Positions 1 through 42,319 of a stretch of DNA of 42,319 nt are shown in pieces (position 1 is the stretch's first letter; every line of letters starts with the position of its first letter). This DNA is from an uncultured Prevotellaceae bacterium (GTDB lineage: Bacteria; Bacteroidota; Bacteroidia; Bacteroidales; Bacteroidaceae), in the NCBI GenBank assembly GCA_900318305.1, contig ONKB01000111.1, forward strand, positions 1 to 42,319, read 5' to 3'. The notes under the pieces were generated by a model that worked only from the letters and a program-made list of their open reading frames with translations, was not told the origin of the DNA and did not search any database. A program made the translations under genes and the position numbers.

Positions 1-153
1 CGCGACCTGTCGGGCATAAAACCAGCAACCGCAAAGACATCCCAGCCGGAGGACGTCTTCTCACTTGACGGCAGGCGCCTGGCCAAGCCTCAGAAAGGCC
101 TGAACATCATCCGCTACAAGGACGGCACGGCAAAGAAAGTTGTGGCTAAATAA
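1..153 (+). CDS. C-terminal fragment of a secreted protein (5' end outside window)
   Basis: The plus-strand frame is open from base 1 and ends at TAA 151-153, giving about 50 residues. The tail contains VFSLDGRRLAKPQKG followed by LNIIRYKDGTAKKV. This 'DGRR...KGLNIIR' layout is the usual C-terminal tail of secreted or surface proteins in Prevotella and relatives. It resembles a sorting or anchoring tail and says nothing about the enzymatic part, which lies outside the window. That the protein is secreted is inferred from this tail alone. The catalytic or binding function cannot be stated. Confidence 0.7.
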   Translation, partial: RDLSGIKPATAKTSQPEDVFSLDGRRLAKPQKGLNIIRYKDGTAKKVVAK

Positions 154-163
154 ATGCCTCAGC

Positions 164-206
164 CTCTCCTTGGCCCTCTGAGCCTTCCTGGGCCACCTCA
201 AGGGAG
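164..206 (+). terminator. GC-rich hairpin after the left-edge gene
   Basis: TGGCCC (171-176) pairs with GGGCCA (190-195), and an outer, imperfect CTCTCCT/AGGGAG pairing flanks it. It starts about 10 bases after the stop at 153. There is no T-run after it, so intrinsic termination is only a possibility. The following AAGGGAGGG...AGGG stretch resembles the G-rich intergenic tract near 42087-42120. Confidence 0.3.
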
Positions 207-389
207 GGTGTTAAGGGTAGAGGATGTATAGTTTAGAGCGTGTAACTTTGCTTAGAAGGATATGTGCTTCTCCCTGTGCGGCTTTAAAAAATAGGTATAC
301 ACTCTTCGAGTCTCCCGTTATTTGGGAGCTGAAGTTCCTGTATTTGGGTGAAAGGACAAATCTTGTTAATTTAACCTTGGGGAAAACAT

Positions 390-416
390 CACACCTAAAG
401 ACAATCTGCAGGTGTG
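390..416 (-). terminator. Hairpin abutting the penicillin-binding protein stop codon
   Basis: CACACCT (390-396) and AGGTGTG (410-416) form a perfect 7-bp stem with a 13-base loop, immediately after the minus-strand TAA at 417-419. In the direction of the gene the stem is followed by ATGTTTT, a weak T-rich tail. Position and structure fit a terminator; the modest stem keeps confidence moderate. Confidence 0.45.
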
Positions 417-2864
417 TTATGGCGTATCTTCAGTTTCGCTTGTCTCAGTTGAAGAGGAACTGTTTTCTTCCTCAGAACTTTTTTGGGGTTTCATGATATG
501 ACGTGTAACCGTATCTCCGTTAATGTCTACGAAATACTCAATCGAGTCAAAAACAAGAGAATCTTCTTCAATCTGTGGCTGGAAAAGTGCACAATTATAA
601 CAACTCTCGTCAATGGGTTCTAATGGCTGTTTGAATCTTTTCAGATACTTTTGTTGCAGGGAGATGTCTCGTAGCACATCTTGAATGAAATATCCCCATA
701 TAGGGAGAGCTGTACGGCTGCCTTGTCCTAAAGCTCCAGTACGGAAGTGTATGCACCGGTATTCTCCACCGACCCATGCACCTCCTACTAATTCGGGAGT
801 AACGCCTATATACCAGGCATCGGAGTGATTGTTGCTTGTTCCAGTCTTTCCGCCGAACTCAACTTTCCTGTCAAATTCGCGAATATATGGCCATAAAGCC
901 ATAGATGTTGCCCCAGGTTCCTTGAGTCCTGCTTTGAGCATCTCTTGCATCAAGAAGGCACTCTTATAAGGGATGGCTTGTTTGGGTGATGGAGCGTCCT
1001 TGGCATTGTAGATGACCTTACCTTTGCGGTCTATAATTTTGACGACCAACAAAGGCTCTTGTGCCTTGCCGTCAGCGATAACGGTACTATACCCGTTAAC
1101 CATCTCAAGTAATGATACATCAGAAGAGCCTAATGCTAATGACGGCGTATTGTCCAGAGAGGATTTAATGCCCATTTTGTGGGCTGTCTCAATGATGTCG
1201 CTGATGCCTACTTCCTGTCCTAATTTTACGGCGACGCTGTTTATGCTTTGTGCAAATGCGGCCCGCAAAGACATTTTTCTGCCTGTGAAAAAGCCGTTGG
1301 CATTATGAGGAGCCCAAAGTACTTCTTTGTTCTTCTTCTTGTCGAAGACCTTAATGCCAATGTAGGAATCTTCCCTCTGGTCGCAAGGTGTTAAGCCTTT
1401 GTTCATAGCTGTGGTATAGACAAAGAGCTTGAAAGTGGACCCGGACTGTCTCATGGCTGTGACTTTGTCATATTTCCACGATGCGAAGTCAATATCTCCC
1501 ACCCAGGCCTTGACATGTCGGCTGTAAGGCTCCATGGCAACAAATCCTGTATGCATAAACCTTACCATATATCTGATGGAGTCAAGCGTACTCATGACCT
1601 GTCTGACAGGTCCGTCGTAGCTGAATAAGGTCACTTCATGAGGTTTGTTCAGGTAGTAGTTGATAGAATCAGTATTACCCCTATATCTGTTTTCCAGATA
1701 TTTATATACAGGCAATCGTTTGGCAATATTTTCGATGAAACCGGGAATTTCTATGTGCCGTTCATCCTGCCATGGATGAGTGTTTCCCCAATGGCTGTCA
1801 AAGCGTTGTTGAATCACTCGCATTTGTTTGTTCACGGCTTTCTCCGCATATTCCTGCATTTTGGAGTTGAGGGTGGTGTATATTTTCAAACCGTCGGAAT
1901 AGACATCAACATCCAGGTTTAGGTCATTTTTGATATATTTACTGAGATAGTCTCTGAAATAGAGTGATTTACCTTCATAGACACTTTCAACTTTATAATT
2001 CAGATTGATGGGCTGCTTGCTCAGTTCCTGATAGTCTTGCTCCGAAAGGTGCCCGTGAGTTTTCAGATTATGTAATACAACGTTTCTTCTTTTAAGGCTG
2101 TTGTTATAATTGAGTTTAGGATTATAGTATGTCGTGGCTTTGAGCAATCCGACTAATACTGCGCATTCCTCTGCCTTTAATTTGTTGGGCGTGGTGTTGA
2201 AATAGGTTTTGGCGGCGGTCTTTATGCCATAGGCATTGCTGCCAAAATCTACGGTATTGACATACATCGTCAGGATGTCCTTCTTGTCATAGAGTAATTC
2301 CAGACCTACAGCGTCAATCCACTCTTTGCTTTTCATAATGAGAATTTTTATTCCAGGTATTTTCCCGAGCAATCCGGTGGAGTATTGGGTGCGGATGCGG
2401 AACATGTTCTTGACCAGTTGCTGTGTAATGGTCGAAGCCCCACGTCCGTTGCCTTTTGCCATATCCTTCATGGCGGCGAGGATACCTGGGAAATCTATAC
2501 CATGATGGTTGTAAAAACGCTCGTCCTCAGTATCTATAAGTGTGGTGTAGAAGATGGGAGCCACTTCTTCGAATTTTACAGGAGACCGATTTTCGTTGAA
2601 GTATTTGCCGATAAGAACACTGTCCTCGGTATAAATCTCAGAAGCCTCACTGATTTCCGGGTTCATTATCTTAGATATCGATGGAGATTTACCGAAGAGC
2701 CAGAACAAGTTGAAATATACTGAAAAGGCATATATAATAATCAAAAGAATAAATGAGAGAATGAGGGCCAATAGCTTTTTGTACCAAGGAGTACCTTTGT
2801 ATAACCCCTTGTACCAATGTAGGGAGTCCTTAAAAAACTTTTTGACCAATAATAATATTTTCAT
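417..2864 (-). CDS. Penicillin-binding protein 1A, bifunctional transglycosylase/transpeptidase
   Basis: Class A penicillin-binding protein that polymerises and crosslinks peptidoglycan on the outer face of the inner membrane. The 815 residues are in the normal size range. A transmembrane helix lies near residues 34-56. The GT51 domain follows, with EDERFYNHHGIDFPG near residue 112 (first catalytic Glu) and GASTITQQLVKN near 142. The transpeptidase domain has the three expected motifs: STFK with the nucleophile Ser near 476, an SIN triad, and KTGTSN with Lys near 673. The C-terminal tail is rich in Glu, Ser and Thr and looks disordered. It is separated from miaA by 110 bases containing a possible -7 element, so it may have its own promoter. 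The family is certain; the exact paralogue name is not. Confidence 0.95.
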   Translation of the reverse strand: MKILLLVKKFFKDSLHWYKGLYKGTPWYKKLLALILSFILLIIIYAFSVYFNLFWLFGKSPSISKIMNPEISEASEIYTEDSVLIGKYFNENRSPVKFEEVAPIFYTTLIDTEDERFYNHHGIDFPGILAAMKDMAKGNGRGASTITQQLVKNMFRIRTQYSTGLLGKIPGIKILIMKSKEWIDAVGLELLYDKKDILTMYVNTVDFGSNAYGIKTAAKTYFNTTPNKLKAEECAVLVGLLKATTYYNPKLNYNNSLKRRNVVLHNLKTHGHLSEQDYQELSKQPINLNYKVESVYEGKSLYFRDYLSKYIKNDLNLDVDVYSDGLKIYTTLNSKMQEYAEKAVNKQMRVIQQRFDSHWGNTHPWQDERHIEIPGFIENIAKRLPVYKYLENRYRGNTDSINYYLNKPHEVTLFSYDGPVRQVMSTLDSIRYMVRFMHTGFVAMEPYSRHVKAWVGDIDFASWKYDKVTAMRQSGSTFKLFVYTTAMNKGLTPCDQREDSYIGIKVFDKKKNKEVLWAPHNANGFFTGRKMSLRAAFAQSINSVAVKLGQEVGISDIIETAHKMGIKSSLDNTPSLALGSSDVSLLEMVNGYSTVIADGKAQEPLLVVKIIDRKGKVIYNAKDAPSPKQAIPYKSAFLMQEMLKAGLKEPGATSMALWPYIREFDRKVEFGGKTGTSNNHSDAWYIGVTPELVGGAWVGGEYRCIHFRTGALGQGSRTALPIWGYFIQDVLRDISLQQKYLKRFKQPLEPIDESCYNCALFQPQIEEDSLVFDSIEYFVDINGDTVTRHIMKPQKSSEEENSSSSTETSETEDTP

Positions 2865-2905
2865 GTTGAGACGGATATAAGCTTGTTAAGCGTTGTTACA
2901 ATTTC

Positions 2906-2913
2906 CAAAATTA
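2906..2913 (-). promoter_or_regulatory. Possible -7 element for the PBP1A gene
   Basis: On the minus strand this reads TAATTTTG, a match to the Bacteroidetes TAnnTTTG box, about 42 bases from the ATG at 2864. No TTTG is seen at the expected 19-21 base spacing, so this is a half-match only. Confidence 0.4.
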
Positions 2914-2974
2914 CATATTTCATTTGTCATATTGTATCTTATGGCATGTTTTCTTTAATCCCCAAAGAATTATA

Positions 2975-3880
2975 CTATATGACAAGTTGCTCTTGGATGT
3001 AGTGTTTGATTTCTTTTTCATTGTTTGGATGGAACCACATGATATTATCATCCTTGGCAAACCATGTCATCTGTTTTTTTGCATAGACACGAGTGTTCCG
3101 TTTGATTTTTTCAATAGCGAAATCTAGTTCCCATTCTTTGTCGAGAACATGAAATATCTCGCTATATCCTACGGTTTGCAGAGCATTCAATGTCTTTTTA
3201 GGATAGAGTTTTTGTGCCTCGTCTATCAAGCCTTCTTCTATCATGGTGTCAACCCGGTGATTGATTCGGTCAAAAAGGTCTGTGCGCTCTCTTTGCAATC
3301 CTATCTTGATAATATCGAAAGGTCGTTCTTTTCTCTTGTGGTTCAAGAAAGACGAATAAGGTTTGCCTGTACAATAAAAAACTTCAAGTGCATGGATGAT
3401 GCGTCTTGGGTTTTTCAGATCAACACGGGAGTATGTCTGTGGGTCAATTATGCGTAGTTCTTTTCTGAGAGAGTCGAGCCCTTCTTTTTCCAGACGCCCC
3501 TTCAATTCCTGCCGGGTCATCTCGTCAACAGTAGGAATATCATCGATGCCATTACATACGGCATCAATATATAGCATGCTTCCTCCGCTCATGAGGGCGA
3601 TGTCGGATTCCGGAAACAGAGCGTCAATGACCTCCAATGCGTCCTGCTCATACCGTGCTGCACTATAGTAGTCCTCTACTGATAGTGTTCCGACAAAATA
3701 ATGCTTGACCATAGATTGCTGCTTTTTTGTGGGTGCAGCTGTCCCGATGGCCATGTCTTTATATATTTGACGCGAGTCGGCATTAATAATGGGTATCCCA
3801 AGCTGTTGCGCTATAGAGATACACAAATCTGTTTTCCCCACTGCAGTGGGACCTAAAAGTACGAGTAATTTTTTCCTCAT
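2975..3880 (-). CDS. miaA: tRNA dimethylallyltransferase MiaA
   Basis: MiaA transfers the dimethylallyl group of dimethylallyl diphosphate to N6 of adenosine 37 in tRNAs that read UNN codons, in the cytoplasm. The 301-residue protein is full length. It starts with LLGPTAVGKTDL (P-loop, residues about 8-19), followed by INADSRQIYKDMAIGTAAPT, a hallmark of the family. MSGGSMLYIDAV and DPQTYSRVDLKNPRRIIHALEV are further conserved blocks. The C-terminal KRNTRVYAKKQMTWF is the usual ending. It sits 26 bases after the gene for the small acidic protein and is probably transcribed with the lpx genes. Confidence 0.97.
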   Translation of the reverse strand: MRKKLLVLLGPTAVGKTDLCISIAQQLGIPIINADSRQIYKDMAIGTAAPTKKQQSMVKHYFVGTLSVEDYYSAARYEQDALEVIDALFPESDIALMSGGSMLYIDAVCNGIDDIPTVDEMTRQELKGRLEKEGLDSLRKELRIIDPQTYSRVDLKNPRRIIHALEVFYCTGKPYSSFLNHKRKERPFDIIKIGLQRERTDLFDRINHRVDTMIEEGLIDEAQKLYPKKTLNALQTVGYSEIFHVLDKEWELDFAIEKIKRNTRVYAKKQMTWFAKDDNIMWFHPNNEKEIKHYIQEQLVI

Positions 3881-3906
3881 GGGTGAATTAATGAGGAAGA
3901 GGCGGC

Positions 3907-4449
3907 TTAGTTGTCTTCAATTTCAAACGCCTCAGAGTCAAACTCATCCTCGTTAAAACCGTCAGAGCCGTAGAAATCCTGTTCTTCATCCATGATCTGG
4001 GTGTCGTCAAGGTTAAGTCCTTTAAGGGCATTGTCGTAGTCAATAATTTGTGAAGGAGCCTTTCCTACGGACTTGGTGCATTGTGGCTCAGGGAGATTCT
4101 GACCAGTAATCACCTCTGTGACTTTCATGAAAAACAATCTTTCTGAGAGAGGATCGAACACAAAAACAAGTTTGTCATTCACGTCGTTTACTAGTTCACG
4201 AAGAGGAGTATCCTCCATAATGTACACATCGTCTTCAGCGGAAGAAGTATCCATCTCCTCCCGAATAATTTGTTGCTCCTGTTCCCAGTTATCGTTGCAA
4301 ATATAGAAACTGGTGATCTGATCATCAGTATATTTACAGGCCTTGAGTATGGCGTTGTTTAGCGTTAAGAAATTAGCATCAGCATCAATAATGATTTCCC
4401 GCTCAAAATTCTCAACCTCGTCACTTATAAGTAGAAATCTGAATATCAT
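3907..4449 (-). CDS. Small acidic protein with a plasmid pRiA4b ORF-3-like domain
   Basis: 180 residues. The N-terminal half has the pattern of the pRiA4b ORF-3 / TnpR-passenger family (PF07929): a beta strand at the start (IFRFLLISDEVE), then FLTLNNAILKACKYTDDQITSFYICNDNWEQ, then a conserved block around LVFVFDPLSERLFFMKV near residues 95-110. The C-terminal 50 residues are extremely acidic (DEEQDFYGSDGFNEDEFD and similar) and probably unstructured. The function of this family is not established. The gene lies 14 bases after lpxA and 26 before miaA, so it is embedded in a lipid A operon. Despite the family name, nothing here suggests a mobile element. Family assignment is by pattern and moderately secure. 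Confidence 0.8.
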   Translation of the reverse strand: MIFRFLLISDEVENFEREIIIDADANFLTLNNAILKACKYTDDQITSFYICNDNWEQEQQIIREEMDTSSAEDDVYIMEDTPLRELVNDVNDKLVFVFDPLSERLFFMKVTEVITGQNLPEPQCTKSVGKAPSQIIDYDNALKGLNLDDTQIMDEEQDFYGSDGFNEDEFDSEAFEIEDN

Positions 4450-4463
4450 GGTTTGGATGGTGG

Positions 4464-5249
4464 TTAGTAAATTATACCTCTTCCTTTGGGTGAGATGGAG
4501 GATTGTATAAACTCAACAATGTACTTGGCGTTAGGGTCATTAGGGAAGGAAGTCTCCACTAATTTGAGCCGCTCGGACATGATAAGGCTCTTGTTGTATA
4601 CGATGTGGTAGATTTCCTGAATGGTACTGATTTGCTCAGAGGTGAATCCGCGCCGTCTGAGTCCGACCAGATTAAGTCCACACATTGCCACTGGTTCCCT
4701 GGCGGCGGTCACGAAAGGTGGAATGTCTTGGCTGGTACGTGTGCCGCCACCAACCATAACATATCCTCCAACGTGGCAGAACTGGTGTATCAATACGCAG
4801 GCGCTGATGATGGCGCAATCGTCAATAATGACTTCACCGGCAACTTTGGTCGTGTTTCCGATAATGCAGTTGTTTCCCACAATAGCATCGTGAGCCACAT
4901 GAACACCTTCCATTAACAGATTATTGTTGCCGACTACGGTTTTCTGCTTTGCTGCAGTGCCTCGGTTAATGGTTACATTCTCACGTATTTTGTTATTGTC
5001 ACCAATTTCAACTGTTGTTTCTTCTCCTTTGAATTTAAGATCTTGCGGGATGGCACTGATGACAGCTCCCGGGAAGAAGGTGTTACCACTTCCTATGTGT
5101 GCGCCTGACAGGACAGTCACACTGTTCATTAAGACATTATTGTTGCCAATGACAACATTTTTGTCAATGTAACAGAAAGGGCCAATCTCACAATTCTCTC
5201 CGATGATGGCTTCAGGAGATACAAATGCTAATGGGCTGATGGAACTCAT
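4464..5249 (-). CDS. lpxA: UDP-N-acetylglucosamine acyltransferase LpxA
   Basis: LpxA performs the first step of lipid A synthesis: transfer of a 3-hydroxyacyl chain from acyl carrier protein to the 3-OH of UDP-GlcNAc. The 261 residues are the expected length. The N-terminal two thirds is a left-handed beta helix built from hexapeptide repeats (for example IGENCEIGPFCYI and IGNNNVLMNSV). The catalytic His lies in GVHVAHDAIVGNNC near residue 120. The C-terminal helical region starts around GLNLVGLRRRGFTSEQI, which is specific to LpxA. It follows lpxC-fabZ by 12 bases in the order lpxD, lpxC-fabZ, lpxA that is standard in Bacteroidetes. Confidence 0.97.
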   Translation of the reverse strand: MSSISPLAFVSPEAIIGENCEIGPFCYIDKNVVIGNNNVLMNSVTVLSGAHIGSGNTFFPGAVISAIPQDLKFKGEETTVEIGDNNKIRENVTINRGTAAKQKTVVGNNNLLMEGVHVAHDAIVGNNCIIGNTTKVAGEVIIDDCAIISACVLIHQFCHVGGYVMVGGGTRTSQDIPPFVTAAREPVAMCGLNLVGLRRRGFTSEQISTIQEIYHIVYNKSLIMSERLKLVETSFPNDPNAKYIVEFIQSSISPKGRGIIY

Positions 5250-5261
5250 AATATAATGGTG

Positions 5262-6647
5262 TTATTTGTTTTTAACAATTTGTGCCGTAAATGTTGCTTC
5301 CATGACGATGTTTTCTCCAACAAACACGAAACCTTTCATGGAAGAGATGCCGTGGCGGACAGGTCCCAGTAATTTGACCTTAAAAAGAAGGGTGTCACCA
5401 GGAACTACTTTCTGTCTGAATTTAACGTCATCAATTTTCATGAAATAAGTGCTCCAGCGTTCAGGCTCTTCCAGTTGGTTGAGTACCAATAATCCGCCAC
5501 ATTGAGCCATGGCTTCAATCTGGAGTACTCCAGGCATGACTGGCTCTTGTGGGAAGTGTCCTTGGAAGAAAGGCTCGTTGCTTGTGACATTTTTGACGCC
5601 GATGATATAGTCGGAACCGATTTCAATTATTTTGTCCACCAGTTGCATGGGGAACCGGTGGGGTAGCAGGTCTCTGATTTTGTTGATGTCCATGATAGGA
5701 GCCTTGCTGGGATTGTAAATCGGTGCCTGAACTTCATGCTGGCGTATTTCTTTGCGCATTAGTCGTGCGAACTTATTGTTGATGGTATGTCCTGGACGGG
5801 TGGCGATGATACGTCCCTTGATGGGTTTGCCTATGAGAGCCATATCTCCAATGATATCCAGTAGTTTATGACGTGCCGGCTCGTTTTTCCATACCAGTTC
5901 TTTTGTCTGCAGGTATCCTAACTCATTGGCATCCCTGTGCTTTGTGCCAATAATATCGGCAAGAAGGTCAAGTTGCTCTTGGGGCAACTTGTTTTCATAA
6001 ATAACGATAGCATTATCCAGGTCTCCTCCCTTGATAAGTCCTGCGTTAAGCAGAGGCTGTATTTCACGGACAAAGACAAATGTGCGACTTGCGGCAATCT
6101 CCTTGTCGAATTTTTTCATGTCATCAAGTGTCGCAAACGAACTGGAGAGTACGGTGCTGTCAAATGATATCATGGAAGTGATGGAGAACTGCTCATCAGG
6201 GAGGATGGTGATACACGATCCAGTGTTATCGTCCTTAACCTCGATTTTATGATGTATCACATAGAAATCCTTGGGAGCTTTCTGTTCTTCAATGCCGATT
6301 TGGTTGATTTTCTTGACATACTCAATGGCACTACCGTCAAGAATAGGAAATTCGGGTCCGTTGACTTCAATAAGGCAGTTGTCAATGCCGTGGGCATAGA
6401 GAGCTGCCAGCGCATGCTCTACTGTACTGACGCGGACATCGCCTTTGGCGAGAACAGTTCCACGCTGGGTGTCGACAACATTATCGGCAATAGCATCAAT
6501 GACTGGCTGGTTTTCCAGATCTATGCGTTTGATTTTATATCCGTGATTTTCTGGTGCAGGGTAGAACGTAACAGTCAGATTAAGACCCGTGTGCAAACCC
6601 TTTCCACACAGAGAGAAACTTCCGTTTAACGTAGTTTGTTTTGACAT
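5262..6647 (-). CDS. lpxC/fabZ: Fused UDP-3-O-acyl-GlcNAc deacetylase / 3-hydroxyacyl-ACP dehydratase (LpxC-FabZ)
   Basis: One 461-residue protein carries two enzymes. Residues 1 to about 300 are LpxC, the zinc deacetylase that commits the cell to lipid A. It shows GKGLHTG near residue 15, the zinc-ligand region STVEHALAALYAHGIDN near 75-91, and HKLLDIIGDMALIG with the other His and Asp ligands. From about residue 315 it is FabZ, which dehydrates 3-hydroxyacyl-ACP. Here LLPHRFPMQLVDK carries the catalytic His and GHFPQEPVMPGVLQIEAMAQ the catalytic Glu. All key residues of both domains are present. The fusion is well known in Bacteroidetes. It overlaps neither neighbour: 3 bases separate it from lpxD and 12 from lpxA. 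Confidence 0.97.
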   Translation of the reverse strand: MSKQTTLNGSFSLCGKGLHTGLNLTVTFYPAPENHGYKIKRIDLENQPVIDAIADNVVDTQRGTVLAKGDVRVSTVEHALAALYAHGIDNCLIEVNGPEFPILDGSAIEYVKKINQIGIEEQKAPKDFYVIHHKIEVKDDNTGSCITILPDEQFSITSMISFDSTVLSSSFATLDDMKKFDKEIAASRTFVFVREIQPLLNAGLIKGGDLDNAIVIYENKLPQEQLDLLADIIGTKHRDANELGYLQTKELVWKNEPARHKLLDIIGDMALIGKPIKGRIIATRPGHTINNKFARLMRKEIRQHEVQAPIYNPSKAPIMDINKIRDLLPHRFPMQLVDKIIEIGSDYIIGVKNVTSNEPFFQGHFPQEPVMPGVLQIEAMAQCGGLLVLNQLEEPERWSTYFMKIDDVKFRQKVVPGDTLLFKVKLLGPVRHGISSMKGFVFVGENIVMEATFTAQIVKNK

Positions 6648-6650
6648 GTA

Positions 6651-7694
6651 TCAGTGTTTTAATTGCTTTTTGAGTTCTTCTATCTCTTTTTTGAGACTAT
6701 ATAAGTCCTTGTACATTTGAGGCAGGTTACGGAAGACGGCATTGCTGCGAGAGAATTTCTTTACATCAATGGCAGGAACACCGATAACAGTCTCCCCGCT
6801 TTTGATGATACTTCCAGCGATACCAGCTTTGGCGCCGCTTTGTGTCTTGTCGGCTATTGTGGCATGTCCGGTTACTCCCACTTGTCCGCCAAACATACAC
6901 CATTGGCCGATTTTTGTAGAACCCGCAACACCGCATTGGGCACTCATCACCGTATTCTCGCCTACAACCACATTATGTGCTATCTGTACCAAGTTATCTA
7001 GTTTGACACCTTTCTTTATGAGTGTAGTTCCCATTGTGGAACGGTCTATACAGGTGTTAGCGCCAATCTCAACATCATCCTCAATGGTGACGATACCTAT
7101 CTGGGGTATTTTGTCATAGCCGTCAGCAGTAGGTGCGAAACCAAAACCGTCAGCTCCGATGACAACTCCAGCGTGCAGTGTGACACGCTGCCCTATCTTA
7201 CAATCGTGATAGATGGTAACATTCGGATAGAGGAGGGTGTTGTTGCCTATGGTGACATTCTCTCCTATGACACAGTTTGCGTGTATTCTGGTGTTGCTTC
7301 CGATAGTGGCATTCTCGTCAATGCAGACAAAAGGTCCAATATAGCAATTATCGCCCACTGTAGCAGTTGGGGCGATGTAAGCCAATGGGTGGATTCCTGT
7401 TTTCTGTTGCTTTGACTGCTCATAGAGTGTTAATAGCTTGGCTATACTCTCATAAGCATTGGGCACTTTGATGAGAGTAGCCTTGACTGGTTGCGAGGGG
7501 GTGAAATCTTGATTTACCAGTACGATGCTTGCCTCTGTCATATACAGGTAATGCTCATATTTGGAGTTGGCAAGAAAAGAGATTGCTCCGGGCTTTCCTT
7601 CCTCAATTTTAGCAAAGGTATTGACGGTAGCATTTTCATTGCCTTCAATGACACCATTGAGATACAGTGCTATCTGTTGTGCGGTAAAATCCAT
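6651..7694 (-). CDS. lpxD: UDP-3-O-acylglucosamine N-acyltransferase LpxD
   Basis: LpxD adds the second 3-hydroxyacyl chain, to the 2-amino group of the LpxC product. The start is placed at the ATG giving [14 protein letters not shown], the usual N-terminus. An ATG eight codons upstream (7718) is possible but adds only MQHKRLFK. With this start the protein has 347 residues. The uridine-binding N-terminal domain (about 1-100) is followed by a left-handed beta helix with hexapeptide repeats. Family signatures are GADGFGFAP near 180 and [19 protein letters not shown], which holds the catalytic His. It ends in a short charged helix ([17 protein letters not shown]), the trimer-forming tail. It lies 70 bases after the HD phosphohydrolase gene. 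Confidence 0.96.
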
Positions 7695-7764
7695 CTTGAA
7701 TAGTCGTTTATGTTGCAAATATCGTAAAAAATAATGATATAGATATGCTTTTTAGAACAAATTA

Positions 7765-9000
7765 CTATTCTAAAGCGGTTAAATGATATTCTCTTTGTAT
7801 GAACAGGAAGTTTCGCCGACATACTTTATCCACCATCTCTGAGCCTAAAAGTTCTGAGATGTCAGCAATGTCCTTGATGGAATTGTCCTTGAATCTTACA
7901 AATATATGATCGTCGGCAGAGGAATATAGCACTTGGTGAACTTCTTTATTGCGTACGAAATAAGATGCCTCATGGTCACTGATGTGCATTTGTCTTGCTA
8001 TGCGGTGCCTGATGTCATCCAATGTTTGTCCGGACAAAGGTTGTTGCAGGTTGATGACTTTGTAAAGGTTTCGGTGCACATAATCTTTAGCGAGGGTAGA
8101 GAGGACGGGGTCGTTACAGTTGCGCCATTGTTTGAGTGCGCTCTCAAGGTCGTTGTCGTCCAGATTGATGAAATGATCCATCCATTCAGGATGCAGCGCC
8201 ATGAAATCCTTGTCCACGCGGTTTCTAAGAAAAAATGCCAATGACGGCGTGGCAAAAATATCTATGTCTTTTTGCATGAGTTCTCTCGCACGGCGAATAG
8301 CCATGGTTAGTATCTCTTTGGCAGCCACCACTGTCTTGTGCAGATATACCTGCCAGTACATTAGTCTGCGAGCCATAAGATAGTTCTCAATGGTGTAGAT
8401 TCCTTTCCAGTTTACGACAAGGCGGTCTTCTTTGGTGTCCAGCATTTTGATGATTCTTGCTGCACCGATATTGCCCTCTCTCACTCCCGTATAGAAACTG
8501 TCCCTGCAGAGGTAGTCCATACGGTCCAGGTCCAGTTGGCTGTGAATCAGTTCGCTTAGGAAATATCTTGGATGTTTGTTCCTGAAAATATTAATTGCTA
8601 CAGTCAGTTCTCCCTTGTACTCCTTGTTTAGCTTAGTCATCAGCAAGCCTGTGATGTCCTCATGACTTAAACCATAGACAAGGCTTTCTTCTAAAACGTG
8701 TGAGAAAGGACCGTGTCCTATGTCGTGCAGCAGCATGGCAGTTTTAACCCCTTCTGCATCTTCTTCGCTGATGTCGGTACCTTTTTCGCGCAGGGAGTTT
8801 ATTGCCTGGCATGCCAGATGGTAGGCACCTATGGAATGTTCAAATCTTGAGTGCCGCCCTCCAGGGAAGACATAGTCAGATGGACCTAATTGTTTGATCC
8901 TGCTGAGTCGAAAGAAACAGGGATGTTTTATCAACTCGGCAGCGATGCCGTCTTTGATTTCAATAAAACCATGAACTGGGTCGTTGATGATGATGGGCAT
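7765..9000 (-). CDS. HD-domain phosphohydrolase (dGTPase-like)
   Basis: 411 residues, cytoplasmic. The N-terminus (IINDPVHGFIEI) and the block around GGRHSRFEHSIGAYHLA are typical of the HD family related to dNTP triphosphohydrolases and SAMHD1. The metal-binding His-Asp pair is in AMLLHDIGHGPFSH near residue 92, and the later Asp lies in SQLDLDRMDYLCRDS. Such proteins hydrolyse nucleotides, often dGTP, but the substrate of this Bacteroidetes branch is not established. It follows the methylase gene by 21 bases and precedes lpxD by 70. No frameshift is visible. Confidence 0.9.
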   Translation of the reverse strand: MPIIINDPVHGFIEIKDGIAAELIKHPCFFRLSRIKQLGPSDYVFPGGRHSRFEHSIGAYHLACQAINSLREKGTDISEEDAEGVKTAMLLHDIGHGPFSHVLEESLVYGLSHEDITGLLMTKLNKEYKGELTVAINIFRNKHPRYFLSELIHSQLDLDRMDYLCRDSFYTGVREGNIGAARIIKMLDTKEDRLVVNWKGIYTIENYLMARRLMYWQVYLHKTVVAAKEILTMAIRRARELMQKDIDIFATPSLAFFLRNRVDKDFMALHPEWMDHFINLDDNDLESALKQWRNCNDPVLSTLAKDYVHRNLYKVINLQQPLSGQTLDDIRHRIARQMHISDHEASYFVRNKEVHQVLYSSADDHIFVRFKDNSIKDIADISELLGSEMVDKVCRRNFLFIQREYHLTALE

Positions 9001-9021
9001 ATTGTTGGTATAAATGTATGA

Positions 9022-9951
9022 TTATCTTTTTTGTATGGTATTCCGTTCCCAGAAAACCCCATCCTTGAATCCCTGTATACTCTTGTCACTATTAGCCAAG
9101 AGCAGCCTCTTGGCAGCAAGCAGACAATATTCCTTTTCCCGCTCAATACCACAGAACTGCCTTCCTAGCTTCTTGGCAACGGCTGCTGTTGTACCGCTCC
9201 CCAGAAAAGGGTCAAATACCATGTCTTTTTCTTTGGAAGAGGCAAGGATGAGTTTTGCAATGAGTTTCTCGGGCTTTTGTGTGGGGTGTATTGTATTCTC
9301 AGGCATGGACCAGAAGGGGATGCTTATGTCATCCCAGAAGTTTGAGGCATGGGTGAGCCTGAACTTCATGCCGTCGCTGCCTGTTATCCAGTCTTTTGGC
9401 TCGCCGTCTTGCCTGTAGGGGGCAATGACCCTTCTCTTCAGTTTCACTCCTTCAACATTGAAATAATAGTTTTTTGAGTCTTTTACGGCAAACCAGATAT
9501 CCTCTATGCAGTTTTTCCAATTTTTTGTTCCTCCCCGCCCTTTCTCTCTCTGCCAAGTGATGCGGTTCATGATATGGAGTTGTCCCTCAAGAGCAGTCTG
9601 AATCTGTGCTGTACATTTCCAGTCGCCACAGAGATACAGCGACCCTGTGGGTTTGAGTTTTCTGCATACTTTTGGGAGCCATGAGTTCAGATATGTCAGA
9701 TAGTCGTCATTTCCAACCGATTTGAATGTAGTCGTGCCGAAAACTTTATATAGGTTATAGGGTGGGTCCAGAATAATGAGGTCGGCAAACTCGTCAGGCA
9801 GTTTGTTTAGTGCTTCTGTCATATCCCCATAGATAATACTATTTTCTGGAACTGTACCGTCTGTCATCCTGTTGATGTCAAGAACGTTGTGTTCCAGTTG
9901 TATCCTTTCTTGGGGTGTCAGTGTGATGGTCCTGTTTCTTGGAGCAGCCAT
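9022..9951 (-). CDS. Orphan DNA adenine-N6 methyltransferase, beta class
   Basis: 309 residues. The catalytic motif IV, DPPY, is at residues 62-65 (in LIILDPPYNLYKVFG). The AdoMet-binding motif I comes near the C-terminus as VFDPFLGSGTTAAVAKKLG, just after TQKPEKLIAKLI. This order, IV then I, defines the beta class; DPPY rather than SPPY favours adenine as the target. No restriction endonuclease gene adjoins it: prfA lies 9 bases upstream and the HD phosphohydrolase 21 bases downstream. It is therefore a solitary methylase, probably with a regulatory or epigenetic role, or a relic of a restriction system. The recognition sequence cannot be read from the protein. Confidence 0.9.
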   Translation of the reverse strand: MAAPRNRTITLTPQERIQLEHNVLDINRMTDGTVPENSIIYGDMTEALNKLPDEFADLIILDPPYNLYKVFGTTTFKSVGNDDYLTYLNSWLPKVCRKLKPTGSLYLCGDWKCTAQIQTALEGQLHIMNRITWQREKGRGGTKNWKNCIEDIWFAVKDSKNYYFNVEGVKLKRRVIAPYRQDGEPKDWITGSDGMKFRLTHASNFWDDISIPFWSMPENTIHPTQKPEKLIAKLILASSKEKDMVFDPFLGSGTTAAVAKKLGRQFCGIEREKEYCLLAAKRLLLANSDKSIQGFKDGVFWERNTIQKR

Positions 9952-9960
9952 GCCTAAAGG

Positions 9961-11073
9961 TTAGAGTTCTGCTTCCTTCATTCGTTCTGTATTCTCTGCC
10001 ACGATAAGGTGGTCAATGCAATCCTGGATGTCACCATTCACGAACGCAGGAAGGTTATACATGGTATAGTTTATTCGGTGGTCTGTTACTCTGCCCTGCG
10101 GATAGTTGTAGGTGCGTATCTTTGCGCTACGGTCTCCTGTTGAAACCAGTGATTTGCGTCTGTTGGCGATATCGTCAACATACTTCTGATGTTCCTTATC
10201 GTAGATGAAGGTTCGCAGTCGCGCTAATGCTCTTTCTTTGTTCTTGGGTTGGTCGCGTGTTTCGGTACATTCAATAAGAATTTCCTCCACTTCGCCTGTG
10301 TTGGGATTTTTCCAGTTGTATCGTAGTCTTACACCGCTTTCTACTTTGTTGACATTTTGTCCTCCAGCGCCTGAACTGCGGAAAGTGTCCCATTTTATTT
10401 CACCTTCGTTGATGTTAACTTCGAATGGGGCTGCTTCAGGAAGGATGGCCACTGTAGCCGCAGAGGTATGCACTCGCCCTTGTGTTTCGGTCACTGGTAT
10501 TCGCTGAACGCGGTGAACACCGCTTTCATACTTCAGTGTGCCGTATACCCCATCGCCTGAGACAGAGCAGATAATTTCTTTGAATCCGCCTACAGCTCCT
10601 GGAGTAAAGCTTGATATCTGCAAATTCCAGCCTTTCGTTTCTATATATTTGGTATACATACGGAAAAGGTCGCCTGCAAACAATGCAGCTTCGTCACCGC
10701 CTGTACCGCCCCTGATTTCAAGAATGGCGTTTTTGTCATCCTCGGGGTCCTTCGGAACCAGCAGCAGTTTTATTTCTTCCTCGATGGCTGGAATGCGCTC
10801 CTCACACATAGCTAATTCCTCTCGCGCCATGTCTTTCAATTCTTGGTCACTTTCATTAAGCATTATTATCTTGCTTTCCTGAAAACTGTCAAGCAATTTC
10901 TTGTAGGTGTCGCGTGTTGCCATTAATTTTTCCAGGTCCTTGTATTCCTTGGTTAGTTTAACATATCTCTCTTGGTCGCCAATCACGTTAGGGTCGGCAA
11001 TAAGAGTTCCCACTTCCACGAAGCGTGAGTGCAGGGCGTTGAGTTTATCCAGTAGTGATGATTCGTCAGCCAT
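9961..11073 (-). CDS. prfA: Peptide chain release factor 1
   Basis: RF1 recognises UAA and UAG on the ribosome and triggers peptide release. The start chosen gives MADESSLLDKLNALHSRF, the normal N-terminus; the ATG eight codons upstream (11097) falls within the presumed untranslated leader, next to the -7 box. The length is then 370 residues. The stop-codon-reading PxT motif is PVT in GVHRVQRIPVTETQGR, which marks RF1 rather than RF2. The catalytic loop is SSGAGGQNVNKVESG, with the GGQ that enters the peptidyl-transferase centre. There is no internal in-frame stop, as expected because only RF2 uses frameshift control. It is the first gene of a long minus-strand run and has a clear promoter. 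Confidence 0.97.
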   Translation of the reverse strand: MADESSLLDKLNALHSRFVEVGTLIADPNVIGDQERYVKLTKEYKDLEKLMATRDTYKKLLDSFQESKIIMLNESDQELKDMAREELAMCEERIPAIEEEIKLLLVPKDPEDDKNAILEIRGGTGGDEAALFAGDLFRMYTKYIETKGWNLQISSFTPGAVGGFKEIICSVSGDGVYGTLKYESGVHRVQRIPVTETQGRVHTSAATVAILPEAAPFEVNINEGEIKWDTFRSSGAGGQNVNKVESGVRLRYNWKNPNTGEVEEILIECTETRDQPKNKERALARLRTFIYDKEHQKYVDDIANRRKSLVSTGDRSAKIRTYNYPQGRVTDHRINYTMYNLPAFVNGDIQDCIDHLIVAENTERMKEAEL

Positions 11074-11094
11074 GACAATGATGTTTTCGTAGTG

Positions 11095-11126
11095 CAAAGT
11101 TACAAATAACCCCCCACTTGACCAAA
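11095..11126 (-). promoter_or_regulatory. Bacteroidetes-type promoter for prfA
   Basis: On the minus strand TTTG (11123-11126) is followed by 20 bases and TAACTTTG (11095-11102). Both boxes and the spacing match the Bacteroidetes primary sigma consensus. Transcription would start near 11088-11091, leaving a leader of about 15 bases. This promoter shares only the -7 box with the dispersed repeat described elsewhere. Confidence 0.75.
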
Positions 11127-11250
11127 CCCAGTCATTGTCAGCACCGTTTGCCTGGTGTGGTCAGCCCCTCTGAGATGGATGTTTATCTCATCGTGCTGTT
11201 TGTTTTAGTGATGTTGCTTTCAATGGCTTTCTCTGGTATAGATACTGTTG

Positions 11251-11276
11251 TATGATTGTCAGTGACAACTATCATA
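11251..11276. other. Palindrome between nhaD and prfA
   Basis: TTGTCA-G-TGACAA (11256-11268) is a perfect inverted repeat, flanked by an outer TATGAT/ATCATA pair (11251-11256 and 11271-11276). It lies about 80 bases after the nhaD stop and 150 upstream of the prfA promoter. It could be an RNA hairpin at the nhaD 3' end or a protein-binding site. No T-run follows, so a terminator call is not made. The rest of 11103-11357 shows no gene. Confidence 0.4.
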
Positions 11277-11357
11277 GCTAGATCGGGCATCTTTATGAAA
11301 TTCTGCCCATTCTTGTGGTTATAGTGTTTTTATCCAGACTTTGTAAGTTTGGGCAGG

Positions 11358-12701
11358 TCAGAACAGGAATGCCTTTTCCAACCAATACCCAGCCATGCCT
11401 GCCAGATAGCCTGTAAAGACAATCCAGCTGATGCGTTTCATATACCAGCCGAAGGTGATTCTCTCTAAGCCCATTACCACTACACCGGCAGCAGAACCGA
11501 TGATGAGCATTGAGCCGCCTACACCGGCACAGTAGGCTAGTAGCTGCCAGAAGATGCCGTCAATGGCCATGTCACCAGTGGGAGTGAGAGGATACATTCC
11601 CATACAGCCAGCTACCAATGGCACGTTGTCCACAATTGACGAAAGTACACCGATAATACCTGTTACAAGATAGTGATTGCCACCAAACAATTGATTCAGT
11701 CCATTGCCAAGCATCGTCAGTAAGCCGATGGTCTCCAGGCAGGCTACAGCCATCAGGATGCCTAAGAAAAACAGAATGGTCGACATGTCAATGCGGGTTA
11801 GCATTTGTGAAACACGCTTTTGCATAGCACCTTTCTCCTCATGTCCTTTCAGCGAAGCGTAGAACACCTCTGTTACTGTCCATAACACACCCAGCACAAG
11901 CAGTATGCCTACAAATGGTGGCAGGTGGGTGATGCTCTTGAAGACAGGTACGAAAATCAGGCCACCCACACCGAGCAAGAAGATGGTTTTGCGCTGCATG
12001 GCAGTCAGTTCGCTGGGTTTTTCCACCGACTTCTGCTCCTCGGTCAGCACCAGTTTCCCGTGAAGCGACAGCGAGAGAATATAGGTTGGTATTACCATTG
12101 AGATAATCGATGGAAGAAGCAGTTCGGCAACAACGCCTGGCGCAGTGATGACTCCCCTGTTCCAGAGCATGATAGTGGTCACATCGCCGATTGGCGAGAA
12201 GGCACCGCCCGAGTTGGCGGCAATGATAACCAGAGAGGCATACAAGATGCGGTCGCGGTGATCATCTATCAATTTGCGCAGAATCATAATCATCACAATT
12301 GAGGTGGTCAGGTTGTCGAGGATGGCTGAAAGGAAGAATGTCATGAAGGCTATGCGCCACAGCAGTTTGCGCTTTGAACGGGTCTTTATGACATCGCACA
12401 CGAAATTGAATCCTCCGTTCTGGTCAACCAACTCAACAATGGTCATAGCACCCATCAGGAAGAATAGTGTTGTGGATGTTGAACCCAGATGTTTCTCTAT
12501 TACTTCGCTTACCACCTGGGCTGTATTGCCACCTTCAACGCCAGTTATGTAACTGGCCGGATCTATCATGAACAGTGTCCAAGTGGCCACCATCATCAGT
12601 AGCGCAATGGCTGCCTTGTTGATTCTTGTCACGCTCTCAAGGGCTATAAACAGGTAGCCAATGCAGAAGAGAATGACTATTGATAATGTCAGTGTTGTCA
12701 T
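11358..12701 (-). CDS. nhaD: NhaD-type Na+/H+ antiporter
   Basis: 447 residues with 11-13 predicted membrane helices, a member of the ion transporter superfamily. It exchanges cytoplasmic sodium for protons at the inner membrane. Conserved regions include FFLMGAMTIVELVDQNGGF, FFLSAILDNLTTSIVMIM (with the conserved Asp-Asn), AANSGGAFSPIGDVTT near residue 165, and the second pseudo-symmetric VLSSIVDNVPLVAGCMGMYP. The duplicated helix-breaking Asp-Asn regions are the hallmark of this fold. The N-terminal ATG begins directly with a membrane segment. It is read alone, from a repeat-associated promoter about 70-100 bases upstream. Confidence 0.93.
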   Translation of the reverse strand: MTTLTLSIVILFCIGYLFIALESVTRINKAAIALLMMVATWTLFMIDPASYITGVEGGNTAQVVSEVIEKHLGSTSTTLFFLMGAMTIVELVDQNGGFNFVCDVIKTRSKRKLLWRIAFMTFFLSAILDNLTTSIVMIMILRKLIDDHRDRILYASLVIIAANSGGAFSPIGDVTTIMLWNRGVITAPGVVAELLLPSIISMVIPTYILSLSLHGKLVLTEEQKSVEKPSELTAMQRKTIFLLGVGGLIFVPVFKSITHLPPFVGILLVLGVLWTVTEVFYASLKGHEEKGAMQKRVSQMLTRIDMSTILFFLGILMAVACLETIGLLTMLGNGLNQLFGGNHYLVTGIIGVLSSIVDNVPLVAGCMGMYPLTPTGDMAIDGIFWQLLAYCAGVGGSMLIIGSAAGVVVMGLERITFGWYMKRISWIVFTGYLAGMAGYWLEKAFLF

Positions 12702-12769
12702 TTTGTCTTTTGTTTAGGATGTTGTTCCGTTAACTTGTTGTGCAACGGGTATAGGTTTTCATAATTCAT

Positions 12770-12811
12770 TGCAAAATTACGATTAAGCGAGCGAAATGCC
12801 AAATATATTTG
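12770..12811 (-). repeat. Dispersed promoter repeat, variant copy at nhaD
   Basis: The plus strand reads GCAAAATTACGATTAAGCGAGCG, the same core as at 27200, 30549 and 40199, and then diverges. In place of the AAAAAGAAC/GTTCTTTTT arms, this copy has the perfect 12-base palindrome CAAATATATTTG (12800-12811), which also spans the -33 region. A related stretch, AGATGCCAAATGTTTTTGATC, appears near 27350, suggesting two sequence variants of one family. Confidence 0.7.
12772..12803 (-). promoter_or_regulatory. Repeat-associated promoter for nhaD
   Basis: Minus strand: TTTG (12800-12803), 20 bases, TAATTTTG (12772-12779), followed by a leader of roughly 65 bases to the ATG at 12701. Both boxes match the Bacteroidetes consensus. 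The spacer contains CGCTCGCTTAATCG, shared with the promoters of four other genes in the window. Confidence 0.7.
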
Positions 12812-12870
12812 AGCTTTTCTGAGTATGTGGATATGGTATTTGCGAAGCTTGATAGCTCAAAAAACGGAGA

Positions 12871-13854
12871 CTATAGTCGTAGACCGAAGAAAGTGCGGAT
12901 TTGCCATTTTGCGTTGTGTATTGTGAGACTCTCTTCGTGACCGATATTGGTGAAGTTGAACACCATCGACATGCCGATGAATTTGTTGCCCCACTGGTGA
13001 ACAACAGCACCGCGACCAGTGATAATGACCTCGGGAAAGTGGTAATGAAGGGGAATGCGAGTGTCTCCGAAAGTCATGGATGTGTTACTGTAAACAATAA
13101 ACGTAGGCAGGGCCGAGATGTGCAACAGCCATTTTTTGCTCGGAACATAGTTGTAGCCATACCCTGCACCGATCCCCAAGTTTCTCATCTTCAAATCCAT
13201 TTTCTGTTCATAATCAAGCGTAGCGTGTTGTCCCATTCCCGATGCGGCTAACAGAAAACTTCCTGCAGATTGGAGTTGGATATAGCTTTGCGAGAAGGCA
13301 GCGGGGTAGGAGAATCGGCGGCTGTTGAAGACATAGAAAGCATTGATGTTGAGTGTCTGTACTTTCAGAATACCGTTAGGTAACTCAATGCGTGCCATTT
13401 CCCCGTGGTCGTGCCAGCCTGTGAAGTTCTTGGCATCCTGATAGATGATGTCAAAGCCGAAGTGCCGACCATAGCTATTGAAATTCAACTCGTAGTCGCG
13501 GTACTTGCCCATCAACTTCGCAGGGTTTAGAGCTGCACTGAGAGATAAACCGAGATAACTGACGCCCACACTGAGCGTTGCTTTCCTGGAGGCTTCCAAC
13601 TCAGATTTGAAATGTTGGCCGTTATCGGTTCCCTTGGTCTCAATCTTTGTACCCGACACATTTATCCGCGTAGTGAAAGTCCACTTGGTCTGTGGCCGCA
13701 TGATATACATCGTGTCGATGTTGCCCTTATAATAGCGGAGACTCAGAGAGTTGTCAATGTGCTGAAATATGTTCTGAGCATTAACAGCACTTGCTAAAGA
13801 ATGCAGAAGGATGATGACGGCCCACCATAGAGTTCTTAAACTATTTAGTATCAT
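12871..13854 (-). CDS. DUF4421 family outer-membrane protein
   Basis: 327 residues from the ATG at 13854, which starts a good signal peptide (hydrophobic TLWWAVIILLHSLASAVNAQ, cleavage after VNA). An upstream ATG at 13908 would add 18 residues ahead of the signal and is less likely. The mature part alternates aromatic and polar residues in many short strands and ends in RTFFGLRL with a near C-terminal aromatic pair, as in outer-membrane beta barrels. The pattern RYYKGNIDTMYIMRPQTKWTFTTRINVSG near the N-terminus matches the Bacteroidetes family DUF4421, whose function is unknown. It is the last gene of the polysaccharide locus, about 195 bases after the neighbouring glycosyltransferase. A link to polysaccharide assembly is inferred only from position. 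Confidence 0.8.
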   Translation of the reverse strand: MILNSLRTLWWAVIILLHSLASAVNAQNIFQHIDNSLSLRYYKGNIDTMYIMRPQTKWTFTTRINVSGTKIETKGTDNGQHFKSELEASRKATLSVGVSYLGLSLSAALNPAKLMGKYRDYELNFNSYGRHFGFDIIYQDAKNFTGWHDHGEMARIELPNGILKVQTLNINAFYVFNSRRFSYPAAFSQSYIQLQSAGSFLLAASGMGQHATLDYEQKMDLKMRNLGIGAGYGYNYVPSKKWLLHISALPTFIVYSNTSMTFGDTRIPLHYHFPEVIITGRGAVVHQWGNKFIGMSMVFNFTNIGHEESLTIHNAKWQIRTFFGLRL

Positions 13855-14048
13855 CTCGCCAAGGGCAAAAACACGAAGTGATGAAAGTTGTCTTTTAAAT
13901 ATGTTCATGTCTCGCTGAGTTGTACAGAGAACAGATACTCCTGGGCAATGGCAGTCATCTGTTTCACGATGAACTTCTGCGACATCCCTGATATTCCGTT
14001 TCTCCTCCGTATTCTTCTTTTACGATGTATGTACTTGCTTCTATACCT

Positions 14049-14882
14049 TTAGTGTTCAGTGATGCGACGGCGGATGGGACTGTCATAAATTCTACGGATG
14101 AGGGATATAGGCATGAGCCGGAAACAGAGCCGCCCCAGGGGATAGATGTATTTAAGAGAAAACGGACCCGAGAGCTTGTTGATGCCCTTGATATAGATAA
14201 GAAACTCGTTCCATGCTTTGGCCTTGCTGCGTCGCTGATAGACATTGTCGGCACGGCGGAAATGAAGGATAATAACAGGGAGGTTGCCGATATGGTATCC
14301 TTGGTGGATGGCATCAAACCACAGAGCTATATCCTGACTAGTGCGATAGCGCTCGTCGTAGTGTAGTCCATTATCAAAGATGCGACGGCGCATCATGACG
14401 GTTGGGTGGGCGAGTGGAGAGGCTTTATGAATCATGGAGATGACAGCCTGATGAGTAAGAGGGTACTGCCGGATATTGAGACAGGGGTTTTCGGCATTAA
14501 ATTCCTGGATGCAGCCTCCCACAATATCAATATCGGGATGGTTGTCAAGATATGCGGCCTGTTGCTCGAAGCGCTGGGGAGTGGAGCGGTCATCGCTATC
14601 CATGCGGGCTATATAGTTTCCCGTGGCTGCCTTGATGGCTTTGTTGAGCGAGTGAGTGAGTCCCATGTTGACAGGGTTGCTGACGAGGGTCAGGACCTGG
14701 CCGAGTTGGCTTTTCCAATGGGCTATGACGTCTTGTAACGGAGCTGGGAGAGGACCGTCCTGTATCAGTACTATCTGGGTGGGGCGGAGGGTCTGTTGTG
14801 ACCAGATGCTCTGCAAGGCTTCTTCAAGATACTGGGGTGTATCCTTGCTATATACGGATATGAGTACGGAAATGCTGGTCAT
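14049..14882 (-). CDS. Glycosyltransferase family 2 (AmsE-like)
   Basis: 277 residues, a cytoplasmic GT-A fold enzyme expected to add one sugar to the lipid-linked repeat unit. The N-terminus ISVLISVYSKDTPQYLEEAL is the nucleotide-sugar-binding start. The metal-binding motif is NYIARMDSDDRSTPQRF near residue 90, and the acceptor-side region AHPTVMMRRRIFD and RTSQDIALWFDAI (with ED-like QD) follows. The overall form resembles amylovoran AmsE-type transferases. Its start overlaps the ATP-grasp gene by 4 bases, indicating translational coupling. Donor, acceptor and linkage cannot be told from sequence. Confidence 0.9.
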   Translation of the reverse strand: MTSISVLISVYSKDTPQYLEEALQSIWSQQTLRPTQIVLIQDGPLPAPLQDVIAHWKSQLGQVLTLVSNPVNMGLTHSLNKAIKAATGNYIARMDSDDRSTPQRFEQQAAYLDNHPDIDIVGGCIQEFNAENPCLNIRQYPLTHQAVISMIHKASPLAHPTVMMRRRIFDNGLHYDERYRTSQDIALWFDAIHQGYHIGNLPVIILHFRRADNVYQRRSKAKAWNEFLIYIKGINKLSGPFSLKYIYPLGRLCFRLMPISLIRRIYDSPIRRRITEH

Positions 14883-15775
14883 GACTCAGTTTTTTGTATA
14901 TGGAAATGTTGCCCTAGGTCAAAGTCAAATTTGTCAGGGGTGTAGCGTATATATCCGCTCCATGGGTAAAAAGTTATCTCACCGAAATAAATAGCACCGT
15001 TAATGTTGTAGAGGTCGATGCGGGCGAAGGGGAAACCTTGTGCCAATTGCTCGGCCACATTGCGCATATCCAGAATGTTAGACGGCAGAATGGGGGCTTC
15101 TTCAACAGGAAATGTAGGCCAGTCGGAACTGACATGAGGAAGAAAGCGGAACTGCTCGTCCCAGAAACCGCGGCGGTGTTTGGAGTAGCGGTTCTTGTCT
15201 ATCCAGAGATAGCGGAACTTGCCGTCAAAGCAAAGGAACTTGTAGTCATCGATAGAACCATCGCTATTCTGGTCACTTTCAAGCAGCTGCTCAACGATAA
15301 CCCTGGACTGTCGGGCTCCCTTATAAGCCCACTCGCGAGAAATGACATCGTATTTTTTGTTGCGCCATGAGTTGACTTGGCGGACAATCTCGTCTGTGTT
15401 GAGCTGGCTCTTGTCCCGGCAAATAAGTACGTTGGCACCATCGCCACCATCTGTTGTCTTAATAACGAACTTGGCAGGCAGTGATTGGAAGTCAATCTGA
15501 CGGGCATCGTTGCACACCTGATAAAGGGGTACGAGGTAACGATCGGTACCGAGCCTGCTGGTTACAAAATCTCTGACAAGATACTTGTCCACACAGGGGA
15601 GCATATCGGAATTGTGGTAGAAGGCTTTATAGTATTGTATCTTGTCGGAGAATCGCTGAGGGTTTGACAGGTTGAGCCGGCGGCGCATCTTGACGAAGAA
15701 CTGCAGGCGCAACATGATGGTATCGGGAAGAAACCACAGCATACGGGCAATGATATAGAGCAGGTGTCGTTTCAT
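14879..15775 (-). CDS. TupA-like ATP-grasp protein in polysaccharide locus
   Basis: 298 residues. The sequence matches the TupA-like ATP-grasp family (PF14305). Features seen are the N-terminal FVKMRRRLNLSNPQRFSDKI with a conserved 'NP..FsDKI' pattern, FVIKTTDGGDGANVLIC as the ATP-binding Lys and glycine-rich loop near residue 105, VIVEQLL before a DYKFLCFDGKF block, and FARIDLYNINGAIYFGEITFYPWSG with the metal-binding Asp and Glu. ATP-grasp enzymes form acyl-phosphate intermediates and join a carboxylate to an amine. The named TupA of alkaliphilic Bacillus acts in teichuronopeptide synthesis. Here it sits between two glycosyltransferases with 4-base overlaps on both sides. Attachment of an amino acid to a uronic acid of the glycan is a reasonable guess. 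Confidence 0.88.
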   Translation of the reverse strand: MKRHLLYIIARMLWFLPDTIMLRLQFFVKMRRRLNLSNPQRFSDKIQYYKAFYHNSDMLPCVDKYLVRDFVTSRLGTDRYLVPLYQVCNDARQIDFQSLPAKFVIKTTDGGDGANVLICRDKSQLNTDEIVRQVNSWRNKKYDVISREWAYKGARQSRVIVEQLLESDQNSDGSIDDYKFLCFDGKFRYLWIDKNRYSKHRRGFWDEQFRFLPHVSSDWPTFPVEEAPILPSNILDMRNVAEQLAQGFPFARIDLYNINGAIYFGEITFYPWSGYIRYTPDKFDFDLGQHFHIQKTES

Positions 15776-16656
15776 ATCAGGGGAGTTAGTTTGCCACGAA
15801 GCCTGAAACCGTCACGGATGCCCCGGATGATATTCCGGAAATTTTCCACACGAGGGCTCATGAATAGGGGATAGAAAAAGAATTTGAGTATATATGTCCA
15901 CAAGCAGTGGCGTGTCCAGTATGATGGTGTATAGCTACGGTGAGATAAGATGATGAAATTGCGGTATTGGTAATAGAGCCTGCGTGGGGCTGACTTGCGC
16001 AAGGGCAGACTGGTTTCCGTACCCATGACATGATGTATGCGTAGGTTGTGATCCAGGTAGGAGCGGAGACCGCATCGGTGACGTGCACGCCAACTCCACT
16101 CATTGTCAACACCATCAATAAAAAGAGCCTCCTCCATGGGGCCGACTTGGTCGAGAATGTCCATTGTAGTGAGGCTGTAGGAGGAGATAATGGAGTGCAT
16201 CTCATGGATATGATGAGGGATGCCATCAACGATGATGGTAGATGGAGTTATGTAAATGCTGGATGTACTATAGCAGGTTTTGCCATTACGGGGTTCAATA
16301 GGGTCGGGGCCAACTACTGCAACGGGAAAGCCAGCTTGGGATAATGCCTCGAAGGTGGCTATCAGCCCTGTTACCAGATTGGATGGTGAAACGCTATCCT
16401 GATCACAGAACAATACATAGTGGCATCCTTGCTGTCGGAGAAAATCTATGCCCCTATTTTGGGCAAAGGCAATGCCAGTGTTTTTGCAGAGAGGAATGTA
16501 GTGGACTTTGTCTTTTCCAGAGAAGGCTTCTGCGCATGATAGGGAGGTATTATCAACCAGGCATATCAGGTCAACCTGAGGACTCAGTGTATCAAGCGAC
16601 TTGGAAAGTGTCTCCAAATCGGGATGATAGAGTACAATGATAACTCCTTTCTTCAT
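15772..16656 (-). CDS. Glycosyltransferase family 2, rhamnosyltransferase-like
   Basis: 294 residues. The N-terminus GVIIVLYHPDLETLSKSLDTL and LVDNTS are typical of the rhamnosyltransferase-like GT2 group. The metal-binding site is YVLFCDQDSVSPSNL near residue 84, and FIDGVDNEWSWRARHRCG is the matching acceptor-side block. The tail after about residue 230 has aromatic and basic stretches (YYQYRNFIILSHR) that probably touch the membrane. It is a paralogue of the next gene, with the same block order, so the two may add similar sugars in sequence. It overlaps both neighbours by 4 bases. The sugar specificity is a family-level suggestion, not established. Confidence 0.9.
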   Translation of the reverse strand: MKKGVIIVLYHPDLETLSKSLDTLSPQVDLICLVDNTSLSCAEAFSGKDKVHYIPLCKNTGIAFAQNRGIDFLRQQGCHYVLFCDQDSVSPSNLVTGLIATFEALSQAGFPVAVVGPDPIEPRNGKTCYSTSSIYITPSTIIVDGIPHHIHEMHSIISSYSLTTMDILDQVGPMEEALFIDGVDNEWSWRARHRCGLRSYLDHNLRIHHVMGTETSLPLRKSAPRRLYYQYRNFIILSHRSYTPSYWTRHCLWTYILKFFFYPLFMSPRVENFRNIIRGIRDGFRLRGKLTPLI

Positions 16657-17507
16657 TTCTTAAGACCAGCTTTTATTCCTTTCAACATATAGGATGCCCG
16701 CTCGCTGCCTCCATGGACAAAGAGGGGAAAATACAGCAGATGGGCGAGATATTTGACGCCTGTCGCTATTTTCCACCGCCAAGGTACATATTTTTTTCGA
16801 AAGAGCCAAAGAAAATTGCGATATTGATAATAATAGCGCACTGGAGCCGAGATGATGACCCTGTAGCCGAATGGGAAGCGTAACTCTCTGCGACCTACTT
16901 TGTGAAGGATGTGAACTTCTGTCGTGATGCCACAGAGGTAGCCTGCATGTTCTGCTCTCCAACACCACTCAAAGTCAACGAAGTCTATGAAAAGCCGACT
17001 GTCATTTAATCCTATTCTTTCAAGGTTTTCCCGGCTGATACAGCAGCCAGACGAAATGACTTCCCGTCGCTGTATGAACCGGTTGCCGATGAAATGGTCT
17101 TTGTGGATGACCGACTTGTATTCCTCACCCGAACCGAGATGTTTGACTGTGGGTCCCAAAACAGCGAGATTTGGGAAGGTCTGGTGAATAGCTATGAATT
17201 CGCTGACGATAATGGCGGGATAACTGTTGTCAACCCTGGTGTCCTGGTCAAAGAAGACTACATGGGTGAAGGCAGGGTTGTTAAGTGCTTTGTGCATGCC
17301 AATATTCTGTGCTTCGGCAATGCCCAGATTCTTGTGATTGCAGATGTATTCCAGTTTGCCAGGGGATAAACCGGCGGCAGCTTCCTCGGAATTGTCAATG
17401 ATATAGCCTGAGTAGACCTGACCGAGTTGTTCGAAGTATCTCAAGTCGGCCTCATTGGGATGAAATAGTACGATAATAAGGAATATACCAATGTTATTTT
17501 GCTCCAT
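16653..17507 (-). CDS. Glycosyltransferase family 2, rhamnosyltransferase-like
   Basis: 284 residues. It begins IFLIIVLFHPNEADLRYFEQL and carries HVVFFDQDTRVD (the DxD-like metal site, near residue 83). It also has FIDFVDFEWCWRAEHAGY and a membrane-proximal YYQYRNFLWLFRKKYVPWRW. These blocks line up one by one with the adjacent transferase at 15772-16656, so the pair arose by duplication or belongs to one subfamily. The enzyme should act at the cytoplasmic face on the undecaprenyl-linked intermediate. Its start lies 14 bases inside the end of the polymerase gene. The donor is unknown. Confidence 0.9.
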   Translation of the reverse strand: MEQNNIGIFLIIVLFHPNEADLRYFEQLGQVYSGYIIDNSEEAAAGLSPGKLEYICNHKNLGIAEAQNIGMHKALNNPAFTHVVFFDQDTRVDNSYPAIIVSEFIAIHQTFPNLAVLGPTVKHLGSGEEYKSVIHKDHFIGNRFIQRREVISSGCCISRENLERIGLNDSRLFIDFVDFEWCWRAEHAGYLCGITTEVHILHKVGRRELRFPFGYRVIISAPVRYYYQYRNFLWLFRKKYVPWRWKIATGVKYLAHLLYFPLFVHGGSERASYMLKGIKAGLKK

Positions 17508-18726
17508 AATAGTTGGTATTGAAGGTGACTCCTATCCGCCGTTGCAGGACAAAGAAGAAAACAAAAAGGTATTGTACCAGCATGGACAGGCTCAGTATAA
17601 GGTTTTCCTGATAGAATTGCAAGACAAGAATTTCAACAATGTAGGCGTACATACATTTGCTGATGGCTCCTCCATTGCGGCATTGGCGATAAAGCCAGCC
17701 TGTGAACACACCATAGACGGTGGAGAAGAAGGCAATCCCCTTATAGCCGAAATCCTCAAAGAAGGGTTGGAAGACGGTATAGACATTAGTAAACATGGGT
17801 ACCTGGGAGAATTCCTGGAGTTTGGGCTCAACGACAAATTGGCCTAATCCAAGTCGCGTGATAACGGCATAGAAGAAAGCAAACGACCGCGAACCGTACT
17901 GTTCGGTGAGTTTTTCTTGTACACGTTCAAAGGCCACGGACGGCGACATGACATATACGTTGAAGAAATCGAGGAATGTGGATTCCCTGACAGTGTTCTC
18001 AGAGGTACGCATCTGATTGATGCCGTGGAATGTGAAGAGCAGTATTATGCCCCACAGAATGATGGTGCGTATCTTGATGTGTCCTTTCTCGTATAAAATG
18101 AAAAGAGAGACAGTTAGCATGAAAAACAATGCTCCTTTTTCCATGATGGCGACGGCGCACATGAAACTGGCGAGGATGATAGCGATAAAACGCCACTTGT
18201 TTCCGTTAGGATAGCGCCACATCTCTATGATAAACAATGCCTGGTTGATGGCATTGACATAGATAAGCAAAGTTTGCAGCATGTCCTTCTCTCCAGCGGA
18301 GGCAAAGATGCGGAGGTTGAAGAATATGTCCTGTGTGCCAAACATGGAGATGACCTTGTAGATGTTGTAGACATACAGGGGGGTGCATACCATAGAGATG
18401 GTAAAAAACATCATGTAAAACAACTCATTAACATGGATGTCCCGGGCGATGTCAATATCGTTTTCTGACTGGCACAGTTCCTTGGCAGAAGGGAAGGCGT
18501 AATAGGTGATGATGCTTGTGGCAGACATTAGAAGGACCCAGATAATGACACAGGTGTAGAAACGGCTTTGGAGAGGGTAGAGTAAATTCCCGCTGAACTG
18601 GAAGAGGATGAGAATAGCTAACCATACAAGTGTGGTAATCATCCATGGAGAGAAGAGGTCGCCAATCTTCAGCAGAAGGAAGGAGACGGCCATAAGAGCG
18701 AGTAATATGATAAGAACCCAAGCCAT
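17494..18726 (-). CDS. wzy: Wzy-like O-antigen/oligosaccharide repeat-unit polymerase
   Basis: 410 residues with about ten hydrophobic helices and a long periplasmic loop in the second half (around SPSVAFERVQEKLTEQYGSRSF). That is the usual topology of polymerases that join repeat units on the periplasmic face. Wzy proteins share little sequence, so the call rests on topology and on position between the flippase and glycosyltransferase genes. It starts 7 bases after the flippase gene ends and overlaps the next transferase by 14 bases. A WaaL-type ligase has a similar topology and is the main alternative, but Wzy fits better beside Wzx and Wzz. Confidence 0.82.
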   Translation of the reverse strand: MAWVLIILLALMAVSFLLLKIGDLFSPWMITTLVWLAILILFQFSGNLLYPLQSRFYTCVIIWVLLMSATSIITYYAFPSAKELCQSENDIDIARDIHVNELFYMMFFTISMVCTPLYVYNIYKVISMFGTQDIFFNLRIFASAGEKDMLQTLLIYVNAINQALFIIEMWRYPNGNKWRFIAIILASFMCAVAIMEKGALFFMLTVSLFILYEKGHIKIRTIILWGIILLFTFHGINQMRTSENTVRESTFLDFFNVYVMSPSVAFERVQEKLTEQYGSRSFAFFYAVITRLGLGQFVVEPKLQEFSQVPMFTNVYTVFQPFFEDFGYKGIAFFSTVYGVFTGWLYRQCRNGGAISKCMYAYIVEILVLQFYQENLILSLSMLVQYLFVFFFVLQRRIGVTFNTNYYGAK

Positions 18727-18733
18727 GTGTCGT

Positions 18734-20068
18734 CTATTTTATCCAGATTCCTTTTCCCGTACCGTTCATTATCTTGTGGAATTGTAGCATGTTAACGACA
18801 GCCCCTGGGATATTGACCAGACACAGGGCCAAAAGCATGCCTGTGACATCAAGCCAACGACTCAGGAGCCACGCCAAAGGGAAATAAACCACTGCTGCCA
18901 TCAGAGAGAATATGATTTGCAGGCGTAGGATGCCAAAACCGTTGAGGAAGTAACTATAGCAAAGGCTGGATATAATAATCATCATGTAGAAGGCCATGCA
19001 GATTGTAATAGAGAGCGGAATAACAACATCGTTGCCCACCCAGATATTTACCCATATATAGTATATAGGTTTGGAGAAGATGACCATGAGAATGAGACAG
19101 ACGGCGAGGAGCAACAGAATCTTTTGCAGACTGCGGATGGATTTGGCAATCCAGACATAGTCTTTTTTCTCGTAGGCATCGGTAGTGGCGCTCCAGAAAG
19201 GCATGGCGATGATGGTGAAAATCATCATGGTGAAACTGAAATAACGATAGGCTATCTGATAGGGGGTCACCATCTCAGGAGAAAAGAAGTGGGAAATCAT
19301 TACATTGGAGGAGGTGAAGAGAATGAGGCCGGCAATCTGAAGAATAAAAAATTTGATGCCAATATTGAACAATTCAAAAACGGCATTCTTGTTAAAGTAA
19401 GCAATGGAGGGCTTCAGATGGGGGTATCTAACATTGAATGTAATTGGCCATGCACACAGATATACAAGAAGAGGGGCTAAGGTATATGCAATGGCTACCA
19501 GCATCAGGGAATGGATGTCGGCAATTTTCAGCAGATAGATGAGAATCAATGTCAGAGTCTGTCCGCAGACAACCAAAGCGTTGTTAACCGCTGGTAACTG
19601 AAGACCCAGATAAATGTTGCCAATGAATTTGAAAATAAATGTCCCGCTGACACATGCGACAGAGAGCATTAGGATGTCGTTCAGACGAGGTATGACAGTT
19701 TTGTCGATATTGAGCAGGGCGTAGAAATCAAGAGTGTTGATGAATACGATACACAACAGAGCCAAAGGAATCATAACCAGTATGAGCATGAAAAAAGTGG
19801 AGGAAACACTCTCGCGTGCCTTTTTTATATCACCTTGTGCCAATTGAGATGCCAGCTTGTTGCGTAAGCCGTTACCAAGACCAATATCAAGATGGTCAAC
19901 CCATAGGAGAAGGGAACTGATGGTCATCCAGATCCCATTTTCGTAGTTGCCAAGGCAGAAGAGAGTAAGGGGCACCAGAAGGAGCTGTACGGCACCAGAC
20001 CACCCTTTGAGCGCAAAGGAGAAGTATATATTTTTCTTGAGTAAAGATGTCCTATGATTGCTTTCCAT
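18734..20068 (-). CDS. wzx: Wzx-like polysaccharide flippase
   Basis: 444 residues with about 12-14 membrane helices, of the polysaccharide transporter (PST/MATE-like) fold. It moves the lipid-linked repeat unit from the cytoplasmic to the periplasmic face. The early block SSLLLWVDHLDIGLGNGLRNKLA is a clear Wzx-type signature ('D.GLGNGLRNkla'). Helices continue to the C-terminus at GTGKGIWIK. The start ATG overlaps the upstream Wzz-like gene by 17 bases. With Wzy and the two Wzz proteins it defines a Wzx/Wzy-dependent pathway. Confidence 0.9.
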   Translation of the reverse strand: MESNHRTSLLKKNIYFSFALKGWSGAVQLLLVPLTLFCLGNYENGIWMTISSLLLWVDHLDIGLGNGLRNKLASQLAQGDIKKARESVSSTFFMLILVMIPLALLCIVFINTLDFYALLNIDKTVIPRLNDILMLSVACVSGTFIFKFIGNIYLGLQLPAVNNALVVCGQTLTLILIYLLKIADIHSLMLVAIAYTLAPLLVYLCAWPITFNVRYPHLKPSIAYFNKNAVFELFNIGIKFFILQIAGLILFTSSNVMISHFFSPEMVTPYQIAYRYFSFTMMIFTIIAMPFWSATTDAYEKKDYVWIAKSIRSLQKILLLLAVCLILMVIFSKPIYYIWVNIWVGNDVVIPLSITICMAFYMMIIISSLCYSYFLNGFGILRLQIIFSLMAAVVYFPLAWLLSRWLDVTGMLLALCLVNIPGAVVNMLQFHKIMNGTGKGIWIK

Positions 20069-21068
20069 CTGGGCAGAGTGTTTTTAATTGATGCTTTTTG
20101 CGGTATAGTATAAACCAAGTCGTCCCAATCCAGCTGTAGAATAGCCAGATAAAGAAATTAGCTATCCAATGAGGCCGAGAAGGATTGAGTGGTATGGCAT
20201 TGGAAGTGAAATCTATAAAGTTGGGACGTGTTTTATCATAGTTTATCTTCGTAATGTTGTATTGTTGGATAGCCTCATTGTATTCTTGCAGACTGAGGTC
20301 GGCAGCCTTTTCCAAGTTTTTCAGTTCAATGGAACCAGACGGCGTTGTTATGTCAAAATGGTGTTCGGAATAGCTGTTGTATTTGTCTTGTGCCTGCCTG
20401 TAATTCTCTTTGGCGGCCATCATGTCTTTTTTCCTGTTTTTCAAATCTATCTCAGCCTTGAACCTGATATATTTGTAAAGTTCCTCTTGTAAATAGTAGC
20501 TGACCGTATCAACCATCTGAAATGCCACGAAAGGGTCTTGGTCAGCAACCCGTATGGTCAGAAGACCATTGTGCATGTTTACCTCGCACTTGACATTCTG
20601 TTGAATCAGTTCTATGGGACTTTTTTCTCTGAGCAAAAAGTTCCACCAAGGTTTCTGTGCTGCAACTAGGTGCTGTGTGTATGTTTCTCTTTTTTTCCCA
20701 TCAAAAGTCTTGAGACTAATCCTTTCCATGTTGGAAAGGAACAGAGGTGAGCGCAGGATGAGGGCATAAATCTCGGGATCAGTCGTTACTGTGGACGGAT
20801 TCAGTCCAGTCTGTTTCTCAACAAGAAGTCCTCTTTCTCCCTTTTCCAGAATGTCGTCTTTTGTGGCATCAACGGAAATCTGCTTGAAGGCATGATATAC
20901 AGGAGGTATGGATAAAGAAATGATAGAGGCACCTATAAGAGCCAGAATACCTGTGATAAAGTATAGTCGGCGCTGTTTCCAGCAAACCTCCCACACGCTC
21001 CATTTTGAATCAGTAGCAGACAAACTAGTTGTTATAAGTGAATAATTCCTTGCGATGAAGAACAGCAA
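20052..21068 (-). CDS. Second Wzz-like chain-length determinant protein
   Basis: 338 residues with the Wzz topology: a cytoplasmic N-terminus with WSVWEVCWKQRR, a first membrane helix (LYFITGILALIGASIISLSIP, about 35-55), a large periplasmic domain rich in coiled coil (IDLKNRKKDMMAAKENYRQAQ and following), and a second helix (WIANFFIWLFYSWIGTTWFIL, about 300-320). There is no kinase domain at the C-terminus. The start overlaps the other Wzz gene by 44 bases. No later ATG precedes the first helix, so this start or a nearby alternative codon must be used. It probably modulates chain length together with its neighbour. Confidence 0.82.
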   Translation of the reverse strand: MLFFIARNYSLITTSLSATDSKWSVWEVCWKQRRLYFITGILALIGASIISLSIPPVYHAFKQISVDATKDDILEKGERGLLVEKQTGLNPSTVTTDPEIYALILRSPLFLSNMERISLKTFDGKKRETYTQHLVAAQKPWWNFLLREKSPIELIQQNVKCEVNMHNGLLTIRVADQDPFVAFQMVDTVSYYLQEELYKYIRFKAEIDLKNRKKDMMAAKENYRQAQDKYNSYSEHHFDITTPSGSIELKNLEKAADLSLQEYNEAIQQYNITKINYDKTRPNFIDFTSNAIPLNPSRPHWIANFFIWLFYSWIGTTWFILYRKKHQLKTLCPDGKQS

Positions 21069-22086
21069 GAACAGACAGCCTGATAATGATACCTAAAATA
21101 ATGAAGAGAACTAAAATATAGACCTTCTTAATATTGCAACTCTTAATAGGAACACTGGCTCCCTGAATAACTGTGAAAGCGGGAGTACTTTCCTGCAACT
21201 TTGCTTTTGCTAATTGTAATTGCTGTGCGACTTGGGTGTAGATATTATATTTCAATTGCATCTCATTTTCCAGATTTTCACGTTTTGAGCTAACTGACTG
21301 GAGAATGACATCTGTGTTTGCGTCACTGAAACGAGCATATTGCTGTCTAGCATTATCGTAGTCTTCTTTAGATTCAGCAAAGAGTTTCTCCATATACTCC
21401 AAATCATTGCGCGCTTTGTTGGTGCGATAGCGTGTAATGAAATCCTGGAGTCTGTTTTTGACAGAGTCTGCCATTGTAGCAGCAATAAGAGGATCTTGGG
21501 CTGTAAATTCAATAGAGATGATATATGTTTTTTTGTCAACAACACAACTCATGTTCTTTCTTGTAGCACTGACAAGTCCGTATTGCTTGCGGGACAGCCG
21601 GTAAGGGTTGATCTTGCTGCCTCCACTGCCCGTCATGTCATCCTTAGGGAGCAGTAGCTTTATCAGAAGATTTGCCGGAATGCTCCACCATGTTATTTTC
21701 TGGTATTTCTTAAGATACTCGTAATATGTGGTATTGATTTCCCCGTCAAGAGATTTTACTTTGAGGTCAAACAAACTAACGATAAACTCGTTTGATGACA
21801 TCATGTCAGGGTATATCTCTGGGTATATGGCATCACCATTTGGGTTGGCATCAGAATAGAGCCCTACCATTGAAGCCAGAGAGGTAATGCTAGATAACAT
21901 GTTGTTGGAAGAAGTCTCGGGAGCCAATTCTATACTGGCTTTGTATTTCTTGGGGATGCTGAATGCAATGATAAGTCCTACAATGATGGATATAAAGATG
22001 TAAAGTCCTATACTCTTTTTTTCGGAATAGACAATCTTCCAGAATTTAAGGATATCAAACTCTATTTTGTATTTTTTCTGTTCCAT
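21025..22086 (-). CDS. Wzz-like chain-length determinant protein
   Basis: 353 residues. The cytoplasmic N-terminus (YKIEFDILKFWKIVYSEKK) leads to a membrane helix at about 28-48 (GLYIFISIIVGLIIAFSIP), a periplasmic domain with the usual Wzz opening YKASIELAPET, a long helical region (EYMEKLFAESKEDYDNARQQ-like), and a final helix VYILVLFIILGIIIRLSVLAVL. It lacks a BY-kinase domain. It controls the number of repeat units joined by Wzy, probably in contact with the SLBB export protein encoded 27 bases upstream. Confidence 0.88.
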   Translation of the reverse strand: MEQKKYKIEFDILKFWKIVYSEKKSIGLYIFISIIVGLIIAFSIPKKYKASIELAPETSSNNMLSSITSLASMVGLYSDANPNGDAIYPEIYPDMMSSNEFIVSLFDLKVKSLDGEINTTYYEYLKKYQKITWWSIPANLLIKLLLPKDDMTGSGGSKINPYRLSRKQYGLVSATRKNMSCVVDKKTYIISIEFTAQDPLIAATMADSVKNRLQDFITRYRTNKARNDLEYMEKLFAESKEDYDNARQQYARFSDANTDVILQSVSSKRENLENEMQLKYNIYTQVAQQLQLAKAKLQESTPAFTVIQGASVPIKSCNIKKVYILVLFIILGIIIRLSVLAVLHRKELFTYNN

Positions 22087-22113
22087 TATATGATGTTGAA
22101 TATAGACAAGAAG

Positions 22114-24648
22114 CTATTTTGTTAAGTTCGCAATGGTGGCAATCATAGTGGCGATGCTGGCCATACCAGTTCCAATTCCCATGGTTTCGGCTATGCTCAT
22201 TTTCCGGCTGATTTTGCTAGGTATGATAATTTCACATCCAGGAGCTATCGGTGTCTTGTTAGTGAGCTTGCTTGCTTTGCCGTTCATGTATATGATGTAT
22301 GCGTTTTTCTTGCGGGCATTCTGTGATGTGCCGCCGGCAGCATTCAAGTAATACTTTGCTTTTTTCCCTTTCAGGTATGTTATGGTATTGGGATACATGA
22401 CAGCACCATTGACTTTTACAGTGGCGGTATATTGAGGGAGGATAAGCTTGTCGCCAGCCCGCAATACAATATTGGCCTCGCTTGAAGGATCCTTGATGGC
22501 CTGATCCAGGGAAATCTCAACAGGGTATGTGTTAGGAACCTCGAATTTCTGCATTTGCGTGTTGGCCGTCTGCTGGCTCACTTGCTGGATGTTGTTGGCA
22601 TTCTGACTGCTTGCGGCGAGTTCCAGTAATTGCTGTTGCAGAAGTTCCTGTTGCATCTTGTACACTGCCTCCATGCGTGCTTTTTCCGCATCATTAGCCA
22701 CTCGTTCCAAACGTGCGCCTTGTATATATGCAAGGTTTGTTGGTCCTCCTGCTATGTTTAAAAGATCAGTAAGTCTTGACTGCTGCTTTGTCAAGGTATA
22801 ATTACCCGCAAACAGGACTTCTCCTTCAATACTCACATTTTTCTGCTCAGAGAACCCGGGACTTTTTCTAACGTAAACCTGATCAAAAGGCATCAGTACA
22901 AAACCAGGTTGCCCATCGACGACAAAACCGTCTTTCAAGGCAAAACTGAATGTCTGGGCGATAACGCTATCAGGCTTTGTTGCCTGTGGATTGGTAATTC
23001 TTCTGGACACGTCAACTTTTACTGTTGAGGCTTTGTCTGTAAGTCCGCCAGCTTGGAGTACGAAATCCTCGAGGGTCTCGTTCTCGGCATATTTGTATAT
23101 TCCAGGATACAGTACTTCGCCCGAAATACTCAAAGTGCGCTCTATCATGGCCTCTTTTGTACTCGGGATAAAGAGTACATCATTCTCTTTCAACGGAATG
23201 TCGGCAGTGGTGCCGTTGAGGATGCCGCCAAGATCAACACTAACAACTTCCAAAGTGCGGTCGGCCTTCATCCTGTGGATAATGGCTCGTGCAGTGAAAG
23301 CTTCCTCTGTGATGCCTTCTGCTTGCTGAACAAGACTCCTGACACTATTAATCTTGTTGTCTATCTGATATTTCCCGGGACGGAAGACAGCTCCTTTAAC
23401 CTCTACGGTATTGTGATACCTTGGCAGAATGGAGTCAACGAGAACATTATCCCCATCGGCGACATGGAAATTGCCAAAGTCAAACTCCTCGACATTGAAA
23501 GCGCTGTATTCCCGTCCTGTCTTGCGATCCACACAGATAGCCTTGGTATAGGCATCGCCAGTGAAACCACCTGAATAGGAGATGAGTGACTTAATGCTCT
23601 CGTCTTTTTTCATCTCATATATCATTGGGCGTTTAACTTTACCTGTAATAGTTACCAGGCAGTCGTAGGGACCCACACTGATGACATCTCCTTCGGTAAG
23701 ACGGATGTTGCCAGTCATTTTCCCATTCAGGATGTAGTCGTAGATGTCGCATGTACTGACTAACTGGTTATTCCTGTAGACTTTGATGCTTCGCAAGGTA
23801 CCCAGGTCATTAATACCGCCTGCCATATAAAGAGCATGGAACACACTCGCAAAAGCCGACAAGGTATAGGTGCCTGGGTTTTTGACCTCTCCCATGACAT
23901 TAACAGTGATGGTGCGTGTCTGTCCTAAGGAGATTTTTATGCGGCTACTTTGATAACGTGCTCCCAGCTGGGTTTTGATGCGGTTGTTTGCTTGAGCAAT
24001 TGTCAGTCCGCTGACTTGGATAGGACCATAGTTCTCAATGACGATGTCTCCGTCAGGTGAGACAGATGAATTGATAGACTTCTGCGATGCTCCGTAAATA
24101 TCAATAATGACGTTGTCACCAGGTCCTAAACGGTAGTTTTGGGGAGTAGCGATATTCATTAGCGGTTCAAAGGTCAGGTCCTTGTTGTTGAATATATCTC
24201 TGCCGAAGACTTTGTTGCCAGACTTGTTCTCATGTTCGCTGTTTTTTATGCCGTCAAGTTCTTCCTTGTAAGTCTTATAATCATCGTTGTTTTCATCGAA
24301 TTTTTGCTTTTCAATGATATTCCCTTGGATTTGTTGGGAACTGGTGTTCTCCTTGAATTGTTCCTTGTTTAAACTGTTGCTGGCGCGTAGGCGGTTATTC
24401 TTGTTGTCATTCTGTTCCTGCACTCCCAATCCCGACTCGTTGAGCTGGCGCTGGTATGCCCTGCGCACACGGCGGATCTGGGTGATGTCAACGCCTCGTT
24501 GAACTAGTTTGGTGACAATGGTTGTCTGGGGTGTACCCTTGGCCATTTCTTTCTGAATAAACTCTGCGACTTGTGTGTCGGTCAGTGATGACTGGCTGAC
24601 AGCATAGATGGGACAAAGTAATAAGAATATAATAAGAGCTTTTCTCAT
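22114..24648 (-). CDS. SLBB-domain polysaccharide export protein (Wza-like)
   Basis: 844 residues from the ATG at 24648, which starts the signal peptide MRKALIIFLLLCPIYAVSQ. The open frame runs 43 codons further upstream, but that part is the dispersed repeat and its promoter, so it is not used. After a Gln/Asn-rich linker comes the export domain (NYRLGPGDNVIIDIYGAS near residue 170). About six SLBB-type units follow, each with a 'G.V..PG.Y' turn, such as GEVKNPGTYTL, GKVKRPMIYEM, GAVFRPGKYQI, GEVLYPGIYKY and GEVLFAGNYTL. A hydrophobic helix near the end (TMGIGTGMASIATMIATIANL) could cross a membrane. It is expected to form the outer-membrane or periplasmic exit channel. It is first in the run of polysaccharide genes under the repeat promoter. 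Confidence 0.92.
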   Translation of the reverse strand: MRKALIIFLLLCPIYAVSQSSLTDTQVAEFIQKEMAKGTPQTTIVTKLVQRGVDITQIRRVRRAYQRQLNESGLGVQEQNDNKNNRLRASNSLNKEQFKENTSSQQIQGNIIEKQKFDENNDDYKTYKEELDGIKNSEHENKSGNKVFGRDIFNNKDLTFEPLMNIATPQNYRLGPGDNVIIDIYGASQKSINSSVSPDGDIVIENYGPIQVSGLTIAQANNRIKTQLGARYQSSRIKISLGQTRTITVNVMGEVKNPGTYTLSAFASVFHALYMAGGINDLGTLRSIKVYRNNQLVSTCDIYDYILNGKMTGNIRLTEGDVISVGPYDCLVTITGKVKRPMIYEMKKDESIKSLISYSGGFTGDAYTKAICVDRKTGREYSAFNVEEFDFGNFHVADGDNVLVDSILPRYHNTVEVKGAVFRPGKYQIDNKINSVRSLVQQAEGITEEAFTARAIIHRMKADRTLEVVSVDLGGILNGTTADIPLKENDVLFIPSTKEAMIERTLSISGEVLYPGIYKYAENETLEDFVLQAGGLTDKASTVKVDVSRRITNPQATKPDSVIAQTFSFALKDGFVVDGQPGFVLMPFDQVYVRKSPGFSEQKNVSIEGEVLFAGNYTLTKQQSRLTDLLNIAGGPTNLAYIQGARLERVANDAEKARMEAVYKMQQELLQQQLLELAASSQNANNIQQVSQQTANTQMQKFEVPNTYPVEISLDQAIKDPSSEANIVLRAGDKLILPQYTATVKVNGAVMYPNTITYLKGKKAKYYLNAAGGTSQNARKKNAYIIYMNGKASKLTNKTPIAPGCEIIIPSKISRKMSIAETMGIGTGMASIATMIATIANLTK

Positions 24649-24690
24649 AATAGCTTGACAGTTGTTTTGTTGATAGGTGTTATATGTTAA

Positions 24691-24752
24691 TACAAAATTA
24701 CAATTAAGCGGGCGAAGAGCAAAATGAACCTGTTCTTTTTTTCCAGGGGTAT
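24691..24752 (-). repeat. Dispersed promoter repeat, single copy at the SLBB export gene
   Basis: The plus strand reads TACAAAATTACAATTAAGCG and continues with GAAGAGCAAAATGAACCTGTTCTTTTTTT. It matches the copies at 27200, 30549 and 40199 with scattered substitutions. The inverted-repeat arms are AAAATGAAC and GTTCTTTT with a CT centre; one arm position is mismatched. It is the most diverged copy that keeps the full layout. Confidence 0.75.
24693..24723 (-). promoter_or_regulatory. Repeat-borne promoter for the SLBB export gene and polysaccharide operon
   Basis: Minus strand: TTTG (24720-24723), 19 bases, TAATTTTG (24693-24700). Transcription would start near 24686, with a leader of about 38 bases to the ATG at 24648. 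Both promoter boxes are intact although the surrounding repeat has drifted, which suggests they are under selection. Confidence 0.72.
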
Positions 24753-24798
24753 GAGGTTTCAACGCTTGATGCCTCAATATTATATCTATAGAATGTTT

Positions 24799-25890
24799 TT
24801 ACTTATGATGTTTTGAAGTGCATGGAGATTTTTGTATTGTGAAGATGAAAAGAGAGTACAGTAAGATGTCCAATACCAAGATGAGAGTCTTGGACATCAA
24901 CGGGTAACAAATATAGTTTACACCGCAAATGAAGATGAAAAACGCAATGATGGTGATGAGAGTCTGTCTCATGCTTAATCCACTTTGCATAAGAAGGTGA
25001 TGGATGTGTGTTTTGTCGGCATCAAACATCTTCTTTCCGCTGATTTTTCTGAAAATTGCAACTCTGATAACATCAATGCATGGGATGAATAGTAATGTTG
25101 TAGATATTAGCAGAGATTCTTCACGGTAGTTGTAGACGCCCGTTTCGTTGTACATCTGGTATTTTATGGCGAGATAAGCTAACACATAACCCAGGAAAAG
25201 ACTTCCGGCATCTCCCATGAAGATTTTGTTCTTTCCAACTTTACCAAAGACATTGAATATCAGGAAAGCAAGAATAGCCCCTGCCAAACTGGAACTCATC
25301 AAACTGAATATAGTTGAATCCAATTGGAGGAAGAGATATGCGAAAGTGATGAGAATCAGAAATGCCAGACTTGAGGATAAGCCGTCAATACCGTCAATAA
25401 GATTGATGGCGTTGACAATAAGCAAAATAGACAACACCGTGATGGGGTAGCTTAGCCACAAAGATATCTCATATATGCCGAAGAAGCCGTGCAGGTTGTT
25501 TATCATCAGGTTGCACAAGGGGAAGAACAATGCGGCAATAAACTGTATGACAAACTTGTGCGACGCATCGATGCCTTTCAAATCGTCAATGATACCTATA
25601 AGGAAAATCATAAAGGCGCCAGCTATCATTAGAAAAGTTGAGATGGTGATTTCGAAATTCTTCTGGAATCCTCCATACATAATGGAGAGTGCGATGGCGA
25701 CACCTATACCCATGGAAGGCATAAACAGAGTGCCTCCTAAGCGGGGTATAGCAATATTGTGTACCTTCCTGTCGTTGGGTAAGTCGTATAGTTTGTGCTT
25801 CTTGCACAACTGGATAATAACGGGTGTGGTGACAAAAGAGAATAAAAAGCTTACAGCAAAAGCTATGATAATATAGAGAATCAGACCCAT
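24799..25890 (-). CDS. WecA/MraY-like undecaprenyl-phosphate sugar-1-phosphate transferase
   Basis: 363 residues with about ten or eleven membrane helices. It transfers a sugar-1-phosphate, probably GlcNAc-1-P, from its UDP donor to undecaprenyl phosphate, starting the repeat unit. Signatures are HNIAIPRLGG near residue 44, FLIGIIDDLKGID (Asp-Asp pair, near 100), VNAINLIDGIDGLSSS near 160, FMGDAGSLFLGY near 224 and the His-containing loop DADKTHIHHLLMQSGLS near 295. All match the WecA branch rather than MraY. It is separated from the rest of the locus by the SLBB promoter repeat, so it may be transcribed apart from it. The sugar is inferred from the family. Confidence 0.93.
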   Translation of the reverse strand: MGLILYIIIAFAVSFLFSFVTTPVIIQLCKKHKLYDLPNDRKVHNIAIPRLGGTLFMPSMGIGVAIALSIMYGGFQKNFEITISTFLMIAGAFMIFLIGIIDDLKGIDASHKFVIQFIAALFFPLCNLMINNLHGFFGIYEISLWLSYPITVLSILLIVNAINLIDGIDGLSSSLAFLILITFAYLFLQLDSTIFSLMSSSLAGAILAFLIFNVFGKVGKNKIFMGDAGSLFLGYVLAYLAIKYQMYNETGVYNYREESLLISTTLLFIPCIDVIRVAIFRKISGKKMFDADKTHIHHLLMQSGLSMRQTLITIIAFFIFICGVNYICYPLMSKTLILVLDILLYSLFIFTIQKSPCTSKHHK

Positions 25891-25909
25891 GGTTATGTAT
25901 AGTTTTATC

Positions 25910-25942
25910 TTAAAGAAATCGTCAATTAGAGAATTTCTTTAA
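25910..25942. other. 10-bp inverted repeat in front of the WecA-like gene
   Basis: TTAAAGAAAT (25910-25919) and ATTTCTTTAA (25933-25942) are exact inverted copies with a 13-base centre. It lies between the purM stop and the WecA-like start, about 20 bases upstream of that ATG. It could be an AT-rich terminator hairpin of purM, an operator, or a leader hairpin over the start region. No complete promoter was found in this 101-base gap. Confidence 0.45.
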
Positions 25943-25991
25943 TATGAAACGTATACAAACTCTATTTATTGTAAAAAAATCAAAATGAATT

Positions 25992-27161
25992 TTAATAATT
26001 GAATTCTCCGAATTCGCTCTTTATGGTTAAAGAACGTTGGCCTTCTTCTATATGTCCAATTATTTGTGCTTCAATGTTAAATGTCTTGGCAATATTGATG
26101 ATATTTTGTGCCTGTTCGGGGGCAACATATATCTCCATGCGGTGGCCCATGTTGAACACCTTGTACATTTCTGCCCAATCAGTGCCACTCTGTTCTGCAA
26201 TTGTTCTAAATAGAGGGGGGATAGGGAACATGTTGTCTTTGACGACACGGCAGTTCTCATTAACGAAGTGTAACACTTTTGTCTGAGCTCCTCCTGTACA
26301 GTGAACCATACCGTGTATCTCCGTCCTCATGGTTTCCAAGATGCGTTTTATGATGGGAGCATAAGTTCTTGTGGGGGAGAGTACCAGTTTCCCAGCGTTG
26401 AGAGAGGAACCTGTCACATTGTCGGTAAGCTTTAAATTGCCGCTGTAAATCAGCTCTTCGGGAACAGCCTTGTCATAACTCTCAGGGTATTTTTCTGCAA
26501 GATATTTAGCGAAGACATCGTGCCGGGCACTGGTTAGCCCATTGCTCCCCATTCCTCCATTATATTCTTTTTCATAAGAGGCTTGTCCGCTGGAGGACAG
26601 GCCTATGATAACATCTCCTGGACGTATGTTGGCATTATTGATGACATCGCTGCGTTTCATGCGGCAAGTGACAGTTGAGTCTACGACGATGGTACGCACC
26701 AAATCGCCCAAGTCGGCGGTCTCGCCTCCTGTGGCATAGATTCCGATGCCCATGTCACGCAGTTGTTGCAGCAACTCATCTGTTCCGTTGATAATGGCAG
26801 AAATGACCTCACCCGGAACGAGCATTTTATTCCTGCCAATTGTGGAGCTTACAAGGATGTTGTCAACGGCACCGACACAGAGGAGGTCATCGGTGTTCAT
26901 CACCAGGGCATCCTGGGCAATACCTTTCCAAACGCTCAAATCTCCTGTTTCTTTCCAATAGATATATGCTAGGGAGGATTTTGTTCCTGCGCCGTCTGCG
27001 TGCATGATATTGCAGTATTCCGGATCTCCACCGAGGATATCTGGAATAATCTTACAAAAGGCTTGAGGGAAGATGCCCTTGTCAATATTCTTGATGGCGT
27101 TATGTACATCTTCTTTCATGGCACTTACGCCACGCATCATATATCTTTGTTTGTTGTCCAT
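25992..27161 (-). CDS. purM: Phosphoribosylformylglycinamidine cyclo-ligase (AIR synthase)
   Basis: Fifth step of purine synthesis: ATP-dependent closure of the imidazole ring to give AIR. The start at 27161 (MDNKQRYMMRGVSAMKEDVH) is preferred. The upstream ATG at 27185 would leave under 20 bases after the promoter -7 box. This gives 389 residues, the usual length of the Bacteroidetes form, which is longer than E. coli PurM. Conserved blocks are MHADGAGTKSSLAY near residue 40, TDDLLCVGAVDNILVSSTIGRN, ATGGETADLGDLV and GLSSSGQASYEKEYNGGMGSNG. GMVHCTGGAQTKVLHF and MGHRMEIYV mark the C-terminal half. It is read from its own repeat-borne promoter. Confidence 0.93.
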   Translation of the reverse strand: MDNKQRYMMRGVSAMKEDVHNAIKNIDKGIFPQAFCKIIPDILGGDPEYCNIMHADGAGTKSSLAYIYWKETGDLSVWKGIAQDALVMNTDDLLCVGAVDNILVSSTIGRNKMLVPGEVISAIINGTDELLQQLRDMGIGIYATGGETADLGDLVRTIVVDSTVTCRMKRSDVINNANIRPGDVIIGLSSSGQASYEKEYNGGMGSNGLTSARHDVFAKYLAEKYPESYDKAVPEELIYSGNLKLTDNVTGSSLNAGKLVLSPTRTYAPIIKRILETMRTEIHGMVHCTGGAQTKVLHFVNENCRVVKDNMFPIPPLFRTIAEQSGTDWAEMYKVFNMGHRMEIYVAPEQAQNIINIAKTFNIEAQIIGHIEEGQRSLTIKSEFGEFNY

Positions 27162-27199
27162 AAAGAGGGGATTTGTGAAACACAATATTTATTTCTTAT

Positions 27200-27310
27200 G
27201 CAAAGTTACGATTAAGCGAGTGAAGAACAAAAAGAACTTGTTCTTTTTTTCTGCCGAGCATAAGTAACTAAAACAACAAGTTAACGTTACGATTAAGCAA
27301 ATGAAGAACT
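27200..27310 (-). repeat. Dispersed promoter repeat, tandem copies at purM (81-base period)
   Basis: The plus strand reads GCAAAGTTACGATTAAGCGA, continues GTGAAGAACAAAAAGAAC, TT, GTTCTTTTTTT, then CTGCCGAGCATAAGTAAC. It begins again with GTTAACGTTACGATTAAG. The GTTACG of the two copies starts at 27205 and 27286, exactly 81 bases apart, the same as at 30549. The second copy degenerates after GAAGAAC. Arms AAAAAGAAC/GTTCTTTTT flank a TT centre. Confidence 0.85.
27201..27231 (-). promoter_or_regulatory. Repeat-borne promoter for purM
   Basis: Minus strand: TTTG (27228-27231), 19 bases, TAACTTTG (27201-27208). The leader to the chosen purM start is about 30-35 bases. The distal tandem copy has TAACGTTA at the same place and has lost the TTTG end of the -7 box. 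Confidence 0.77.
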
Positions 27311-27379
27311 ACAGGGAATACCTTTCGTATAGCTACGATAAAACAAGAGAGATGCCAAATGTTTTTGATCATCTCCAGA

Positions 27380-27405
27380 CTATAGCGGTTTATTTAAAGC
27401 TATAG
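27380..27405 (-). terminator. Hairpin just after lemA
   Basis: CTATAGC (27380-27386) and GCTATAG (27399-27405) form a perfect 7-bp stem with a 12-base AT-rich loop, 8 bases after the lemA stop. No T-run follows on the minus strand, so it may be a 3'-end stabilising hairpin rather than an intrinsic terminator. The stretch 27311-27379 shows nothing else recognisable. Confidence 0.4.
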
Positions 27406-27412
27406 CTTGTTT

Positions 27413-28006
27413 TCAAAACTCAACTTTAGGTGCCTTTGAAGCACCGGCTTCGGCTTCAAAACCGTTTTTCTTGTCAAACCCGAACAGACTGGCGAAGATG
27501 TTCGCAGGGAACCGCCTGATAGTGACGTTGTAGTTTTTTACAGCGGAATTGTATGTGCTCCGGCTTTCATTGATGCGATTCTCTGTGCCTTCGAGTTGAG
27601 CTTGGAGTTCTTGGAAGTTCTCATTGGCCTTGAGCTCAGGATAACTCTCGCTGATAGCGATTAGTTTCCCAAGGGCAGATGTGATTTCTCCTTGTGCAGC
27701 TTGGAACTCTCTGAGTTTTTCTGGAGTGAGGTTGTTGGCATCCACGGAAATCTGTGTTGCTTTTGAGCGTGCAGCGATAACCGCCTCGAAAGTGGATTTC
27801 TCATGTTCGGCATATCCCTTTACGGTGTTTACAAGATTGGGTATAAGGTCAGATCTGCGCTGGTATTGGGTTTCCACATTACTCCAGGCCTTGCTGACTT
27901 CTTCTTCCTGATTAACCATGTTGTTGTACTTGTTTGCGCCATAGCAAATCAGTGCCACTGCTACAACGATGATAGCAAGAATAACTTTAAATGAGTTTGA
28001 TTTCAT
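27413..28006 (-). CDS. lemA: LemA family membrane protein
   Basis: 197 residues from the ATG at 28006 (MKSNSFKVILAIIVVAVAL...); an upstream ATG at 28045 would put 13 basic residues ahead of the signal anchor and is less likely. The N-terminal helix (about 6-26) anchors it in the inner membrane. The rest is a long alpha-helical domain with the LemA signature: VSKAWSNVETQYQRRSDLIPNLVNTVKGYAEHE and AQGEITSALGKLIAISESYPELKAN, then YNSAVKNYNVTIRRFPANIFA. Function is not settled. It follows the TPM-domain gene by 56 bases, the usual pairing of these two families. Confidence 0.93.
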   Translation of the reverse strand: MKSNSFKVILAIIVVAVALICYGANKYNNMVNQEEEVSKAWSNVETQYQRRSDLIPNLVNTVKGYAEHEKSTFEAVIAARSKATQISVDANNLTPEKLREFQAAQGEITSALGKLIAISESYPELKANENFQELQAQLEGTENRINESRSTYNSAVKNYNVTIRRFPANIFASLFGFDKKNGFEAEAGASKAPKVEF

Positions 28007-28062
28007 AATTAATATTTTTAATAGTTTTTGTTGATGTTTTTTCAAGGGGATAGAATATTGTT

Positions 28063-28989
28063 TCAGAATCTTCCTCCAGCGCCTCCTCCACCGAAAGAGC
28101 CTCCTCCAAAGGATCCTCCGCCAAAGCCCCCACCAAAACCGCCTTCTCCCATCCTGCCGCCCATGGTGGACCCGCCGAGGATGATGCCATTATTACTACT
28201 ATGGGGGCGCCGCTCAATTTTGGTCTCGGTGTGTCCGCAGTGACTGCAAATGTAGGTAACACTATAGTAATCAGTCTTTCCCTTGGTGTAGAGTCGTGAC
28301 TGCTTGGTAGCGTATAGTCTCTTCTTTTTGCATCGTGGGCATTCCTTATACATGCTCATGATGATGATTAGGATAAAGAATCCTATGAGTGACATCAGGC
28401 ATGCCATGAAGATAAAGGCTTCCAAGGGAGACAGGTCGTCATTGTTGACGTTATCTTTTAGCAATGTCTCATCACCATCAATATATTGTGCGATGGCTTT
28501 CATTCCCCCAAGGATGGCACCATCCCAGTTGGCGACCTTCATATGAGGGACCATTATCCTCAGTTCCACCCTCTTGCAGATGGCATCGGGTAGCGTACCC
28601 TCAAGGCCTGTACCTGTGAGTATCCTGTATTCTCTGTCTTCGGTGCTCACCATCATAATGAGACCTCTGTTTGTGTTTTTGCCGCCGATGCCATATTTCT
28701 TTGCCAGTGCCATGCAAAATGAATAGCAATCATTGTCCCTTGTCCGTCTGACGACCACGACTACTGCCTGGATATCCTTTTCTTGTTCTAACCGGCTTAT
28801 TATCAGGTCAACACTGTCAACAACTTCTGTTGACAAGATTCCGTCAGGGTTGCATACCCATTTTTGTGCGTCTTGCAGATGCACCATGGGCAATGTCTCG
28901 GGAGTCCAAAGTGTCGTCTCTTCTGCCTTCATCCATAGGCAGGGGAGTATGATGAAGAGAATAAATACAAATCGTCGGCAGCCTTTCAT
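28063..28989 (-). CDS. TPM-domain protein (YgcG-like) with zinc ribbon and glycine-rich tail
   Basis: 308 residues. A signal peptide (RRFVFILFIILPCLWMKAEE) is followed by the TPM domain, about residues 35-160 (VCNPDGILSTEVVDSVDLIISRLEQ, then AVVVVVRRTRDNDCYSFCMALAKKYGIG and a GLIMMVSTEDREYRI block). A membrane helix near 190-210 (FIFMACLMSLIGFFILIIIM) comes next, then CPRCKKK and CSHCGHTE, which form a likely cytoplasmic zinc ribbon. The end is a run of (S)FGGG units typical of the family. It is paired with lemA; TPM/LemA pairs have been tied to membrane stress and protein quality control in other bacteria, but no precise activity is known here. Confidence 0.88.
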   Translation of the reverse strand: MKGCRRFVFILFIILPCLWMKAEETTLWTPETLPMVHLQDAQKWVCNPDGILSTEVVDSVDLIISRLEQEKDIQAVVVVVRRTRDNDCYSFCMALAKKYGIGGKNTNRGLIMMVSTEDREYRILTGTGLEGTLPDAICKRVELRIMVPHMKVANWDGAILGGMKAIAQYIDGDETLLKDNVNNDDLSPLEAFIFMACLMSLIGFFILIIIMSMYKECPRCKKKRLYATKQSRLYTKGKTDYYSVTYICSHCGHTETKIERRPHSSNNGIILGGSTMGGRMGEGGFGGGFGGGSFGGGSFGGGGAGGRF

Positions 28990-29020
28990 CTTGTTCGTTA
29001 TCCGTGGTAGGTATTATACG

Positions 29021-29767
29021 TTAGTCATCCTCTTGCCAGTATTTCCAGCTGGCTAATGCTTGCAGATGAAGCATCTCCAGTCCGTTCTTGATGCAGGAGC
29101 CCTGCTGTTCGCCTTTACATAGGAACAGGGATTTTTCGGGATTGTACACTAAGTCGTAGAGCAAGTGCTGGTCGGTGAGAAACTGGTAGGGAATGTCGGG
29201 GCATGTGTTGTTGTCTGGAAATGTCCCCAGCGGTGAGCAGTTGACCACGACAAGATATTCCGACATAATGTCACGTGTCAGGTTACTATATCCCAGCTTT
29301 AGTCTATCTGGGGTTCTGCTTACGAGGCGCCACTCAATACCCAGACTTTCCAAACCATACCTTATTGCCTTTGATGCTCCGCCTGTACCAAGAATCAACG
29401 CCTTGGTGTGCTGTTTCTTTAGTAAGGGCTTTAATGACTCGCTAAAGCCTATTACATCAGCGTTGTAGCCTTTCAGAAAAGGTTTGCCATCCTTGCGGCT
29501 TATTTTGATGCAGTTTACTGCCCCAATGGCCTTGGCTTCGGGACTGAGGTCGTTGAGGTATGCCATGACGCTCTCCTTGTAGGGCCTTGTCACGTTCAGT
29601 CCTCTCAGTTGTGGCAAACTGTCAATAAGATCTGGCAAGACACTGATGTCTGCCATCTCAAAATTGAGATATTCGGCGTCCAGTCCCTCCTTAAGGAACT
29701 TCTCACTGAAAAAATGGCGTGAGAATGAATGTGCTAGTGGATAGCCGAGTAAACCGTATGTTGTCAT
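29021..29767 (-). CDS. aroE: Shikimate dehydrogenase
   Basis: 248 residues. It reduces 3-dehydroshikimate with NADPH in the aromatic amino acid pathway. The N-terminus MTTYGLLGYPLAHSFSRHFF is the substrate-binding block. The catalytic Lys is in LNVTRPYKESVMAYL near residue 64 and the catalytic Asp in KGYNADVIGFSESL near 104. The dinucleotide site is LILGTGGASKAIRYGL near 125; the usual GAGG is GTGG here. It ends with the short helix MLHLQALASWKYWQ. The protein is slightly shorter than the E. coli enzyme, as usual in Bacteroidetes. It lies 21 bases after menG/ubiE and 31 before the TPM gene. Confidence 0.95.
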   Translation of the reverse strand: MTTYGLLGYPLAHSFSRHFFSEKFLKEGLDAEYLNFEMADISVLPDLIDSLPQLRGLNVTRPYKESVMAYLNDLSPEAKAIGAVNCIKISRKDGKPFLKGYNADVIGFSESLKPLLKKQHTKALILGTGGASKAIRYGLESLGIEWRLVSRTPDRLKLGYSNLTRDIMSEYLVVVNCSPLGTFPDNNTCPDIPYQFLTDQHLLYDLVYNPEKSLFLCKGEQQGSCIKNGLEMLHLQALASWKYWQEDD

Positions 29768-29788
29768 GTTAGTATCAGTTATTATTCT

Positions 29789-30526
29789 TCATTTAGTTGC
29801 CATATACATAGTACATAGACCAAAGGTCATCCGTTTGAACCAGACCTCCCTGAATCCTGCCTTGTTGAGAATACCGGTCAACACTTCGCCTTGGGGGAAG
29901 GCCTCCATGGAGGCGGGCAGATATGTATATGCCTTTTTGTCCTTGGAAATGATTAGTCCAACGAGAGGCATCCATAAGTGGGCATACAGCCAGAACAACT
30001 GTTTCATAGGAAAACCTTTTGGAACACTCAGTTCTAATATTGCCAAATGTCCTCCCGGCTGTAATACACGATGCATTTCCTCAAGTCCTTTGTCCAAATG
30101 CTCAAAGTTTCTTACTCCGAATGCCACGGTAATGGTGTCAAAGGTTTCGTTCTCAAAGGTCATCTGCTCGCTGTCTTCCTTTTGGAACATGATGATGTCT
30201 TCTAGTCCTGCACGCATCACTTTGTTGCGCCCTATTTTCATCATCTCCTCAGAGATATCGCATGCCGAGATGCGCTTAGGTCTCAAAACGCGGTAAGCCT
30301 GCAAAGCAAAATCGCCTGTGCCTGTGGCGATGTCTAGAATGTAGCGTGGTTGATATGGTAGTAGGGCCTTGATAGTTTTTGCCCTCCATCTCCTGTCAAT
30401 GCCCAGCGACAGCATATGGTTCAGCCTGTCGTATGAGTGGGCAATGCCGTTGAACATTGTCTCCACCTGCGCCTTTTTCCCGTCTGGGGAGTCCTTATAA
30501 GGTTTTATCTTTTCTTGTGCGTACAT
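29789..30526 (-). CDS. ubiE: Demethylmenaquinone methyltransferase (MenG/UbiE)
   Basis: 245 residues, class I SAM-dependent methyltransferase that methylates demethylmenaquinone in the last step of menaquinone synthesis. Bacteroidetes lack ubiquinone, so the menaquinone role is the likely one. Signatures are the N-terminal VETMFNGIAHSYDRLNHMLS, the SAM site YILDIATGTGDFALQAYRV near 65-83, and TFDTITVAFGVRNFEHLDKGLEEMHRVL. AILELSVPKG and the C-terminal WFKRMTFGLCTMYMATK complete the family pattern. It begins the run ubiE-aroE-TPM-lemA and is read from a repeat-borne promoter about 25-55 bases upstream. Confidence 0.95.
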   Translation of the reverse strand: MYAQEKIKPYKDSPDGKKAQVETMFNGIAHSYDRLNHMLSLGIDRRWRAKTIKALLPYQPRYILDIATGTGDFALQAYRVLRPKRISACDISEEMMKIGRNKVMRAGLEDIIMFQKEDSEQMTFENETFDTITVAFGVRNFEHLDKGLEEMHRVLQPGGHLAILELSVPKGFPMKQLFWLYAHLWMPLVGLIISKDKKAYTYLPASMEAFPQGEVLTGILNKAGFREVWFKRMTFGLCTMYMATK

Positions 30527-30548
30527 AGCTTGGCGCCCTGTCTCGTTT

Positions 30549-30676
30549 GCAAAGTTACGATTAAGCGAGTGAAGAACAAAAAGAACTCGTTCTTTTTTTC
30601 TGCCGAGCGTAAGTAACTAAAACAATAAGTTAACGTTACGATTAAGCGAGTGAAGAACAAAAAGAACTCGTTCTTT
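30549..30676 (-). repeat. Dispersed promoter repeat, tandem copies at ubiE/menG (81-base period)
   Basis: GTTACGATTAAGCGAGTGAA begins at 30554 and again at 30635, an 81-base period. Each copy continues AGAACAAAAAGAAC, TC, GTTCTTT. Copy 1 goes on to CTGCCGAGCGTAAGTAACTA, while copy 2 breaks off after GTTCTTT. Copy 1 is nearly identical to that at 27201, differing in the central dinucleotide and a few bases. Confidence 0.88.
30550..30580 (-). promoter_or_regulatory. Repeat-borne promoter for ubiE/menG and aroE-TPM-lemA
   Basis: Minus strand: TTTG (30577-30580), 19 bases, TAACTTTG (30550-30557). The leader to the ATG at 30526 is short, about 15-20 bases. The distal tandem copy again has TAACGTTA instead of TAACTTTG, so only the copy nearest the gene looks active. 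Confidence 0.77.
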
Positions 30677-30680
30677 CCCG

Positions 30681-30915
30681 TTAAGTGTGATAACCCTACA
30701 CTTGACCTCTCTGGGTTTTCTAAGCCTTTTAAACCCACTATGTTGTCAAGGAACGCTTAGCAGACAAAAAAGTTTAGTTGTCTTAATATGCCTGGTTGTT
30801 CCCGTTGTCTGGATAGTAGACTGTTTCTTGCGAAGTTTTGTGTGGCAAGCTGCTTGTATGTCAATAATTTTTCGGAACTTTGTTATGAGATAGTAAAAAC
30901 TTAACATAAATATAT
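30681..30915. other. Intergenic tail of the divergent gap, no gene seen
   Basis: This completes the 389-base gap between two divergent genes. A small inverted repeat, AAGTGT (30683-30688) with ACACTT (30698-30703), is present. GAACTTTG at about 30874-30881, one base off the -7 consensus, is the best candidate for the plus-strand gene at 30916, but no TTTG sits at the right distance upstream. No coding sequence or RNA gene is recognised. Confidence 0.4.
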
Positions 30916-32346
30916 ATGAACCGCAGAAATTTTCTTCAACGCTCAGCATCTCTTATGGGCGCAATGTGTCTTGACTGGCCGGCTTTTGCTAAGCAGATTG
31001 CTCAAATGGGTAAACCTAATGTGAAAATAGGTATTATAAGTGATATTCACATTCGCCATATGGATTCCGTGAAAACACTGCACCATACCTTTGAGTATTT
31101 TGACGAGGTAGGCGTTGATGGTGTTATCATCGCAGGAGATATGGCTGACTGGGGATTCTACAGTCAGCTGGCTTTGGTTGCTGAAACGTGGTATGACGTG
31201 TTCCCGGGTGACAAGGGATCAGACGGACGCCATGTGGAGAAACTGTTTGTCTATGGCAACCATGATAGGGAGGGTTATACCTACGGCAATGCGCGCGGTG
31301 TTAAAGTGACCAAGGAGATGATTGCCGAGGAAGCTATTTGGCCACGCAAGGAAAAGGTGTGGCAGGAGCTGTTCCATGAGAAATGGACACCTATTTACAT
31401 GAAGGATGTAAAAGGGTACAAATTCATCGGGGGCCATTGGTACAGTTGGACTGACATGGCTGGACTGGCTGAATTCTTACAAAAGGTTGAGGGGCAGCTT
31501 CCCACAGATGGGAAACCATTCTTCTATTTCCAGCATTTCCATCCAAAGAACACTTGTTCTGGTCCTTGGGTATGGGGACAAGGCGGTGGAAATGTGACCA
31601 AGGCGTTGAATAAGTATCCTAATTGTGTATGTTTCTCAGGACATAGCCACACATCTTTGACAGATGAGCGCTCCATTTGGCAGGGTGCATTTACCAGTAT
31701 AGGTACGGCGTCATTGAGCTATATCAGCTTGTGGAGCGGCAGAGAAAATAGTTCAGAGCCGTGGACGACTCAGATGAGCCGCATCGGTACGAGAGATGGC
31801 AAGCAGGGGCAGATTATGAGTGTATATGATGACTGCATTGCGCTGGAGCGACGTGAATTTGTTTATGACCAGCCTCTTGGCGATAATTGGATTATTCCTC
31901 TTCCGTTGAACAGGCAGGATAGGCCTTTTGCGTTCGAGACTCGTAGGAAGAATGCCAAAGTGCCACAGTTTGCCCCGGAAGACAAGGTACGGATTACCCG
32001 TGCATGGGGCAAGGATGTGAAAGGAAAGGAGCAGGACCAGCTGACACTGCATTTCCCTTCGGTGTTGCGGAAAACTCATGGCGTACGCGCTTTTGACTAC
32101 GAGGTCCAGGCTGAGATAGAGGAGTATGATACGGTTAAAATTGTTGGAACAAAACGTGTTTACAGCAAGGGCTATTTTCTGGGAGAGGCTCAGGACGGCA
32201 GAGAGGTAACATGTGTGTTCAGTCTATCGGAGTTGCCTGAGAATCGCAAGGTGCGTTTCTATGTCCGTCCTATGGAGAGTTTCGGCAAAAAAGGCGAAGC
32301 GATTGTTACAGACTGGATGGTACCTGCAGAGAAGGAGCGGATATAA
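30916..32346 (+). CDS. Tat-exported calcineurin-like metallophosphoesterase
   Basis: 476 residues. The N-terminus NRRNFLQRSASLMGAMCLDW has the twin-arginine pattern and a hydrophobic stretch, so the folded, metal-loaded enzyme is probably exported by Tat. The metallophosphoesterase motifs are all present: GIISDIHIRH (DxH), IIAGDMADWG (GD), FVYGNHDREG (GNHD), GGHWYSW and CFSGHSHTSL (GHxH). A roughly 150-residue C-terminal domain of beta strands follows. The substrate is unknown; a phosphodiester or phosphomonoester is expected. It starts a tight plus-strand cluster: 18 bases to the next gene and 2 bases to the one after. Confidence 0.9.
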   Translation: MNRRNFLQRSASLMGAMCLDWPAFAKQIAQMGKPNVKIGIISDIHIRHMDSVKTLHHTFEYFDEVGVDGVIIAGDMADWGFYSQLALVAETWYDVFPGDKGSDGRHVEKLFVYGNHDREGYTYGNARGVKVTKEMIAEEAIWPRKEKVWQELFHEKWTPIYMKDVKGYKFIGGHWYSWTDMAGLAEFLQKVEGQLPTDGKPFFYFQHFHPKNTCSGPWVWGQGGGNVTKALNKYPNCVCFSGHSHTSLTDERSIWQGAFTSIGTASLSYISLWSGRENSSEPWTTQMSRIGTRDGKQGQIMSVYDDCIALERREFVYDQPLGDNWIIPLPLNRQDRPFAFETRRKNAKVPQFAPEDKVRITRAWGKDVKGKEQDQLTLHFPSVLRKTHGVRAFDYEVQAEIEEYDTVKIVGTKRVYSKGYFLGEAQDGREVTCVFSLSELPENRKVRFYVRPMESFGKKGEAIVTDWMVPAEKERI

Positions 32347-32364
32347 TTATAGGTTTGAGAGAAT

Positions 32365-33135
32365 ATGAGAAGATATTGTTATGTCTTTCTAGCAATTCTG
32401 TTTGCCATATCTCTGCCACTCACGGCAAAGAAACATCTGGTAATAGGATTCGGCGAGGTGTGTTCTTCAGGAAAAGTTTCTGTGAATCGCTCCTATGTCA
32501 ATGCCGCATTGAATGCAGGCCATGTCCCTGAAATAATCCCGATGACAAGTGATGCAAGACTGTTAAAGAGATATGTGAAGAATGTTGATGTGGTTTTCCT
32601 TACGGGAGGCGAAGATGTTAACCCTGCGTATTACGGGGCGAAGCCTTCACCTTATCTTGGAGAGGTAGTAGGAAGACGTGACACTTTTGAGATGGCTTTA
32701 CTCAAGGAGGCTGTAGCACAGAAGAAACCAATTTTCGGCACTTGCCGGGGACTTCAGATTATAAATATTTTCTTCGGAGGGACACTTTATCAGGACATCC
32801 CGTCGGAATATCCCAATGCCCTGTCCCATCGTGAAAGCGCCCGTTTTAATGAGAAAGTCCATGAGATAAACATAGAGGAGGATTCCCGTCTGTATAAAAT
32901 TTTAGGAATGAAGACTATAGGAGTTAACACCTCTCATCATCAAGCAATTAAGGACTTGGCTCCAGGCTTGCGTGTTTCGGCTCGTACGTCCGACGGAATC
33001 ATTGAGGCCATAGAGGGCGACACCTATCCAGTGGCTGCCGTACAATTTCATCCTGAAGGACTTGTGGATAATGCTGCCCCGGAATTCAAGAAAATGTATG
33101 TTTCCCTGATGAAACTCATTAAGAACAAAAAGTAA
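32365..33135 (+). CDS. Secreted gamma-glutamyl-gamma-aminobutyrate hydrolase-like protein (peptidase C26)
   Basis: 256 residues. A signal peptide (RRYCYVFLAILFAISLPLTA) is followed by a class I glutamine amidotransferase fold of the C26/PuuD type. The nucleophile Cys is in FGTCRGLQIINIFFGG near residue 127. The His-Glu pair lies in VAAVQFHPEG near 225, and VNTSHHQAIKDLAPGL and LTGGEDVNPAYYG are family blocks. Such enzymes cleave gamma-glutamyl amide bonds, but family members are usually cytoplasmic. A periplasmic or surface location, as the signal suggests, is unusual and points to scavenging of a gamma-glutamyl compound. The exact substrate is unknown. Confidence 0.88.
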   Translation: MRRYCYVFLAILFAISLPLTAKKHLVIGFGEVCSSGKVSVNRSYVNAALNAGHVPEIIPMTSDARLLKRYVKNVDVVFLTGGEDVNPAYYGAKPSPYLGEVVGRRDTFEMALLKEAVAQKKPIFGTCRGLQIINIFFGGTLYQDIPSEYPNALSHRESARFNEKVHEINIEEDSRLYKILGMKTIGVNTSHHQAIKDLAPGLRVSARTSDGIIEAIEGDTYPVAAVQFHPEGLVDNAAPEFKKMYVSLMKLIKNKK

Positions 33136-33137
33136 AT

Positions 33138-34067
33138 ATGGGAAGGATCCTGGCTGGGATATTGCTGGTCTTTGTACTGGTTCCTGCACAGAAGGGACTA
33201 GCCATGTCTTTTGACATGAAAGCGGCAAAGAAGATGTATCGTCATGCTATGATGGATGTTTTTGCAAAAAATACCATGAAGACGCCGAGATTCAGTGCAC
33301 ACAGGGGTAGTCAGGCTTATGGCCCAGAGAATACAATTGTCTCTTTTGAGGCTGCGGGCAGAAATGGTGTCTGGGCAATTGAAACGGACTTCCGAATGAC
33401 AAAAGACGGAGAGATAGTTTGTATCCATGATAAGACATTGGATCGAACGACAAATGGTTCAGGCAATGTCTCGGATTACACTCTTGCAGAGTTGCGTCAG
33501 TTTAAGGTGCAAGAGGTGAATTCAACGGTTATATCCAACAAGACATACAACTACGGCAATTTTTCGCATGAGGAGTTGCGTATTCCGACGATAGATGAAT
33601 ATCTTGATATCTGTGTGAAATATCACTGTGTGCCTTTCATAGAGCTTAAGGAGGACGGAGGTGTCATTGCCAAGGTAATTGCAGCAGTAAAACGTCATGG
33701 ATTAGAAGGGAGCTGCATATACAGTTCTTCGCAAATGGCGTTGTTGAAGGAGGTGCGCCGACAGGGCTGTCTGGAAGTGGTGCATCTAATTTCTGCCCAA
33801 AGTAGCGATATAATGGCTATGTTGGAATTGGGGAATGCCTCAATGGCGTTCAATATTAAAGACTTTTCCATGAGTATCAAGGATAAATATAGGTTTGGGC
33901 GTAAGAATCCTGCAACACCTCGGGATTTGGTCAAGATGATTCATAAGTTAGGCATACTGGTTTGTTTCAGGGCTATTGATACTCTTGAGAATGTGCGTAA
34001 TGCTGTTGACGTAAAATTAGATTATTTGCCTACAAATACCATGTGGCCAGCTTTGGTGAGAAAATGA
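33138..34067 (+). CDS. Secreted glycerophosphodiester phosphodiesterase
   Basis: 309 residues. A signal peptide (ILAGILLVFVLVPAQKGLAM) is followed by a GDPD TIM barrel. The catalytic residues are in FSAHRGSQAYGPENT near residue 55 (His-Arg, then Glu) and AIETDFRMTKDGEIVCIHDK near 80 (Glu, Asp and second His). FIELKEDGG near 170 provides another acidic ligand. It hydrolyses glycerophosphodiesters such as deacylated phospholipids to glycerol-3-phosphate and an alcohol. The C-terminal block reads VKLDYLPTNTMW where 'DGI.TDYP' is common, so the substrate may differ. It lies 2 bases after the C26 gene and overlaps the next by 4. Confidence 0.9.
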   Translation: MGRILAGILLVFVLVPAQKGLAMSFDMKAAKKMYRHAMMDVFAKNTMKTPRFSAHRGSQAYGPENTIVSFEAAGRNGVWAIETDFRMTKDGEIVCIHDKTLDRTTNGSGNVSDYTLAELRQFKVQEVNSTVISNKTYNYGNFSHEELRIPTIDEYLDICVKYHCVPFIELKEDGGVIAKVIAAVKRHGLEGSCIYSSSQMALLKEVRRQGCLEVVHLISAQSSDIMAMLELGNASMAFNIKDFSMSIKDKYRFGRKNPATPRDLVKMIHKLGILVCFRAIDTLENVRNAVDVKLDYLPTNTMWPALVRK

Positions 34068-34684
34068 TTGACAGGGAACTACAACAATATGTTGAGAAGG
34101 AGATACTGCCTCTTTATGACACTTTTGATGCTGCTCATAAAAAGGAACATGCTAAAGAAGTGATTAAGCAAAGTCTTGAATTGGCACGATACTATGATGT
34201 GGATGAGAATATAGTATATGCTGTTGCGGCATACCACGACACGGGGTTAGTCGAAGGCCGTGAGACTCACCATAAGGTTTCCGCCAGGATTATCCGTGCC
34301 GACAAAAAACTGGAAAAATGGTTCTCGCCTGAGCAGATAAATATCATTGCAGATGCTGCTGAAGATCATCGTGCATCGTCAAAAAATGAACCGCGTACTA
34401 TTTATGGAAAAATTGTCGCTGAAGCTGACCGGTTCATATGTTCCGAGATAATTATAAAGCGCACAATACAATACGGGTTGTCTCATTATCCTGAATTAGA
34501 TAAGGAGAGTAATTACCAACGTACCATTGAACACATAAAGGAAAAATATGCTGAAGGGGGGTATATGAAACTTTGGATACCGGAGTCATCTAATCGGCAA
34601 CGGTTAGAGCAGTTAAGAGAGTTGTTCAAGAATAGGGTGCTTTTCCGTCAGGTTTTTGACCGCATATACGATGAATTAGTGTAA
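34064..34684 (+). CDS. HD-domain hydrolase
   Basis: 206 residues from the ATG at 34064, which forms an ATGA overlap with the stop of the GDPD gene; an ATG at 34043 is possible but would overlap by 25 bases. The HD motif is VYAVAAYHDTGLVEGRETHH, with a first His in AHKKEHAKEVIK near residue 30 and a later block AEDHRASSKN and KIVAEADRFI (second Asp). These are the metal ligands of an HD phosphohydrolase. There is no signal peptide, so it acts in the cytoplasm, unlike the three preceding gene products. The substrate is unknown; it may act on a product imported after the extracellular steps. Confidence 0.85.
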   Translation: MIDRELQQYVEKEILPLYDTFDAAHKKEHAKEVIKQSLELARYYDVDENIVYAVAAYHDTGLVEGRETHHKVSARIIRADKKLEKWFSPEQINIIADAAEDHRASSKNEPRTIYGKIVAEADRFICSEIIIKRTIQYGLSHYPELDKESNYQRTIEHIKEKYAEGGYMKLWIPESSNRQRLEQLRELFKNRVLFRQVFDRIYDELV

Positions 34685-34771
34685 AGATATCTTGGTGTAC
34701 GGTAATTTTTCCAGAACGACATATTGTGCTCTCTTCAGATTTTCCAGAATGATTGACCCTTAAATCCTTAT
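34685..34771. other. Gap between convergent genes, no clear terminator
   Basis: The 87 bases contain TTTTTCCAGAACGAC (34708-34722) and a near-copy TTTTCCAGAATGATT, which form a short imperfect direct repeat. No stable hairpin followed by a T-run is visible on either strand. Confidence 0.3.
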
Positions 34772-36325
34772 TTATGCAGTGCGCTTACCCGAGCAGCAAA
34801 TGAGGAAGCTGCAAATACCGCCGAGAGGTGTCCACCATGGCCAAGCCAAAAGCATACGCTCACCAAAGAGATGCTCAGTGACAGGTCCAAGAACGTAAGG
34901 CTGCACAAGAAGCACAACAATGACGCCAACAATCAATGCTGATATTACACTGGTTGTGTTGCCTCTGTTAGTAAATAAAGCACAGAGGAATACACCGAGC
35001 ATGCCGGCATAGGAGAAACTCATGACGCCTGTGGCAAAATCAACCAGATTAAGTCCGCTCTTCTCTTGCATAATGGCAGTAAAAATGGCAAAAGCGGTAA
35101 GAATACTTCCCATTAAGGCTGCCATCCTTTTGGATGAGGAAATCTGTTGGTTGTTTGTTGTTATTTCCTTTTTCAGTTTCTGCCGCAGAGGCAGGTAGAT
35201 ATCGGCGACAAAACTACTGGCCATGGCGTTGATGGCGGAGTTGAAACTTGAGAGCGCAGCAGCAAGTAACCCCACAATCATTAATCCGCGCAATCCTGTG
35301 GGAATGACGTTGCAGATATATTGGGGGAAGATATCGCGTGCATCTTGCTTATATTGTGTGATAGCGGAATAATCAAGTGCCGTGGAATACTTAACAAAGA
35401 AAAGTAAGCCTATAGACAAGAAAATCAAGACAATAGGGAGACTGATGATTTGGGAGAATACCAGTGAAGTGCCAGCTTTGCGCACAGATTTGCATGTGAG
35501 TTGACGCTGAACAAATTCGTGGTCGGTGGAGAATTGGGCAACTTTGAAAATTGTGCAGCCGATGAGGGCGCCCACAAGGTTGTAGGGGATATCGAAACTA
35601 AATGAAGAGTCAATAACTTGTAATTTGTTTCCTGACACCCACCCGGCAGTAGCGGTTTTGACTTCACCATTGGTGAGGTGATGCCAAATGTCAGAAAAAC
35701 TCAAGTCGAGCGACATCTGACAATACAAAAAGATTAAAGCAGCCAATCCTGAGCCAACGACAAGGAGTATCTGTATTGTGTCAATGTAAATGAGTCCTTT
35801 GATGCCACCAGCCATGGTGTATATGGTACTGATAACACCGAGAATTATGATTGAATACATCAGACAATCAAACTGGATGCTGCCATAAAGAATTACAGAA
35901 ACAGCTATTGCTGCGATAAAGAGGCGGGAACCACTGGTAAATAGTTGTCCAAGCAAGAATACAACACTTGAAGAACGATGGGCTGTATTGCCAAGTCTGT
36001 CGCCAATGAAACCATATATAGTTATGGTTTTAGCATTGTAGAGTTTAGGAAGTATCAGAGACGCGACAATGAGGCCGCCGAAAACGGCACCAATACACAA
36101 CATAAGGTAAGTCAGATTGGTATTGAAACCTAATTCTGGAGAACCCACAAATGTGCCAGCGCTAATAGATGTTCCTGTCGCAGCAAGAGTAACCAGCCAT
36201 GCGGGGATGGAGCGACCGCCAAGAAAATAATCCTCTATGTTTTTGTTGCGGTGAGAAAAGAAAAAACCGATGGAGATTAACGCTCCGATAAAGAGAACAA
36301 TGATGCCCCAATCTATGATACTCAT
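34772..36325 (-). CDS. Sodium:solute symporter (SSS family)
   Basis: 517 residues with about 13 membrane helices. The N-terminus IIDWGIIVLFIGALISIGFF and SHRNKNIEDYFLGGRSIPAW, followed by LAATGTSISAGTFVGSPELGF, are clear SSS signatures. A long cytoplasmic loop carries AISSFNSAINAMASSFVADIYLP-type sequence near residue 365. The family couples uptake of sugars, amino acids, vitamins or sialic acid to sodium. The substrate cannot be read. It follows the FAD oxidoreductase gene by 20 bases, so it probably imports a compound linked to that enzyme. Confidence 0.92.
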   Translation of the reverse strand: MSIIDWGIIVLFIGALISIGFFFSHRNKNIEDYFLGGRSIPAWLVTLAATGTSISAGTFVGSPELGFNTNLTYLMLCIGAVFGGLIVASLILPKLYNAKTITIYGFIGDRLGNTAHRSSSVVFLLGQLFTSGSRLFIAAIAVSVILYGSIQFDCLMYSIIILGVISTIYTMAGGIKGLIYIDTIQILLVVGSGLAALIFLYCQMSLDLSFSDIWHHLTNGEVKTATAGWVSGNKLQVIDSSFSFDIPYNLVGALIGCTIFKVAQFSTDHEFVQRQLTCKSVRKAGTSLVFSQIISLPIVLIFLSIGLLFFVKYSTALDYSAITQYKQDARDIFPQYICNVIPTGLRGLMIVGLLAAALSSFNSAINAMASSFVADIYLPLRQKLKKEITTNNQQISSSKRMAALMGSILTAFAIFTAIMQEKSGLNLVDFATGVMSFSYAGMLGVFLCALFTNRGNTTSVISALIVGVIVVLLVQPYVLGPVTEHLFGERMLLAWPWWTPLGGICSFLICCSGKRTA

Positions 36326-36345
36326 GGCGTGTCGGTTAAGTGTTG

Positions 36346-38193
36346 TTATCTGTCTTCTGCCTGATGACCAGTGCGGTCAACCTGATGATAGAATTGGGTG
36401 TAAGGTACGTCTGTGCGGCCTGCACCTTTTTTCATGAGGGCTACAAGGTCATCAAAGTGGGTTTTGTAGATGTCGCGTGGCATCAATTTTTTACTGACGC
36501 AGACATTGGCAGCTAAGCCTACAACTTCGCCCATCATGGCACAGGTACGCATAACGCGTACTGAACCCAGTGCGACGTGAGTTACGGAGATGTCGCGTCC
36601 AGCCATGAACATGTTGTCAACGTCTCTGGCATAGAGGCAGCGATAAGGTATGGCGTACGGGTCAATAGGAACCAGTTTGCCATAACTCATCCATTCCTCG
36701 CCAGGGTAGTCTGCGGAGTTTTTCTCCATGGGGTAGTGCTGGTCGATGCGCCATGTCGTAGTGCAAGTACCATCCTCATGAGGGATGGGGCGGGTAAGGT
36801 CTTGTTCTCGTAGAATGTAATCTCCCACGATGCGACGGCTTTCACGCTTTCCTGACACATGGCTTACCCATGTGAGGTGGGTACATTCCCAATCCTCTTT
36901 CTTGGCGAGACGATTCTTGCAGTAGGAAAAAGTGGAGTAGGCTACATACATTCCATAGTCGCGTATCTTTTCTGCATCGGCTATCTGGTCATCTCTCATA
37001 CCTACTTCCCAATACCAGTTGGCACGGTGTACTGGTTCAATGGTGTCTTCGTCAAGACGCAGCCCCCAGTCTAAAGAGTCGGGAAAGGAGCATGGTGTAT
37101 TCCAGTCTTCACAGTACCATTCCACTGAAACGCCCATGGTGTAGTCGTCGGCCTTTTCGGGAGCCAAGGATTCACCAAATTGGCTTTTTGCCTCGCGTCC
37201 CATCATTGTCTCGGCTCCTGCCATAACGGCTAGGTGAGCATCTCCTGTACAATCGGAGAAAACATATCCGCTGACCTTGATGCGATTCTGGCGGGTTGCT
37301 TCAACAGCAGTGACAGACTTTATTTTCTTTCCTTCCATTTCAACGCCATCTACGGTATAACCAGTGAACAGGGAGATATTCTTTTCTGCAAGAATGACAT
37401 CCATTTTCTTCCAGTCTTGGTAATGGTGAGCGCCACGGGCATTACCAATTCGGTCGGGACCAATCTCGTTAAGGATATATCCCAAAGACGGATAGGGGGC
37501 CATGTTGATTTGACCACCGAGTCCTACACGCACTTCTGAAGAATTGTTGCCGCCAAGGATGTAGCGGTCTTGGATAAGAGCTACCTTGCTGCCGAAACGT
37601 GCGGCGGCAATGGCAGCGCAAAGGCCCGACATGCCAGCACCAACGATAACGAAATCAAAAATGCCTTTGTCTTCGACAGGTTCAGGCAAAAGAGCCTGGC
37701 GCAATACCTTGTACTCTTCAATACTGTCACCTGGAGCGATATCAGCTTTGGTGAGGATGATGGCGTCACAACGTCCGTCAAGCCCCATCAGGTCATGTAG
37801 GGCAAGAGTGTGCTTTCCTTTTTTTAAATTATATGTGCCGCCTTTTTGCCAATACCATTGTGCCCTCTCCCGACGAGTGCTGCCAACTTTGCCTGTGCCG
37901 AATTCTGCCTTATCGGCCTCTCCATCAACCAATACTTGAAAAATACCAGGAGTCTTACCATCTGACCAGAATGCAGTCCAGTTCTTTGTGCGGACATATA
38001 GGGCGTAGTTGCCGTCCTGAGGAATCTCTATTGTTGTGGTGGCATCTTTCTCCAGAGGAGTGCCAATGCCGTGGGCAAGCAGGTAGCTGGAGCCCATTTG
38101 TAAAACGAATTGTTGTTCAACTGTCCAATCACCCAAGTTGTCAAAACGGGTGGCGAGGGTCATGACGGTATCTGATGATGAAAAAGAGGCCAT
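36346..38193 (-). CDS. FAD-dependent oxidoreductase with N-terminal beta-rich domain
   Basis: 615 residues. The first 160 or so form a beta-rich, carbohydrate-binding-like region (TVEQQFVLQMGSSYLLAHGI, then GNYALYVRTKNWTAFW and GTYNLKKGKHTLALHDL). The FAD fold then starts with DFVIVGAGMSGLCAAIAAARFG near residue 180 (GxGxxG) and has LGGNNSSEVRVGLGG; FSDCTGDAHLAVMAGA is a second conserved block. This is the FAD-dependent oxidoreductase family PF12831. Its natural substrates are mostly undescribed. No signal peptide is seen after the annotated ATG, although five hydrophobic codons (ITLLI) precede it in frame without an ATG, so the start is somewhat uncertain. It follows purC by 11 bases. Confidence 0.9.
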   Translation of the reverse strand: MASFSSSDTVMTLATRFDNLGDWTVEQQFVLQMGSSYLLAHGIGTPLEKDATTTIEIPQDGNYALYVRTKNWTAFWSDGKTPGIFQVLVDGEADKAEFGTGKVGSTRRERAQWYWQKGGTYNLKKGKHTLALHDLMGLDGRCDAIILTKADIAPGDSIEEYKVLRQALLPEPVEDKGIFDFVIVGAGMSGLCAAIAAARFGSKVALIQDRYILGGNNSSEVRVGLGGQINMAPYPSLGYILNEIGPDRIGNARGAHHYQDWKKMDVILAEKNISLFTGYTVDGVEMEGKKIKSVTAVEATRQNRIKVSGYVFSDCTGDAHLAVMAGAETMMGREAKSQFGESLAPEKADDYTMGVSVEWYCEDWNTPCSFPDSLDWGLRLDEDTIEPVHRANWYWEVGMRDDQIADAEKIRDYGMYVAYSTFSYCKNRLAKKEDWECTHLTWVSHVSGKRESRRIVGDYILREQDLTRPIPHEDGTCTTTWRIDQHYPMEKNSADYPGEEWMSYGKLVPIDPYAIPYRCLYARDVDNMFMAGRDISVTHVALGSVRVMRTCAMMGEVVGLAANVCVSKKLMPRDIYKTHFDDLVALMKKGAGRTDVPYTQFYHQVDRTGHQAEDR

Positions 38194-38204
38194 GATGAGG
38201 AGTG

Positions 38205-39152
38205 TTATTGATTCAAATATGCTGTTATGTTGTTTTCCAGACGCTGGGCGAGGCCTGCTGTGTCTTCTTTGACAAATGTTTCACCAGTGATATGCTCATA
38301 GAGTTCAATATATCTGTCACTGATACTTTGTACTATCTGGGGTGTCATCTCTGGTACTTTCTGTCCCTCTTTCCCCTGGAAACCGTTGCTCATCAGCCAT
38401 TCTCTCACAAATTCTTTGGATAGTTGGCGTTGAGGCTCGCCTGTTTCAAATTTTTCCTTGAAACCATCGCTGTAGAAGTAGCGGCTGGAATCGGGGGTGT
38501 GAATCTCGTCCATAAGATAAATCTGACCGTTGGCCTTGCCAAATTCGTACTTGGTATCCACCAGAATCAGACCACGCTTTGCAGCTATTTCTGTACCCCT
38601 TTCAAAAAGAGCCATGGTGTATTTCTCGATTATACTATATTCCTCAGGTGTAGCCAGCCCCCGGGCAAGGATTTCTTCCTTGGAGATGTCTGCATCGTGT
38701 TCACCATACTCAGCTTTGGTGGTGGGAGTGATGATGGGCTGGTCAAATTTCTGGTTTTCTCTCATGCCTTCGGGCAGGGTAATGCCGCAAATCTGACGTG
38801 CTCCGTTCTTATAGGCCCGCCACGCACTGCCACAGAGATAGCCGCGCACAATCATCTCCAAGGGAAAACCAGAGCACATAATGCCAGCGGTGACCATAGG
38901 GTCGGGAGTGGCAGTTTTCCAATTGGGACAGATGTCGGCTGTGGCATCAAGAAATTTGGCGGCAATCTGGTTGAGAACTTGCCCCTTGTAAGGTATGCCC
39001 TCTGGGAGGATAACATCAAAAGCTGATATCCGGTCGGTGGCTACCATGACGAGTTGTTCGTCATTGATGTTATAGACATCGCGTACCTTTCCATGGTAAA
39101 CGCTCTTTTGATTCCTGAAGTGGAAATCTGTATGAACTAATGCTTTGCTCAT
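38205..39152 (-). CDS. purC: Phosphoribosylaminoimidazole-succinocarboxamide synthase
   Basis: SAICAR synthase of purine synthesis: joins aspartate to CAIR using ATP. 315 residues, the long form common in Bacteroidetes and fungi. Signatures are [12 protein letters not shown] near residue 19, [21 protein letters not shown] near 38, and the substrate-binding [18 protein letters not shown] near 91. [16 protein letters not shown] and [13 protein letters not shown] follow. The gene lies 66 bases after phoH and 11 bases before the FAD oxidoreductase gene, so the two unrelated functions may share a transcript. purM, another purine gene, is about 11 kb away in the same window. Confidence 0.96.
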
Positions 39153-39218
39153 TGTTGTAATGGTATATGATTGTTAAAATGTATTTTTATTATAGTGTTA
39201 TCAGTATTTTTTTTCAGT

Positions 39219-40181
39219 TCAGTCTCTATCCTCAAAGTTATTATCTGTACTGATTTTCTCGTATGCTTCGACAATATGTGTCACAAGTTTGTGCCGCACA
39301 ATGTCATGTTTGCCAAATTCAATGAAGGCGATGTCCTTGAGGTTCCTGAGAATGGTCATAGCCTCTATAAGGCCTGAACGTTGTGAATGGGGAAGGTCTA
39401 TCTGGGTGCAGTCACCGGTGATAATCATTTTGGTGTTGTTACCCATGCGAGTGAGGAACATCTTTAGTTGGCTTGACGTGGTGTTTTGAGCCTCGTCAAG
39501 GATTACTACAGCATCATTGAGGGTCCTTCCTCGCATGAAGGCGAGAGGGGCTATCTGAATAATATTCTGGTCAATGAGTTCCTGAAGTTTAGTGTAGGGT
39601 AGCATTTCCTCCAATGCATCGTAGAGAGGTTGCAGATAGGGGTCAATCTTGTCTCTCATGTCTCCGGGAAGGAATCCGAGTTTTTCACCCGCTTCCACTG
39701 CAGGGCGTGAGAGGATGATTCTCCTTATTTTCTTTTTCTTAAGGGCATTGACAGCAAGTGCAATGGAGAGAAATGTCTTGCCGGTACCTGCAGGTCCTGT
39801 GGCAAAAATCATGTCGTGGGTATTAAAGGCGTCTGCCAGTCTCTGCTGATTCTCATTGCGGGGATATATGGGTTTGCCTGTGATATTGAAAACGATGGCT
39901 CCGTTCCGGACACTCACGTCTTCTGTCTTTGTGCCGTTAACAATCTCAAGAATATCTTCCTCTGATAATCTGTTGAAAGTGGCACAGTGCTTAATCATCT
40001 TGTTCAGTTTCTCCTCAAAGAGAGAGATGGTATCCTCTTCGCCTTGTACAAGCATGACGTTGTCGCGTGCTACCATGCGCAATTTCGGGAAGAGCGATTT
40101 AAGCATGCGCAGGTTGCAGTTTTGTACACCGTAAAACAGAATAGGGTCCGTTTCATCCAAGATGAGATGCTTCTCTATCAT
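39219..40181 (-). CDS. phoH: PhoH-family ATPase
   Basis: 320 residues from the ATG at 40181 (MIEKHLILDETDPILFYG). The open frame extends 40 codons further, but those codons translate the dispersed repeat, so they are excluded. A short N-terminal domain is followed by a P-loop ATPase: Walker A FATGPAGTGKTFLSIAL, the PhoH hallmark ILSRPAVEAGEKLGFLPGDM, and Walker B VVILDEAQN. TKMIITGDCTQIDLP follows. PhoH-like proteins are widespread ATPases proposed to act in RNA metabolism; no specific role can be given. It is read from a tandem repeat-borne promoter. Confidence 0.95.
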   Translation of the reverse strand: MIEKHLILDETDPILFYGVQNCNLRMLKSLFPKLRMVARDNVMLVQGEEDTISLFEEKLNKMIKHCATFNRLSEEDILEIVNGTKTEDVSVRNGAIVFNITGKPIYPRNENQQRLADAFNTHDMIFATGPAGTGKTFLSIALAVNALKKKKIRRIILSRPAVEAGEKLGFLPGDMRDKIDPYLQPLYDALEEMLPYTKLQELIDQNIIQIAPLAFMRGRTLNDAVVILDEAQNTTSSQLKMFLTRMGNNTKMIITGDCTQIDLPHSQRSGLIEAMTILRNLKDIAFIEFGKHDIVRHKLVTHIVEAYEKISTDNNFEDRD

Positions 40182-40199
40182 AAACTTCTTCTTGTACTG

Positions 40200-40230
40200 C
40201 AAAATTACGATTAAGAGAGTGAAGAACAAA
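40200..40230 (-). promoter_or_regulatory. Proximal repeat-borne promoter for phoH
   Basis: Minus strand: TTTG (40227-40230), 19 bases, TAATTTTG (40200-40207). The leader to the ATG at 40181 is very short, roughly 10-15 bases. Confidence 0.72.
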
Positions 40231-40271
40231 AGAACTCGTTCTTTTTTTCTGCCGAGCATGAGGAATTTATC

Positions 40272-40302
40272 CAAAAATACGATTAAGAGAGTGAAGAACA
40301 AA
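40272..40302 (-). promoter_or_regulatory. Distal repeat-borne promoter for phoH
   Basis: Minus strand: TTTG (40299-40302), 19 bases, TATTTTTG (40272-40279). Unlike at purM and ubiE, here the distal copy also keeps a full -7 box, so phoH may have two promoters 72 bases apart. Confidence 0.6.
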
Positions 40303-40415
40303 AGAACTGTTCTTTTTTTCTGCCGAGCGTGAGAAAATGGCGATTACGAGGCCTGACGTCTCAAATATTTATCCAAAAATGCTTGTTGCCAGACAGGTGA
40401 AAAAGTTTTTTTGCG

Positions 40416-40423
40416 TATTTTTG
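40416..40423 (+). promoter_or_regulatory. Possible -7 element for the DUF5715 gene
   Basis: TATTTTTG on the plus strand matches TAnnTTTG and lies 20 bases before the ATG at 40443. No TTTG is found 19-21 bases upstream, so this is a half-match. Confidence 0.4.
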
Positions 40424-40442
40424 TGTTTTGAAATAGCGTAGA

Positions 40443-41261
40443 ATGAAGATAAAAATTCAATATGGGAAAAAAGAGTTTGTCAAAACTTTTGCTGGTATTG
40501 TGCTGGTATTGTTTATAATTAGAATCTTTTTCCCCTCTGTGATAAACCCTCTTACTAAGGTGGAGCCTGCGAAGCCAGTTCCGTCTGATCATGGTGACCA
40601 GATAATGGCTCATGTCATCAAGGCCGATTCTTTGTTAGAGGGAAGACATGTTCTTCCTCATGACTTGAAGGTGACCCCTACGAAGGAAGTTCATCGCATT
40701 TGGAGTGTCAGCAGCTATGACAAGGCTTTTCCTGATATGAACGATGTACAGTTGGCTACTGCCGAGAAGATAGGCATACCACCATTGCAGAACCGCGCTG
40801 AGGCAGAGAATTCATGTGGAGAGCATTTGGTATATGTTGGGATAAGTCCATACTACTTGGTAAAGCGGCTCAATAACTCCATTTCTTATCTTGTTCCGCG
40901 TGCCCAGCTGCTATTAAATCACATTGGGCGTACATTCATTGATTCTCTGATGGTGAAAAAAATACGTCCCAGCAAAATTATTGTGACGTCACTGACTCGT
41001 ACCGAGGAGGATGTCAGACGCCTGCAACGCTATAATCCCAACGCAACCGACAAGAGCTGCCATTTCCGAGGTACTACCTTTGATATCAGTTACAGCAAGT
41101 ATGCAGCCATCAACGACCCTGACAGTGCTGCCTTTCCTCAGGTGCGTGATGACTCCCTGAAATGGGTTCTGAGTGAAGTGCTTCGCGATCAACGTAATTT
41201 GGGTTTGTGTTATGTCAAATATGAGAAAAAGCAGGGATGCTTTCATATCACTGTCAGATAA
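40443..41261 (+). CDS. DUF5715 family protein with an M15-like zinc peptidase motif
   Basis: 272 residues. An uncleaved or signal-anchor helix (about 13-30, TFAGIVLVLFIIRIFFPSVI) places the rest in the periplasm. The C-terminal half has SKIIVTSLTRTEEDVRRLQR, then CHFRGTTFDISYSKYA with an HxxGxxxD motif near residue 217, and ends with KKQGCFHITVR. In peptidase M15 and related LAS enzymes, HxxGxxxD and a later His bind zinc. Here the usual Glu three residues before the last His is Gly, so catalysis might be altered or lost, although YcbK-like relatives also end in a simple H-x-D. It could trim peptidoglycan peptides or be a pseudoenzyme. It ends 21 bases before truA. Confidence 0.85.
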   Translation: MKIKIQYGKKEFVKTFAGIVLVLFIIRIFFPSVINPLTKVEPAKPVPSDHGDQIMAHVIKADSLLEGRHVLPHDLKVTPTKEVHRIWSVSSYDKAFPDMNDVQLATAEKIGIPPLQNRAEAENSCGEHLVYVGISPYYLVKRLNNSISYLVPRAQLLLNHIGRTFIDSLMVKKIRPSKIIVTSLTRTEEDVRRLQRYNPNATDKSCHFRGTTFDISYSKYAAINDPDSAAFPQVRDDSLKWVLSEVLRDQRNLGLCYVKYEKKQGCFHITVR

Positions 41262-41282
41262 TTGCTATTATTCTCCCCAACT

Positions 41283-42029
41283 ATGCGTTACTTTATTTTT
41301 CTGGCTTACGACGGAACTGAGTATCACGGCTGGCAGTATCAACCTAATGCGATGAGTGTGCAACAGAGATTGCAGGAAGCTCTCTCTGTTCTTCTGGATG
41401 GCGATGTTTCCTGTGTTGGCGCCGGGCGTACTGATACAGGGGTTCATGCTCGTATGATGGTGGCTCATTTTGACACAGATGAGGCGGTAGATACCGACAG
41501 GTTGGTTTTCAAACTGAATGGTCTCCTTCCTTCCGATATCTCCGTATACAGGGTGGTTCCTGTTCTGGCTGATGCTCATGCTCGTTTTAGTGCCCTTTCG
41601 CGTAGGTATCGTTATTATATATCCTTGCGAAAAGACCCGTTTAACGTGCGATATGTGGCGCGCATGTATTATACTTTGGATTTTGATGTTATGAACCGTG
41701 CGGCTGCTTTATTGTTGAGGTATGATGATTTTGGAAGTTTTTGCAAGGCTCACTCAGACAACAAGACAAATATCTGCCACGTTACTCAGGCTATATGGAT
41801 GAGACAGGATGAGGACGTGTATTGTTTTGAGATTACGGCCGACCGTTTTCTTCGCAATATGGTTAGGGCCATCGTCGGTACTCTGCTTGATGTGGGGCGC
41901 GGTAAGATAACATTGGGGCAGTTTGAAGAAGTGATTCAAAGTGGTGACCGATGTGTAGCTGGTGACAGTGTTCCTGCCCAGGGACTGTTTTTAGAGGAAA
42001 TATCATATCCCCAAGACATCTTCATATAG
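41283..42029 (+). CDS. truA: tRNA pseudouridine synthase A
   Basis: TruA converts uridines 38-40 of the tRNA anticodon arm to pseudouridine. The start at 41283 gives MRYFIFLAYDGTEYHGWQYQ, the typical N-terminus; the ATG at 41262 adds seven residues and is less likely. 248 residues. The catalytic Asp is in GAGRTDTGVHARMMVAHFD near residue 52. ALSRRYRYYIS, FRFLRNMVR-like DRFLRNMVRAIVGTLLDVG near 190, and the C-terminal VPAQGLFLEEISYP complete the family pattern. Confidence 0.95.
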   Translation: MRYFIFLAYDGTEYHGWQYQPNAMSVQQRLQEALSVLLDGDVSCVGAGRTDTGVHARMMVAHFDTDEAVDTDRLVFKLNGLLPSDISVYRVVPVLADAHARFSALSRRYRYYISLRKDPFNVRYVARMYYTLDFDVMNRAAALLLRYDDFGSFCKAHSDNKTNICHVTQAIWMRQDEDVYCFEITADRFLRNMVRAIVGTLLDVGRGKITLGQFEEVIQSGDRCVAGDSVPAQGLFLEEISYPQDIFI

Positions 42030-42319
42030 TCATTGTCTGTACTTGGCTGAAGGTTAACGTGAGTTTGATATAAGGATTTCTCATCTCAATCCTCCCTGAG
42101 GAGAGGGGTTGGGAAGAGGCTTAGTTTGCTCAGGGTGAAGCCCTGCGACATCAAATACTACGACCTTCAGGGCCACCTGGAGGCCAGGCTCATTAGCCCC
42201 ATTAGCCCCATCAATCCCCATTGGCCTCATCCCCCAATTTCCCCCGCCTGAGATTTTGTCCATTTTGGGACAAAGGCAAATCTTGGGACAGGCCAAATGA
42301 CTTTAAAATGACAGGCGAA
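42030..42319. other. Intergenic right edge with G-rich tract and short repeats, no intact gene
   Basis: CCTCCCTGAGGAGAGGGGTT (42090-42109), followed by GGGAAGAGGC, resembles the AAGGGAGGGTGTTAAGGG tract near 201-218. CATTAGCCC is repeated around 42190-42205. TTTGTCC (42255-42261) and GGACAAA (42268-42274) form a small inverted repeat. The plus-strand frame 42135-42251 spells IKYYDLQGHLEAR, close to the 'YDLQGRR' tail motif of Prevotella secreted proteins, and may be a decayed fragment. No intact gene is seen. Confidence 0.4.

Follow-up and report, generated by a model that had tools for sequence, protein, structure and literature searches.

A predicted TupA-family amidoligase in a Wzx/Wzy polysaccharide operon of an uncultured Prevotellaceae bacterium

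The product of a TupA-family ATP-grasp gene (ATPG), found in a polysaccharide operon of an uncultured Prevotellaceae bacterium, probably amidates a uronic acid of the lipid-linked repeat unit, with a free amino acid as the most likely donor of the amine, after which the product of the adjacent glycosyltransferase gene, GT_C, would extend the glycan. This reading draws on sequence comparison, a structure model and analogy to related systems, from which we infer which amine is donated, which sugar accepts it and that GT_C may act as a gate. It is well supported that ATPG is genuine, intact and typical of its family, and that it represents a known kind of enzyme rather than a new system. Surface glycans, which gut Bacteroidales vary heavily, change in charge and in antigenicity when they carry amino-acid amides.

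The ATPG gene and its operon

ATPG lies in contig ONKB01000111.1 (assembly GCA_900318305.1), which was analyzed over its 42,319 nucleotides (the window). The minus-strand operon has the following order:

24799..25890, minus: initiating undecaprenyl-phosphate sugar-1-phosphate transferase, WecA/MraY family (PF00953 3e-37)
22114..24777, minus: SLBB/Poly_export (Wza-like) outer-membrane export protein (PF10531 1.4e-46; PF02563 1.1e-16)
21025..22086, minus: Wzz-like chain-length protein A (PF02706 4e-7)
20052..21068, minus: Wzz-like chain-length protein B (PF02706 1.3e-5)
18734..20068, minus: Wzx flippase (PF01554 MatE 3.7e-10; PF01943 9.6e-7)
17494..18726, minus: Wzy, oligosaccharide repeat-unit polymerase (TIGR04370 147.3 bits, cut-off 40)
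16653..17507, minus: GT_A, GT2 glycosyltransferase (TIGR01556 146.8 bits, below cut-off)
15772..16656, minus: GT_B, GT2 glycosyltransferase (PF00535 9.3e-8; TIGR01556 rhamnosyltransferase 152.8 bits, below cut-off 200.6)
14879..15775, minus: ATPG, predicted TupA-family ATP-grasp amidoligase, 298 aa, ATG start, TGA stop (PF14305 E=1.4e-39)
14049..14882, minus: GT_C, GT2 glycosyltransferase, EpsE-like (PF00535 2.6e-21; NF053739 EpsE 2.5e-31, below its cut-off)

As judged from these gene families, the locus is a Wzx/Wzy/Wza-type polysaccharide operon. The source genome has only two PF00953 genes, one of which encodes the initiating transferase of this operon. Profile searches of the window detected no nucleotide-sugar genes within the operon, in agreement with the sequence-only reading, which had described a Wzx/Wzy operon lacking such genes. 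They also detected no aminotransferase, amine-synthesis, Cj1435-type phosphatase or amine-phosphate genes in the operon. The claimed coupling of ATPG to glycosyltransferase genes on both sides was likewise seen, as 4-base ATGA overlaps with GT_B (15772-15775) and GT_C (14879-14882). The Pfam profile PF14305 (ATPgrasp_TupA) matched ATPG with 136.5 bits (cut-off 25), covering profile positions 2-240 of 241, and a profile search found no other PF14305 gene in the source genome.

The same operon was present, gene for gene in the compared parts, in two congeneric genomes of two species (G040 and G096), and ATPG is thus not a chance open reading frame. Other congeners carried different genes beyond the common SLBB/Wzz genes. 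Decoration had been proposed as the main source of glycan diversity, a role that found no support here: congener loci differ wholesale in their glycosyltransferases. A foreign origin of ATPG was considered on the basis of composition and rejected: its GC (0.486) and GC3 (0.585) fall inside the spread of the window genes and give no such signal. In addition, a DUF4421 gene is located just beyond GT_C (12871-13908), where G096 has a non-matching gene on the opposite strand; the DUF4421 gene may be an accessory of the variable locus.

Fold and active site

The structure of ATPG was modeled with AlphaFold2 from nine sequences (mean pLDDT 89.1, pTM 0.89). A sequence search of solved structures with ATPG gave zero matches, and assignment of the fold therefore rests on the model. 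Top solved relatives of the model were D-Ala-D-Ala ligases (Ddl; Z 13.7, 4.0 A over 216 residues). Matches were also observed to VanA-type ligases, to LysX/ArgX (Z 12.5-12.6; LysX 12.6) and, in Foldseek, to RimK. Structural relatives of the modeled protein are mostly ligases that join a carboxylate to an amine. This Ddl/LysX/ArgX/RimK fold and the PF14305 match both support the earlier identification of a TupA-like ATP-grasp protein.

The ATP-grasp active site has been defined by a linker lysine, a lysine of RAGNYA strand 2, an acid of the penultimate strand and an ExN-type motif of the final strand (PMC4431377). In ATPG, the linker lysine is K64. In the model, K106 lies near the terminus of RAGNYA strand 2 (E103-107), D254 is the penultimate-strand acid (E250-258), and the final strand (E261-268) closes with E266-x-T268, the ExN-type motif, in which the TupA family has T instead of N. 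The corresponding codons are as follows:

15584-15586, minus: K64
15458-15460, minus: K106
15014-15016, minus: D254
14978-14980, minus: E266
14972-14974, minus: T268

Residue conservation was counted in 75 aligned PF14305 members, including the window protein. K64, K106, R252, D254, E266 and T268 were kept in all 75, and E162, D177, Y178 and K179, all of which are present in ATPG, in 74 of the 75. By alignment and model, ATPG is an intact ATP-grasp enzyme with all ATP/Mg residues conserved. A structural check for missing metal or ATP residues had been proposed along with the first identification, and all of these residues were present.

ATP-grasp enzymes are diverse, and biotin carboxylase and carbamoyl-phosphate synthetase were also among the structural matches of the model. 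The fold could serve another reaction, such as ester formation or phosphoryl transfer, or ATPG could be a non-catalytic partner of a glycosyltransferase. We consider this highly improbable, given that the active-site residues are retained across the 75 homologues and that the sole characterized TupA-like domain is an amide ligase.

Sugar precursors and the likely acceptor

Contig C68 of the source genome encodes Ugd, an SDR epimerase, galK and rmlA/D/B. The best match of Ugd is UDP-glucose 6-dehydrogenase (PRK15057 494.8 bits, below its cut-off of 757; TIGR03026 314.8, above its cut-off), and the SDR epimerase gene is close by. Apart from Ugd, no clear UDP-sugar dehydrogenase was found in the window genome or in G040 and G096. 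The source genome is thus predicted to be capable of making a nucleotide-activated uronic acid, and because it has both Ugd and a neighboring epimerase, the likely acceptor of ATPG is a uronic-acid carboxylate rather than the common sugars suggested earlier. Sugar-dehydrogenase genes were also found near TupA homologues in other loci, with a strong match in L076 and weak ones in L044, L047 and L053, a proximity that is suggestive in these few loci.

Two observations speak against the uronate route. GT_A and GT_B appear most similar to rhamnosyltransferases, not to uronosyltransferases. In addition, presence of a UDP-sugar dehydrogenase fails as a discriminator within the genus, as most congeners have one, with or without an ATPG gene. 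We also observed that Ugd (L062:9908-11317, G000:C68) appears to carry several dozen inserted residues at ~190-240, where the profile match splits in two; its homologues in G096 and G040 are of similar length.

The bond could also be formed in the reverse direction, with ATPG activating an amino acid or similar small acid at its carboxylate and coupling it to the amine of an amino sugar, as in N-aminoacyl 4-amino sugars. Ddl, RimK and LysX do activate amino-acid or peptide carboxylates, the source genome contains two strong DegT/DnrJ-type aminotransferases that are candidate makers of amino sugars, and N-linked amino acids occur on amino sugars of other glycans (PMC10609480). However, the operon has no aminotransferase gene, the E. 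coli cluster described below likewise has none, and the only characterized TupA-like enzyme uses a sugar carboxylate, which makes this N-acylation rather unlikely.

Comparison with characterized systems

TupA, the Pfam namesake of PF14305, functions in teichuronopeptide synthesis in alkaliphilic Bacillus. By profile, it belongs to the same family as ATPG; the relationship is remote. A closer functional parallel is offered by Campylobacter jejuni, in which the TupA-like ATP-grasp domain Cj1438C amidates glucuronic acid with ATP and (S)-serinol-P or ethanolamine-P, and the GT2 that acts after this step works only on the amide (PMC11800379). Likened by description, Cj1438 and ATPG are both TupA-like ATP-grasp proteins of surface-polysaccharide assembly coupled to a GT2. 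However, the Cj1438 domain is fused to a GT2, of which it forms the C-terminal part, and its capsule pathway includes dedicated amine-phosphate enzymes, whereas ATPG is a stand-alone 298-aa ORF in a Wzx/Wzy operon without amine genes. We rejected assignment of the ATPG locus to the C. jejuni HS:2 type of system, since the operon has neither a GT2 fusion nor amine-phosphate/phosphatase genes.

A second parallel came from E. coli. The amidoligase of an O167-type cluster (WP_001757500.1, strain 214-4) is 41% identical to ATPG over 293 aa and shares the active-site strand FGEITFYPWSG; its ATP-binding loop, GNNGSE, is shorter than that of ATPG (TTDGGDGAN). Both clusters use the Wzx/Wzy pathway, and neither contains amine-synthesis genes. 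The E. coli cluster adjoins ugd and an epimerase gene, both of which the window genome has on C68, where the SDR epimerase matches the E. coli one with 379 bits. E. coli is of a different phylum, and its cluster differs in sugars; it contains glf, so galactofuranose is probably present. Assignment to the O167 type follows the NCBI annotation of wzx and wzy of this cluster (O167 family). In L120 (NZ_CP062824.1 77559-102416), from an E. coli strain named O169:H41, the wzx and wzy genes bear the O167-family annotation.

The nearest ATPG relative tied to a chemically studied glycan is, by sequence, the member of this O167-type cluster, and this tie turns a vague amino-acid idea into a concrete, testable chemical prediction. 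In the tree, placement of ATPG near the E. coli protein was weak (SH-aLRT 88, unresolved), which counts against the analogy. Reportedly, the amino acid of the O167 O-antigen is L-alanine, on which we do not rely. In PMC4663550, the O167 O-antigen (Linnerborg 1997) is cited as one of those that carry an amino acid in amide linkage.

A variant of the uronate reading differs only in the donor: in place of an amino acid, ATPG could use ammonia, an amine phosphate or an amino alcohol, much as in C. jejuni HS:2. Glycans with primary amides or with amides of 2-aminopropane-1,3-diol have been described, and Cj1438C itself accepts two amine phosphates. However, the HS:2 capsule pathway relies on a phosphatase of its own, Cj1435, and on other auxiliary enzymes, which have no counterpart in the ATPG operon, and the closest glycan-linked relative belongs to the O167 type, cited with an amide-linked amino acid. 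We regard such a donor as improbable.

Proposed pathway

Amidation of a uronate with an amino acid, the preferred reading, could proceed as follows. Ugd, with or without the C68 epimerase, would supply UDP-GlcA or UDP-GalA; both genes were observed, and the substrate is suggested by them. A glycosyltransferase would add the uronic acid, most simply GT_B, which is a candidate for this step. In the cytoplasm, ATPG would then act on the undecaprenyl-PP-linked repeat, phosphorylating the C6 carboxylate of the uronate with ATP, as expected from the mechanism of the ATP-grasp family, and coupling the acyl phosphate to an amine. Because no amine-synthesis genes are present, an ordinary amino acid in free form is the most likely source of this amino group. 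GT_C, which is predicted to extend the amidated sugar, would add the next sugar, possibly on the amidated acceptor only, as suggested by gene linkage and Cj1438. Finally, by the standard pathway, Wzx would flip the repeat, Wzy would polymerize it, and Wzz and the SLBB porin would serve in export. The earlier prediction of an amide decoration on this glycan is supported by the family, residues and modeled fold of ATPG and by the analogy to Cj1438C and the O167-type cluster.

Linkage of ATPG to glycosyltransferase genes

In a Phocaeicola metagenome-assembled genome (locus L003), the GT_B-ATPG-GT_C block was kept (190, 418 and 325 bits, respectively), with the GT_B homologue directly upstream of ATPG, in a polysaccharide locus that has no match to the window Wzy and only a distant Wzx. 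In another locus (L004), one gene separates ATPG from the following GT_C homologue (341 bits). In the E. coli O167-type cluster, a GT_C-like GT2 gene is directly downstream of the amidoligase gene (28% identity, 99.7 bits). Among 2079 ORFs, 62 had GT_C-like matches, and the five best besides the window gene adjoin ATPG or come one gene after it; the loci were chosen via ATPG-family homology or as genus neighbors, so this linkage holds within such loci, not genome-wide. These arrangements suggest that GT_B-ATPG-GT_C travels as a module, of which the ATPG-GT_C part recurs in the E. coli cluster; both observations are new here.

It is possible, although we propose it only tentatively, that ATPG and GT_C constitute a transferable 'amidate-then-extend' module of Bacteroidales capsule/EPS and E. 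coli O-antigen loci, in which GT_C takes only the amidated uronic acid. If so, amidation would be no optional decoration but an obligatory checkpoint in the assembly of the repeat unit. Low identity between GT_C and its E. coli counterpart argues against the preferred reading of ATPG, as does the sixth-best GT_C-like match (L081, 93.7 bits), which scores nearly as high and is not adjacent to ATPG.

Distribution of the family

Glycan amidation by proteins of this kind had been called little described in Bacteroidales. We found PF14305 in 72 of 251 sampled genomes, or about three in ten, and in 19 of 30 genera of the source organism's family; moreover, Cj1438C has been characterized biochemically, and the name 'ATP-grasp fold amidoligase' is already in use at NCBI for these proteins. 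When closer relatives of ATPG were sought across the order, none above 38% identity came up besides the window itself. In the flanks of homologues (133 genes), the commonest families were GT1, GT2 and Wzy_C, and glycosyltransferase neighbors are usual for the PF14305 family.

Several other observations were made in these loci. Seven of the 133 flanking genes matched PGA_cap (CapA-like) and five matched ATPgrasp_ST, another ATP-grasp family (e.g., L042-L081), perhaps reflecting further amide chemistry. One locus (L078, G155:C14:36001-56000) contained three different TupA homologues within ~9 kb, which suggests several distinct amidations in one glycan. ATPG also matched 88 Klebsiella plasmid records, with identity of roughly 26-30% among the matches listed. 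In the one plasmid inspected, a conjugative plasmid of Klebsiella pneumoniae (NZ_CP046382.1), the TupA-like amidoligase gene (L127:5944-6846) was located outside any polysaccharide cluster and adjoined genes for MipA/OmpV and a two-component system.
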